From assembly GCA_034670405.1 (NCBI GenBank), contig JAXDDX010000052.1:620001-684000 (forward strand): 64,000 bases of DNA. Reading direction: 5' to 3'. The notes under the pieces are model-generated. The model was not told the origin of the DNA. It did no database searches and saw only the letters and a program-made list of their open reading frames with translations. Within the stretch, counting starts at the first letter, position 1. Each line of letters starts with the position of its first letter. This DNA comes from Hoplostethus atlanticus. Its lineage: Eukaryota > Chordata > Actinopteri > Trachichthyiformes > Trachichthyidae. Positions 1 through 64,000 of this stretch are shown piece after piece. The translations under genes and the position numbers were made by a program.

Positions 1-449
1 AAATTCAAACAGTTCCCTCTTGCTGCCATTCGGGGGCCAACAATTGTATAGTGCAGATTTAAGGCCTTTCCAGTTGCTGGATACACACGGACACCAACAC
101 TTTAATCATAATATGAATAACAAAAGTACAGCAAATCCTCTGAAGTCAAAACTGCGATTTATTATAGCATCAAATCTAGGAAACGTCACTGACGGCGATG
201 AAGGGAGAGAAGCCCAGGAGAGAGATAATAGAGAGAAGGGAGTTGTATACAACAATTCAGCTCCTCGTAACATTAGTCTGTCCATTTAGTGGGCTAACCA
301 GTCTGAACAGGCCATTTCCTCCTCACACTCGGCGCCGCTGCTTTACACAATGCACAATATGCCACTGCTGGATTGCACAAAGCCGCTACTACTGCCTGGT
401 CACGTCAAATAGAGGGAAGGAAAATATCTAGCTTTCTTTCTTTTCTAAC

Positions 450-473
450 TTTTTTTTTTTTTTTTTTTTTTTT
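450..473 (+). repeat. poly-T run
   Basis: 23-24 consecutive T. It could be the A tail of a minus-strand retroposon, but no body was recognised. Confidence 0.8.
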
Positions 474-632
474 AACGTCTGCTGCTGTCATTTTCCCCTT
501 GCCCCCTCAATGACAACACGCACATTTCCAATTTAGGGTGCGGTAATAAGTGCTAGTGGCCATTACTGAGGCGTTGGGATGGAATCTCACACTTATTAAC
601 GCTTGGAAGGCGCACACGTATACGCACGCATG

Positions 633-633
<1 letters not shown>

Positions 634-673
<40 letters not shown>
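634..673 (+). repeat. CA microsatellite
   Basis: About 20 uninterrupted CA units. Confidence 0.95.
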
Positions 674-676
<3 letters not shown>

Positions 677-821
677 GCCAGACGTTTGCAGCCTCTCGCA
701 AAACAAAGCGGGCAGAACGAAATCGCGGGTCTTAATGCCAGACCCCATCGGACTCACCACGCAAATAAAATTAAAATGCTAAATCGATGGGGTCTTGGGC
801 TGACCTTTCATGTTGAGAGGA

Positions 822-845
822 CCACACACACACACGCACACACAC
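822..845 (+). repeat. short CA microsatellite
   Basis: CA repeat with one CG interruption. Confidence 0.85.
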
Positions 846-2440
846 CAGTCTGCTGCCAGTGATCTAATGTATTTTAAGAGTGGAGAACTACATGAGCGAA
901 TCAGATATGACATTACCGAGACCAGTTGAGGCTTTAGGGAACATAGCCGACTCTGGAGAGACAAAGACACATCTTTGTGTGTTGGCCTTGGATACAAGTG
1001 GTTTCTGAATGGCGGCCCTGTTGTCAATACCGGCTCTGTGAAGCTCAGTAGCGTTACTGTTGAGACCGTGTCACAGAGGTGTCTAACTGTCCTGTTAAGT
1101 GTCCGTCTGTCCCCTGGTCGGTCAGCTTCACTTGCCACCGCTGTTCCCTCTTTGCAGATGCAGTTTGTCTGTGATTGTCAAAACACACTGTTCTCCTTTG
1201 CCGCACTAAACAGTTTTTCTGATTATTTGTCCTGTTTGTAACTTTGATATTGCGAACAAAGGACATTAATCTGCATGAATAATGCTCCCAATAATGAATT
1301 TCACTTTACATCAATGTTTCGCAAATGGGTCTTCATCCTGATGGGACCATTATTCCAGTCTGGAGTTTAAAGTCCTTTGTTCAAATTGCCACCTCTCAGT
1401 CCAACACCTGATGAATGTTTTTTGGTGGATGTGTGCATACTACAGCCTTCTAAGCTCTATTATTGTCTCGTGTTGCTTTTGGAAAAAAATGTATTTGTCA
1501 AATCTCTTTTAAAGCCGACTCATACTGCTAAATGGCATCAACTTAATATGGCTGGCCCCGAGTAGCTGCCTTTGCATAGCAGATTAGGAAAAGTGCATTT
1601 TACCATCAATAAATCATTAACCTATCAATTTTAAGAGATTTGTATAATTACAGTAAACAAAACAAGACCGTTGCATTGCAAATTTAATGGGCTTGCTTTA
1701 TTGCACAAAAAAAAATAAGAGGGCGCTGTTCTCCCGGCGCTAACGGAGCTAAAGCTTTCAGAGTTTGTTTGGCAACGGCAGATGGTGGAAGGAGTGAAAG
1801 GAAGATGGAAAAATCACTTTTTGATCCTCTTTAGTAAAGACAAAGATGCCAGGGAGGGAGAGGGAGGACAGGAAGCAACGTAGTTTATGGGAAATATGGT
1901 CTTAATTTGGAGAAACACTAGCACTGACAATACCACTGGTGTGAGATAGAGGCTACCAATTGTCTCCACCATGGTCTCATTGGTTTATAGTAATTATACA
2001 AAGATATCGCAATTCATTTGACAATTATACATTTGCTGCTTAAAAATGACACACATAGCACCTTTAAAAGGCCCTTTCCATGTGGTGTTTCTTCAATCCA
2101 TTATTTTGGCCTTTTTGCTTAACGTGACGGTCCACAGTGGAGAGAGACGAGAAAGATCATGTAGTGTTTCCATTATTTTGTCCACCCTGTAGGCCTGTAC
2201 TAACCTAAGCGCACACAGCAACACAGGATGCCAGACGCGCTAACGATAACAACAACAGCGTCTCGGGCGTATTGATTGATCTGGCAATAAAAAGATAAGC
2301 GCAGAAAATAACGCTTGCATTTCTCCCCCAGCAAAACACAAGCGCACAAATCTCTTAAAGGGGAAATGACGCCCTTTACTGAGCACAATATGGATCTCTG
2401 CGTGCCAGCAAAACACCTAACGCTCTTCACTACGTGTAAA
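846..2440. other. intron, no recognised feature
   Basis: No gene, repeat family or long array was recognised. 1580-1700 is AT-rich. Confidence 0.6.
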
Positions 2441-2660
2441 TAAATATATTGGGAATCTGTTATTACACTACTGTACAGCAAATAAATGCTGCGGGGGGAA
2501 GGAAAGAAAAAGAAAATCGAAACATTCAGTCACTCAAAGTTTATGAGAAACATCGGCTGCGCATTTGTTTGTTTCCCTCCATTAGGGTGCTCCTGCTTTT
2601 ATTTGCTCCCTCTATTTTTTTCTCTTTCTCTTTTTTTCCCCCATCCCCATCTCTCCCTCA

Positions 2661-2678
2661 CCCCCCCCCCCCCCCCCC
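2661..2678 (+). repeat. poly-C run
   Basis: 18 consecutive C at the end of a pyrimidine-rich tract (about 2595-2680). Confidence 0.9.
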
Positions 2679-2800
2679 TGTTCAATTTACTCCCAAGTGT
2701 GAGAAGTCATTTACATACAGGCAGAGACTACGACAGCACCGTCACAAATGGCATCCAATTTCTACACTCCATCAGTGTGGGCGAGCCGGGGCGGCTCTCG

Positions 2801-2801
<1 letters not shown>

Positions 2802-2844
<43 letters not shown>

Positions 2845-2870
2845 ACGTGCGTGTGTGTGTGCACGTGAGA
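2802..2870 (+). repeat. TG microsatellite, compound
   Basis: About 21 pure TG units to 2843, then shorter TG blocks separated by gcacgtgc-type interruptions. Confidence 0.95.
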
Positions 2871-4513
2871 GCGTGACGTGCAATGTCTGTTTGTCTACTT
2901 AAACTAGTATAGTTTCGGTGTTCGTGTGTGTGTGCATTTTCTGTCTGAGTGTGTGTGATTAGCATGGGTGTGAAAAGTGGCGTGTGTGTGTGTGTGACTT
3001 GAATGCTTGTAATCTACAGTGATGTATACTGACAGCACACAGCAATTTTAGCATCTGGCAGTATTGCTGACGTGAAATGGCTACCATTTGGTCTAAATGG
3101 GTGGCCGTGAGATTTACACTCATAAGTGAATGTATATGATTGGGTGTGCATTTGTAGTTGAATGTGTCAGAATGTATTGAAGAATGTATTGCTGTAAGCT
3201 TATGGAGGGTGGGGGGGGGGTGGACAAAATAACCTAATAATATCCAGTATCGTCACATTCTGCCAATTGGAATCCGACTTACTGTGACCATCATGTGTAG
3301 CTGCCTTTGAAATTGTAATTGAGTCAAAGTCCTTTTTTGTGTAGTATCTGTTTCCGTTATTTTGTCCGCCCCCCTGTCCATCCCTATCGATTAGCCGACT
3401 CATTGTGCATCCCCCATGTGCAACCCCGCCCCTTCGGACAAACATGCCTCGGGATGATCAAGCGCCTTTTCAAAAAAGGAGGTTAAAGACGAAGCAGCGA
3501 CGGGTGTGAACGACAGCAGACACAATAAAATCAAACCCTGTGTCAATTAATTTCTCCTCTACTTGATGAATGGGCGTGCTACTCCCATCTATTAATAATG
3601 AGACACCAGACCGGTGGAGTAGGGCCTCATTTTTTCCCCCTGGTAGAGAAAAGAAAGAGTAGATGCTAATGTGACAGAAAAAAAAAAAAGAAACAAACAA
3701 ATAAAACACGAAAAACCCAACAGGCTTTCCTCACCTTGGGAGACGTCATGGGAGAGAGGTGGCCAGATGCATCCTGGGCCAGTCGATAAATAGATTGGCA
3801 TGCATCGATGGGAGTTGGCGCCCTTATTTACACATCCTCTTAATCAAAAAACAAGAGAGAGGAGGGGGAGGGAGGAGCGAAGGAGGTGGTGGAGGAGGAG
3901 GAGGAGGTAGTAGAGAACCTGGCTAAGCTCTTTGGAAGCGGGATCCCTTGTAAAGTAAATGAGAGTGGACAGAGGAATCGATTGAGGCAGCAAGCCATCT
4001 CGCTACATTGTAATGACCGGGGCGAAATGCGTTTAGCGGACTGACAGGGCGGTGGAGAAAATACACAAGGTGGACGAGGAGGACAGGGGAAAAAGCATGT
4101 TCTGACGGAGTGGGCGAGACTTGTCAGAAAGAGAAGAGGCGACGAAGGGGTTTGGGGGAGTGGACGCCCAGGCAGGTGAACTTAAATAGACGGGATTATT
4201 ACGGGGGGAAGTCGACTATGGCCTTTTGTAACACACACACAGGGTCACGACAATCTGCGTGTGTATTCATCTCCAAACATCTAAAAAGACAGGAGTAAAA
4301 AGTGGACCGACTACCCCAGGCATCCTCGCTAGCGTTTCCCTCCCGATCTGAGCGACCCGTGAGGGTGAACCGCTGTCGTCCCTCTTCCCACCCCACCCTC
4401 TAACCATTTGTTTCCCGGATCATTAAGGTCACACACTTGCATATTACATAGCTGTCTGACAAGATGAATGTCAACATTAGACACTGAAAACCTTGCAAAG
4501 AGGAACAGGAACC
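2870..4513. other. intron, no recognised feature
   Basis: Short TG blocks near 2924-2996, a G run at about 3210 and a purine-rich stretch at 3850-3920 (agg and gga units); otherwise unassigned. Confidence 0.6.
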
Positions 4514-4520
4514 AAAAAAA

Positions 4521-4554
<34 letters not shown>
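4514..4554 (+). repeat. poly-A followed by GA microsatellite
   Basis: About 16 A, then about 12 GA units. Confidence 0.93.
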
Positions 4555-5264
4555 GACCAAACAGTAAATGCAACAAAACAAATCATTACGCTGCAAAATG
4601 ACTAATGATAGTGGTGCTCAGCTCTGTTCATTAAGTCAAATGGATGAGGAGGCCAGTCAGCTATGTATGCAGATTTGGCCGGCTGGCTGACTAATGCAGC
4701 CAGGAGCAGGCTCCGATCTACCGTGCGGTGTTTTCCACGTGCGCTGGCTGCCGGCCAGACAGCCGATTACTGGCTTCTTTCCAGCTGGCTACTTTTTTAA
4801 CAGCGTTTTTTTTCCCCCCAGTGCGAGCTATTCTGCCATGTTGACGTTAGGAGCCTTGTTGTCTCCCATCAAGACAGAAATGTACATCTACATTTTTTAC
4901 TCCGCTTGGTTTTTTTTTCAGTGCTGCGCCACTAGGAAGAGAAAAGGAGTTCGGTCCTGTTGCATCTTCACCGAGCCAACAGAGCCTCCACTTCGCCCTT
5001 ACTCACCAGTTCAATTTGACTCAACACACTGGGCTGACAATTGACATGGATGATTTAGTTATCTATAGTTTCAACAGGCCTTGATATATTGAACTTAAAT
5101 TACAGTCAAGGTGTCAGAGTCAGCTTTTAGTTTAGTTGTTCAATAATGAGAGGGTTAGAATGTATTTATTATGTATTAATTATTAATATATTCATATTAA
5201 TTTACCTAATACTTTTTGGCAGTAATAAATCACTTTTCAAATCACTTTTTTAAAGCACTTTATA

Positions 5265-5266
<2 letters not shown>

Positions 5267-5314
<48 letters not shown>
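5267..5314 (+). repeat. ATT microsatellite
   Basis: About 16 ATT units inside an AT-rich stretch (5050-5560). Confidence 0.95.
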
Positions 5315-5315
<1 letters not shown>

Positions 5316-5562
5316 ACAATTATTTAAAACCAAACAGTAGGTTTGCATTTTATACATTAAATTTCAGTGATTTGAGTCGTAAAGTATTGTTCAATGCTCT
5401 GCACCACAATTCTTAATAAACCATACAGTTTGAGGTAAACACATTACAATTGGTCACTAATGAATAGAATGATAGAAATTATTTTGGGACTTTTATTTAT
5501 TCATTTTTTCATTATTTTAGGATTTCCATGCCAAAAATAAAAATAAATAAAATTGTTACCCC

Positions 5563-5690
5563 GAGAATTGTATTCTTGTCAGGGTAGAAAAACCTCTGAA
5601 ACAGCATTTAAACCATCATGGGACAATACAACTCTCCACTGAAACCCAAACTAATGAAATCATTTCAGGGTTAGCAGCTCCTTAAGGCAG
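5563..5690 (+). repeat. dispersed repeat family B, copy 1
   Basis: gagaattgtattcttgtcag, 'ggt(a/g)g(a/g)aaa(a/g)cctct', an acagca(a/t)tt block and ctgaaaccca recur in the same order at 59844-60022. Family unknown. Confidence 0.5.
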
Positions 5691-6285
5691 TTTGACACAT
5701 CCCAGCTATTCAGTGGTAGGGAAACCCTGGGACACATTACACCAAACCCATATATCGGTCTAACTCTAGTAGAAATACAGGGAAGTCATCTGGAACATTT
5801 CATGTCTTTGAATACATTGGAGCCCGAAACCTTCTTGAGATGACCTCTTATCGTAATCAGGATTGATGTTCAACTGTGGGGTGGGAAAAGCCATAATATT
5901 TTCTGTTGATATCATCTGGAAGCTTGGAGACAGCTACTGTCATACCTTCCCAAAAAATGAGCAGAGTTCATAATCATAATAATAAAATTAATATCCTGAA
6001 TAATATCCTGAAATATAATATCCTGAACACACCTGGGGGTGGTGACAGTGAGGAATAAGCCTGTCAGAATGTACACAATTTTAGCAAAAACCAAACCAAA
6101 GCATTTATTCCACCTGGCACCCACAACATTGATCTGGTTTCTCTTCTCTAACTAGCTATATGTGTGATTGTGTCCATCAGCCCTGCCCTCCTTCACCATC
6201 TGACAGGGAGGGTAATGGAACGCCATATGGGCCTGAGCTTTGAGCACCATGTACTGTGACAGCTCTATGCTCATAATAACACTAT

Positions 6286-6395
<110 letters not shown>

Positions 6396-6615
6396 CTGGT
6401 AGCAGGTTGTGGCGCTGAAGCAAAAAAAAAAAGGTCCAATTTCACCCTTCTCTCTTCCTCTCTCCTTTCCCCCCTCCTGCAAAAACAGACTAATGTGATT
6501 ACACTGGCATCAAAACAATTTGGGCTTTAATTACACAAGACACATCAAGGCGAGAGCCATGAGAGGCTTTTCTCAAAGGAAGCAATTGGCATGACCAATG
6601 AAGTAAGGAGAGGAG

Positions 6616-6742
6616 GGAGAGAGAGAGAGAGACAGAGAGAGAGACAGACATGCAGATAGACGGAGAGGTGAACACAGACAGGAGACAAAGAGAGAAAGTG
6701 GGTGAGAAAACAAACAGAGAGAGAGAGAGCGAGGAAGAGAGA
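6616..6742 (+). repeat. GA-rich degenerate tract
   Basis: Purine-rich stretch of imperfect GA, GACA and GAGA units. Confidence 0.8.
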
Positions 6743-6859
6743 GAAAGGATGAGCGCATGTCTAATTAGATCATGGGAATGCTCTCAGACAGCTTTAATAG
6801 CAATCTATGTGTGACAGATGAGACACTGAAGTCTGTGGGCTGTGTTATCTCCAAGTGGC

Positions 6860-6894
6860 CGAGGCGAGGCGAGGCGAGGCGAGTTGAGGCGAGT
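6860..6894 (+). repeat. GGCGA pentanucleotide repeat
   Basis: Four to five tandem gaggc units, then one gagtt variant and two more units. CpG-containing, unlike the other arrays. Confidence 0.8.
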
Positions 6895-7254
6895 TTCCAC
6901 AGATCTCCAGCTCTCCCTCGCCACCTTCTCACTCCTGAATATCAACGCGGCGGCGGTTGATTGCCAGTGCTGTATTTGAACGTAAGTGGAGCTCTCGCAG
7001 GAGACATAAACAAATGTATATTTGATTACGCTCTCCTTACCTGCGGGCTGGAATGATCAAGCGGGGGCTTGTAATCATTTCCCCGCTTTAAATACATCTC
7101 TCTCTGGTGCATAACAAGCACCGGGGAGAACCAGGAAATAATCAACACATGAATGAAAAGTGTTTCTACCGTTATAACAAAACGTTTATTTTACTACCAC
7201 CGACTAAAGATCAATTTTGGTCGTTCTTCCTTTTATTATCCTATATATGATGCT

Positions 7255-7531
7255 ATTAGTGGTTAGCATTGCGGCCTTACAGCAAGATGGGCCTGGGTTT
7301 GATTCCCAGTCCTTTCTGTCGAGTTTGAATAGGATAAAAATAAAAATAAGAATAGAGTAGATGGGGGTTATATAAACAGATTCAAATAACAATTCCAACA
7401 CACACATATTTAGTAGAAAGGTATGAATAAAATGGTCCAAAGACATGCAAGTCAGGTGCATTGGAGACTCTAAATTGCCCATGGGTGTGAATGTGTTTGT
7501 CTGAATGAATGAATGAATGAATGAATGAATG
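7255..7531 (+). mobile_element. tRNA-headed SINE-like fish repeat with TGAA tail
   Basis: The head reads gtggttagcattgcggcctt, then acagcaagatgggcctgggt and ttgattccc. The ggtttgattcc stretch fits a pol III B box with one mismatch. The central part is degraded, but the conserved body returns at about 7433-7490 (aagacatgcaagtcaggtgc, ttggagactctaaattgccc). It ends in an eight-unit TGAA tandem (7502-7531). This arrangement is common in percomorph genomes. Confidence 0.7.
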
Positions 7532-8578
7532 ATTGAATATGGTGCCATTGTCTGGAATACCATATCGAACCAGATTATTCTGGTTCCCTTGACCCCTGTA
7601 TGAGAGCAGTGCTGAAATCAGGGGAACGTCTCAATGATCCAGGGTACAACAGGGTACAAACAAATGGGGGCGTTTGTTGAAGGAGACAAGCTGGTCTTCA
7701 AATTTTCATCCATCTGTATACATATATGATCAAAGATGTTTGACGAAGACATTGTTAAAGTTTGATTTTGTTTTTTGAGTGGTTAAATTTAAAGTTATTG
7801 CATTTTCAAAAATTCACCCATTTTACACACAGTTTCAGACTAACTCCAGTAGATGCATCACAACTGGACTATAACTGATTGGTTATAAAGACTTCCTGAA
7901 ATGCGTCCAATCAGACCAGTTTGCAACATTTGAAATGACAAACCTCCACTCAGCAGCTTTACCTCATTTGAATTAGAGGACCTGGTATTGTCGGCCAATC
8001 AGGGTCCAGTATTGTGAGGGCTTCAAATTCATTCAATAAATACCCTTTTAAATAAACTACATTTGCAAAAGACGCCGATGAACTTTATTCTTACCCTGAG
8101 CCATTTGAAAACAAAATCATAAAAAGTGAAAATTACATTTTTACAGAGAGAGAGATGAGTGAAGAAACCTGGGCGCAGTTGAAGCATGGTAAATGGTTTT
8201 AGACAGAGGAGGCATGGTGAACTGGGGAATAAGGAAGCCAGCTGAGACCAGCCCAGATATACTGGCCACAAATATACAGACTTTACACCACTCTAATAAT
8301 CCAGGCCACGTGTATTTCAGCTCATCACTCCACTCTTTAACACCGAAACCAATGCGATTCATGTGCACATCCATCATTCCAGCTCTGCTTAATAGCTACT
8401 AGAAATGGTAGTTGACATTTTGTTTTAATTCAGCAAAAGCAATCCCCGTGTTGGGTGAACATAAATGACCAAGACATGTCAGAATCTCGTCAATATTGAT
8501 AGCACCACTGCTCTTCTATTTACTTCCAAAGTCAATTTTGTGGCTCGGGCTTTAGAGCAAAAACTGTAGAGCAAGAAG

Positions 8579-8890
8579 GCCTCACTCTGTTGGAGAACAT
8601 CGTCAGCTGCCTGGCCGTGATGCAGGAAGCGCAAGTGGCGGTCCTGCAGCAACAGACCACCAGTGACGCCCTGTGATGCCCTGCAGGAGCTATTGTAGCA
8701 CCATCGCAGGGGCAACGGGGGGGGGGGGGTTTATTATGCCACACCCCGTACCAGCCTCCAGAAGATGACGGCTGACTATGACGCTGAGGCCTTCATCAAC
8801 ACCTTCGAGCTGTCGGCGTCCATGCGCGGGTGGCCCTTGGAGGAGTGGGCCATGCGCCTGCTTGCCAACACTTTGCCATTGAGCAGGTGA
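8579..8890 (+). pseudogene. gypsy gag-like fragment
   Basis: Two open pieces resemble the gag N-terminus of fish gypsy elements. The first (8579-8665) reads with ENIVSCLAVMQEAQ and a Gln-rich stretch QQQTT, then meets a TGA. After a homopolymer G run (8717-8729) the second (8759-8890) reads QKMTADYDAEAFINTFELSA followed by GWPLEEWAMRLL, the characteristic 'Asp-Glu-Ala-Phe ... Gly-Trp-Pro ... Trp-Ala ... Leu-Leu' pattern at the start of gag, and ends in two tandem TGA codons. The G run and a shift of frame separate the pieces. Capsid C-terminus and zinc knuckle are missing. Confidence 0.72.
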
Positions 8891-8899
8891 TGAAAATCA

Positions 8900-9472
8900 A
8901 TGGTCAAAAGCCCTGACACAATGCCCACTCACCCATATTTTTCTATGGTTTGGGACATACTGTATCGAGTGAGTCATGACAGGAGGAGAATAAATTACCC
9001 AGCTGTCAGTCGAAAAGCTCACCATCACCATAACCCAATGGCTTGTCACCTAGGATATGACAAGTCACTACAGCAGATAATGGCTCGATTCTACTGGACG
9101 AGCATTTGGGCAGATGTGCGTAGGTGGTGCGCCGCCAGTCCCAAATGTCAAATAATCAATCATCTGTCCACCCAAAGAGTGCCTTCGCGCCCTCTTGCAC
9201 TGATGCAGGTGCCATTTGAAAAAGTTGGTATGGACCTCATTGGGCCATTAGACCATAGTGCACAGGGATATCGCCTAGTCGATCACGCAAACTGATATTC
9301 TGAGGCGGTGCCATTGCGCAATATCTCTGCAAAGAATGTTGCCCAGACACTGTTTCAAATCTTCGGCCAAGTTGAAGTTCCGAAAAAACTCCGGCTGGTG
9401 GAGTCATTTATTAAAACGCTGAAGAACATGGGTTGTAAGTTTGTGCATGAAGATAGACGAAATTGGACTTGA
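8900..9472 (+). pseudogene. gypsy integrase remnant (zinc-binding domain, deleted core)
   Basis: The plus frame carries the H2C2 zinc-binding region, with His residues followed by HLGYDK, then MARFYWTSIWADVRRWC, then the start of the catalytic core (KVGMDLIGPL). In the usual CPxC pair the first Cys is Ser (AASPKC), so zinc binding is probably lost. TGA at 9293-9295 interrupts the frame; it continues with SEAVPLRNISAKNVAQ and jumps from VEVPKKLR directly to a VESFIKTLKNMG-like segment. The intervening part, where the second Asp and the Glu of the DDE triad normally lie, is missing. A second stop is at 9470-9472. Not functional. Confidence 0.85.
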
Positions 9473-9540
9473 CCAAGGCCTACTGGCAGATTTCCTCATC
9501 TCCAGAGTCCAAGGAGAAAATGGCCTTGTACACTCCGTAA
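9463..9540 (+). pseudogene. gypsy reverse-transcriptase motif A fragment
   Basis: A different plus frame reads LDLTKAYWQISSSPESKEKM and then ALYTP before TAA at 9538-9540. This matches the RT motif A block of Ty3/gypsy polymerases; the Asp of LDL (9466-9468) is the catalytic aspartate. It overlaps the last integrase codons (Asn-Trp) by a few bases, so the junction lies within a short shared sequence. Nothing of the downstream YxDD box is present. Confidence 0.75.
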
Positions 9541-10292
9541 AGTTTGTACGAATTTGTTACTTTTTTTGGCACAATTGTTGTCTTTATTGGTTACATCTAG
9601 TTGTTACAATTTATGTCTGTGGTTGTAGTGGCTATGGGAGACAAACTATAAATGAATCCTAATACTCTGTACTAGATAACATATTTGCTAAGATTAGGTG
9701 ATGTTAAATTAGCTAGGTTTATCCTCTGTTTTCCTCACCATCGCATAAGTGGATATTAATTTAGCAACAACAGCAATTGGTTTCTGGCCATAAAAGATAA
9801 AGATGTCACTGCGACAATGTTTTGGTTAGTGGTCCCTTTACACTCCAGTAGTTAAGATATACCTTCAGTCTCCATGGTGCAACAGAGCTTTAGCATCAAA
9901 CTAGTTTCAACGTAATGTTTAGTGGATCCTTTACATCCTAGTTCATGATAAAATGCATGTTCAGCTGATGTCCTCGCCAAACATAACCTCATCACTTCCT
10001 GCCACCTCCATGCTGAGATCAGATCTATCGGTCAATAACGCCCATCCCCGTTATGATGGAGGTGATGATATGATTTTACAGCTTCGGGGTGTCTGTAAAA
10101 CTTGCAATGAAACCTGTCTCACCCTGCCTTAAGGAGCCTCTGGCCCACCTAAAACAACTTCATTAGTGTTTCAATAGAGAGTTTCAGCGTTGTTTCAGAG
10201 GCATTTCCACTTAAAGAATGACTCAAGGACTCAATGGGTGATGATTCATCTACCAATGGAGAAGAGGGATTTTTGTCCCCGATGATGAAATC

Positions 10293-10400
10293 GGGTGGGC
10301 CTATGGATCGGTCTTTTCATTTGTCTGTCTGTCCCACACGATATTTAAGACACCTCCGATTAGATTTTGATGAAACTTGGGAGAATTATACATTTCCTCG
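10293..10400 (+). repeat. dispersed repeat family C, plus copy
   Basis: gggtgggcctatggatcggt, then acgatatttaagacacctcc and tgatgaaacttgggagaatt align with the reverse complement of 42787-42918. It lies within a larger unassigned stretch whose end (caattgtcccaagggggcag) may also belong. Confidence 0.5.
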
Positions 10401-10449
10401 CTGTGTCCGACAATTGTCAAAATGACACCAATTGTCCCAAGGGGGCAGG

Positions 10450-13400
10450 TCAAAACAAGGTGACGTATTTGTTACGGAGGGGGATGGCATTTTTACTAAT
10501 GCCTTGTGTTTGAGATGAACTAGAGATAAACCTATATTCACATGCACAAACCTCTCCAGCTAAGACTATGTCTAGTGTGTGATCCATGTCAACAACAGAG
10601 TCACCAGACTTCAAAGCTCTCATCTCCTGTTTACGTATGAGACGCGAATGAACATACGTCAGTGACTTTATGTAGGTGTGTTCACCTACAGAAACACGTT
10701 ATCCATGAATTTAGCATGCTACCTGGCTTTTGTTACAACTTCTCCATAAAAGAAAAGCTTATGTTGTCATTTTCTTTCGATCCCCCCCCCCAAACAAACG
10801 GACATGTCCTCTAAAAGCTGTCCCAGTACATTAATATTTGCTTAGAAGGCCCTCTGTGCGTTTTCATTACATCAGCATTTATTGTTGTCTGTGTGTGTGT
10901 GTTTGTGTGTGCAGTTTCCTGCCCTGCTCTGTTGAGTCTCTCACCTACAGCACAGCTCAATTCGGGTGTGCAAGAAATCTTTGTCGACATTCATTTATGT
11001 AGGTCACCTAGACGCAATGGCCCATCAATTTCACTGTCCTAGTTAGCTAGACGTGTGGCACATGGGGAGGGGGGGGCGGGAGGGGTTCCACTATATTCCT
11101 ACTCTTCCACCTCCCTCACCACTCTCCTTTATAAATATCACAAACTCTCCATACCACACTTCATACAACTGCAATAAACAACCCCAAGGAGGGGGGAAAA
11201 CTAAATTAGAGCAATAAGCAGGGACTGCACATAAAAAATATAGTTAATGCAGTTAGAACAACAAAAAAACAAGCCTCTGATCTTATCTTCCAAAAGCCCT
11301 CACAATAAAGTTTGCCGGCATTCACCGCAAAAAAAACTTGTGGTGTAAATTAATCAGCGGAGCACAAAGCCACACCATGCAAATGAGTGTGCATGTGGTG
11401 AGGCTGATACAGCCCACTTCTGTGGACTAAAATAATAGATTTTTGAAAAAGAAAGGCAAAAGGAGAGAATAAAGTCAATCAAAAGACACAATCACTGTCA
11501 GGCGACCATTATATGCAGAAGAAAAATTGTTCTTCCAAGTGCGGGGTGTCTTTCTGAAGCAATAGGAGCAAAAAAAAAAAAGAAAGTTTAGCTTGAAGTC
11601 ATAATTCTAAGGCCTTGGAGTTAGAAGAGGTGACATGTAAGACAAAGCATTTATAATGGAAGGTGCTGGAAAGCATGAAACTCAGGTGGATGAAACATAC
11701 TATTACTGTAATCCTTTGTGACGCCCGTATTCCATATGAAACTGCACTTACAAAAGGAAGGAAAAGAACAGAATACAGTGTTCAGCATTAAAATGTGCAC
11801 GACTACGAATCTACACTGTGCATTTGACTTCCGGAGGTCTTCAAAATCAACGCGGCTCAAGTGCAAATCCAACGTGACCCTCTCGAGAGTGACAACCCCA
11901 TGCAAAAATGAGATCAGGAGTCAGGAGTCGAAATGAGACATTTTCTTGGCATGTCTTTTAAGTGTGCAGGTAAAGCAAAAAAAAACAGAAGCGCCCGCAG
12001 AGAGGATGCCCCTGTCTGAATGTAATTAGGCCACGAATTACTGCTGAATCCAGACCTGCAGGGCTGTCGGTGGCTACATATGGTTTACTTAAAAGCAACT
12101 GGCTGCGGGGGGGTTGGGTGTGGGGGGCGGGTTCACTCATACTTAATCACCACTTGAAAAGGACAAAGAGCAGGCCATATTATGTGTAAGTCGCACTGTT
12201 GCTCTTTATGGATTAATGGACTCAGGTTTTGTATTTGGATCGACTGGCATCTTCTTCAAAAGGAATGCGCGGGGAAAGTGTGGGGGGGGGGGGGGATGTG
12301 GCAAGGTCAACGCATGGCTGGTAAAGGAGAAAACACGTGCCTCACTGGATGGCATATTTGAAACTCTGGAGCGTTTCCTCCTTTAGTTCAGTTTGTTTGG
12401 CCAGGTGAGAACAATGTGACTGTCACCCTTACGTGAGTTACACGATCCCGACTGAGGATGACTGGAGATGTCTCAGTGGGATGTTCGTTTGTGTGTATGT
12501 GTGTGTGTGTTTGTTCCGAGTACACACACTCTAAATGATTTGCATATGTAGCGCGCACTACGTTTCACAGTCGCTGGGCTCATTTGAAATTATATTAAGA
12601 GCAACATAATTGGTCCGTATAATTGATTGTGAGAGTGTACATTATTACGAAGCCATCACTGCACATCACAAGTCTTTTAATAACTGAGATTGGGGACGAG
12701 CCAAGATGAATTAGCAAAATATGAAAAATGATGGCTTGGCACGCACAGACGTGCTCAGTCTGCTTCCCTTACTTTTTGTCCTGTTTGATTCATTTCATGG
12801 ACTCCTCATAGGAAGAGTAGGAATGACAGTGGGCGGGCTGCGTTTATCTCAGTCGATATTTAAGAGCATTGTCTTAATCGTCACATCCTCATGGCGGTCT
12901 CCAGCCAAAACGCTGCATTAGCCAACCTCAGCCTGGCAGAGCTGCCTTTTAGGAAGATTTTGGAAAAAGGCGCCAATCTGTGCTTTTCAGAATAATGTGG
13001 GGATGGGAATAATTAAATTGGGAGTGAGTGGTGGGGGATGGGGTGGGGGGGGGGCGTGAGGAGGTGGGATGAGCTTAAGGCCAATGGAGTTTGGGGGGCT
13101 CAGAGGGCCAACGAGCTGCAAATTGACGTCAAGCCATTTCAGTGCCCCTTTCCCCGCTCATGCATGGTAAACCTTGTCTAGTAAAACATTTCTTTTTCAT
13201 TTTCCATCCAAAATAAATGCAAAATTGCTTTTTTTCTAATAAATAATGTTTTAAATCCAAAAACGAATTTGCAGACTGTGTTTTATTTGATATTGCCAAA
13301 TTGTGTCTGTTATCATATTTCCACTGTTTACCACGTTTACTTTTGAAAACAAGTAATGACAAAAAGCTAACAAGTTGCACCATGGCCAAAGTGGGATTCC

Positions 13401-14311
13401 TTAGGCTTATAAAAAAAATCAACAGAAATACCAACAGATTTGTTTGTCTTGGATCTTAGATATTCGAATCAGATTGTTTTTTCAATAAAAAAATGTAATC
13501 ATTGATATCAATAGTGGATGTCTAACTGTCGTAAAATTCGAAACAAATGTCGACTGACGCCTTGGTGTTCGTAGTGCTATGACTGTGAACTCGACTCGTG
13601 GCTTAAAAGAGCTGTTAATGTGAAGGAAACATTGAACTTGTGTTGGTTAATGTACCGGTACTGAAGTGTATTGGTTGAAAGCTTGATAGGCAGTGGATTT
13701 GAGAAACAGTCTTTTGTGCATTTTATTTTGTTGTCTTTCACATCAAATTAAAGCTTTGTGAAGGGTAGTGGTAGTGAATGAACCTATATTAAAATTCTCG
13801 TGTCCAGATGTTTGAGGGGGTCATTCTTCAAGGGTGCCTAGGTTTTCGCTATCAAACTCTACTGAATAAGAGCCGGGTCACACTTTCTTTCACACTCTCT
13901 TTCTTTCCGTCAGCAGAGGGACTTGTTTCTTCAGGCCTCTTCAGGTTTTCATTTCCTCTGCTTTTTTTTAATTCACTCCCTTTACCACAGAGAGCTCATT
14001 TCAATCTCAAAGCCAACATCTGTGACGGCAGAGTGAGCTTTAAACTAGTGTAGTTAATCCTGTACCAAGGGGGATGAAGTATGGGAGTTACTAAGGAAAA
14101 AAAAGAAAAAAGAAAAAAGAAGAAAGATGAGAGAGAGTGTTTTGGCAAATGGTTGGAAATAAGTAACCAATACGTGAACAAAACACTGCTGGGTCTAAAG
14201 GGCATGGTATACGCTGAAGCAATAGCATCAACTTGCTGGCCGAACTAGTCAAATTCTTCACACACCAGCCCCTACTGATTGACCATGTGCAATGGGTCTA
14301 AAACATGCCGT
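10450..14311. other. intron, homopolymer runs only
   Basis: G runs near 11063, 12110-12130, 12281 and 13046, a C run at 10782 and short TG blocks at 10888 and 12490. AT-rich around 13160-13500. No gene or clear element was recognised. Confidence 0.55.
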
Positions 14312-14568
14312 GATTGGTTGTATTGCTATGAAAGCGTCTCCATATCCTTTTCCATCTCTGTGCTAACATCTCATGATCAATGATTTGGAGGCTCGGCTCA
14401 CTGAGCTTGCGAGAGGATACCTGCACCGTATTGACCGATCTGACAGCTTTGAAATCCTAATATTCGCTCAACCGTCACTCTTTCACCACAGTCGTTGTTG
14501 TTGTTCTGAGTTTTTGTCACTGCTATTTCTGGAGTCCCTAGGTTATGGTTAGCTCTTTAATCTTCATG
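14312..14568 (+). repeat. dispersed repeat family A, copy 1
   Basis: This roughly 257-bp stretch aligns with 61924-62178. Shared landmarks in the same order are gattggttgtat, ccatctctgtgctaacat, tgatcaa, the 'cagctttgaaatcctaat/gta' block, gttgttgtt, 'tatttctgg' and agctctttaatctt. No frame or terminal repeat was recognised. Confidence 0.65.
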
Positions 14569-16436
14569 TGCCGCCACTGGCGTGGAGTGTAAATAAACGA
14601 ACGACACAAAGCCGCCACGAGTACACGCACATTTGTATGCGGTGACGTGTTCGACATTTATGGCAAGTTCGACTTTCTTGTAAGTATACCACCACCTTAA
14701 GGGCATTGTGCTGTAAGAGAGAAAGAAACAACGGTTTGATTGAAACACTACAAGCATTGGCAAGAACAGTCCACAGTTATCTGCACTGTAAGTGAAAGCC
14801 AACTTTGGTATACACTGCAGAGGATGGACAAGGGGTTGCTCAGCCTCCCTGTGACTCAAGGTGGTTTTCATCTCTCCCTAATTGCCCTTTGAGTCCAGAC
14901 CTGATCAATTGGCTGGCAGGCCTCCTGACCACGTGTCACTATTAGGCAACCTTTGAAGATGCCTCTCCAGAGGGTTCCCATGGCCAGCCAGGCGATGCCT
15001 GCAGCTTAATTCATCTAAAGGTTATTCAGATAGATGCATCAGGGATGGCTGGGCCCCCACAACTTCTACCCAAAACAATTTCTTCAACGGCCATCACAGC
15101 GCAAGGGTTATTAAAGAGGCAATGAGATAGAGCTGAGATATTCCCCCCCTCATTTTCCCATCCCAGAGGCTGATGATGTCTGGAGAGAAAAAGAGGCAGA
15201 GGAAGAGAGGGGGACAAAAAGAGAGAGAGGGGATCAGAAAAGAGGTAGAGGCAGCTGTTATTGTGTGTAGAGAGAGGGCTTATCAGAGGTCAGAGCCCAG
15301 ACAGTATCCTGGGACAAACAGCAAGCTGCCAAATAAATAACCCGTGCAAGGCGTCCAACCAGCCCTGCATGCACTAATACATGGCACCACTGATGATCAG
15401 AAAGAAGTAGAGCTTTATGTCTGTCCTCCATGACTTTGAGAGGCTCTCTGCAGAGGAGACGGCCAGGACGGGTCCTCCTGGCTACCTGAGGAGGAATGGA
15501 GGATGGCCAAGGTGAGCTGTGCTGCGTCTAAAAATAGAAACCCACTAATCGATTCCAGGGGTTGATGGGAGCCAGCGTACAGGGGAAGGGGGAAGGTCTT
15601 CAGTGAAGTCAGACAGGAGACGTCAGAGAGGGGAAAAACTGCCCGGAAACATTATCTATGAAAAATAATCCATGGCATTGTCATAAATAAATGTCCATTT
15701 TGCTACTCTCCATTGCTGATTGATATAACACAATAGTGATTAAACCTATAACCAGTTCATGAAAGCTTTGACCTTTGCTATTCTAAACACCTGGTGACTG
15801 GAAGTTTTTTTTCCCAGGAAAAGTCCTCTGGCGCAAAGGTGATGCGTTTTCCTTTTCTGGTTGGTTTGGAATAAACCATGGCTGAACAGACGAAGAAAAG
15901 AGTGGTACGTACAGAAACTCGAGTGATCTCTGGGAAGTGCAGTGCCGAAACACCACGGTAATGAGCGCTTAGCACCAAAGATCAAGACAAAATACAAAAA
16001 TAACACCACAGCAATGACTTAGCAACAGAGTTGGGATTGTGAGGATTCTACTACTTTATTCTAAAAGAAAAAAAATCAGCTACTCTGAGAACAAATGCCA
16101 GCCTTTGTCGGGGTTACAACACTGCATGTATAGTCGACAATAAATATATTCCATGACAACGAAAATGGCCACCTCAGGACCTATAGACCAATCATATGCC
16201 AGTAAAAAAAATGCTATTACATGGTGTAGGAGACACTATAGGGTTCCAACCACTTGAAGGACATATAATCCATTTTACAGTCAAGAACATATAGCATTAA
16301 CAGTATAAAATATTAATCTGAGAAATTACCTTCATGTATGCTGCATGTAGTTCATTCCAGGACCCCCAGTGTTGTCCCATACATAAGTACGCAGTATGAG
16401 CAAACTGAATAATACGGGTGCGAATCATTGGTGGAT
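14569..16436. other. intron, no recognised feature
   Basis: A GA-rich stretch at 15178-15275 is the only simple-sequence feature noted. Confidence 0.55.
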
Positions 16437-16439
16437 GTC

Positions 16440-16730
16440 GATGCACCGCCTGAAACTCAACCTGGACTTCAGGCGGAGCTGACTGAGCTGGTGTTCCTCC
16501 CGGGGAAGGGAGGAAGTCTGCACCGAGACCTGGCCATCACCATTGATAATGCTATGGTGACGTCAACTCGGACTGCGAGGAATCTGGGTGTGACCCTGGA
16601 CGACCAAATGTTGTTCTCGGCAAACATCGCATCACGCTCCTGCAGATTCCTTCTCTACAACATCAGGAGGATTCGCCCCTTCCTCACTGACAAGACGGCG
16701 CAAGTGCTCATCCAGGCTCAGACCTCTTGA
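16440..16730 (+). pseudogene. L2 LINE ORF2 fragment, reverse-transcriptase C-terminal part
   Basis: The frame reads ELVFLPGKGGSLHRDLAI, then TARNLGVTLDDQM, then SCRFLLYNIRRIRPFLTDK and AQVLIQAQ, all typical of the region after the RT active site in L2/CR1 LINEs. Just upstream, RLKLNLD is visible in a neighbouring frame, so a frameshift lies near 16460. The frame ends at TGA 16728-16730, exactly where the conserved SRLDYCN block should begin; that block is missing, indicating an internal deletion of some tens of codons. Confidence 0.85.
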
Positions 16731-17160
16731 GCTTGTTCAGAAAGCTGCAGCTTGTCTAGTGTTCAACCACCCCAAGTTCTCCCACACAACTACCCTTGTC
16801 CATGATCTACACTGGCTGCCTGTAGCAGCTCACATCCAGTTTAAAACTCTGGTGCTAGCCTACAGGGCAGTGAAAGGAACAGCTCCTTCTTACCGCAAGG
16901 CTATGGTCAAGCCTTACACTGCCGCCTGACCATTTCGCTCTGCTGCCTCAAGGCAACTGGTTGCCACATCACTCAGAGGCCCCTGCGGTCGCTCTACCCG
17001 GTCACGGCTCTTTTCTGTCCTGGCCCCACAGTGGTGGAATGAATTCCCCATTGACGACAGGACAGCTGAGTCGCTGTCCATCTTTCGGTGCAGGCTGAAA
17101 ACCCACCTCTTCAAGAAATACTACCCTGACCCTTCCTCTTTGTTTTATTTGTTTAAATAA
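16729..17160 (+). pseudogene. L2 LINE ORF2 C-terminus
   Basis: A second plus frame resumes with ELVQKAAACLVFNHPKFSH and continues DLHWLPVAAHIQFKTLVLAY, KGTAPSY, LFSVLAPQWWNEFP and LKTHLFKKYY to TAA at 17158-17160. This is the conserved C-terminal block of L2 ORF2, beginning with the LQxxxNAAARLV-like motif. One in-frame TGA (16927-16929) interrupts it after KPYTA. The protein end is followed by about 160 bases of 3' untranslated tail. Confidence 0.87.
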
Positions 17161-17724
17161 AAAGTTGGTAGATAACCATTGCACTTTTACCTTAGCACTG
17201 GTTATGCTCTTTTGGGAAGGAGATGCACTTATGATTTCTGTTGACTAATAGCTATCCTGCCTACCTATGGTGAATGCACTTATTGTAAGTCGCTTTGGAT
17301 AAAAGCGTCTGCTAAATGACTGTAATGTAATGTAAACCATGAGTATCCTGGGACAAATGTAATTACAGTAAACATATACTGCACATTAGAATGCCTCTTC
17401 CCAGGTTTTCAACAGCATGTGTGTTGAACTTAATACAACTTAACAACAGCCGAGTGGCATCTAGTCAGGTAAGTCGAATGACTAATTTTACAAACAAGAC
17501 TAGCAATGCGGTGGTGCCGGACCCTGGTACCTTAAAGATGACTAGTGGTGTCAATATTGCACAATGTAACTAAAAGAAAAATGCATATATATTTATATTT
17601 TTAACAGTTTCATAAAAATATAAAATAATTAACCTCATTAACTTTTCCTATGCCTGGTTAGTGTGGGGCCCTGTCCTCACAATGTCTAGCAATGTATTTG
17701 AATCCAGAATAGTAAAGGACAAGA

Positions 17725-17870
17725 AAAAAACCCTCTCGGCCAAGGAATCAAACCCTGGTCCCCACCACTGCGGGCGTATACTCAAGTGCCCTACTGCAGC
17801 TGTGACTGTCAATCTGTGATGGACCTCAACTTAGGCCAACCTGGGTCTGGATAGCCATATGAGTGGCAGC
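17725..17870 (-). mobile_element. possible tRNA-derived SINE fragment
   Basis: Read on the minus strand it contains gcagtagggcacttgagtat, then gtggggaccagggtttgatt and ccttggccgag. The gggtttgattcc stretch fits a pol III B box, and the distance to the upstream gcagtagggc segment suits a tRNA-like head. The body was not recognised. Confidence 0.4.
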
Positions 17871-18084
17871 CGCTAATATTTTTTTTCTATGGACATATAA
17901 AAAAAGGCCCAGTAGGGCTGGTGCCTGTGTGAAAGTTATATTTTTTTGTTCTCTTTTTTTAATTGAGTAATATCTAATTAAGATTAAGGTTTATAATTAA
18001 GGTAAGTAACAGTCAAATTATTGTGAACATTTAACAACATCTGAATTGTGACCTTACTAGAATAATCTAATAATCAAGACCTAA

Positions 18085-18262
18085 ACATCACGCCTCAAGA
18101 CCAAAACCTCATGCCACAAGAACAGCTTCTTTCCTTCCGCTACCGGCCTAATCAACAAGGCCCCGGGCCCCCCGCGAACAAGAAATTCTGCCTTCAGGTC
18201 ATCAGAAGAAGTGGAAGAACAGGTTGATATCTTTGTTGTTACAACTTGGAAGTGTTCATGTT
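18085..18262 (+). mobile_element. LINE ORF C-terminal remnant
   Basis: The stretch containing catgccacaagaacagcttc and cggcctaatcaacaaggcc resembles the conserved end of fish non-LTR retrotransposon ORFs (a His/Arg-Lys-Asn-Ser-Phe-Phe-Pro ... Leu-Ile-Asn pattern). The frame is broken and the piece is short. The clade cannot be named confidently. Confidence 0.45.
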
Positions 18263-18299
18263 TATCTTGACGGAATGGCCACATCCAAAATAATTTTTA

Positions 18300-20118
18300 T
18301 TTATTAATTTAAAATCAACCATAAACAAATGTCAGTAGATTAATTGCATTAGTGTGAATATAACTTGTATTACCTTGGACTGCCAACACATCTGCAATTT
18401 GTGACACCAAGTGGGATATATCGGCGCCTACCAAACATTCCCACATGTCCTACTTATATTTACCACTAGGAGGCTGACGTGAACTTTTTTCCCTAGTCGG
18501 CAGCTCGCATTCACAGTAAATCTGATATGATGCGAGCGTGGCAAAAGGGACAGAAAGCCAGGGAAAGCGGGATAGAAATAGATAGAAAGGGGGAAACAGT
18601 AAGGGAGGCATATCAGGAGAGGCCCTCATGTTTCCTCTGAGACTGAGAGCACCACAGCAGAATGACACCTTCATTAGCGGGTGACCCACCTCCTCATCTT
18701 TCCCCTCCCCACTGCTCCCCTCTCAGTTGTTATCATGTCCTTGTAATCCTGGCAAACCAAGGTGTTCTTAACAAGGTTTAATGTAGCTGAAAGCCACGGC
18801 CTAATCATCAAGCCCAGATAGTGCAGCATGGCCCCAGTAATAGAATTGGCCAGTCTACATAATAAGTGAATTCATGGGAGTGCCAGGAGAAATAGCTTGG
18901 TGGGAGATATGGCTGGGAGGCTGGATAGAGGTTGTAAATACCTCAGCCCATATAACATGGCCTATCATTATCCTACATCTTCCATTAGGTATCTTCGATG
19001 GGATGGAATACAGCTCAGAGTGCACACCGACACACACAAATATTGTATTACGAGTGTGGTAAAAACCTGCATGCGTTACATAAAACCCTTATGATAACTA
19101 TTTTGGATCCCATAAAATAAACTGAAAATCCAAAGCGCCACAAAGTCGGAGTGGGTTTATGCTGGAACACGAATGAGCGTGTTGCAAATTTGCCTTAAAT
19201 GCATACTTTGAGCCTTGGGTATCAGTCATGACCTTCCTCGTGGCCGATGGATCAGCTCAGGGCGCACATCAATGTCTCTGACCGGAGGGGAGGGGGGGTG
19301 AGGGAGGATGCATTGACAGTTAAATAACACATTTATGCATAAGAGCCAGTATAAATAACTACACAGAGCGGCTTTCCACCGCCGCCTTCGACCGGCGATC
19401 TCGCAGCGGCCTGCTCGATGGGGAAAATGTCACCGACTGTCATTTTTATAATTTGATTTATGCCTCGTCAAGAATCTACTTACAGACCGGCAGCCTGCCA
19501 AAGTCAAAAAGCCGTCCGCCGGTGCCTGAGGTTAAACAGATCATTGTAGATACTCTCCCTACAATTTCCTTTAATAACCCTTTGCAGGGAAGAGGAGATG
19601 GAATGGAATTTTGATGACACCCCGCCCACCCCCCTAAAAACACTCACTCCTTTCCCGAAATTTCAGACATCAGACACAGCGGTTAAATAGAAACCTCGTG
19701 AAAGCATAAGCTCCGTATCCTGCAATCCAATTCATGGCTTCTCAATGTTATATGCGCCTTACTCCGGTAATTTTTCCCTTCACAACATAGCACTGTGACA
19801 ATGCCTCTGTATTGGATTACGCTGCTCTCTCCATATTGTCGGTGTATTAAGAGCAGCGTGTACTCTGCAGGATATGTTTTTCATGGCGCGGCGGCTGAAT
19901 TCACTTAAGGCACATGAAAGCGCTTGTCTCTAAAAAAAAAAAGGGGACAACTTCAACACTTTAGCAGTGATGACAAACTAGTCGCAGTTTGATTCAAAGA
20001 CCCAAGACTCCCCCTACCCCCGTCCTCTGCTTAAAGTGGGCCCTCCAAAGCTAAAAAAAAAACTTGATTTTGATGTGTACTTAGGCAGTAAACGCTCTGA
20101 TGAACTTCCTAAAAACAG

Positions 20119-20120
<2 letters not shown>
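18300..20120. other. intron, no recognised feature
   Basis: Mostly unique-looking sequence. Parts of 19100-19900 have an enhancer-like texture, but no specific claim can be made. Confidence 0.5.

Positions 20121-20185
<65 letters not shown>
20121..20185 (+). repeat. CA microsatellite
   Basis: About 32 pure CA units; it creates spurious open frames on both strands. Confidence 0.96.
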
Positions 20186-20189
<4 letters not shown>

Positions 20190-20844
20190 TACTCGAGCAG
20201 GATTTACTCCCATCGCTTTCTCTGCCCAACTCCCCGCCTCTCCCCATCCAGTCTGATGCGACCAATCACACTCCTGTTTGGGTGACATAGTTATCTGGAA
20301 AGACATCACTTCCAGCAATCAATGAGCAGCTGGAACAGAATAGTGCTGATTGAGAGACCGGTTGGAGTGAAATCAAGGAGCGAGGCCCGTTGAAGAAAGT
20401 TAGAGAGACGATGCTGGAGCTCGTCTAAAACCCACTAGAGTCAAGGTGACTACATTCAAGTTCTCTCACTCAGTCAGGCGACACAGGTGAATAGGGCCTT
20501 TTGTCCTATAAGGATGAAATTGTGTCTGTTAAATATGGACACAAATACAAACAGTTGTTGTATCATGGCTTTTATTTATTTTATTTAACACTATTTCCGA
20601 TCTTATTCTAGCACTCTATATCTAGTTTAGGATTGCTGCCAAGCATAACAAAAAGCTTCTCAGATCTCCATTTCCAGCTCCATTTCTTGCCTCTAGAGAT
20701 TAAAAGTACTCAGACAACAAAGAAGCCAGAGCGGGAGGTGGTCTGGGCTGTCATGAACAAAGCATCAACATATAGCATGGTACCTGCTGAGCAATGCAAC
20801 AGGGAAAGTTTATTCTTTGCTGGCCGTGTGCAAAGTAGTTTTTG

Positions 20845-20902
20845 GTCAGAATCGATTCGTATGATGGAAAGTGTTGGGAAAATAGGGTCCATATTGAAAA
20901 TG
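20845..20902 (+). repeat. half copy of the 60-kb MITE-like element
   Basis: It contains gtcagaatcgattcgtatga and gttgggaaaatagggtcc, matching the reverse complement of 60145-60195 (tcggaatcgattgatgatga, gatgggaaaatagggtcc). The opposite arm was not found nearby. Confidence 0.5.
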
Positions 20903-23214
20903 CTATGCTATCAGGTTAAAACGGTTACCAGTAGAATTTGAAGTTTGCTAACTGCTTTAGTACCTTAAGTGGTAGTGATTGACATCACTATCACAAAGAC
21001 AACTCGCCACAACGTGGGTAAATCCTTGCCGTTAACTTTATGATCCACTAGCCACTGTGTCTGGTAGATTCCGAAATTCTACCGGCTATTCACTTTTTTT
21101 TTTAATATCACTGTTAAAAGCTAAATATTATTATTTATTTTTTTTTAAACAAAAGCCACACATGGTTTAGTCCTGTATGCAATTACAATTCCAGCGGTCT
21201 AACAGGCCTAAATGATTATTTATTTATTAATTTATTAAAACATTAAGTGAAACCAACTGTGTATATTTCAACAAGTAACATTTTTATTGTGAATGCTCAA
21301 TAAGTGACGTTTTGTAATTGTAGGAAATAAGTTGGCTAAATATATGTATCAAAAACAATTTGTTGTTATTTTTCAGAAAGAGAGACTAAGGGCACATTTT
21401 AGTTTTCTTAAGAACAAGCCTGGTTCTCTATTCTGATTAATGGCTTTTTGTGTTTCCCTAAAACCCACACTATCTCCGATGAACATTTGTTTTTGTTGGG
21501 CTGTAGGTGAATGGGGAAAGGACCCTGGTGGACTGATCATACTGGGCTTTCAGTTCATTTATTTGACATGTTTCCCTCAAAGTGTCTGCGTTTCAAAGTG
21601 GCACTTCACATTTCCACATTTAATGGCCGCCACGGACTCTGAACGTATCAGACGCGCTGGCCTTGAACTTGTTGCGGGAAGAATAAAAGCATACTTATCA
21701 GTCCACTCAACTTCGAACACTCCATTTTCAGATTTTTAAACAAACCATTTCTTTGTTATCACTCGCTACCTCTCATCTCTTTCTTTCCCTCTCTTTCTCA
21801 CTCAGTGTCTCTGCTAAAGCAGCTGCCTCTCTACCAGAGACATGGAATGATTGGCTGTGCTGGGCAAAATGACAAGATGCTGCAGTTGGGAGGACCCTCG
21901 CGGCTCTACTGAGGTGACAAAGCTGGTTACAATTTTTTTTATATGAAATTACTTTGCGGTCCGTTTAGATCCCTTGCTGGGTCCAGACCGAGGTCCCCTA
22001 ACGGGTGACCTCTGTTATATGCTATAGCTCATGTATTTATTCTGGTATGTTGACAATGATGGAATGTTCAAGAGAATATTGAGGATATGATAAAAAGAAG
22101 CTCCTTAAATCGAAACTTAACATGTTCAAGACGAGGTTTCATACCAAAACTATTTTTTTTAAACTACATTGCTAAGTGTGGTGGCCAGGAAGGGTTATAG
22201 GAAGAATAAAAAGCCATATCAGACGTAATCAGAGGGCATTCTGGGAGCACGCTTCGTAAAGGGTCTGCTAACCGCTAATGTTTTTCCTCAGTTTGGGCAA
22301 ACCTTGTTCATCCGCTACAGCAGCTGGGGGACCTGACAAGTTTACAAGCTGAAAATGAGACTGCACTCTGTGCTCACCGTGTTCACACTACGGGATAATC
22401 TGACTGATGGGATGGTCCAGTCAGGCTTACAATGGGCAATAAAATCATCTAGTGCGACCAAGCAGTTAGACACCTATCCATTGTTTGTCTGGATGTTTCA
22501 TACAGCGGATATGACAGAGGTTTGATAAAAGGAAAAATAGATTGCCAAATCTCATACACACATAGACATACAGGAAAATCCACATTTTCTTCATTGACTT
22601 AGGCTATTTATCAATTCCACTACAGCTCAAGGCCCCCGAGTTAATCCTTTTTTTATCTTAGTGCCATGACCACAGAGAGAAAGAGCGCACTAATGGCCTT
22701 CCAAAATAGCCTCGCTTTTCACCTTGAGTGACATTACGTTATTCCTCTCACCGCTCGATCAAATCACACCGACACACAGAAACACTCCAAGGTAGAGGAA
22801 AGCAAAGGATACCAGCTAGTTTCCAGTCCGACTGGAGGGTCATCTCGGATTGGTGAAGAAATTTTGATTCAATCAATTAAAGCTGTCAGTATTCTTCCAA
22901 TGCATTATTATTAACTTATAATGCATTTATGCATTTGATGCATTTGATATAAAAATGTCTTACTTGACTTACAATATGTTGTATTGAACAATAATAGTGT
23001 CATGTATATAAGCTGTAAATTGTCTCAGTCTCATCTGTATATATTGCATATATCTTGATGTTTTCAATAGTTTAATAATATATTAATGAAACATTGGATA
23101 TATTTCATTTTTGCTATATTTTAATATTTATTATATTTGCTATATTTTTCATATGGTATATATTTTACATAGTAGTACATGTCCTACTGCTGTTAATTTG
23201 CACGCCATCATAAT
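20903..23214. other. intron, AT-rich in its second half
   Basis: 22880-23210 is strongly AT-rich with repeated tgctatatttt-type words; the rest is unassigned. Confidence 0.5.
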
Positions 23215-23405
23215 GCTGCAATTTATACTTTTCCATTCTCCTTAAAATGTTCTTGACACATAGGAATTGTCACTTGTGTTCTGTTTAATAACCTCCATTT
23301 GCTGTATATTTATTTATGTTCTACTTTTCATTGCTGTGTTGAATTACATTTTTGCTGCTGCAATGACCCAGTTTCCCTACAGGGATCGTTAAAGTCTCAT
23401 CTCAT
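23215..23405 (+). mobile_element. retroposon 3' end with CATCT-type tail
   Basis: The segment ends ctgctgcaatgacccagttt, ccctacagggatcgttaaag and a short catctcat tail, close to the frequent fish pattern 'tttccccacagggatcaataaagt' followed by a simple repeat. It resembles the tail at 26865-27035. It abuts a repeat of the opposite orientation at 23405. Confidence 0.5.
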
Positions 23406-24015
23406 TCATTTATCCTTTATTTAAATCAGGTAGTCTCACTGAGACAAAGAGCCCCTTTTCAGGAGACCTGAGAACAAAGAACATAGACAAAGACTAGACA
23501 AAGACGATATCAAATGCAATTCTGTCAAACAGTCAGCAACATACAGGGACAAACACTGTAAAAAGCAATCGCTAACGTCAAAAAAAATGTGAGATATTGT
23601 TTAAAACTTTCCGAAGGGGAACAAGAAATTCTAATTTCAAAATGCTTGGCAGTTTGTCCCATTTATAAGGTGCATAGTAGCAGAAACCGTCCGACTAACT
23701 AACTAGTCTGGTGATCAGGTAGCATAATTACTGGATTTAAGAGACAGAAGAAATGAGCTACAGGGAGCCTCATCGATAAATAGAAGGCAATGCATTCCCC
23801 TTCTCGTTGTTAGAGATAACTGGCCAACTATTGAATATGAATTACAATGGTGAGTGTGAAATTTATCTCCTGTAATAAAGTACAGTAGTAAACTGCAATG
23901 GCTTCGAAGTAGAAGCAGCAAGTGAATACAAAACGTCTCCATAATGAAATACAGACATAACTGAGTACAATGTTTTTTTTCAGTTTTTGAAAAGACAAGC
24001 ATGCTTTTTTTCAAT
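23405..24015 (-). repeat. dispersed fish repeat, retroposon-like, minus orientation
   Basis: It begins (3' end, plus strand) tcctttatttaaatcaggta, then gtctcactgagacaaagagcc and a 'ccttttcaggagacctg' motif, the reverse complement of a common teleost repeat tail. A related short piece lies at 53030-53095. The far boundary near 24015 is uncertain. No open frame is preserved. Confidence 0.45.
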
Positions 24016-25574
24016 TTCAGTTTTTTGAGTAAAACAAATCTCTGACAAAACAGTCGTCAGGGCTGCCAGTGGGCGAGGCCACTAAGCACACGTTGATGAT
24101 GCTGCAGAGGCAGCGGTGGTGTCATGGCTCTGAGAGACAGGCAAATCATCAGGCCATCATCAGCCTCGGTACTTAGCGAGCTCCTTCATTAGCATGAGGG
24201 CTTCCATCTCCATGGTGACCACACTATGCATTGCTGTGTTCTTTATCAGTCAGGGAGAGAATATGAGTGTCCCACTCAACGTTCAACAACACTCTTAGAG
24301 GGAGAAAATGCAGAGATGCAAAGGTCTATTTCTATGGTCTATTTATGTTACCTGCTAAGTATTGCTGGGCAGTTCGAGTCTTTTTGGTGATTCGTTCATT
24401 TCGAACCAGTACCTCAAAATCAAATCTGAGTTTTCAAGTTTTTTCTTGAGCTATTCAGTCTTCATAAGTTCCAGGCAACGTCCTTTATGCTTCACGTATG
24501 TTATTAAGTGGTGTTCACCTTGAGGCCAATAGATGACAGGGCTTGCTAATAATTTTTGCTAATATCGCGAGGGAGTCAACACATGGCACATCCTATTTTA
24601 TTTTATTAATTTATAATTCGATTTTTTAAATGGTGACCTACAGAGTCATGGAAAGTGTTATGGAAGGTTAATTGTTATTTGTTAAGAAAAGAATTTGCAT
24701 AGTACACAGCCTTTTTATTTAAGATTAATTCTAATATGACTTGAGAAAAAATGTAAAGATTAGTTAGACCAACATGCAAAACAAGTAGGCTAAGTATCAA
24801 TTCAACAGCTAATCCTGGAAACTGCAGCTTCGTGCCTCGGCAGATACCTCAGGCACAGTATTTGCAGTATGTCGAGTCGAGTTGGAGTATTCAGTATATA
24901 CGGATTATGTACTGAAACTCAAAAACCTGAATGAACATCTCGTTCAACGATGTACTATGGGTTTGAAAGTAAGATGTTTTTGTCTGTGAAGGTATAATGC
25001 AACAGATTGATTTATCCTACACAGAATTAGGCTTGCGATGCTTACATGGAGATCATTGCCAGTGGTTCTGTGTCTCACTGTAGCCTGCACTTGGATAATT
25101 TACAGAAGCCATTTGTCTCAGTGCAGCTTGAGAGAGCTTGGCGACTAGCCGGACATTGGTGGGTGGTGCTGCAGGACTCGTTCAATGAGCTTTGATGAGA
25201 ACCTTTGAGTGGGAGGTTCCATTTACTTGTACCAGTACGTACCATTGCAGACTCGAGAATGATTCATTCAAAATGATTTGTTTGTTACTTGGTGTATTTC
25301 ACATATGTCAGAAATATATATATTGTTTTTTTAATGTATAAAGTCATGTCAAGTCATGTCAAGAACAGACATAGTTTTTACTATATTTAAAGTGATTATT
25401 CACATTCAGAAATATGTCTTTGTATCCATGAACAAAATGAAAGACCTGTGTCCAGTGGTAGATTCAAATAAAATGCTGCTCTGAGACCAACTGGCATCTT
25501 AAGTCACAACTAAAGGCTTGGTCACACTGAAGGATTTTTACACCGATTGTAAGCCTGGCTGGGACCAGGGTGAT
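24016..25574. other. intron with possible transposon-like words
   Basis: The gattcgttca / gactcgttca / gattcattca words at about 24390, 25180 and 25260 resemble ends of non-autonomous fish DNA elements, but boundaries and terminal repeats could not be set. Confidence 0.3.
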
Positions 25575-25665
25575 TCTAGGCTAGTTGGGGAGAGTCTGGG
25601 CTAGTCAAGGTAAGTCTGGGCCAGTCAGGGTGAGTCCAGGCTAGTCTGGGCTAGTCGGGAGAGTG
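25575..25665 (+). repeat. 20-bp minisatellite
   Basis: Four tandem units start at 25575, 25595, 25615 and 25635 on the pattern tctgggctagtcagggtgag, followed by one shortened unit at 25645. The units differ at several positions. Confidence 0.85.
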
Positions 25666-26864
25666 TTTCTTCAGAGTGTGTGCGATTCCTAATATTTGTG
25701 TGTGACGCCTCTTTTGCGGTCGCCATAGATTATCCTCGTTGGGCTTGATTCGATCAGTCTGTGACCTGAGCAGCATCGCTGGATCAGTATATCTGTCCTC
25801 AAAAGCTTATGACACATGGCGCAAGACTTTGATATATATATATATCTTCTTTTCTCTCTCAAAGTGACCATGCAAAAAGATTGAAATTGCTAATCTTTGT
25901 TTTTTTGGTGGTTTGTTTACTTTCCATATGTCTGAGTCTGACTTGTCTGTCTTCCTCTGACACAAACATCAACAACTCTTATTATGATGACACACAGTAA
26001 TGATGATAAATACAATTCTCCATCTCGCCGACGTATTTCCCCGCGCAGCCAAATGTTATTGAGAATATAAAATTACGGGCCCATCCTGCGCTCTGCAAAA
26101 CATTTCATTTGGCTGTCTTTTACATGAGGTGGCTCTCCATTAATCTTCCTCCAAAGTGGAACATCAGCGCTGGATTTTTTTTTTCTTTTATGGGACGTAT
26201 GTTAGATATTACACAGGGGCTGTGAGATCTGAATGGGTGGTATATTCAGGAACCTGTTGTTTATACTTTGCTTCATTGGAAGTGACACTGGGAGAGAATG
26301 CAGGGGGAATATGAAGATGACTTGTTCCATGTGAAACACAGACGGTCGTTATTCACCTGCCGGGGCTGGGGGTGGGTGTGGACAGGACAAAAACAGTGCA
26401 CGGTAACAAAGTGACAAGAAATATCAGGATTGTGCATTGGATTTCTTGGGAGATACAGACAGACGCAAAACCATGATGTAAAAGAAATGATAATTCAAGA
26501 GAGGAGGTCTGTGGGATATGAGGGGGAGTGACAAGACCATTTTATTCAAGCAAACAAACAAAATTCTGAGCTCGCACAAAAATTATTTATAAGTCCAATA
26601 TCGGCATAAACTTATCAAAAAAGAAAATGCAAGTTAATATTTTTGCAAATAGTGATTGATAATCCATCAATTGAATGATGAATGAACCAATACTGTGTTT
26701 TTTTGCACTCTCAATCTCATACTCTTCTCATTGTTATGTATTGCATATATATTCATTTCATGTATTTTTTTTTTTCCCACAGTTTGTATAATTCTCTTTT
26801 CATAATGCACAAATCTCACGTTGTCTTTCTGTCTCAGTAAATCCCTGCTGCTACTGATACTACT

Positions 26865-27035
26865 GCTGCTATTTTGCACACCCTGTTAATGCTGGACATG
26901 TTTTTACGTTTTCATTCACACATTTCTATTTAATACCTCAGTGCATTGGCATGGTTGGTTTGAGTATGTTTACATCTGCTGCGACGGCCCGACTGACCCA
27001 CAGGGTTCATTAAAATTTCATCTAATCTAATCTAC
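26865..27035 (+). mobile_element. retroposon 3' end with TCTAA tail
   Basis: It contains ctgctgcgacggcccgactg, acccacagggttcattaaaa and the tail atctaatctaatcta (27018-27032). It appears to belong to the same family as 23215-23405, with which it shares the ctgctg ... gacc ... cagggttcattaaa layout. Confidence 0.5.
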
Positions 27036-27039
27036 CATT

Positions 27040-29639
27040 GTTTGCACATACAACAGCCAGATTTTATTGTTGCCCCGGTGCAGGCTATTGCGAGCCTGCA
27101 AGGTCGTGGTCAGCAACCCACCCTGCAAACAGGGCCTCCTTTCAAAATCTGCATCATCCTCTGGAGAGAAAGCAGACTGAAATGAAATCTTGAGGTTGAA
27201 AGAACCCATTTATCCCCCTCTCTGCCCCCTTGAGCCTATCTGTCAGAAGGACAAGGGGAGGGAGTGAAAAAGTCCAGCCAGGCCGCGGCAGCCTCTTTTT
27301 CCCGCTCTCCTTTTCAACCTCCAGCATTGTGCCGTGGCTCCTTGGAGATGGAATGGACCACAGCCGAGTAATTACAACCCAGGCCCGCGTGGTGAGAGGG
27401 CCGAGGAGAAAGCAGAGATGACATTCAATAACAACTTGTTTAGGATCTGTAAGCCACAATGGGCTTTAGTGGCTAGCGTGCAAGCCAGAAGGAAACAGTG
27501 AGCCTCAAAATGTGCACGGCGGTGGGCTGATTTGTCAAACCCAGTCCTTTTCAACTCCGCCTCGCTCTCTCTGTCTCGCATGCACTCTCTCTACTTTGTA
27601 TTACTTCCCTTCCAGCCAGCTGCCACCCAGGAGAGCTACTCTCATTAACCTCCAGCACCTGCATTTCACACCGTTTAAAGGCAAAAAGTGCCCCTCTCCA
27701 TGTCAAATCGATTTTTTTCATGTGCTTATGTTCTTACCGCTGATTTTAACATTGTTTAATTGTTTTTTTTCCTCTCACTCCCCTCCTTATCATTTTCCCC
27801 CGCCTGCAACTTCTCTGAATTTGCTGAACACGGTTTCTCTTTGCTTTTGGCATTTCCTCTCATAAGGGGTAGTAGCGAAGTGATGAGATAAGAGTAAGTT
27901 GAGGGGAGTAGCGGTGCCTGTGTGGTGCTTGACGGTGGCTTGAGGAGACGCAATGGCATTAACAAACATAAACTGTCACCGCTTTCGAGTCCCAGGACAG
28001 CTCTTCCAATAACAAACGCCCACGACCGGAAAGAGCATCGCTTCAGTTTATCTGTCTCCTCTTTGGAGACAGATTAGGCAGGGTTCCCAGAGGTTTTCCC
28101 CACACCTCCCCCACTCCCCGTCAAATTCAAGCACCTTTCCGTTGACTTTTAAGGTCTTATTCCATCAAATGGAAGGGCGCAGAAGAAGTATTTATAATTT
28201 AATAAATAATTAAAAAAAATGCGACCCATACTTTTCTTGATTTAATCATACTTTTTTCAAGTATGATCCTGAAAAAAAATGCCAAATTGTTACATTTGAG
28301 AACCTGAAGGCTCATTTGTGAAATAGTTTATAGCACTTGTTGAACACGGCTCCTATATCAGTGGATGGGGCTCTACAGTCATTACGTCAGCAGGATTCTC
28401 TATTGAATTTGTGACACAACCTGGTGACACAAGGAAAGTAGAAGTAGGAGTAGAAGTATCTCAAACACTTATAATGGAAGTCGCATGCAACAGGTAGAGT
28501 AGACCAGTTTCAGCATTTATGTACTGTATCGGCAATAAATTCAATTGAAAAGTATACTATGCTACAGTTGAAGACTGTCCAAATCCTGTGGGACCTGGTT
28601 GAATTTTTGCGAGAGCATCATCCTGGCCTCGTCTAATACAGTGAGAGTCTGATTAAGCTTTGCCTCAGCCCTTACTCGTGTCGGGCAAATTAGAGCACAG
28701 CCAGTCTGTGGCAACAGGCAATATCCACAGTGAGACAGCCTTAACAACGTCACAAAGACGAGACAGCTCCTTTCACTCCCCTAGATTGGTTTTTGAAAGC
28801 CTGCATGGTAAACCAAAGCATCGCCTCCTCCCAACCGCCTCCCTCAAACATACAGACAAATACGTGTGCACGCGTTCACTTTCCAATGATTGGGCAAGTG
28901 TCGCCCTCACCGCACACATGCACACACGGCCTTTTTCTTCTCATTTCCCCCCTCATCTCCTTCCCCATCCGCTCCATTCAAGGTCCAAGGTCTCAAGGCA
29001 CTGTTTTCTTGACCTCCATCTCTCTATCTGCCACTTTCTCTTTCTGGACAAGTTAATAAGAAGACAAACAGGTCACCCCTGGGGCCTCAGCAGCCTGCCA
29101 AACAGCATCGGTCAGACAGACACGCACTGACACATGGGGAACAACTCAAGTCTTTTAATTACCCCCTCTATGCTTCTATCCAGCAGTCAGACGTACAGGG
29201 AAGCAGGGGAGAGGAGACGGGCATTGATGTATGGAGAGGATGGAGGGATTGCTCGCCACCTCGCCCTCGGGGAGATCCATAAAGCAAGCCGCTGCTGTTG
29301 GCAGCTGTAATTAGGCGCGTTGGAAGGAAATGTATCAATACTTGGCTTTCACTGGATAGAGTCGGGGGTTTGCAGGCGAAGAGTCAACGGCACCTTGTTG
29401 GAGAGGACTGTTTATTTCAAGGTTGATTTTTCCAAGGAGAAGGCTTCCGCTGCCGGACGAGCCGGCGCCCGCTGAAGTGGAGGCGAGCCAATGGCAGAGC
29501 GGCGTTCGCGTCGAGAGCGTCGACAACAGAGCTGTTGAAAGGCAAAAGCCACGAGACAAGACGGACCGGCCGTCGGTGCTGCCTTCATTTACGAAAAGTG
29601 CCCGCGTGACACTTGCGGCTGAAAGGGGAAACATAAATA
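27040..29639. other. intron, no recognised feature
   Basis: Pyrimidine-rich around 27550-27850 and 28920-29050. No gene or repeat family was recognised. Confidence 0.5.
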
Positions 29640-29890
29640 CAAATTGGAATAAATAATGTATAACACTTCTAATGAGAGGGAAAGAAAGCGAGGCACAGGA
29701 CCGTAGCAGTTACAGCCATCAAGCAATTTGCTCTCCATTATTGTAGCAATTGTAATTAAAAGAGAACTGAGTGAGGGCCAGGGACGCAGTATTAGTCAGC
29801 GCTACTGGCCCCCTCTATCATTGTCTTCTTATCAATTAGTGTTACAATAATATCGCTCCCTTGTTGCCAAGGCCATTAGCATTTTGATTG
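29640..29890. promoter_or_regulatory. candidate conserved non-coding element
   Basis: This 250-bp stretch is free of simple repeats and rich in TAAT/ATTA and CAATT words (agcaattgtaattaaaagag, ttatcaattagtgttacaat, ccattattgtagcaatt), the texture of deeply conserved vertebrate intronic enhancers. Conservation itself cannot be seen from one sequence. Confidence 0.25.
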
Positions 29891-32800
29891 AACATGTAAA
29901 AGGCGAAAAGTGTGTGCCACGGTGGCAAACACCTGAGAATTGTCCTACTACTGCGTCGCCTCCTCTTTCCCTTCACGTTCCACAGGGGCCGGTTGCGTTT
30001 GTCTGACAAAAGGTGGCGGAGATGCGGGGAGGGGGAATAGAGAGGGGAGTGAGAAAGATAGACAGATTGGAAGAAGGAGTTCAGAGAGCAAGGGAGGGCT
30101 CCTGAGAAAGGAAGACCGGGAATGAAGATGTAAAAGGAGGAGCGCTGCGTTGAAGCCAGGAGAGGAATGGGAGGACGGAGGGAACAGCGGGTCAAAGAAG
30201 AGAAAAGTGTGTGGGCTGGGCAGAAGGGGGGACTACGGCGGATAAAGAAATGGGAAAATGGAGGAATGGAAGGACGGATGGAAAATATGTGTGAGGGAGT
30301 AATAAAATGCACAGCCATGTGGACGAACAGCCAAACAGTCAAACAGCCTTTATTCTAACTGGTCTCTCTTTTTTTTCCTCAAAATGTTTAGTGTATACTG
30401 GGGACGGGGTAATTAAGTAAGATTTTTTCTGCCCCATAGCAGAAAATGACCTGTGGAGGGTTGATAGGGTTGCTGATTGATACCAATGACTCAACGATTA
30501 CTTGGCCAGGTGCTGAGATTTCAACTGCTCAAGGACCGAAGACATTTCATTCTCAAGCCCAAAAAACAAATGACAAAGCAGCATTATTATAGTATTTTGC
30601 ATGGTGATATAGTACCTCTTCACGAGACATTTTTATTGGATGTCTGCTCGAAATAACTAGCTTACTTGTGACTTTATAGTTTGTGTCAATTGCAGGCCAC
30701 AGTAACTCAAAGGGATGGAGGAGGGCTGTGCCAGAGACCTGTCGATGTTATATCCTACTGGTTGCCGACAGAGTTCGTAGATTATTTGATGCAGTTACTA
30801 GCCAAAAAGGGAAGGCTCTTCAACTGATTTTTGGAGTGCCTTGGATCTTTCTTTTCTTCTACATGACTACAAGAGGACCCTTTTATTATCTAGGGCACAG
30901 AGCCACACAATCATCGTCATTAGTGGCTAAGAAGCATTCCAGTCTCCAGAACTTCCAGGCCCAACAGAGAATGACGGTACAAAAGATGCATTACAGGAAG
31001 AGCAGAACCATTTCAATTAGGGAAACTCCCTGTAAAGGTGATATTAATGAGCTTTGTTGTTGATAGGAAAGCCAGGTAGTAAGCAGCAACCCTTCTTACC
31101 AAAAGGAAGATCACATCTCTGTGAACTGCGCCACCTGATCACACAGGACCCTAGACCCTAGAGTCTACACTTGCTGCTTAGTGGGAGTTCTTGCAAAGGG
31201 AAGTGCCCGTGGGCCTGGCTTTGACACACATCCTCCAGAGGGCAGGGTGGTGGGGGGGTGCATATTTAACTTCCTGACTGCACTCTCCTTTTTCCCCAAG
31301 CCTGCCGGCTGACAGGTCTACCCGCCAAGACGCCGAACAAACGCAAAGCAGGGCCCAGAGCACTCTCGAAGAACCCTCAAAGATAAATCTGCGGTCCCTT
31401 CTCCCCCATTGCCATTCATATCCCTGTGTAAAAATCAAAGGCTTCACTGTCGTGCGCGCTCTCCTCCAAGGTGTGCTTTTCATAGAGTCGAGGAGAACAG
31501 AGGGGTTGTGAGATACTTTGAGGCAGAATTGCGGCGGGTAAACGGTGTGAGCGGGAGACAAGTGACGGACAAAGCAAATGTAAGATAGAGCAAGAGAGAA
31601 ACCCATGAGAACTTGACGCATCTAGTTCACCGTAAACACATCCCAGGTCAGACACAGGATACTGTGAAGAATAAGTATACTGTAATAAAAGCATCCTCTG
31701 GAAAGGTTCTGGAGAAATTCCAGTAGGTCCTTTCTATTGTTGCAACGGCTCACATTTCAGGTGAAACACGGTAAGAAAAGCCACTGACACCGGAGCTCTT
31801 TACTAAACTGGCCTAATGAGCCATTAGTCCCCGCACAGGGTGGCAATTCATTGTGGAAGAAGGTTAAAGTCCTCAGTGAGCGTGTTCCGTTTTGTCTCCA
31901 GAGGTTGGTTGAATACAAGATCCTAATGCGGACAGTTAAAGAGTGGGGACAGGACAGATGACCTCTGCCTAATTAGAAAAGAGACAGCTTCCTCTGCAAT
32001 GAGGTTCCTGTCACAGTTCTCCAGCCAATCTCAAGGTGCAGAAACTCTGGTGGCATGAAGAAAAATTCTAATTTACGGTAAATGAAAGAGAAGATGCTAT
32101 TTTGATTGACTTGGGCAGCACACCTGTGGCAGCATCCGTGGCGTGCAATGTGGGTAAACTCTGAAGAAGGAAGTGGCTTAATAATGCATGCACCAATCAC
32201 AGGGGGTGGTGAAATCATTACTGGCCACAGACATGGTTGTGAGCAAGGTCAAAAGCAGCTGGTTATTACCACTGCTATATTATTTATCAGAGCCATTTCC
32301 ACATCAAGTGGCTTTCCCTGGGTTGCAGCTGCTCCCGCAGACCTCCCACGCTTCCTTAGAGGAAGTAATGGGCCAATGAGCTGAGACTCATGCAGGGAGC
32401 CTGCCCGTCATGCTGGGCAACAGCCAGAGACCTGGCCAATCACCAGAGGGAATGGCACCCACTGTTCAGCCAATCCTCGCAGTTAAAGTGAGATGTGTCA
32501 ATCAACCAGGTTAACCAGGGGAGATGAAAAGGCCTATTATGAGATAAGTGTGAAATAAATAAAAGCAAGCATGGATTCTGCAGCTCACCTACAGTAGGAA
32601 AATGAATGTGACATTTGTGTTTTCATCCAAAATCTGACTCAGGCAGGCTGCATTTGTCAGCATTTTCCCACAACTTAATAAGCATGAAAGCTTGCAGCCA
32701 AACAACATAACAAACTCAATTTGACGGAATCCTCTGCTGCCGTGCCAACAAGATCTTTGTTTTTCCAACTCATCTCCGATGCAATATTCATCTTACAGGG

Positions 32801-33889
32801 CATATCACAAACACTTGTATCTGAAATCTCTGGGCTCTTGGCTGAGCAGCTCGGCTAATGATAATTACTGTGTTATATATTTATCAAGCTGTGTGCTGCT
32901 GTCGCTGTGAGGCATTCCTGGTACTAGTTAGGGGAGGGGAGAATGCGTCTCAGCTGAATCAAGTACGCATTTCCAAGTCTAATGTTTGCCCTTTTCTAAG
33001 AGAACAGGGGAGATTAAACTGATGGGACTGTGGGCTTGTGTAACGGCTTCAGACAGCAGTGTATGTCTATGTGCGAATGTGGACGTATGCACGTGTGTGC
33101 GCGCATTTGTATGCATCTGTGTGCTAGAATGTGCATGCGCATCAAACAACTTGGCTCATCTACATGCAACACAGGCCTTGGATTTCAAATAGACGTCCAT
33201 GTCAGTTCCAGGGACAATTTAAAAAAAAAAAAAAAATTCTGCATCTTTGTATACAAACGGCAGGCAGAAGTTAAAAACTTTTAAAGGTTTGCAAATGTAA
33301 TTACGTTTCATATATGATCTGAGGCAAGATCATGAAAAAATGTACATGAATATTCAGAGATTGTTAGCGCTTGTTTGCATGCTACAAACAAAAAGGAAAT
33401 TCCTTTTGCTTTTATGATTCATTAACTCTTGAAATGTTACAGCCTAAAGCCTCAAATCCACATTTATACAACACACAGCGCAAGGGTTTTGGATGAGTCA
33501 GTCTGAAGCAGGTGTCAGTGTGGAGGTTGTTGGTGTTTGTACAGCAAATGCCAACTCCTGGGAAACAGACCGTCACACTCCTCTGTCCACCAGGCTGTTG
33601 TGACATAATCCTGCATGGTATGTGTAATGGGCCAGTTTGGGGAATAGGTAGAAATAAACAATAATGTATGGTACTGCATATATACTGTGTAAAATATATG
33701 ATAAAAAGCCATCGGTTTGTTATTCTGGACGTGTATGGCTACTCGATGGCAGAGCTTATCCTGTGGAAAGCCTGCCGTGGGACTCGCTGTGTCCTTTCGG
33801 GCTTTCGGGTGATGTAACGTACCCTCTGGCAGCCATGTTGGAGGTCCTCAGCTCAATTTTGCGTTTAGATTATCTCCATTTGTTAGCTG
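29891..33889. other. intron, no recognised feature
   Basis: Purine-rich at 30015-30290. Mixed TG/CG alternating words at 33080-33140 are too short to call a microsatellite. Otherwise unassigned. Confidence 0.5.
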
Positions 33890-33985
33890 CCTAACCATCA
33901 TTGTCTTGTTGTAAACAGATCTGATTTGCACACTAGGTAATTAATTAGCGTTAGTAGTGGCTAGTAGTCACATGTTAACATGAAC
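33890..33985 (+). repeat. dispersed repeat family D, copy 1
   Basis: cctaaccatc and ttagcgttagtagtggctag recur in order at 46776-46860. The gctaacgttagc theme is common at ends of fish DNA transposons. Confidence 0.35.
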
Positions 33986-34014
33986 TAAATGAAATTGTTT
34001 TTTTGTTTTTTTTA

Positions 34015-34187
34015 TATAGAGCTCTTACAGTAATACTGTAAATATTGTGTTGTTTTTTTTATTGTAAATACTGTGTACTGTTGCCCTTTGCACATTCCTG
34101 TTGAGCATTGCCACTTTTTCATTTCACTGCACACCCCGTGTGTGTATGTGACAAATAAACTTCTTGAATCTTGAATCTTGAATTAGC
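34015..34187 (+). mobile_element. retroposon 3' end with TTGAATC tail
   Basis: The segment runs through 'attgtaaatactgtgtactg', a 'ttgcacattcctgttgagc' stretch and 'tgtgacaaataaacttc', ending in three ttgaatc tandem units (about 34165-34186). This layout is typical of fish LINE-derived 3' ends. No coding part is preserved. Confidence 0.5.
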
Positions 34188-34775
34188 CTGCCGGTGGTGA
34201 GGTCGGGGGGGGTTGAGTAGGCTGGGAGCTGGGAGATGGTGTTGATTTCATATAGGGCTGAGTCACTGGGTGGTTGGCCTGGGCTGAAGGGCAATGCCTG
34301 CCAACTAGATGGGGCACACACACACACAGCTAATTTCAGCAGCACAGACGCACACAGGCCCACACACACACACAAATACTCCCTCTCTGTCAGCAGCAGC
34401 TCAGTCATTTAAAGTGACGGAACGCATTACTGTCATTGTCACTATGATTAGAGTGCCAATTAAGCACAGAGGACGGACACGCATACAATTAACCATGATA
34501 TTTCAATGACACCGGCTGCCAAATGCTAATACAGAAAAATGGCAGGAAAAGGCACCAAAAGAGCCCATCAAAAGCTGCAGGGCAGCGAATGCGCTGAAAC
34601 GGTGTCGGCAGAGGTTAAGGCACATTAAATTGCATTTGCATTCAATGGAAATGTAATTTATGGAATTATTGTCATTCAATTTTAAACAGAAGGGGTCAAA
34701 ATCATCATCGGAGGAACTGTGGCTAAGCTTTGGCCATTTAAAGGATCATTGTGTATGTTGTTGCTCATCACCACC

Positions 34776-34949
34776 AGAACTGAAATACTGTGTGAGAACT
34801 GAAATAGTGTCAGAACTGAAATACTGTGTAAGAACTGAAATAGTGTCAGAACTGAAATACTGTGTAAGAACTGAAATAGTGTCAGAACTGAAATACTGTG
34901 TAAGAACTGAAATACTGTGTTGGAATTGAAATAGTGTGAGAACTGAAAT
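34776..34949 (+). repeat. 36-bp higher-order minisatellite
   Basis: Two related units, agaactgaaatactgtgta (19 bp) and agaactgaaatagtgtc (17 bp), alternate to give a 36-bp period repeated about four times, with a diverged end. Because 36 is a multiple of three, the array is open on both strands; the resulting peptide repeat (ELKYCVRTEIVS) is incidental. Confidence 0.88.
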
Positions 34950-35395
34950 GTCACCTGGTAAGTAGAAATGGCGAACACATCACACATAATGATTTGTTGT
35001 TGATTCACTAACACTAAAATTGTACATTGAAAATGTCTACATCAACTGAAATCCGTCAAAATAAAGTAAACTAGAGGATTTAACATTTTAAAATGTATGA
35101 AACTTAAAGTTGAATGTAGTTTTAATGATGCCCATCAGAATAACAACCCCTATGTGAACATCAGTGTGCGTCAGGCAGAAAGACGCTTTTCTGTGATTGC
35201 TAAATGTTGGGAGTGTGCTTCTGAAGTGTGAAGTCAGTGTGTGAGAGAGTGTGCGCGTGTGTGTGTGTATGTGTGTGTGCATTTGTACCAGGGGTCCACT
35301 GCCTACAGTGTACTGCAATCACCCCCCTGCTGAAAAGAACATAGGTGGATCAGCTTTGTGCCTGCAATCAGTGTTCACGTGTGCATGACTGCCCG

Positions 35396-35460
35396 CGCGC
35401 ACACACACAAACACACACACACACACGCACGCATGCATACACACACACACACACACACAC
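35396..35460 (+). repeat. compound CA microsatellite
   Basis: CA blocks broken by acaa, gcacgcatgcat and similar variants. Confidence 0.9.
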
Positions 35461-37468
35461 CTAGATTGTGGGCTTTATTTTGTAATCAGAAAGCAAGAGC
35501 TCATCCTTCAGATCAGGCAGGGGAAAACTCACTGGGGGTGTCAACACACACGTTCTTTAATCAGTGTTTTTACTGTTTTGTCGAGGCATTTTGCATTTTC
35601 AAAAGACAATAAATATTGAGTTTCCAAAACATATGCACAGGCAAATGGAAAAGAGCATTTAACGTTACCCAATGTTGTAAAACACAAATTAAAACTTTGT
35701 CCACGCAGAATTCTCTGATGCTACTTGTTGATTTTTGTGCGTATGAAGGAATGCACACGCGCGATGGCCTGCACCAATTTTGAAAAGCTATAAATATACC
35801 ACCGAACTGAAAGTCGACACAACGTCCGTAGTCGTCCGTAGCTGCTACCTGTATCATGTCTTTCTGATATCAGTTCAAACCAATTTCAAAGCTGGTTTAC
35901 AATACCATGCCATATCACATTTTTCACTTTTAACTTATTTTTCACAGTGTATCTCTCATCTTTACGGCCCTTTTTCCCTTTAATGAAAGGTCATATTACT
36001 GACATGAGCTCATACACCTTCAAACAGTGCTTCTCTGCACTCAACGCGCCATGGTTGTCATTCAAACCAATCACTACACGAGGCGATTTCACTGATTGAG
36101 CAAACCTCAAACAGAGAGAAATCATCTAGTGCGTGGTTGGAATGAAAACCTGCGGACTGTTGTGTTACGGTGGAGCACGAATGAAACCCGCCGCCTTAAA
36201 AAAAACAGAAAGTGGCAGTTAGCGGAACAGCATTCAGCTGACACAACATTATGTAACAAATGACAGGTTACGCATATCAGTTCCACCACACACAAAAAAA
36301 AAATAAATGATTTGTTCTGCCTATGTACATGCTACTCTTTTGGAAATCCACTGCCGGTTATCAAAGTTACAGTTTGGAATTCTTTCCCTGCAGAAAACCT
36401 GCAAAATTCCCAATGACGGATTACTGTTTCATACTGATGGTGATGTCACATGGTATGTGCTGAACATTGATCTAGGTCAGAAGCAGCAATGATACAGCGA
36501 TGATACAGATGAGCCGAATTTTAGTAGCACTGGTATCTGCGGCATACGTCTTCCCTGTGGTAACAAACAACCTCTCCGACACCAGAGCTTAGAGCCAGAA
36601 GGGATGAGTATTGGAACATTTTCATACTGGATCTCTAATCAGACAGCTAAAACACAGCATTTGTTTGTTTAATTCAATTTTGGTTGGGATTTCAACTTTT
36701 ATATAATATAAGAACTCTAAAAGAGCATTAAATAAATTTGGACTTATGGCCGAGTATTGATCCCACAGATACATTATGGCCATTTGGTGCGATGGGGCTG
36801 TAAAAAAATCGTATGTATTGCATCGTTAATATAATGCACTCATCTTGAAGCAAAATGTGACTAGTGCTTCAAGCTGCTGAACTGGACTACTGCAGGTTTT
36901 CAGGCTGCCTCAGAGACTCAGCTGGCCTTATTACTCTGTTTAACAGCCATTTCATCAGACACTTCAGTGTGCAGCATATGAAATGAAGCAAAGGACAGAA
37001 GGGGAGATGCACCAAGTAGAGGATGACGCATGCCTGCGCACGCACGCACACAAATGTTCAATATGAATATGAAGTATGCCACTGTAACACAAACACACAC
37101 TTGAAGACTTGAAGTTTTTGTGTTTTTTCCTGCTAACGTGTTTTTTTTCACTTTTTAATTTAATTAACTTGTGCAATGGATACTTAATAGGGTTATTTCA
37201 TGATTTTTCAAATAAAATGTACAGTTGCATCATCACTGTTGAGTAGGACTGGATATCAGTTAAATAATTAAACCTTTTTTTTCCAAAACGCACAAAGACA
37301 AAGTCCTTTGCTTCAAGAGAAGAGGAGGGCTGAACATCTGAGAAGATCAGGTATGGTTCTGGCTTTTTATATCGTCCTATGTGAAAACTCCAGAATTGCT
37401 CTGTGCAGAAGGAAGGAGTGTAGATAGATTGTTGAGAGAGATGGAGGCTACCCATGTAAACAGATTTA

Positions 37469-37580
37469 AGGCTGCACGATTAAGGCAAAATTGACAAATG
37501 ATTATGAATCAAGATTATTTGTCTCGGTTTCACGGGCAAATATCGCAAATTTTTCACCTTAGCATATATTTTCTCTTTTT
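37469..37580 (+). mobile_element. fragment of a 'gctgcacgatta' fish DNA repeat
   Basis: ggctgcacgattaaggcaaa followed by tgattatgaatcaagattat resembles the conserved start of a frequent non-autonomous fish repeat with a GGCTGCACGATTA terminus. The other end was not identified. Confidence 0.4.
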
Positions 37581-37857
37581 TTCCAGTGCGGCATTTCTCA
37601 AAGTAGCAACAACTAACTTACTCTTATTGTGTTCCTTATATCCAAAATTCAAATAAACAATTACTGCTTTATTACTTTGGAGGCACAGCTACGTTGAGTC
37701 TATGTAAGGTTTCTCTAATTCTGTCCCACTTTTGTTTTGGTCACATGGGTGCAAGTGCTTGATTTACCACACTGTGAGGGGAATTGTGGCTGTAAAAGCA
37801 TTCACCCTCTTAACCTTTCCACATGTTTGATGTGCTAGATTCATGTGATAGCTTTCA

Positions 37858-37965
37858 GACCAAAAATGCAAAATAAACGCACTGAAATATGTTTGTGCCA
37901 CAAGAAAATGTCGAAAAAGTTGAAGGGAGGGTGAGTACTTTTCATTGCCGCTGCATTAGAGAATT
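37858..37965 (+). mobile_element. possible Tc1/mariner-like 3' end
   Basis: acaagaaaatgtcgaaaaag, then ttgaagggagggtgagtact and tttcattgccgctgc resemble the 3' terminal region of fish Tc1-like elements ('gtgaatacttttgc ... gcactg'). No transposase sequence was found upstream. Confidence 0.45.
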
Positions 37966-38310
37966 ACTTTTTTTGCACTTCCGTGTGATTTCTTCAAGGC
38001 TCGCAGCGTGTCACCAAAACAAAACCTCAGAATAGAGATTTCAGCGTTATCTGGCACAATTTGTCAAAGGAGGTGTGGGACGTCAAGCTTAGGTGGCAGC
38101 CTTAAAGTAGTTCTATACCAGTAGGAAAGAAAAAAATCCTGCTGAAGAATCAATGAGCTGACAGTCCAGCCTTTTTGCCTCATAGTCATCTTTTGATGGG
38201 AAACACAAATTAGATGAGTCTGCAGCAAATAAGACCAACTTCTGCTTACTCTCCCCGTACTTACACATACTGTAAATCACACAAATTGCAATGTTCCAGA
38301 CGATGTGCAT

Positions 38311-38325
38311 GCACACGCACGCACG

Positions 38326-38384
<59 letters not shown>

Positions 38385-38423
38385 CCACACAACACAACAC
38401 AACACAACACACACACACACACA
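38311..38423 (+). repeat. compound GCAC / CA / ACACA array
   Basis: gcacgcacgcacgc units, about 30 CA units to 38383, then four to five acaac-type pentanucleotide units and a final CA block. Confidence 0.94.
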
Positions 38424-38559
38424 ATATCCTAGAGTGTGGCAGCAAAACAATGATGAGTCACCAGGCTTAGTCTGCATGGCACCAAATCTCAAGGAGATTA
38501 AGAAGACACCTTTCAGTCTGATACTGGCCAGAGATGAATTTACGTTCAACACACAAGCA

Positions 38560-38567
38560 CAAGCACA

Positions 38568-38651
<84 letters not shown>
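38560..38651 (+). repeat. long CA microsatellite
   Basis: caagcacaagcacacgcg leader, then about 40 pure CA units. Only about 140 bp from the previous array. Confidence 0.96.
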
Positions 38652-38653
<2 letters not shown>

Positions 38654-40365
38654 TACATAGAGTATGGAATAGAGTGGTACAGGGATGACGTATTTTTGTA
38701 GGCCAACCCGGAAGTTAGCATCGCCCTGGTTCCCTCGACAAAAAGCCAATGGGATTTTTCCATTGGATTTTGGATTATTGCAGAAAATAAGCTCTGTGGC
38801 AAACAAAAGTTTATGATACTTACACGTTTTGTTCAGCAAGATAATCTTCACAAATGAACATCACTTTTATGATTTTTGAAGCGTAAATGCAATCGCCAGA
38901 AGTAAAAAGCTAACGTTAGGCTATGAACGAACTACACCAAGGTCGCATGACTTCAACGTCACCACCACTAAAAATATTATAAATTGATAAATCTGGAAAA
39001 AGTTGGAAAGTTTGAGTTAGAATAGTTTGGAAGAGCGCGAGTATAAACACAACTAGAGGCTGTAAAGGCGGACTACTAGAGTTGATGAGTTTCCGTGTTC
39101 GGCGTGATGGTGTTTAATGTCCCTGACAACCTCTGTAGTCTGATTTAGCCACTTGTTAGTAACCGGCTATTTTAAGACACGTAAAAGCTTCAAAATTAAC
39201 TTGTGTTAACCACAGACCTTATTTCAGGCATCTAACTAAAAAAACAATTAAAAAAACCATAGACTTCGAGACGAGGGAACCCATAGTGAAAAAATGCTAA
39301 CTCTCTTACGGGGTTTAGGACTCATTCCTGCACCACTCTATAGACACCTCATGAAGTTCCATCAGTACCTTTAGCACCTACCTAATGTCACACTAAGCCT
39401 GCATGCACACGCAGCCACAGAACACCTCACCATTTTAAGCCACCCTTTTTTTTCATGCTGATACAATACAGGTGCTGGTTGCCAGTCATAATGCTGAGGG
39501 TTAGCAGGTTAGCAGCCAAGTGTATTGTATGTAAGTTCAAGACTTTCCTGTGTCTTAGCGAGAGGAGAAACCAGTGAAAGGAATCAGTTAAGGACGAAAC
39601 CGGCAAAAACAACACGCCCTTTTCAGCATGGACAGTAAAATCAACTATGAAACACTATTGCCTGGCTTTCAAAAGAGGTACAGGAGGGAAGGGATTTTCC
39701 CGGTGAAAATGTTTTTCCCCGGTGCTTAACTGTGGCTTGTTTGTTGGTTTTTATTCGTAATGGCAGTGGAAGGGCTCTTTCTGACCTTGGAGACCTGGGT
39801 TATAATCTGACGTCCTGTGGAGAGTAATGGTCAGTTTCCATACGAGACAAGTGATACTGTCAGGGAAATCACTTCCCCTTTATCCCCTTTATTCTCCCTT
39901 TCTCTCTATCATTCTTCTTTGCTCTTTGACTTTTGTCATTTATTCTCTCCAGTGGGAGTGTTTTGACCAGCTTAAAGCAGTAGCATAGCCAAAACCTATC
40001 AAAATCTTTGATAGGTGGGCCTACATAAAATTGGCTGGACCAAAGGACAAGTGTGTGATTCACATATGAGTGAATTTGAGTGGGTATTGGGCAATTTTGC
40101 CTTTGAATACTACTGAAGCAAAATTGTTCCCCAATCGTCCCCCTCTGAAATGGGTGGGCAAATTGGACAGGGGGCCCACCCATACCTATGCGCCTGCCTT
40201 GAAGTTAACAAAAAGAACTGCAGTCTAAATCGGTGGACTGAACGCCGAGTGCAACAGAGATCCATGGGAAACGGAGTTCTTGGAGCAAAAGCATAATGTA
40301 AAAAAAAGAAACTCCAATCAGTGTACATACAGAAATACTACTCTTATTTATTGGCGAAAGTCCAT
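38652..40365. other. intron, no recognised feature
   Basis: No array, repeat family or open frame of interest was recognised. Confidence 0.5.
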
Positions 40366-40566
40366 TGAGCTCCATGCTATTTTCCAGCAGCATCTTGCTT
40401 CACATTCATGCAGTTCCACATTCCAACTGGGAGCTGCCCAGTATAACCAGTCTTCTGCTGGTGGTCACTGCTCAAGGGCAACTCGACTCAAGGGTGTTAC
40501 TCATTCAGCGAACTTCTGGGTCACAAGCCCACTTACCCTTACCCTCTAGGCTAGCAACCACCGCCA
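40366..40566 (-). mobile_element. tRNA-headed SINE copy, degraded
   Basis: It aligns with the better copy at 60905-61200: both share cttctgggtcacaagcccac-like sequence, gtgttactcattca and the gcagcatcttgcttcacat-like block. The B-box region is deleted in this copy. The element ends where the 45-bp-module repeat begins (about 40570). Confidence 0.5.
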
Positions 40567-40573
40567 TCAACCA

Positions 40574-40761
40574 AGTGTCCTTGGTAGATCACTGGCTCTG
40601 GTGCTCCATGCTAACACTTTAACATACAGTATGTTGAGTGATACCAGGCTCCATGCCATCACTTTAGCATACATTATGTTGAGTGATGGTAGGCTCCATG
40701 CTAACACTTTAAGATGACTAGACTATTACTCAACATAGTGTATGCTTAAGTGTTAGCATGG
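40574..40761. repeat. second copy of the 45-bp-module foldback repeat
   Basis: The left end (ttggtagatcactggctctg) matches the left end of the 54-kb copy. Two complete tandem 45-bp modules follow (40606-40650, 40651-40695), then a truncated third (40696-40711) and one inverted module (40721-40761, catagtgtatgcttaagtg). The right terminal repeat seen at 54 kb is absent. Confidence 0.65.
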
Positions 40762-40879
40762 CCCAGTCTCAATGCCCACGCTCGCCGGCTCCCAGACATC
40801 GAGGCGCACTCCCACTAAGGCCATGAGGGCCGAGGCCTGTTCCATTGTGTGAGTGCTCTTGTGCAGACTTTGTGCACCC

Positions 40880-40953
40880 CAGTGTTTCCCATACAAGGGC
40901 TCATCTGTGGCGCACCGCCACAATATCAGCACGGTCGCCACAAAATAAAAAGT
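40880..40953 (+). mobile_element. possible hAT-like terminal sequence
   Basis: cagtgtttcccatacaaggg followed by ctcatctgtggcgcaccgcc resembles a terminal repeat often seen at ends of non-autonomous fish DNA transposons. It sits inside the 45-bp-module locus (between 40761 and 41061), so it may be a nested insertion. No second end was found. Confidence 0.3.
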
Positions 40954-41060
40954 TGGTCACTCAACCCTTGATGACCCATGCACGTGCCCCCCGGAAAAAT
41001 ACATCTCTGAAGTCAGCAAGGGCTCAGTCCTCGAGTCCAAAGGGTGCAGTTTGGGATTGG

Positions 41061-41105
41061 GCCCATCACTCAACGTAGTGTGTGCATGCAAAGTGTTAGC
41101 ATCAG
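41061..41105. repeat. isolated inverted 45-bp module
   Basis: The sequence atcactcaacgtagtgtgtg, then catgcaaagtgttagcatc, is one more module of the family at 40606-40761, in reverse orientation and 300 bp away. It may mark the displaced right side of that copy. Confidence 0.5.
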
Positions 41106-41749
41106 TCTAACTGACTAACAAAAGCATACGATGCAGCCTTCCGTTCCTCGTCGCTCTCCGTCATATTCCCATTCCGGTAAAAGAGGTTTGGAGTGGGTTG
41201 CTGGTGGTCTGTCCCGCATCTCTCCCTTAAAAACTCCTGCTCTAAACTCAAGTCCTGCTGCTGCTTCCCTCAGCACTGTGTCTTTGTAAAGTCCTCTGCT
41301 TCAGGGCAGAGGGCTGCGTTTGGTGAAGCCAGTGATAAGGCCCGGAGATAAGGTGGGGGGAGATAACCGGCCTGCCGCCTACTTCGCTCTGCAGCATCAG
41401 CTATCTGAACTCTTATCGGACCACACAGGCCTCCCTCTCTCAATCTCTCTGTCTTTCTATTCTATCGTACACCCTTTCCTCTTTCTTTTGCTCTTTCTCT
41501 CACTTTGTCGGTCTACCCTCTCTTCTCATTCTTTCTCGCCCTCCCTCTCCCTCTCTCTCTCTCTTCCATCTACAATCTCCAGAATGCCAGTGCAGATCCA
41601 TATCGACTTATCTGAGGGGGCAAAATGGCTGAAGGGGAAATGAGGCTAATTAAATTGATAGGGAAAATAAATGTTGGTTTATGTGGTCTATTTAGCTGGC
41701 AGGCTGAGTTGTCATAAAGGTGTGTGTGCACTTGTGTGTGTATCTGTGG

Positions 41750-41751
<2 letters not shown>

Positions 41752-41782
<31 letters not shown>
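41752..41782 (+). repeat. TG microsatellite
   Basis: About 15 TG units, preceded by shorter TG blocks from 41721. Confidence 0.92.
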
Positions 41783-41785
<3 letters not shown>

Positions 41786-42109
41786 CGTGGAGAATGACCA
41801 TGATAAGGGAACAGATTTAGTATGGATCGCTGGGTAGAGTGAAAGCTATCTGTAACGGACAACAATGAAATTGACCTTGAGGGAAGTAGGAATCCTTGAG
41901 GAAATCCACTTATTGTTGTGGTTGTTGTTGTTGTTGTTGCTGACGTGTGTGTGTGTGTGGCGAACTGGAAGATATGGATGCCGCAGGGAACAGGCTTTTA
42001 TGTTCTGCATATAATGCACCAGCATGGGCTTAAGTGTGGTGGCTATCGATTTGCTGCCTAAAGAAGCATGGGATACTCCTGAGTCTAAACAGACAAAAAC
42101 ACACTCACA

Positions 42110-42112
<3 letters not shown>

Positions 42113-42140
<28 letters not shown>
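42113..42140 (+). repeat. CA microsatellite next to the msi2 exon
   Basis: About 14 CA units (TG on the transcribed strand), starting about 26 bases after the msi2 donor site. Intronic UG repeats near donor sites can bind splicing regulators such as CELF and TDP-43 type proteins; whether this one does is inference. Confidence 0.92.
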
Positions 42141-42165
42141 GCAAAGCAGCAGTGGAGTGACTTAC

Positions 42166-42214
42166 CTCTGTGTCGGTTGGTGGTTTTGTCAAACATTAGC
42201 ATGGCATCCTCTAC
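42166..42214 (-). CDS. msi2: msi2 internal coding exon (Musashi RRM2, beta2 strand and loop)
   Basis: On the minus strand the 49 bases read in one open phase as VEDAMLMFDKTTNRHR plus the first base of a Gly codon. This is the Musashi sequence just before the RNP1 motif of the second RNA-recognition motif, so the exon supplies beta2, the beta2-beta3 loop and the Arg that opens RNP1. It is flanked by an acceptor (tgtctttcag) and a consensus donor (AGAG|gtaagt); it begins in phase 0 and ends in phase 1. Musashi proteins are cytoplasmic RNA-binding regulators of translation that bind UAG-containing 3' UTR sites in stem and progenitor cells. As I recall the family, MSI2 has Glu at the second position and MSI1 has Asp, so I call msi2; the paralogue (a or b) cannot be decided. 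The exon is too short to stand out as an ORF and lies 26 bp from a CA array. Confidence 0.93.
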
Positions 42215-42786
42215 CTGAAAGACAACGGGAAGGCATTTGTTAGATGTAGGTGGAGATGAAAGAGAGAAAGGTCGGGGCTGTAGACAGAAAGAGAGGGTGA
42301 ATACGAGTTGAAATTACACAAAAAACACGTTCACATAATGGCTCACTAACACACACACACACACACATCAGCTGGGAAAGAGAGTGTGGAGTTTAAGTGT
42401 GTGTCCCTGGCCGAGGGAGATGAGTAATGATGAGTGGGCCTCATGGTGCACCGGGGCTGAATGCAACTGACGGACAAGGATAGGGATTGCAGAAATGGGA
42501 GGAGAGGGGTGGGATATGATTTCAGGAGCACGCGCCACAATACAACACAGTATGGTATGCAATAATGTACAACGCAGATTTTGAAGCCGGATTGCTTACA
42601 ATATCGTCACACACACGCAAAAAAAAAGAAAGAAAAACACGCGAAACACAATCTTCTATTCACAGGTACACACTGCATCTAACAGTAAACAACGAATGAT
42701 GCAGTCGCCGGTAAACAAATACGTTGTCTTTTACTGTAGCGCCCCGCTTTGGCCAATCAAGTATATCAGAAACGCCATGCACAGCC

Positions 42787-42918
42787 GTGACATACATAAT
42801 TCCCCCCAAGTTTAGTCAAAATTCGATCAGATATTGCACGTCTGAGATATCGCATGCAACGGAGGGACAAACAAACAAACAAATGGCTGGACGGAAAACC
42901 GATCCATAGTCCCCTCCC
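42787..42918 (-). repeat. dispersed repeat family C, minus copy
   Basis: On the minus strand it reads ggggactatggatcggtttt, a tttgtttgtttgtccc stretch, gcgatatctcagacgtgcaa and actaaacttggggggaatta, the same order as 10293-10400. It lies only about 570 bp upstream of the msi2 exon. Confidence 0.5.
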
Positions 42919-42948
42919 TGACAAAAAAACACAGCACAGCACTTCCCT

Positions 42949-42980
42949 CCTCCTCCTCCTCCTCCTCCTCCTCTCCTCTC
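42949..42980 (+). repeat. CTC/CCT trinucleotide tract
   Basis: About eight tcc units followed by a looser CT stretch, adjoining the exon-like segment at 42985. Confidence 0.88.
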
Positions 42981-42984
42981 TTAC

Positions 42985-43025
42985 CTTCCCCAGATAAAGC
43001 AAATCATCAATCAATCTTTGTCTCG
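42985..43025 (-). other. exon-like segment with splice signals, candidate poison exon (speculative)
   Basis: A 41-base segment on the minus strand lies between an acceptor-like site (cctttttcatacag) and a consensus donor (GGGGAAG|gtaagag), 770 bp upstream of the msi2 RRM2 exon. The preceding msi2 exon must end in phase 0, so inclusion would read Arg-Asp-Lys-Asp and then TGA at 43013-43011, which could trigger nonsense-mediated decay. In a different phase the segment is open and joins in frame to the VED exon, but no in-frame ATG was found upstream. Short splice-like motifs occur often by chance, so this is a pointer only. Confidence 0.2.
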
Positions 43026-43029
43026 CTGT

Positions 43030-43760
43030 ATGAAAAAGGCCCCGTTGCCACGAGCCATAATCACATTCATCAGGGCCAATCAGCCACGAGGCTCCGTTTC
43101 CACGCGGCGAGGGAGAGAAAACACTACATGGCTAACTCACACGCACTGTAAACCAAGATAGATCCGCGTTAGCTCGAGGACAAAAGGCAGCGTTTCCGGT
43201 ACATAGGCACGCATAGGCTGATATCGACTCGACGAAGGAAGGTAATCGTTAACTTTTTTTTTCCCTCCGATATTGAACTTGGGATGTTACCGTGCGTGAA
43301 GTGACATTACCCCGGCTGTTAGCGGAGTCTTGGTATTCAACGAGTCACGTAGTCAAACATCGAGTGGAAAATTAAATTTTCCTGTGCTTTGAGCGTTTGC
43401 ATTGAGCATTGAAAAGTATTTTACAAGGAAAAGGCCACGAGAGGAGGAAAGCCAAAGGGAGTCTGAAGCTCAAGTAGTTGCAAAACATCAAATAAACCTG
43501 ACAAGAAAAGCCCTGAACCCCACCGAGTGACAAAAACAAGTGACAAAACAAAATGCAATAAATGTTGAATCACTCTATTTGCCCAAATTCAGGTGTCAGG
43601 TATGGTCACTGGTAGGATACAGGAAATGACGAATCAAAACTCAGGAGTGAAATCCAAAAGTGTCTCCTAAACAGCAGCGAGCGCTCCGTGCAGAGAAAGC
43701 GGCACACACCGACGATAGCAGAACCTCTTGACCACCGCCAGACGCTAGGAAAGAGGCATT
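43030..43760. promoter_or_regulatory. CpG-richer intronic stretch with CCAAT and X-box-like words
   Basis: CpG words (ccacgcggcgaggg, gatccgcgttagctcgagg, gagcgctccg) are denser here than in flanking intron. A CCAAT word (gggccaatcagcc) lies at about 43073 and a ctaggcaac word, possibly part of an RFX-type X-box, just downstream at about 43874. It could be an internal promoter or enhancer upstream of the RRM2 exon. No initiator or TATA signal decides it. Confidence 0.2.
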
Positions 43761-44224
43761 TAGTTTACTGAGGCTGCCTTACAGGACTTATGGGTAATGA
43801 AGTCCTCAAATTTTAAAGGAAGGGAGAAAGGCCAATTCAGCAGTGGGCAGTGCTCTCCCTGGTTACTGTAGCTAGGCAACGGGGTTAAGATGGGATGGGC
43901 GGGTTTTAAGTCCAAAACACAAACTGTTTGACTGTGTGTGTGTGTAACCTAATGCCATGCAAAACCCAAATCTTGCAAAAACCCACTACAACACACAACC
44001 AGAATTATATGGAACAACATACTGCTGTTTTGTTTTTTTTTCTTTTCTGGCACTCGACTCTCATTAGCTATTGTCGGTATTGTTGTATTGTTATAGGACG
44101 ATATCGAGACTTGAGTGGAGCTGTTAAAGTCAAACGTGTTTAAAATAATGGTGATGGATCCTGACTGAATTGGAAGGCCAGAGACTAGAACACTGCCCAC
44201 AAACGAGTGCCGACCTGATCTAAT

Positions 44225-44420
44225 CTGGAAAATCGGTCGCGATTGATTGATTGATTTTTATTCAGTACTTAAACTATACATACAATGTAAATAAAAAGTA
44301 CAAGGATGGCACAGAAAGTCATTTGACTTATTTCCACTGTGGTCCTAAAAAAAAATATATATGAAAATAAATAGCACCAAAACAAAAGAAAAATATATAA
44401 CAACAAATATTAGACTAGTA
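44225..44420 (-). mobile_element. possible retroposon tail, minus orientation
   Basis: A GATT tandem (gattgattgattgattttta) leads into AT-rich sequence, as expected for the reverse complement of a LINE-like 3' end with a simple-repeat tail. No protein similarity is visible, so it could be plain AT-rich sequence. Confidence 0.25.
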
Positions 44421-46070
44421 TATGATGCCAAAGTTCGGCTACAGTCAGCCTCAAAGACGCGTTATTCCAAGGCGCAAAGTTATGACTTTTAAAGCGAAAA
44501 ATGTGTTCAGACTAGATGGACACCATTATTCACATATTATATCACACACCAGCACACACACACTCAGGTCTCATTTCTCAAGTGAGTAAGAGTGCTGATC
44601 ATGCATTAGCTCATAATGAGGCAGATGGATGACCTGCAGTAATCAAGGATCCTAAATTAGCGGCCCTATAGCAAGATGGTTGACAGAACTCTCGAATGGT
44701 ACAGCAATGTTTTATCTGCAGGCTGGAGCAGTGCACCATGGGAAGGGTGATGGCGGCTTACAGTGATTGGTATCCATATGCAGCACAGATTTTGCAGTTC
44801 AGTAATGCTGTGAAACAATATGCTCGGCAAGGCCTTGGCAGCGGCTCATTTAAAATGGGCTTGGGTTTGCTCTGCCAATCTCCCTGTCTGCTGGCCCAGA
44901 CTAACAGGTCTGACAACACATTACTACACAACAACTGAACAGAACTGGAAAACGGGGAGGAATTCATATTTTATCTCCATGTGCTGATGTGTCTAAGGGC
45001 CTGTAGTTTTTTTCATTAGGTGCTTGTTGAAAAGTCTGAAAAACCTGTAGTAGTAACCTTTATATATCAGCCGTATATTCCTTCTGCTGCCACTAGTTTT
45101 CACTGCAGTTGCACTGGAACATTGAATTTTTCCATTTCCCCTTTTTCTACAATTCAAACTGCTTGTGGAAGCGTTTGGCTAGCTAGTCGAAGATTAATTT
45201 GATTAAGTTTGATTTAGCTTACGTATGTTCCTTGTAAGTGGGTTATTCCTTAATCCTAATGCTGAGGATGTAACGTTAGCGTAGTAGTTTCTTATTACCA
45301 TATTATTATTTGCCAAAATGCTGACAGCTAGCAAGCATGTAACTAGAGCTACGTTAGTTTCAATTGTTTATATAAAATTCAAACTATATTAGTGATAGGG
45401 CAATGTGAAAGTGAATAGGTACAATTTAGGAGTATGGCTGGGAGACTCACTTTTTCAGTGTTAATTATTTATTTCTCAATAAAATAAAATAAATAAAAAA
45501 GAAAGAACATGAAGTGTTTTCATGAAGTTCAGAAAAGAGATGTGTAGTTAATTAACATAAGCAATAAGCAGTTACTACTATCCAACTGTACTTAACCATC
45601 ATCGCTCTGAGGTGCTATGATTTAGCTTCCCTCAGAAAACTCCCTTGAACGCCTCTGAATATCGGCTCCTACTGTTTTCTTCGGCAAATCAAACTCAATG
45701 TGGACTACTTATTTAGGAGAAGACAAGAGTGGCAGCATATTGAAGGGCTGGTGGCTGTATTGAGAAGGGACGACGCCGGCCGAGATTTAAGACGGGCCCT
45801 AACAGAGTCTGACAGCAGGTTAAATCAGCCACTTGAACATTATTTACATTAGTTTCACTGGTGGAGAGAATTATGAGATCCCTGGAGCTCTCTTGGCCAC
45901 GGTGTGTACATGTGTGTGCTTGTATTCCTTAGTGGAAACGGTCCTGTGGACAGGGTAGTATCCACGGGATTATAAAAGAAAAGACAACCAGTGAAAAATG
46001 CATAATGCTTTCTTAAGTTACCATTCAAAAACCTGGGAAGCCAGCCAGGCTTTAACGGCAAAAAAATGCT
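44421..46070. other. intron, no recognised feature
   Basis: AT-rich around 45470-45510. taacgttagc words near 45270 hint at transposon debris. Confidence 0.45.
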
Positions 46071-46195
46071 AATAATAGATATAATAAATATCTTGTAAAG
46101 CAATTTGTAACTGTGTAATTCGTAAAGTGCTTTATGATTGCACTTATTTAAACAGAGTTGCAAAGTGCTTTACAAGATATTTATCGTCTATTATT
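46071..46195. repeat. AT-rich inverted repeat, arms of about 40 bp
   Basis: 46071-46111 and 46157-46195 are near-complements around the shared core gctttacaagatatttat; about 34 of 39 positions pair, with one 2-bp offset and a 45-base loop. The loop repeats the theme cgtaaagtgctttatgattg. It is probably a small non-autonomous element. Confidence 0.6.
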
Positions 46196-46775
46196 ATTAC
46201 ATAAATACCATTTCAACAAGTTCTATATTAATGATGATGGTGGTGATTATTATTATTAAAAACAGAACAAGGGAGGAATGGATGGATGGGGACAGGATTT
46301 TTATCTGTAAATGTGCTTGTTGTGAATGAATGAGTGAATAATGAATAGAAATATTTAAAAAATCAAACGCTAAAGAGAAACGAACATAACAACTGAAGAT
46401 GAAAAGAGAGTGGATTTCCAACAGTGGAGGAGTGGTAGTGGACCTGCTATTCATAAAAGGCCTGTGGATGATGGATCTTATGATGGGGACTGTCAGTTCA
46501 ATAGGAATGATGGATGCATGGCAGGGGATGTCAGAGAGACGTTTTCAAAATAAAATGCAGGAGAACATGGAATACATTAGGTAGTCGTGCTTATTCCTCA
46601 TCTTCACATTCCCCTCAAGCACGCATACATATCCATCACCCAAATGAACATATACAATTATACACACATGCAGACTTAACTTGAATGGTTTATTTCTGTG
46701 CTGTTTTTGTAAATCAGATCAATTTTGTGTTAGATAATGTCGACTTGTTAGCTAGCTAACAATAGTATCTGGTCA

Positions 46776-46860
46776 CCTAACCATCTGCACAATAGCTAAC
46801 GCCTGCAGCAGAGGCTAGCGTTAGCAGTGGCTAGTAGTTGTACGTTCAAATTAACATCAG
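46776..46860 (+). repeat. dispersed repeat family D, copy 2
   Basis: cctaaccatctgcac and ctagcgttagcagtggctag match 33890-33985. Just upstream, tgttagctagctaac (46748-46762) is a short palindromic stretch. Confidence 0.35.
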
Positions 46861-48341
46861 TTGCTTTGCTAAATTAACCCGCTGGCTAGTTAATAACGCC
46901 AAAAACCAACAGTTTGTTCAGGTTCACTGAGCTGACTCTTCTCAAGCTATCAGACTATTTCATTTTACACTACTGAATGGATCTACAGCCACACTACAAC
47001 ACTCTTTTTCCGGTTATATATTTAGACATTATTTGGGCACAGCCAATTCTCCAATGGACCTCCATGACGGCGCCAGCTGTGGTTGCGGGATTTGGGATTC
47101 AACTGCAAAGCTTCTCTATCGCCTCCAAATCTCTTTGTCTTTCTATGTCCGGTTCTTTTACTAAAGAATGCCTCAGAAACCAGACGCTTACTGGAAAAAA
47201 ATCTCAAGGATACAGTACAGGGTTAAACGAAGGCTTAGAGATTTCTCTAAGACCACATTTATACTGTTAGTGCAGAGGTAGAGAAAAAGGGATGAGGAGG
47301 GAGAGATGGAAATAGAGAGACAATGGAAGAAAATTAGAATGATAAGACAAATAGAGAAAAGGCTGGAGAAAAAAAGCCGTGGAGAGAAAGAGGCAGGCAA
47401 AGAAAGGGGAACAGACAGCAAGGGAGAGCAATGAATAGACAGACATGGCGAGAGATTGCTGTAGTAGCTTCTGAGCTATGCTCCATTCACTTTTATCACT
47501 GGTGATTAAACATGGAGCTGTGGGCTGCAGCGGGGCCCTCTGTGAAAAACAATGCAATTAATGCCTGCCGCATCAAAACAACACAGAAAAATGAAGGAGG
47601 ATAAATCTCCTTGGAGGGCTCAGGGTGTTGAGGAGGAGGAGGAGGATGTGTCACAACTAGACTGGCTTCAATGGTTAACCAAGAGCAACCGGTGGGAAAG
47701 CGGCAGAGAATTAGCTAGGAGCGCCGACTGGGTTGGGAATCAGATCTAGATGTCCGTTGGGAGGAAATTAGGACTTTGAAATTCCAACAGTTGTGTAAAA
47801 CCTAGTTCTCTCCATTAACACCCATGGATTGGATGCAAGCTGTTTTACCCTGGTGGCAGAAAGAAAATGCCCCAGAAGAGTTTGCAGTAAGAAATATGCT
47901 TGTGTATCTATTCTTTCTATAAACACAAATAATAGAAAAATAAATGAGAAATTAAATGGCAAATACACAAATGCTGCTGATGCATTCACTTATAGGCTTG
48001 TGGTTATTACAATTACAATCATGGACAAAGATTTTTTATTTGCAACAGTACAACAGCGATATGGCGGTACATCTATGCTATGATACAGAGCCACAACCTG
48101 CACCCAGTGAGTCTGTGGTAGGATGGAGATTATGGTGTATTATCGAATCATCATCTCTTACGCACAGCCAGAGAATAGAAATATATGGAAATCCGTACAC
48201 TTCACTGCCAGCCTAAAGATGAAAAACAGATGAGATTATGGGTCCATCAGATCGCTTCTCACCAGCCCCTAGAATAGCTTGTTATGCACTACAAAGGTTT
48301 AATTATATCTCCTTTTTGGCTATAAAATATTTTTTTCAGCC
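46861..48341. other. intron, no recognised feature
   Basis: Purine-rich at 47275-47450; otherwise unassigned. Confidence 0.5.

Positions 48342-48369
<28 letters not shown>
48342..48369 (+). repeat. TG microsatellite
   Basis: About 13 TG units. Confidence 0.92.
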
Positions 48370-48372
<3 letters not shown>

Positions 48373-48504
48373 GAAAAGTCTTGTCAAACTGAAGTCTTGT
48401 CAAAGACAATATTGACACAATTTTCTTCTTGACAATCTTTACAGTTTGACATAAATGCCGGCTTATGTAACACAAACCAAAAATAGTGTTCAATCTTTGT
48501 AATC

Positions 48505-48513
48505 TTATTTATT

Positions 48514-48572
<59 letters not shown>
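48505..48572 (+). repeat. TTTA then ATT compound microsatellite
   Basis: Five TTTA units followed by about 16 ATT units. Confidence 0.95.
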
Positions 48573-50794
48573 CTTCACTATTGTCTTTATTTATTTAGTT
48601 ATCAAAACAGTAATTTACAAGATATAACCAACAATAAAAATATGAATATATAAAGAAAAAAAGGTTCCAGTAAAAGGAAGCATAAATGAGTGGGGGGGGA
48701 GTATCCTTCAACATTGTTGTTAAGGATTGTTTGTTACAGTTCTTTTACAAGGTGTGAAGAAAATTGTGCTTTTGCATGAATTATATTTTCTCATACCATC
48801 TTTTAATATGTTCAGGTGAACATATAACAGTTTAGAGGCTTTCCATTTCCACTCTGCTTTTCTACAAGTCAAATTCCTTGTGAACCTGTTGTACTGAATT
48901 AAAGTGATGCTGAATCTGATTCAGATACTTCACACCAGTGCACCAACTATCTACCAGTCTCCCACTCGAAGCTACTGTCTCTCTCATCCTCTGATCTAGA
49001 AACTGCAATCTGTTTTTCTACAACTTCCCAGGGGGATCAGATTGTCATGTTGCTGGAGTGCTGGGCTGAGAAGTGATCTGACAAACAGGAGACAACAGAA
49101 ACTACAGGTTTGCTTGGAGGCTTAATATGCTCAAAGGCAGAGAATCTCCATGTTCTCGTGACCCCAGTTTCATCTGAGCTTCAGCCATCGAAACGGATGA
49201 GCATAGCGGCGACTTCAGATTAAACACATGAACACAATTTCAGAGTTAGTCTGAATATACATGAAGGGAGCCTGAACACATATGTGTCATACACTGGTGT
49301 TGGGTCTTGCATACTCAAACGAGCTACCAATCACTTCCAGGAACCTCCAGCTGCCATACCCTCTTCTGCGATGCCATCTTCATGAAAAAACACAAGCTGC
49401 CGACGAGGTAGAAACTGTTCGCGTCAGCCTTCTAGAAGTAATTACAAGTAGGACATGTGGGAATTTTTTTGCAGGCTCTGATATCTCCCACTTGGCGTCG
49501 CAAATTGTGGAAGTGTGTCAACACAGGTGGCAAACATGGCAGCAAATCCACTGATGCAGGCCTCCACGGTGCGAGCATTCCTGCATGCGAATGTGAGAAG
49601 ACATATAGGCGCACCAGCGCGAGTGACTTGTGGTGCCGGTTTTTTTCTTTGACGGCAGATTTGGTGGCAGATTTTCCTTGGAAAGACTTACGATAGAGAG
49701 AAAAACAGGATGTTCTGCAAATATTCCAAACAAGCCGGGAGTGAAATCGCTTGTGGGTGGCAATCAATTGTTTTTAAATCTGTATTTGGAGGTATACAAG
49801 TATACAATTTAGAGAAAGATCGATGGACTGGGGCGAGACAGTAGATCGGAAGGAAGGAAAACATACAGTACATGTGTGTGCAAAAGATGAGTGTGCTCCT
49901 TGAGGTATTTCAAAAGAAGATAATTGGTTGATTGAAGATAACAAGGAGCGCCACAACAATTCACCGTACAATTGCTCTATGTTGGATGTGAGTGGTCCAC
50001 CAAGTTAAACATATGAAGGCTTCCAAGTCGTATCAGGGAAATGTCGTCCCATTCTTCCGCTTCTTCTTCTGAGTATTTCTCTATTCACTAAGGAATTGAT
50101 GCGAATCAAGTTGTGGTGCAAACAAGCCCTCGAAAACAGCACCATGCGAGCAAATAGCCTCCTTCATCATCAACTGCAAGCACAAACTGCGTGCTTCATC
50201 TGTATAATGATCTGATGCGCTCTAAGAACTACACAGTGCTGGACCCCCCCCCCAGTCAGTTCGACGGTCATGTCTGGCCTACGTCTACAAAACACAAAAA
50301 GATACTCTACAAATAAATATTATGTGTGCAAAATAATGATATTTACTTTCAGTTTACATGTGCATGACCGTAACAGGTGCATTTTTTGACCGGCGCCATT
50401 AGGCAGCCTCCCGCTCATTGCTCACGGTTAGCGAATGACGTGGCTTCCTGGATTTGGCCATTTCGGTGATATAGTGCGTGTTCTTCCCTGCCCAAACCTC
50501 CAGTGAATTTGGACCTCGCACCGCTCTAGGCTCGGGATGGGACGGGTCGTTTGCTGTGTATCTGGCAACAGGTTGAATGACTGTGTGAAATGACACCAAT
50601 GCCCCAGCCAGATTTGTTCACACCGCCGCAGATGGTGTTGCATTGGCTTCTGGTGATCAATTCTACTGTGTTGGAGGAGGGACGGAGAGAGTTGAGAGGC
50701 CATTTACAAAATCCCCTTTTCAGTTATGGAAGGTTAGGTTTAGTTATGGAGGATCCAAGCCTGCAAGCCCCACCTTAGCGCTTTAGCACACACA

Positions 50795-50814
50795 AACACA
50801 CACACACACACACA
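50795..50814 (+). repeat. short CA microsatellite
   Basis: About 10 CA units. Confidence 0.85.
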
Positions 50815-51513
50815 TTTACCCACCCACATTAACACACAAGACCGAAGCAATGTATTATGCCCAGCAGCCATCTTTCTGCAGTGGACGCCCCTCACAAAGA
50901 CGAACATTGTTTTCAAAGCGCAATAACTATCCCGATGTTCCGACGTTCCCTAACGCGGAGAAAGAGACTCGCAAGATAAACAGCGCAGCGCTCATGAGGA
51001 ATTCCGTCGAAAAGCAAGGGATTTCTACATCTGGATCAAGGTTTATCTATTTTCCATGTGCTAATGCGTCCTTATTCCCTGCCTTTATTCACTCATATAT
51101 ATGGTAATAGCCTTAATCAGTAGAGAACGCGAGGCATTAAGACAGTTAATTGGTATGTAAATAGGCAAAGTGGGAACACTGGCGAGGGCGAGGAAATCTC
51201 GTTGATTTTCAAAATAAATATAATTCTGTCACTTTTCATTTAGCGCCAGCAACAAGCAAGGTGGCGTACTGTGTCTCCTAGGAAATGACTGAAGGCCTCC
51301 ATTGGTCACAACGGAAAATCAGTAGCAAACGCAGAGCCACAGTTTGCAGTGGCAAGGTCCAGTGCACGTATAATGTAATAGGAGCCGAGCAACGATGTTC
51401 ATTGTTAACGCTTTTTCTCTTCCTCCTTTCTTTTATGTTCTTCTTTTCTCTCTTTCAATCGGATCGATGGCTCACCGCCGGGGTGGCGGAGTCGGAGCGC
51501 CGGAATCCAGCGC

Positions 51514-51548
51514 TTTTTTTTTTTTTATTGGGGGGGGGGGGGGGGGGG
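51514..51548 (+). repeat. poly-T / poly-G homopolymer pair
   Basis: 13 T, then attg, then about 18 G. Confidence 0.9.
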
Positions 51549-53029
51549 TAGCGAGCAATGTAATTTTCCGTGTAATGAAAAAAGCAATAACATTTTCTCT
51601 CATCCTTTTACAGCTGAAGGCTCACCTCCTGTGTGCTCTCGCTTTCTTTCTCTCTGTTACGCCAGTGCCAAACTGAAGAACATCCTGAGTCACTGAGCTA
51701 CTGCATGCAAGTCACCCATGCAGCCGTTGGACCGTTTCACGGCGCTTTGGAGAAAATTGTTAAATTCGCCTTGGAAGGAGCAATGATTGATTGCAGGATT
51801 TGATGAATATCTCAAAAAACACCTGGAATAAAATATGGCCTGGCATGAAAATGCGCAAGATTTAATGAACAAAATCTCCATCTTAATCAAACATGACAGC
51901 TTTGACATGCATCCCAGTTATTGGAATTTCAGATGCATGGTATAGACAGGACAAAGTAAGCGAGGCTTACTTTCAGTCAATTATAGATTCTGTGGAACCC
52001 ACCCCAGTTCTTAATTCAGATTGGACTTTTTAATTCAGCTGGCTGGCAGATTGAAGACCAATATTCTGCGGTATAGAAAACCAAAGCTGCCCAATTTTGC
52101 ACCTCTGATACAATGCTAAAAATTGTCATCCGTCATCCGTTTTTGACAGGCAGAATGCGGACGGCTGCGTTGTTTGGATGTGGCCGGCTATCCCATCGGC
52201 TTATTAAGGCTCAGATTAACATGACAGCGCTGTTTTGTCTTGGGAGTCTTGGTTGTGGCTCGGGGAACGTTTATTTTTTATTTTTACCAAGCATCAGTAA
52301 CAGCTCATATTCCCAGTGACTGACGCCAGAGCTTTTCTCCGTGTCCACAAAGGCAGAACAAAAGAGCTTTATTATTTGAAGCGTGAATTCAAAAGGTAGG
52401 AAGTGTGATGAGGGAGAGATGAGGCCACCAGAGATGCACCGTTGCAGCTATCAAACAGAAGAGAGTGAATTAAAACAGAAATGGAGGGTGGGGAAATGGG
52501 GCGGGGGGGGGGTGAAGAATGACTTGTTGACAGGAGAAAGATGAGTCGCATTGACTTTCCATCTCTCCCTCTCTCTTTTTTCTTTTTAAACCGAGAGTTG
52601 TTTTATCACATTCGATAATCAAAAGGCTCCGTTTCATGGGTGGTCTGTCTCGGGAGAGAGAGAGAAAGCGAGGTCTGTTCATAAGTGTTACTTCACTCAT
52701 CATCTTTGCCAATCTCTCCGGGAAAAAAACAATATTGGGGAGGAGGGAGCCAGGGAGAGCTACCCTGACCGGCCCCTGTTAGCTAGCAGGTATTAAATGG
52801 ATTCACCTTTGCAAAAAAAGCAGCTGCATTTCCTGCTGTGTAACCGCATGCTAGCTGGCACTAGCAGGGGTTATTAGCCAATGCCAGTAAATATGAAATG
52901 AACAGATAAGAGCACGGCAGATAGGGAGAAACTGGCTGAGGCTTTGAGAAAGACCCTATCTAGATTTCCCATGCTTCTGCTTATCCCTTATCCCCATCTT
53001 CCTCTGAAGAGAAAGTGACTATTTTTTTA

Positions 53030-53095
53030 TCTAACCTTTATTTCAACCGAGAAGGGCTACAGCGATAAGAGTTCTCTATTTTAAAGAGGGACCTG
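53030..53095 (-). repeat. short copy of a dispersed repeat tail
   Basis: The sequence ctaacctttatttcaaccga followed by a degraded agggacctgg motif matches the layout of the minus-strand repeat starting at 23405, but is much shorter. Confidence 0.35.
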
Positions 53096-53344
53096 GGTAT
53101 TGCCTAGTCGAAGAAAAAAAAGTCGAGTCCAAGGTTTTTCAGTGGCCATCTAAAAGGCATCCTGAAATATTGCTTTGCAAACCACAATTTGACACACTCT
53201 CCAAAAACTTAAAACACTTGAATGAGCTCAGATGTTTCAAGAGTGTACAAAAGGCTGCAAGTGGGAAGTATAGGGTAGTTTGGCTCTAGTTTGGAGCTTC
53301 TCTGGGCGTCGTAAAGATGGACAAAGTTAAAACTATGCTGCAAA

Positions 53345-53570
53345 ACATTAATTTATGCATGGTGCTGCTTCACATTCATACAGTCCCACACTGGAGAACA
53401 CCCAGTGCAACCACAGTCTTCTACTGTTGGCCACTGAGCAGCTGTACAGGAGAAGTGGGGCATCTCCACGGTTGTTGAGGGAGGGGAGATTGTTATTGTT
53501 ACTTTTCCCACTCACTTTCTTTACTTTACTAAGCCAGGTTCTCTGATTGCCAGTCTGCCACCGGCCTCCC
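53345..53570 (-). mobile_element. tRNA-headed SINE copy, partial
   Basis: The gctgcttcacattcatacag and cttctactgttggccactga stretches match the SINE-like copies at 40366 and 60905. The promoter-containing head is poorly preserved. The family assignment depends on the 61-kb copy. Confidence 0.4.
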
Positions 53571-54167
53571 AGACTGAGGGTGAGTTCACACCACAGGTTT
53601 ATTTAAACTCTAGAGCGTTTACTCCTTTAGTTTGTTTGAACCAAATACAAAGTTAACTTTTCCACTGTGGTTCGGACCAAAGAAAACAAACTGCAGCTGT
53701 GACCACACCCTGCCGTCTTCATGGGAGGACTAGTTGCACCTGAGCTTCTCCCTGTAGCCGCCAAACCTCCAGAGATCCGCTGAGGAAAACAAGCTACACT
53801 CTAGGGAGGCTTTGGCTTGTCACAGTTGTCAGTCACAATTATGATAGAGATGAAGGTGCTGAGGAGAAGCATCCTCAGCTACATGACGCCACTAAGACAA
53901 GATGAAGCTTTAATCATGTTGTAGAGAAATTGGGTCTTTGCGGCAGCAAAAAATATATATACTAAACTAATAAATAAATAACAAACAAATATAATATGAA
54001 CAAGAATACAGCAAATGAAAAAATGTATGTATGTTGAGGAACCAACTGCATGGTGGAAAAGACTAAAAGCACACAGCCATGGGTCGATCCTGCATTTTCT
54101 TAAAAGAACAAAGTTATTTTTTTTGTCATGTTGGTCAACTTCCCCATTAAGTGATGAGAACATAGAC

Positions 54168-54439
54168 ACCAAAATCATCCATGCGTCCCTGGTAGATCAT
54201 TAGCTCTAGTGTAGTCTCCATGCCAACACATTAGCATACACTATGTTGAGTGATAGTAGGCCACTAGAATCACACATTTACCATATTGTGTGTGTTAGCA
54301 TTGTGCCTACAATCACTCAACATAGTGCATGCTAAAGTGTCAGCATGAAGCCTACTATCACTCAACATAGTGTATGCTTAAGCGTTAGCATGGCTTACCT
54401 GAGCTGATGATCTACCGGGGGGCTATGGATGATTTTGGT
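54168..54439. mobile_element. foldback/MITE-like element with 45-bp modules
   Basis: The ends form an imperfect inverted repeat: 54168-54206 against 54401-54439, about 33 of 39 positions matching, including ggtagatcat and its complement. Inside is one 45-bp module in the forward direction (54218-54262) and two tandem modules in reverse (54304-54348 and 54349-54393), so most of the 272 bp can fold into a long hairpin. It has no coding capacity. A related copy lies at 40574-40761. Confidence 0.7.
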
Positions 54440-54599
54440 TGCTTAAAGTTGATCAATGGGGAAAATCTAAAAACTGTGTATTCCTATAACTTAGACTTCA
54501 CTTTGTAGGCTTACAATGAGCAACACTCAACATGGTGGGTATTTATTAAAGACACTCCAGGTTGAAGTACTTTGCTTAAGGTTGTCTAGAAACCCCCCC

Positions 54600-54624
54600 A
54601 CACACACACACACACACACACACA
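54600..54624 (+). repeat. CA microsatellite
   Basis: About 12 CA units after a C run. Confidence 0.92.
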
Positions 54625-54831
54625 GAGCTGTTCCGGTGAGCAGAGAAATAAGCACACGTTTTAAGTCTCTCTCTGTATTTTTTTTACTCCTGTTTCACCT
54701 ATTTTCTTTCTTTACCGCAGGGCTGAGAGCAACATGGACACACACCTCATTGTCCTCGCGTTCAAGTGTGTCTGCCGGCTACGCCTGACAGTGCTGCTCA
54801 ATTAGTCCTCATTACCACGCTGGCTAGAGGA

Positions 54832-54868
54832 GTGTGTGTGTGTGTGTGTGTGTATGTGTGTGTGTGTG
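54832..54868 (+). repeat. TG microsatellite
   Basis: About 18 TG units with one TA interruption. With the CA array at 54951-54978 it forms complementary arms 82 bp apart. Confidence 0.92.
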
Positions 54869-54950
54869 GTGGTTAGAGGATAAAGCCTGTTCTTGTGACA
54901 CCATGATAGAAGGGGAGAGTGAAAGAGACAGAAATTCATGGTGGCCAGGA

Positions 54951-54978
54951 ACACACACACACACACACACACACACAC
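54951..54978 (+). repeat. CA microsatellite
   Basis: About 14 CA units, complementary to the TG array at 54832-54868. Confidence 0.92.
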
Positions 54979-55141
54979 TCCTGGTATATTATGGTATACT
55001 GCTCTCGGTCCATCCTGCAGAGCAGGCAATTCACACTGGGTTCAACTGATATCGCGTTTTGAAGGCAGATGACAATACTGATATTTTTGGCTTTAAATTT
55101 GTCCAATTAAATACTACAATACTAAATACTTGTCCAAGGAT

Positions 55142-55158
55142 ACTACTACTACTACTAC

Positions 55159-55191
<33 letters not shown>
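55142..55191 (+). repeat. TAC then TAA trinucleotide compound repeat
   Basis: Six tac units followed by about ten taa units. Confidence 0.93.
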
Positions 55192-55194
<3 letters not shown>

Positions 55195-55238
55195 TGATAA
55201 ACTTACAAATCCATATGTTTTAATCAATTCAGGTTAAG

Positions 55239-55277
55239 GGCTGATATTGGGATTTATAGGAAATCCCAATATCAGCC
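55239..55277. repeat. perfect 17-bp hairpin
   Basis: ggctgatattgggattt (55239-55255) and aaatcccaatatcagcc (55261-55277) are exact reverse complements separated by atagg. Neighbouring sequence on both sides (gatatcgcgttttg near 55050; ctgatatcag at 55277) shares the GATAT theme, suggesting the core of a palindromic fish repeat. Confidence 0.85.
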
Positions 55278-55452
55278 TGATATCAGTAAACCTATACATT
55301 GGTCTAAGCCAAATAATAACAGTAGTGTAGAAATGGGCTGGAAGCGGTGTGTGGGGGGGGTAAAGGAGCTCAGCTGCTCCTTCCAAACCTCCATTACACA
55401 TCAAAAATGACACGACAGCCAAAGACAACTGATTTTCAAATGGACCTCGGCC

Positions 55453-55504
55453 TGTGTGTGTGTGTGTGTGTCTGTGTGTGTCTCTGTGTGTGTGTATGTG
55501 TGTG
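55453..55504 (+). repeat. TG microsatellite, interrupted
   Basis: TG blocks with tctg and tctc interruptions. Confidence 0.9.
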
Positions 55505-55867
55505 GGGCTATGTGAATAATGAAAACGCCAACCCATGAGAAGATGCATTAACACAGATTACTTTCCCAGGTTATGTAAACTCTCTGCTCTAATATTCATG
55601 AGAAAAAATATTGTGGTAGCGGGTGACAGATTGATGCTGCCAGGCAATAAGGTAAACCCCTGGTAAAAACCTGTAAATACTGAATATTCCTTTTACTGGC
55701 TCCATACTTTGTGCATTACGCTTATGCATGAAGCCATGAATAGTGTATGTCCCGGTTCATCCTTTGGAGATTATGAGCCAGAGGCCTTGTGGGATGGAAA
55801 GGCTTCTAATCATGGGAGTTTCCACGAATTTAGACAGACAGTATATGGGGCCAATACTGGTCTGGTC

Positions 55868-55897
<30 letters not shown>
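55868..55897 (+). repeat. ATT microsatellite
   Basis: About 10 ATT units. Confidence 0.92.
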
Positions 55898-55898
<1 letters not shown>

Positions 55899-55904
55899 TT
55901 CAAT

Positions 55905-57559
<1,655 letters not shown>

Positions 57560-57644
57560 ATGCCATCATGCGCTCCCTCGCTCTGGACGGGGCCAGATAA
57601 GCAGGTAATTCATCATTGCGCTGAAGGGTACACACGTGTACGCA

Positions 57645-57646
<2 letters not shown>

Positions 57647-57677
<31 letters not shown>
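57647..57677 (+). repeat. CA microsatellite
   Basis: About 15 CA units, flanked by acgcacgcg and acgtgcgcg. Confidence 0.92.
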
Positions 57678-57683
<6 letters not shown>

Positions 57684-57839
57684 GTGTATATACAAATGTG
57701 CACACACACAGTGGGCGGCCCTTATCAGTGCTTCACAAGGATTGGGCCGAGCTCGCACAGGGTCTCTGTTTGGAAAGTGACCCGCAGCCTCCGAGCACCA
57801 AATTACCATGACAACATTCAAATTATCCCCAGCAAATGA

Positions 57840-58500
57840 CAAGAGACAAATTAATATATTTCCCATCATCCCTCCGTGCCCGCACTCGCAGCCCTCAATT
57901 TGTGTTTCTATTATTGGGAGGGGGAAAAGAATGGTTTAACCAAACCCAGGGTGTGTAAGGAAGGCCTTTATAAATGCAAATTTCCCAGGCTGCCTTTCTC
58001 TTGCTGAGAACAATGCTGAAAAATAGCAGGTTGGCCTGTTAAAAGTGATACCACTTCCACTTCATTCCCACCCCCCTCCTTTCCGCCGCCTCTTTTTTTA
58101 TTTACACAAAAAAATGCGAGAGAAAAAAAAAAAAAAAAAAAAAAAAAAGCCTGGGAACAGCAAATTCAATTCAAGCGGCACAATAAAAAACAATCATGCA
58201 GAAATGTGGTGCATTTCAGCTGACAGATTCATAAAAGTGGCGCCGGGGTAATTGAGTCAAGAATGAAGAGGAAATGATGACGAAGATGGTGATGATGATT
58301 GTGGCTGGGTAGTGATTGAGCGGGAGAGAAGCGGGGGGAGCATCGTGTTTCTCTCCCCCCTTCCCGCCTTTTATCGAGACAGAGAATATCATAAGGCCTC
58401 GGCGGAGATGTTTAACAGTTTTAATGCCTTAAATCTGTTTTATGCTGGAGAGAAAAAAAAAACAGCAAGTCCTCATCTTATAAAGCCTTTGAGGAGGGAG
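57840..58500. promoter_or_regulatory. candidate conserved non-coding stretch
   Basis: Outside the poly-A run at 58128 the sequence holds motif-like runs such as gacaaattaatatatttccc, tataaatgcaaatttcccag and gtttaacagttttaatgcct. The texture is enhancer-like; there is no direct evidence of function. Confidence 0.2.
58128..58148 (+). repeat. poly-A run
   Basis: About 25 A, mostly uninterrupted, after gcgagag. Confidence 0.88.
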
Positions 58501-58879
58501 CGCCACGAAGGAGAAACATAATTAAAATCTCTCTTCTCCAGCAGCACCACACACACTCGCGCAGCACAACGGCTCATTCACTCTTGACACATTGTTGGGC
58601 GGTCGAATGGGGGGGATGTCGCGAAGGCTGACAACACACGTGTAACCCGCCCTGACACCGCGGAGACGAGTTCGACCCCGCGACAACGAACGCAGCATCA
58701 AACCTGAGCTGTGTTCGAGCGTGATGCCGTGTTTTTTGTTGTTGTTGTTGTTGTGGATTGTGGGTGGGTGGAGAACTCAAAGGAGGAGAACTTTAGTTGC
58801 GCAGCGGGAAACAATAAGGGCTGATCTGCGGGGGGCTGATACACTGCAGGCGCTCCGTCGCTCACAAACAGCTCTCACA

Positions 58880-58881
<2 letters not shown>

Positions 58882-58914
<33 letters not shown>
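58882..58914 (+). repeat. CA microsatellite
   Basis: About 16 CA units. Confidence 0.93.
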
Positions 58915-58917
<3 letters not shown>

Positions 58918-59843
58918 CAAACATTACCGAAAAGGATGTTTAACTGATGAGTACACTAGCAGTGACAACCTATAGACCTTGACAAGTTTGATTTACACAC
59001 GGTACATAAACACACACATCAAATGGAACAATTGGCAGCATTATTTAATGGAAACTCAGATATCTCTGTGTGCAAGAATATCCGGGCTGTGACACCTGCT
59101 TCATCGGTAAACGTCTCCTAGAGCCACTGATGACTCTCTGGCATCTTCTTTGAGGGATTTTCTCCCACTCAGAGAACAGACTTCCATGCAACATGCAAAG
59201 AATTAGAGAAACTCAAACCCATCAAGGAAAGAGGCGTCACAGTACTAGCCGCGTTGTTTGATTGGCACACGGTTTGATTGGGAAGTGCAGTGCAAAAACA
59301 CCGCAGCAAAGAACCAAAGAATAAAAAACAGGAACTCACAGATTACAACCATAAATGAATCCATTTCCCCTTTCTAATTAGACTCATCCAAACTCTAGGC
59401 TATTGACAATCCGTCCGTTCAGCCTGTCTTTTCTCCAGCCACTGTAGAAAACCTTACGCCTCCCAGACAGGAGACAAGAGACAAAACACTAAGAGTGGGT
59501 GCTTTCCCTCCTCCGCCTATTGGACGTGCTAATTAACAGGGCCTATTAACGGAGCCTACGAAATGTTAGTAGGCCATTTTCATTGATTGGCCCTTAAAAA
59601 AAAGCCACGCTGGACATGTGAGTGACTGATCAACCGGGAGAGAATTGCTATTTAGTCATCGGGCTCAGCTGGCAGGAGAGCAAAACCCAATAATACATTT
59701 ACACACTGGAGTTCAACTTCTATGAGGTTTTGTAAGTAAGATACCAACATTTATGGATCGAAGCTGCTGACAGACGATATATTGTGCCAACGCTCAATAG
59801 ATTTAAATTTGACACTCTGGGAAAAGTATTCCGTGTTTCCCTC

Positions 59844-60022
59844 CAGAATTGTATTCTTGTCAGGGTGGGAAAAGCCTCTACAACAGCAATTAGACTATCA
59901 TGACACTAAAACTCTGAAACCCAGGATAATAATGATCACAATAATAATAACAATCACAAATAAAACATATTGGCATCAGATCAAAACATCTCATTAGAAT
60001 CAGTTCAGAGTAAGGGCTTCCC
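59844..60022 (+). repeat. dispersed repeat family B, copy 2
   Basis: Matches 5563-5690, opening with cagaattgtattcttgtcag. It is interrupted by an ataataat-rich stretch (about 59925-59960) absent from copy 1. Confidence 0.5.
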
Positions 60023-60144
60023 ATAGACAACCAGTGTAGTCTTGGTCAATTCCACCATAAATATGTAACCAATCAAACTAGCATCTTCGATGTGCATCAC
60101 GATTGTGTTTGTACTACATTAAAGCTCAACTCTGGTCTTTTTTC

Positions 60145-60328
60145 GACCTGGACCCTATTTTCCCATCATGTTCCATCATCATCAATCGATTCCGAACAAA
60201 ATCTCATCAGATGCTTCACGATAGAGCTATTTACTTCTTGCTTGCCTTGCTTTCCTCCAAATACAGTCCTAACAGGCCGCCAATTGGATAGGAATGGTGG
60301 GAAATGGTGGGAAAATAGTGTCCAGGTC
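60145..60328. mobile_element. MITE-like element with 30-bp inverted arms
   Basis: gacctggaccctattttccc at 60145 and its continuation to 60174 is the near-complement of 60300-60328 (gggaaaatagtgtccaggtc). The arms pair at about 26 of 30 positions and weaker pairing continues outward through T-rich and A-rich flanks. The loop is about 125 bp. A half copy lies at 20845-20902. Confidence 0.6.
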
Positions 60329-60904
60329 AAAAATGTCGAGAGTTCTTTTTTTGTCTCACAACTCAATGCTGTGATATAGTCAAGCGCTCTGCAATTGCAA
60401 GTTCCGGTGAGCCATGTCAGGCAGTCCGGTAACCCCTTAGACCGTGTGCAGCTGGAGGCAACCCTGAAGAGCATTAATAACTCTCCTGAATCAACCGCAG
60501 AGCTGTTGTTTGATGGCCTGGGAGTGTAGTGAGCAATTTACCACCGAGTTGGAGAGCTTCATCTGGCCGCTGCCTCTGCAGAGATGTATAAAGATGCGGA
60601 TCCCTGGCAATCTCTCAATCTCTTGTCCCGCCGTATTTTACACGGGCTGGGCAGAAACACTGCTGCAGGATAAACAGTATAAACAACTGATTTGTCACTG
60701 AAGTATCAGAAGATATAGGGAATGATATTGATAAACAAGCAGTGGGACAGGATAACTAGCTTCTTTTTTTTCTCTGTTGATTTAGGCAGTTCATTAGGTC
60801 TCACTCAGAGCAACATCTCTTTTGGCAAGAGAAAAAAAAGACAGAAAAATGACAAAGAAAATACGCAACACAAGTAACTTCCAGCAATGATACAGTCAGC
60901 TAAT

Positions 60905-61200
60905 TTTTATTTTTTTTTAACCTCTATTTATCCAGCAAAAGTCAACTCAACACTATGCTCTTTTGCAGCAACATCCTGCTGCACACTGGGACACTGTCTT
61001 TTTACTGGAGGCCTCTGAGCAGCTCCACTGAGGCCTTGCTCAAGGGACCTCTACCGACCTCAGGAGTAGTTCATGGGGAAGGGAAGTGTGTTACTCATTC
61101 ACTTTATGCACCCACATTTTCCCAGCTGGTCTGGGGATTCAAACCAGCGACCTTCTGGTCACAAGCCAACTTCTCTAAGCTCTAGACTACTGCTGCCCCA
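60905..61200 (-). mobile_element. tRNA-headed SINE, best copy in the window
   Basis: On the minus strand the head is tggggcagcagtagtctaga, then gttggcttgtgaccagaagg and tcgctggtttgaatcc. tagtctagagc fits an A box and ggtttgaatcc a B box. The body contains a 'tgagcaaggcc' motif and the 3' end is A-rich (the plus-strand T run at 60906-60918). Two weaker relatives lie at 40366 and 53345. Confidence 0.68.
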
Positions 61201-61671
61201 TTCAAATGATCAGAGATATCCTGTATGGAGTCTTTCAGATACCACTGAAAGCTAAGCGTCATCCAAAACAAAGTTATGTGAAAGCTTGCATGGAGTACTT
61301 TAGCATTTAAAGATTTCTCCCCCAAGTTTTCACTCCTAGGAGGCCAAATGGGGAGAATCACCTGATGGCGATCATCAATAGGAGGCCATGTTGTGGCCAC
61401 AAGCATCTGAAAAGCCGTACCACCAGCGTGGCGCTGAAGATGAGCAGCCGGCGGCAGGTTCACCAGCCTCCCCCACTGGACTGGGGCTTCTTGGCAGCGT
61501 CATCCGCTAAGTATTGGCAGGCAGCGGAGCGTTTCACCCAATCATCTGTCCATCAATTAATTACTACAGCGAGATGCACCACCTCTTGACTGTAAAGTCA
61601 TATCAGCACTCGGGCTACATATGGGCTTTTGCTGGAGCGAGATCAGCCAACTAGCGCAGGGCTCGGAAGTG

Positions 61672-61718
61672 TGAGAGAGAGACTGAGAGAGAGAAAGAGA
61701 GAGCGAGAGAGAGAGACA
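61672..61718 (+). repeat. GA-rich tract
   Basis: Imperfect GA units next to the SINE head at 61795. Confidence 0.85.
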
Positions 61719-61794
61719 TTGAAACAGCCGGTGAAGAGTTACTGAAGCATCTATGTGGCTGCATTTACATGCAGGGAGAATTCAGTTTTTTTTT

Positions 61795-61920
61795 TGGCAC
61801 TTTTGCTTTATTTCACACTTTACTTTAGAGAGAGACAAATGTCCCAGGCCAGATTTGAACCCAGCCCATCACAGGTACATGGTATGTGTCATGGCCGACT
61901 GAGCCACTAGGATGCCCAGA
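61795..61920 (-). mobile_element. tRNA-derived SINE head, second family
   Basis: On the minus strand it reads catcctagtggctcagtcgg (A-box-like), then tgggctgggttcaaatctgg (B-box ggttcaaatc) and cctgggacatttgtctctct. This is the layout of a common fish SINE whose head ends in CCTGGGAC and whose body is CT-rich. It directly abuts the dispersed repeat at 61924. Confidence 0.6.
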
Positions 61921-61923
61921 GAT

Positions 61924-62178
61924 GATTGGTTGTATCGTCTTGTGCAAAAGTCTCTCCATTTCCTGTTCCAGTTCTTTTCCTTAGTTTCCATCTCTGTGCT
62001 AACATATCGTGATCAACGGTTTGCAGGCTCGAGCTTGTTCGAGGATAACTGCACCTTCATGACCGATCAAGCAGCTTTGAAATCCTAGTATTCACTCAAC
62101 TGTTGTTGTTTTGTTGTGCAGAGTATTTGTCACCGTTATTTCTGGTTTCCCCAGGTTACAGCTCTTTAATCTTGATGC
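61924..62178 (+). repeat. dispersed repeat family A, copy 2
   Basis: Second copy of the repeat at 14312-14568, same orientation, differing by small indels. It directly follows a SINE head (61795-61920), so it may be part of a composite insertion. Confidence 0.65.
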
Positions 62179-62299
62179 GAGACAATAGCCGGGTTACTCT
62201 GGAATGGAAACACGGTGGGACCAGCATGCTTTGGGATGGACCTCCACCTTATCTGGCTCAGCTTTAACTCTATATGGGTCCTCTGCCTCTGTGTAAACA

Positions 62300-62367
<68 letters not shown>
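62300..62367 (+). repeat. CA microsatellite
   Basis: About 33 pure CA units. Confidence 0.96.
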
Positions 62368-62370
<3 letters not shown>

Positions 62371-62379
62371 AACATGTAC

Positions 62380-64000
62380 ACACATGCATGCATACGTGCA
62401 CAAACTTGTGACGTGTTGAGAGTGCGTAGAGTAATGCTGATCATTCAGGGAAAATGAACCAATAGATGAGGCTAGTCACACACAAAGTAATGGAAGCTAA
62501 TAAATATGATACCCTTGATCGAGTCACTGATCAAGTATTCTACCTCCGAGAACTTTTCATTAAAGAAAGAGAGAGAGAAACAGAGAAAGCACATGCAGAC
62601 ATTCCTGTAATACATGCAGGTATAAAAACACATATTGCCCATCGTAAAGTCCTCATAGATATAATGGCGTCCATCAATCAATTAAAAAACAGCCCCAGGC
62701 CCAAGCCTGACACACTGTGGTCAATTTGCCATAACTAATGCATTAAAAAAGTGACAGATTGCTTGTTTTCTCCGGCTTTGTCATTGAAACTTTTCCGTTG
62801 AGGTTACTGAGCATTAGTGCTCGGTGGAATCAGTGACGACAAATGATAAACAGAAAACAAGAATCAGGGATATTCTGTAGTGGCTGTGCATCAGAGCGAA
62901 TAGGAAAACGTGTTGCATGACTTTCTAGAATGGAACTGCATTCCTGCAGCCGGGGTTTTTTCTTGCATGGAGGGTTTTTCTTGGCGAGCACCAAAGCCAC
63001 CCGAACAGGAAAATATATAGTATTCTGACAAGCAGGCCAGCAGTCACGAGCGCTATTGTACTACTCTTGCTATGCAGGAGTCAAGCAAAAGCAACAAGCA
63101 GTGGTCAGTGAGATGCAGGAAACTACTGCTTCCAAACGAGATGAGAGCGAGAGAAAAAAGTTACCCAACTTGGGGCCAAAGTTAAATAGCAGCCTCCTTA
63201 TGAAAATAATGTTCTTGAGGAATGAGGAAACAATAGTTATCAGTGGGCATCGGATGTATTTTTTACTAGTATGTTTTGGTTCCTGTCTGGTTCAATTCTG
63301 CTTCACCGTCCAAGTTTAAAATCCATTGTTCTAAAACATTAAGCCTCTTAAAATCCACTTGCTAGCATAATAATAGTATTTTTTTTTTTAGGGACCAAGT
63401 CAAATCAATGTCTCAATCACATTTGTAAACTGAAGGGAGAGTACTTAGCAGGCAGCCCGCTTTCCTTGGAGGTGTAATTGAATGTTTTACAACTGGCATC
63501 CTGTAACATTTGTTCTTTTTATCCAGTTGCTTTTTTTTGTGCTCGTTACTCAACGGGAACTCACAAGGGCCCAATCAAGATCCCCAGCCTAATTACAGAA
63601 ATAAAACATAACATTTAAAAAAAAAAAAAAAGCCATCTGACAAATTAACGGCACTTGTCTAGAGTTGCAAGCCCCACTTTAACTCGGCGATGTCAATCAC
63701 GCTGCTAGAATAAGGCCCCTGTGGCAAAGTGCTCACCGGTAGGCTTCTGTGCCAAATGAAAATGAGGAAAATTGCATCTTGTACCTAGTTTAATGAATTG
63801 CAAGTGTTATCTTATTTTAAATGAAGCACTGAGGAGTCCAACTGGTGGAGTCCAACTGACAGTTGCCCAATAGCCACAGTTGGACTGACGGTGGTTCAAA
63901 ACACCAGCAGGTGACAAATACCGCACACCGCCTCTTCTCTGTTGCTGCTATTTTGTTTTTGTGTTTCAAGGGATTAGCCGAGATCAGACGAAGGACCCCT
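62380..64000. other. intron, no recognised feature
   Basis: Poly-T at 63382 and poly-A at 63618 only. Parts of 63600-63760 have an enhancer-like texture. Confidence 0.5.

Follow-up and report, generated by a model that had tools for sequence, protein, structure and literature searches.

The question raised by this locus is what a stretch of 49 bases represents which lies on the minus strand of an analysed stretch of 64,000 bases (the window, C52:620001-684000, taken from a searched genome of 632.8 Mb in 1161 contigs), and what it tells about the DNA around it. In an earlier note made from the letters of the window it had been read as an isolated exon of msi2 encoding 16 residues plus a split glycine of the second RNA-recognition motif (RRM2) of Musashi. 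We are practically certain that these bases are a constitutive-type internal coding exon, the seventh of thirteen, and that the gene, lying on the minus strand of contig C52, is a complete vertebrate musashi-2, which codes for an RNA-binding protein. The sequence, the reading frame, the exon order, the splice dinucleotides and the agreement of three paralogues in the length and phase of the exon were observed directly, and from these we infer that the exon is probably transcribed and always included and that the protein would act like musashi-2 elsewhere. The coordinates of the gene features and of the matches to a second musashi-2 copy are collected in Table 1.

Read on the minus strand, the 49 bases are preceded by TTGTCTTTCAG and followed by GTAAGT, and their translation is VEDAMLMFDKTTNRHR with one base left over, the first base of a glycine codon. 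The two consensus splice sites claimed for the exon, a CAG acceptor and a GTAAGT donor, were found in place, and the pattern CAG-N49-GTAAGT has a single occurrence in the window, both strands pooled, which is the one at this exon. GAGGTAAGT likewise occurs once in the window. The match of the peptide to Musashi was confirmed when all six frames of the window were scanned with every 12-residue word of human MSI2: the exon site gave 12 identities out of 12, and five shuffled MSI2 proteins reached at best 8 out of 12. The best matches among solved structures of a 23-residue query containing the peptide were the Musashi-1 chains 2mss and 5x3y, which we take to be RRM2 of Musashi-1. In the protein the exon would supply the middle of RRM2 and end within the codon preceding the RNP1 core (GFGFVTF), and the spliceosome would be expected to recognise it by ordinary exon definition, with a strong GTAAGT donor and a pyrimidine-rich CAG acceptor. 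Due to its shortness the exon by itself scores just E 0.069 in a genome-wide protein search with human MSI2, and C52 is absent among the matches listed for an RRM family search of the genome; the case therefore rests on the neighbouring exons.

A genome search with human MSI2 yielded nine matches on C52, all of them on the minus strand, in order, and flanking the window on both sides. Exons 1, 2 and 5 were placed by script and exon 13 was found separately. The end of exon 1 was set at a GTAAG donor and that of exon 13 was taken at the stop codon, the latter exon being joined by inspection and not by script. When joined, exons 1–12 form an unbroken open frame of 335 residues, which shares 294 of 315 aligned residues with human MSI2, the RRM stretches among them, and exon 13 is entered in phase 0 and adds 13 residues, GPLIATAFTNGYH, followed by the stop. 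Human MSI2 and MSI1 sequences for these comparisons were typed by hand. The coding span of the gene is about 266.5 kb. The presence of further msi2 exons in the flanking contig had been named in the earlier note as a check, and they were found there, on the minus strand with order and frame kept; the exon also orients the window as had been proposed, with the exons on both sides agreeing on a gene on the minus strand. Its isolation was equally borne out, 63,951 of the 64,000 window bases lying in the two flanking introns. As the intron before exon 6 has a length of 62,127 bases, exon 7 is not alone in being isolated.

Table 1. Features of the musashi-2 gene on C52, of the window, and matches of the window to the second musashi-2-like gene on C18 (positions without a contig name are window positions)
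Feature	Position	Strand	Basis or remark
Exon 1	C52:792564-792625	-	located by script
Exon 2, 41 nt	C52:791644-791684	-	located by script
Exon 3	C52:791293-791374	-	exon map
Exon 4	C52:790509-790593	-	exon map
Exon 5, 42 nt	C52:784617-784658	-	located by script
Exon 6	C52:722397-722489	-	exon map
Coding exon 7, 49 nt, part of RRM2, phase 0 in, phase 1 out	C52:662166-662214 (42166-42214)	-	exon map; sequence, translation, genome search, paralogues
Exon 8	C52:613968-614050	-	exon map
Exon 9	C52:586309-586423	-	exon map
Exon 10	C52:575815-575889	-	exon map
Exon 11	C52:557696-557818	-	exon map
Exon 12	C52:528498-528652	-	exon map
Exon 13, stop included	C52:526094-526135	-	end at stop codon
Intron between exons 6 and 7, 21,786 of its 60,182 bases	42215-64000	-	exon map
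Branch-point-like CTAAC, its A 26 bases before exon 7	42240	-	prediction only
Acceptor with pyrimidine-rich tract, in transcript direction 42239 to 42215	42215-42239	-	splice grammar, by inspection
Donor GTAAGT	42160-42165	-	sequence, pattern search
Intron between exons 7 and 8, 42,165 of its 48,115 bases	1-42165	-	exon map
Block A, 92 of 144 aligned columns identical	52123-52266		48.3 bits; 9.9 kb from exon in C52, 9.2 kb in C18, same strand
Block B, 63.7 percent across 171 columns and 96 percent in the first 26 bases	41279-41446		36.8 bits; 0.9 kb from exon in C52, 0.5 kb in C18, same strand
Block C, weak, 83 percent over 30 bases	53782-53811		31.1 bits; 11.6 kb from exon in C52, 11.2 kb in C18, same strand
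Match to C18	from 30672		48.3 bits; opposite strand
Match to C18	from 27878		34.0 bits; far from corresponding place

The same exon, 49 bases long and with the same phases, is present in all four musashi genes found: the one on C52, a second musashi-2-like gene on C18, and two musashi-1-like genes on C142 and C2. The number of its 49 bases identical to those of the C52 exon is 39 in C18 and 44 in each of C142 and C2. The introns on its two sides measure 55,925 and 43,395 bases in C18, 5,023 and 619 bases in C142, and 3,266 and 550 bases in C2. Giant introns on both sides are therefore common to C52 and C18, with short ones in C142 and C2, and no significance is claimed for the likeness in intron length alone. 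Two musashi-2 and two musashi-1 loci would fit a teleost genome. In excerpts of one publication zebrafish msi2a and msi2b are named together (PMC9304896).

The earlier note had taken the peptide as identifying msi2. This label turned out to be right, but 16 residues alone are insufficient for it: a single place sets them apart from MSI1, and there the msi2-like exon of C18 has the MSI1-type residue (VDD, as in both msi1-like copies). That the 49 bases belong to musashi-1 is nevertheless extremely improbable. Across exons 6–9 the C52 gene agrees with human MSI2 at 112 of 113 positions and with human MSI1 at 100 of 113, and it is this better match of the neighbouring exons to MSI2 which settles the label. 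The MSI1-like genes of this genome are those on C142 and C2, with 108 and 106 of 114 positions, respectively, identical to human MSI1 over the same exons, and the C18 gene is identical to human MSI2 at 109 of 113. Next to no probability is given either to the idea that the exon is part of a dead or processed musashi copy with no working gene. Exon 6 is found again on the small contig C605, and this might point to copies scattered over the genome. However, C605:15001-25000 follows C52 for about 9.8 kb, in one piece at 98.3 and in another at 99.7 percent and with the intron as well, and it probably represents the second allele of the exon 6 region or a redundant contig. Furthermore, exon 7 is flanked by introns, splice sites accompany all 13 coding exons, and the gene showed neither an internal stop nor a break in the frame.

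With the exon assigned to a complete musashi-2 gene, it might still be an alternatively skipped microexon, a switch turning the protein off, as its length is small and not divisible by three and it stands isolated. If the 49 bases are left out and exon 6 runs directly into exon 8, the frame is shifted; in C52, C18 and C2 a stop then falls at the fifth codon past the junction, an early stop in three of the four paralogues (in C142 it occurs later), and the intact protein therefore needs exon 7. In addition a UG repeat starts 25 bases downstream of the exon, a situation shared by 2.8 percent of window positions (run of at least 16 nt within 80 bases), as computed after the run had been seen. This run is, however, absent from the approximately 65 bases after the same exon in C18, and TG runs are found also after exon 6 of the C52 gene and, together with CA runs, on both sides of exon 7 of C142. 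As similar runs occur near other musashi exons and none follows the C18 exon, the UG repeat was treated as chance. The donor of exon 7 is GTAAGT, and constitutive use is what one expects of an exon that lies midway in RRM2 and shifts the frame when lost. Microexons are neural, up to about 30 nt long, and keep the frame; judged as a very short exon with a length that is a multiple of three, exon 7 with its 49 nt does not belong to this class, and exons 2 and 5 of the same gene are shorter. Skipping as a switch was therefore considered very unlikely, and a constitutive-type exon 7 remains the preferred reading. Over the whole window, the transcript strand has 16 TG runs of at least 16 nt and 5 such CA runs. 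Human exons 3–11 are common to both human MSI2 isoforms compared in a published study (PMC5599597), which fits a constitutive exon and is no test of the C52 gene; truncated splice forms of zebrafish msi2b are described in the same study (PMC5599597). According to another paper, Msi2 RNA occurs in unspliced form in blood stem cells of the mouse (PMC3162030).

Removal of the giant introns in steps was looked at by scanning the window and nine C52 pieces for a recursive-splice motif, defined as a pyrimidine tract followed by YAG/GTRAG. There were no sites on the transcript strand and two on the opposite strand, in a scan which covers 70,297 of the 108,297 bases of the flanking introns and, in addition, sequence from other introns of the C52 gene. 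Exon 7 begins with GT, and the junction of exons 6 and 7 could thus recreate a donor. The GT is, however, part of the valine codon, and the three paralogues read GTCGA there.

Outside the exon, the window was compared with 16 kb of C18 next to exon 7 with simple repeats masked. The exon itself scored 66.8 bits, and five non-exon matches of at least 31 bits were obtained. Three of these five (52123, 41279 and 53782) are on the same strand and less than 800 bases from the corresponding places, and mirror controls (reversed, complemented; n=3) top out at 28.3 bits; with a stricter cut-off the control lists contained no match. When placement was simulated at random, three of five had a probability of about 3e-5, the cut-offs having been picked after the matches were seen. 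These three position-matched blocks speak against the assumption that nothing is conserved beyond the exon between C52 and C18. Sequence from other loci also matches the window strongly, with 52.5 bits for unrelated loci and 111 and 136 bits for other C52 introns, and these matches were taken for dispersed repeats. A score is therefore no proof in itself, and what counts as evidence is that the positions agree. Of the two remaining matches, the one at window 30672-30807 pairs with C18:2010861-2010981 on the opposite strand at 65 percent, off the corresponding place, and is perhaps an old repeat.

At more than 26 bits block A matches only itself and C18 in the 358,618 bases examined, and is therefore no common repeat within those bases. 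Its copy in C18 has a stop in each of the six frames, so that the block looks noncoding, and an Rfam search with it gave one match far under the gathering score (21.9 versus 47). Block B contains four GATA-type motifs in C52 and three in C18. It is one of two places in the window with four such motifs in 170 bases; in C18 three per 170 bases are not rare (54 of 1,583 windows). The end of block B is rich in TC and draws many weak hits. The three noncoding blocks are perhaps regulatory. That the giant introns contain regulatory DNA which both musashi-2 copies have retained from the time of their duplication is a tentative proposal which we regard as possible and rather doubtful. It is suggested by three blocks at near-equal distances from the exon, among which block B groups GATA-type motifs less than 1 kb away from it, and by the giant introns in both musashi-2 copies, those of the musashi-1 copies being short at this place. 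Intronic elements common to duplicated developmental genes are a known kind of thing.

The remainder of the window contains various repeats. The claim that the exon is the only coding signal in 64 kb was too strong, as a transposon integrase relic is located at 8894-9292 on the plus strand (zinc-binding domain PF17921, E 1.1e-10), found in one of ten open frames scanned out of 63 listed. Rfam gave a single match for the whole window, a UnaL2-type LINE 3' element (RF00436) at 17271-17325 on the plus strand. Overlapping open frames just upstream of it, at 16413-16929, are LINE-like by eye and have no Pfam match above the cut-off. An interspersed repeat at 38668-39344, about 675 bases long, has inverted ends of 20 bases which are 90 percent complementary; the match to it is 83–95 percent in 39 scored candidates from other parts of the genome, and it looks like a non-autonomous DNA transposon. 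In a genome-wide search with window 30001-46000, 88 of 93 matches were to one interspersed repeat. A tandem array with a 36-base unit, 4.9 copies and 93 percent matches lies at 34775-34949.

Exon 7 as such is ordinary, being a conserved piece of a well-studied gene. A literature search which included recursive splicing gave nothing on the 49-base exon among the papers listed. The value of this short conserved exon is that it fixes identity and strand of an otherwise gene-poor window and thereby locates a gene with a coding span of about 266.5 kb. The sole lead beyond it, and a modest one, are the noncoding blocks common to both musashi-2 copies. Should these stand up to comparison with further vertebrates, a stem-cell gene would have in them candidate regulators within its own introns.

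The gene can be compared with two known systems. Vertebrate musashi-2, represented by human MSI2 and zebrafish msi2a and msi2b, is like the C52 gene in protein sequence, in its two RRMs and in a tail that ends with ATAFTNGYH; human MSI2 differs from the C52 protein by small residue changes, and exon 11 of C52 as cut is 20 residues longer than in the human isoform compared. Vertebrate musashi-1, represented here by the genes on C142 and C2, shares with C52 the length and phase of the exon and 44 of its 49 bases, whereas the flanking introns of these genes are far shorter and the sequence of their exon 9 is different.
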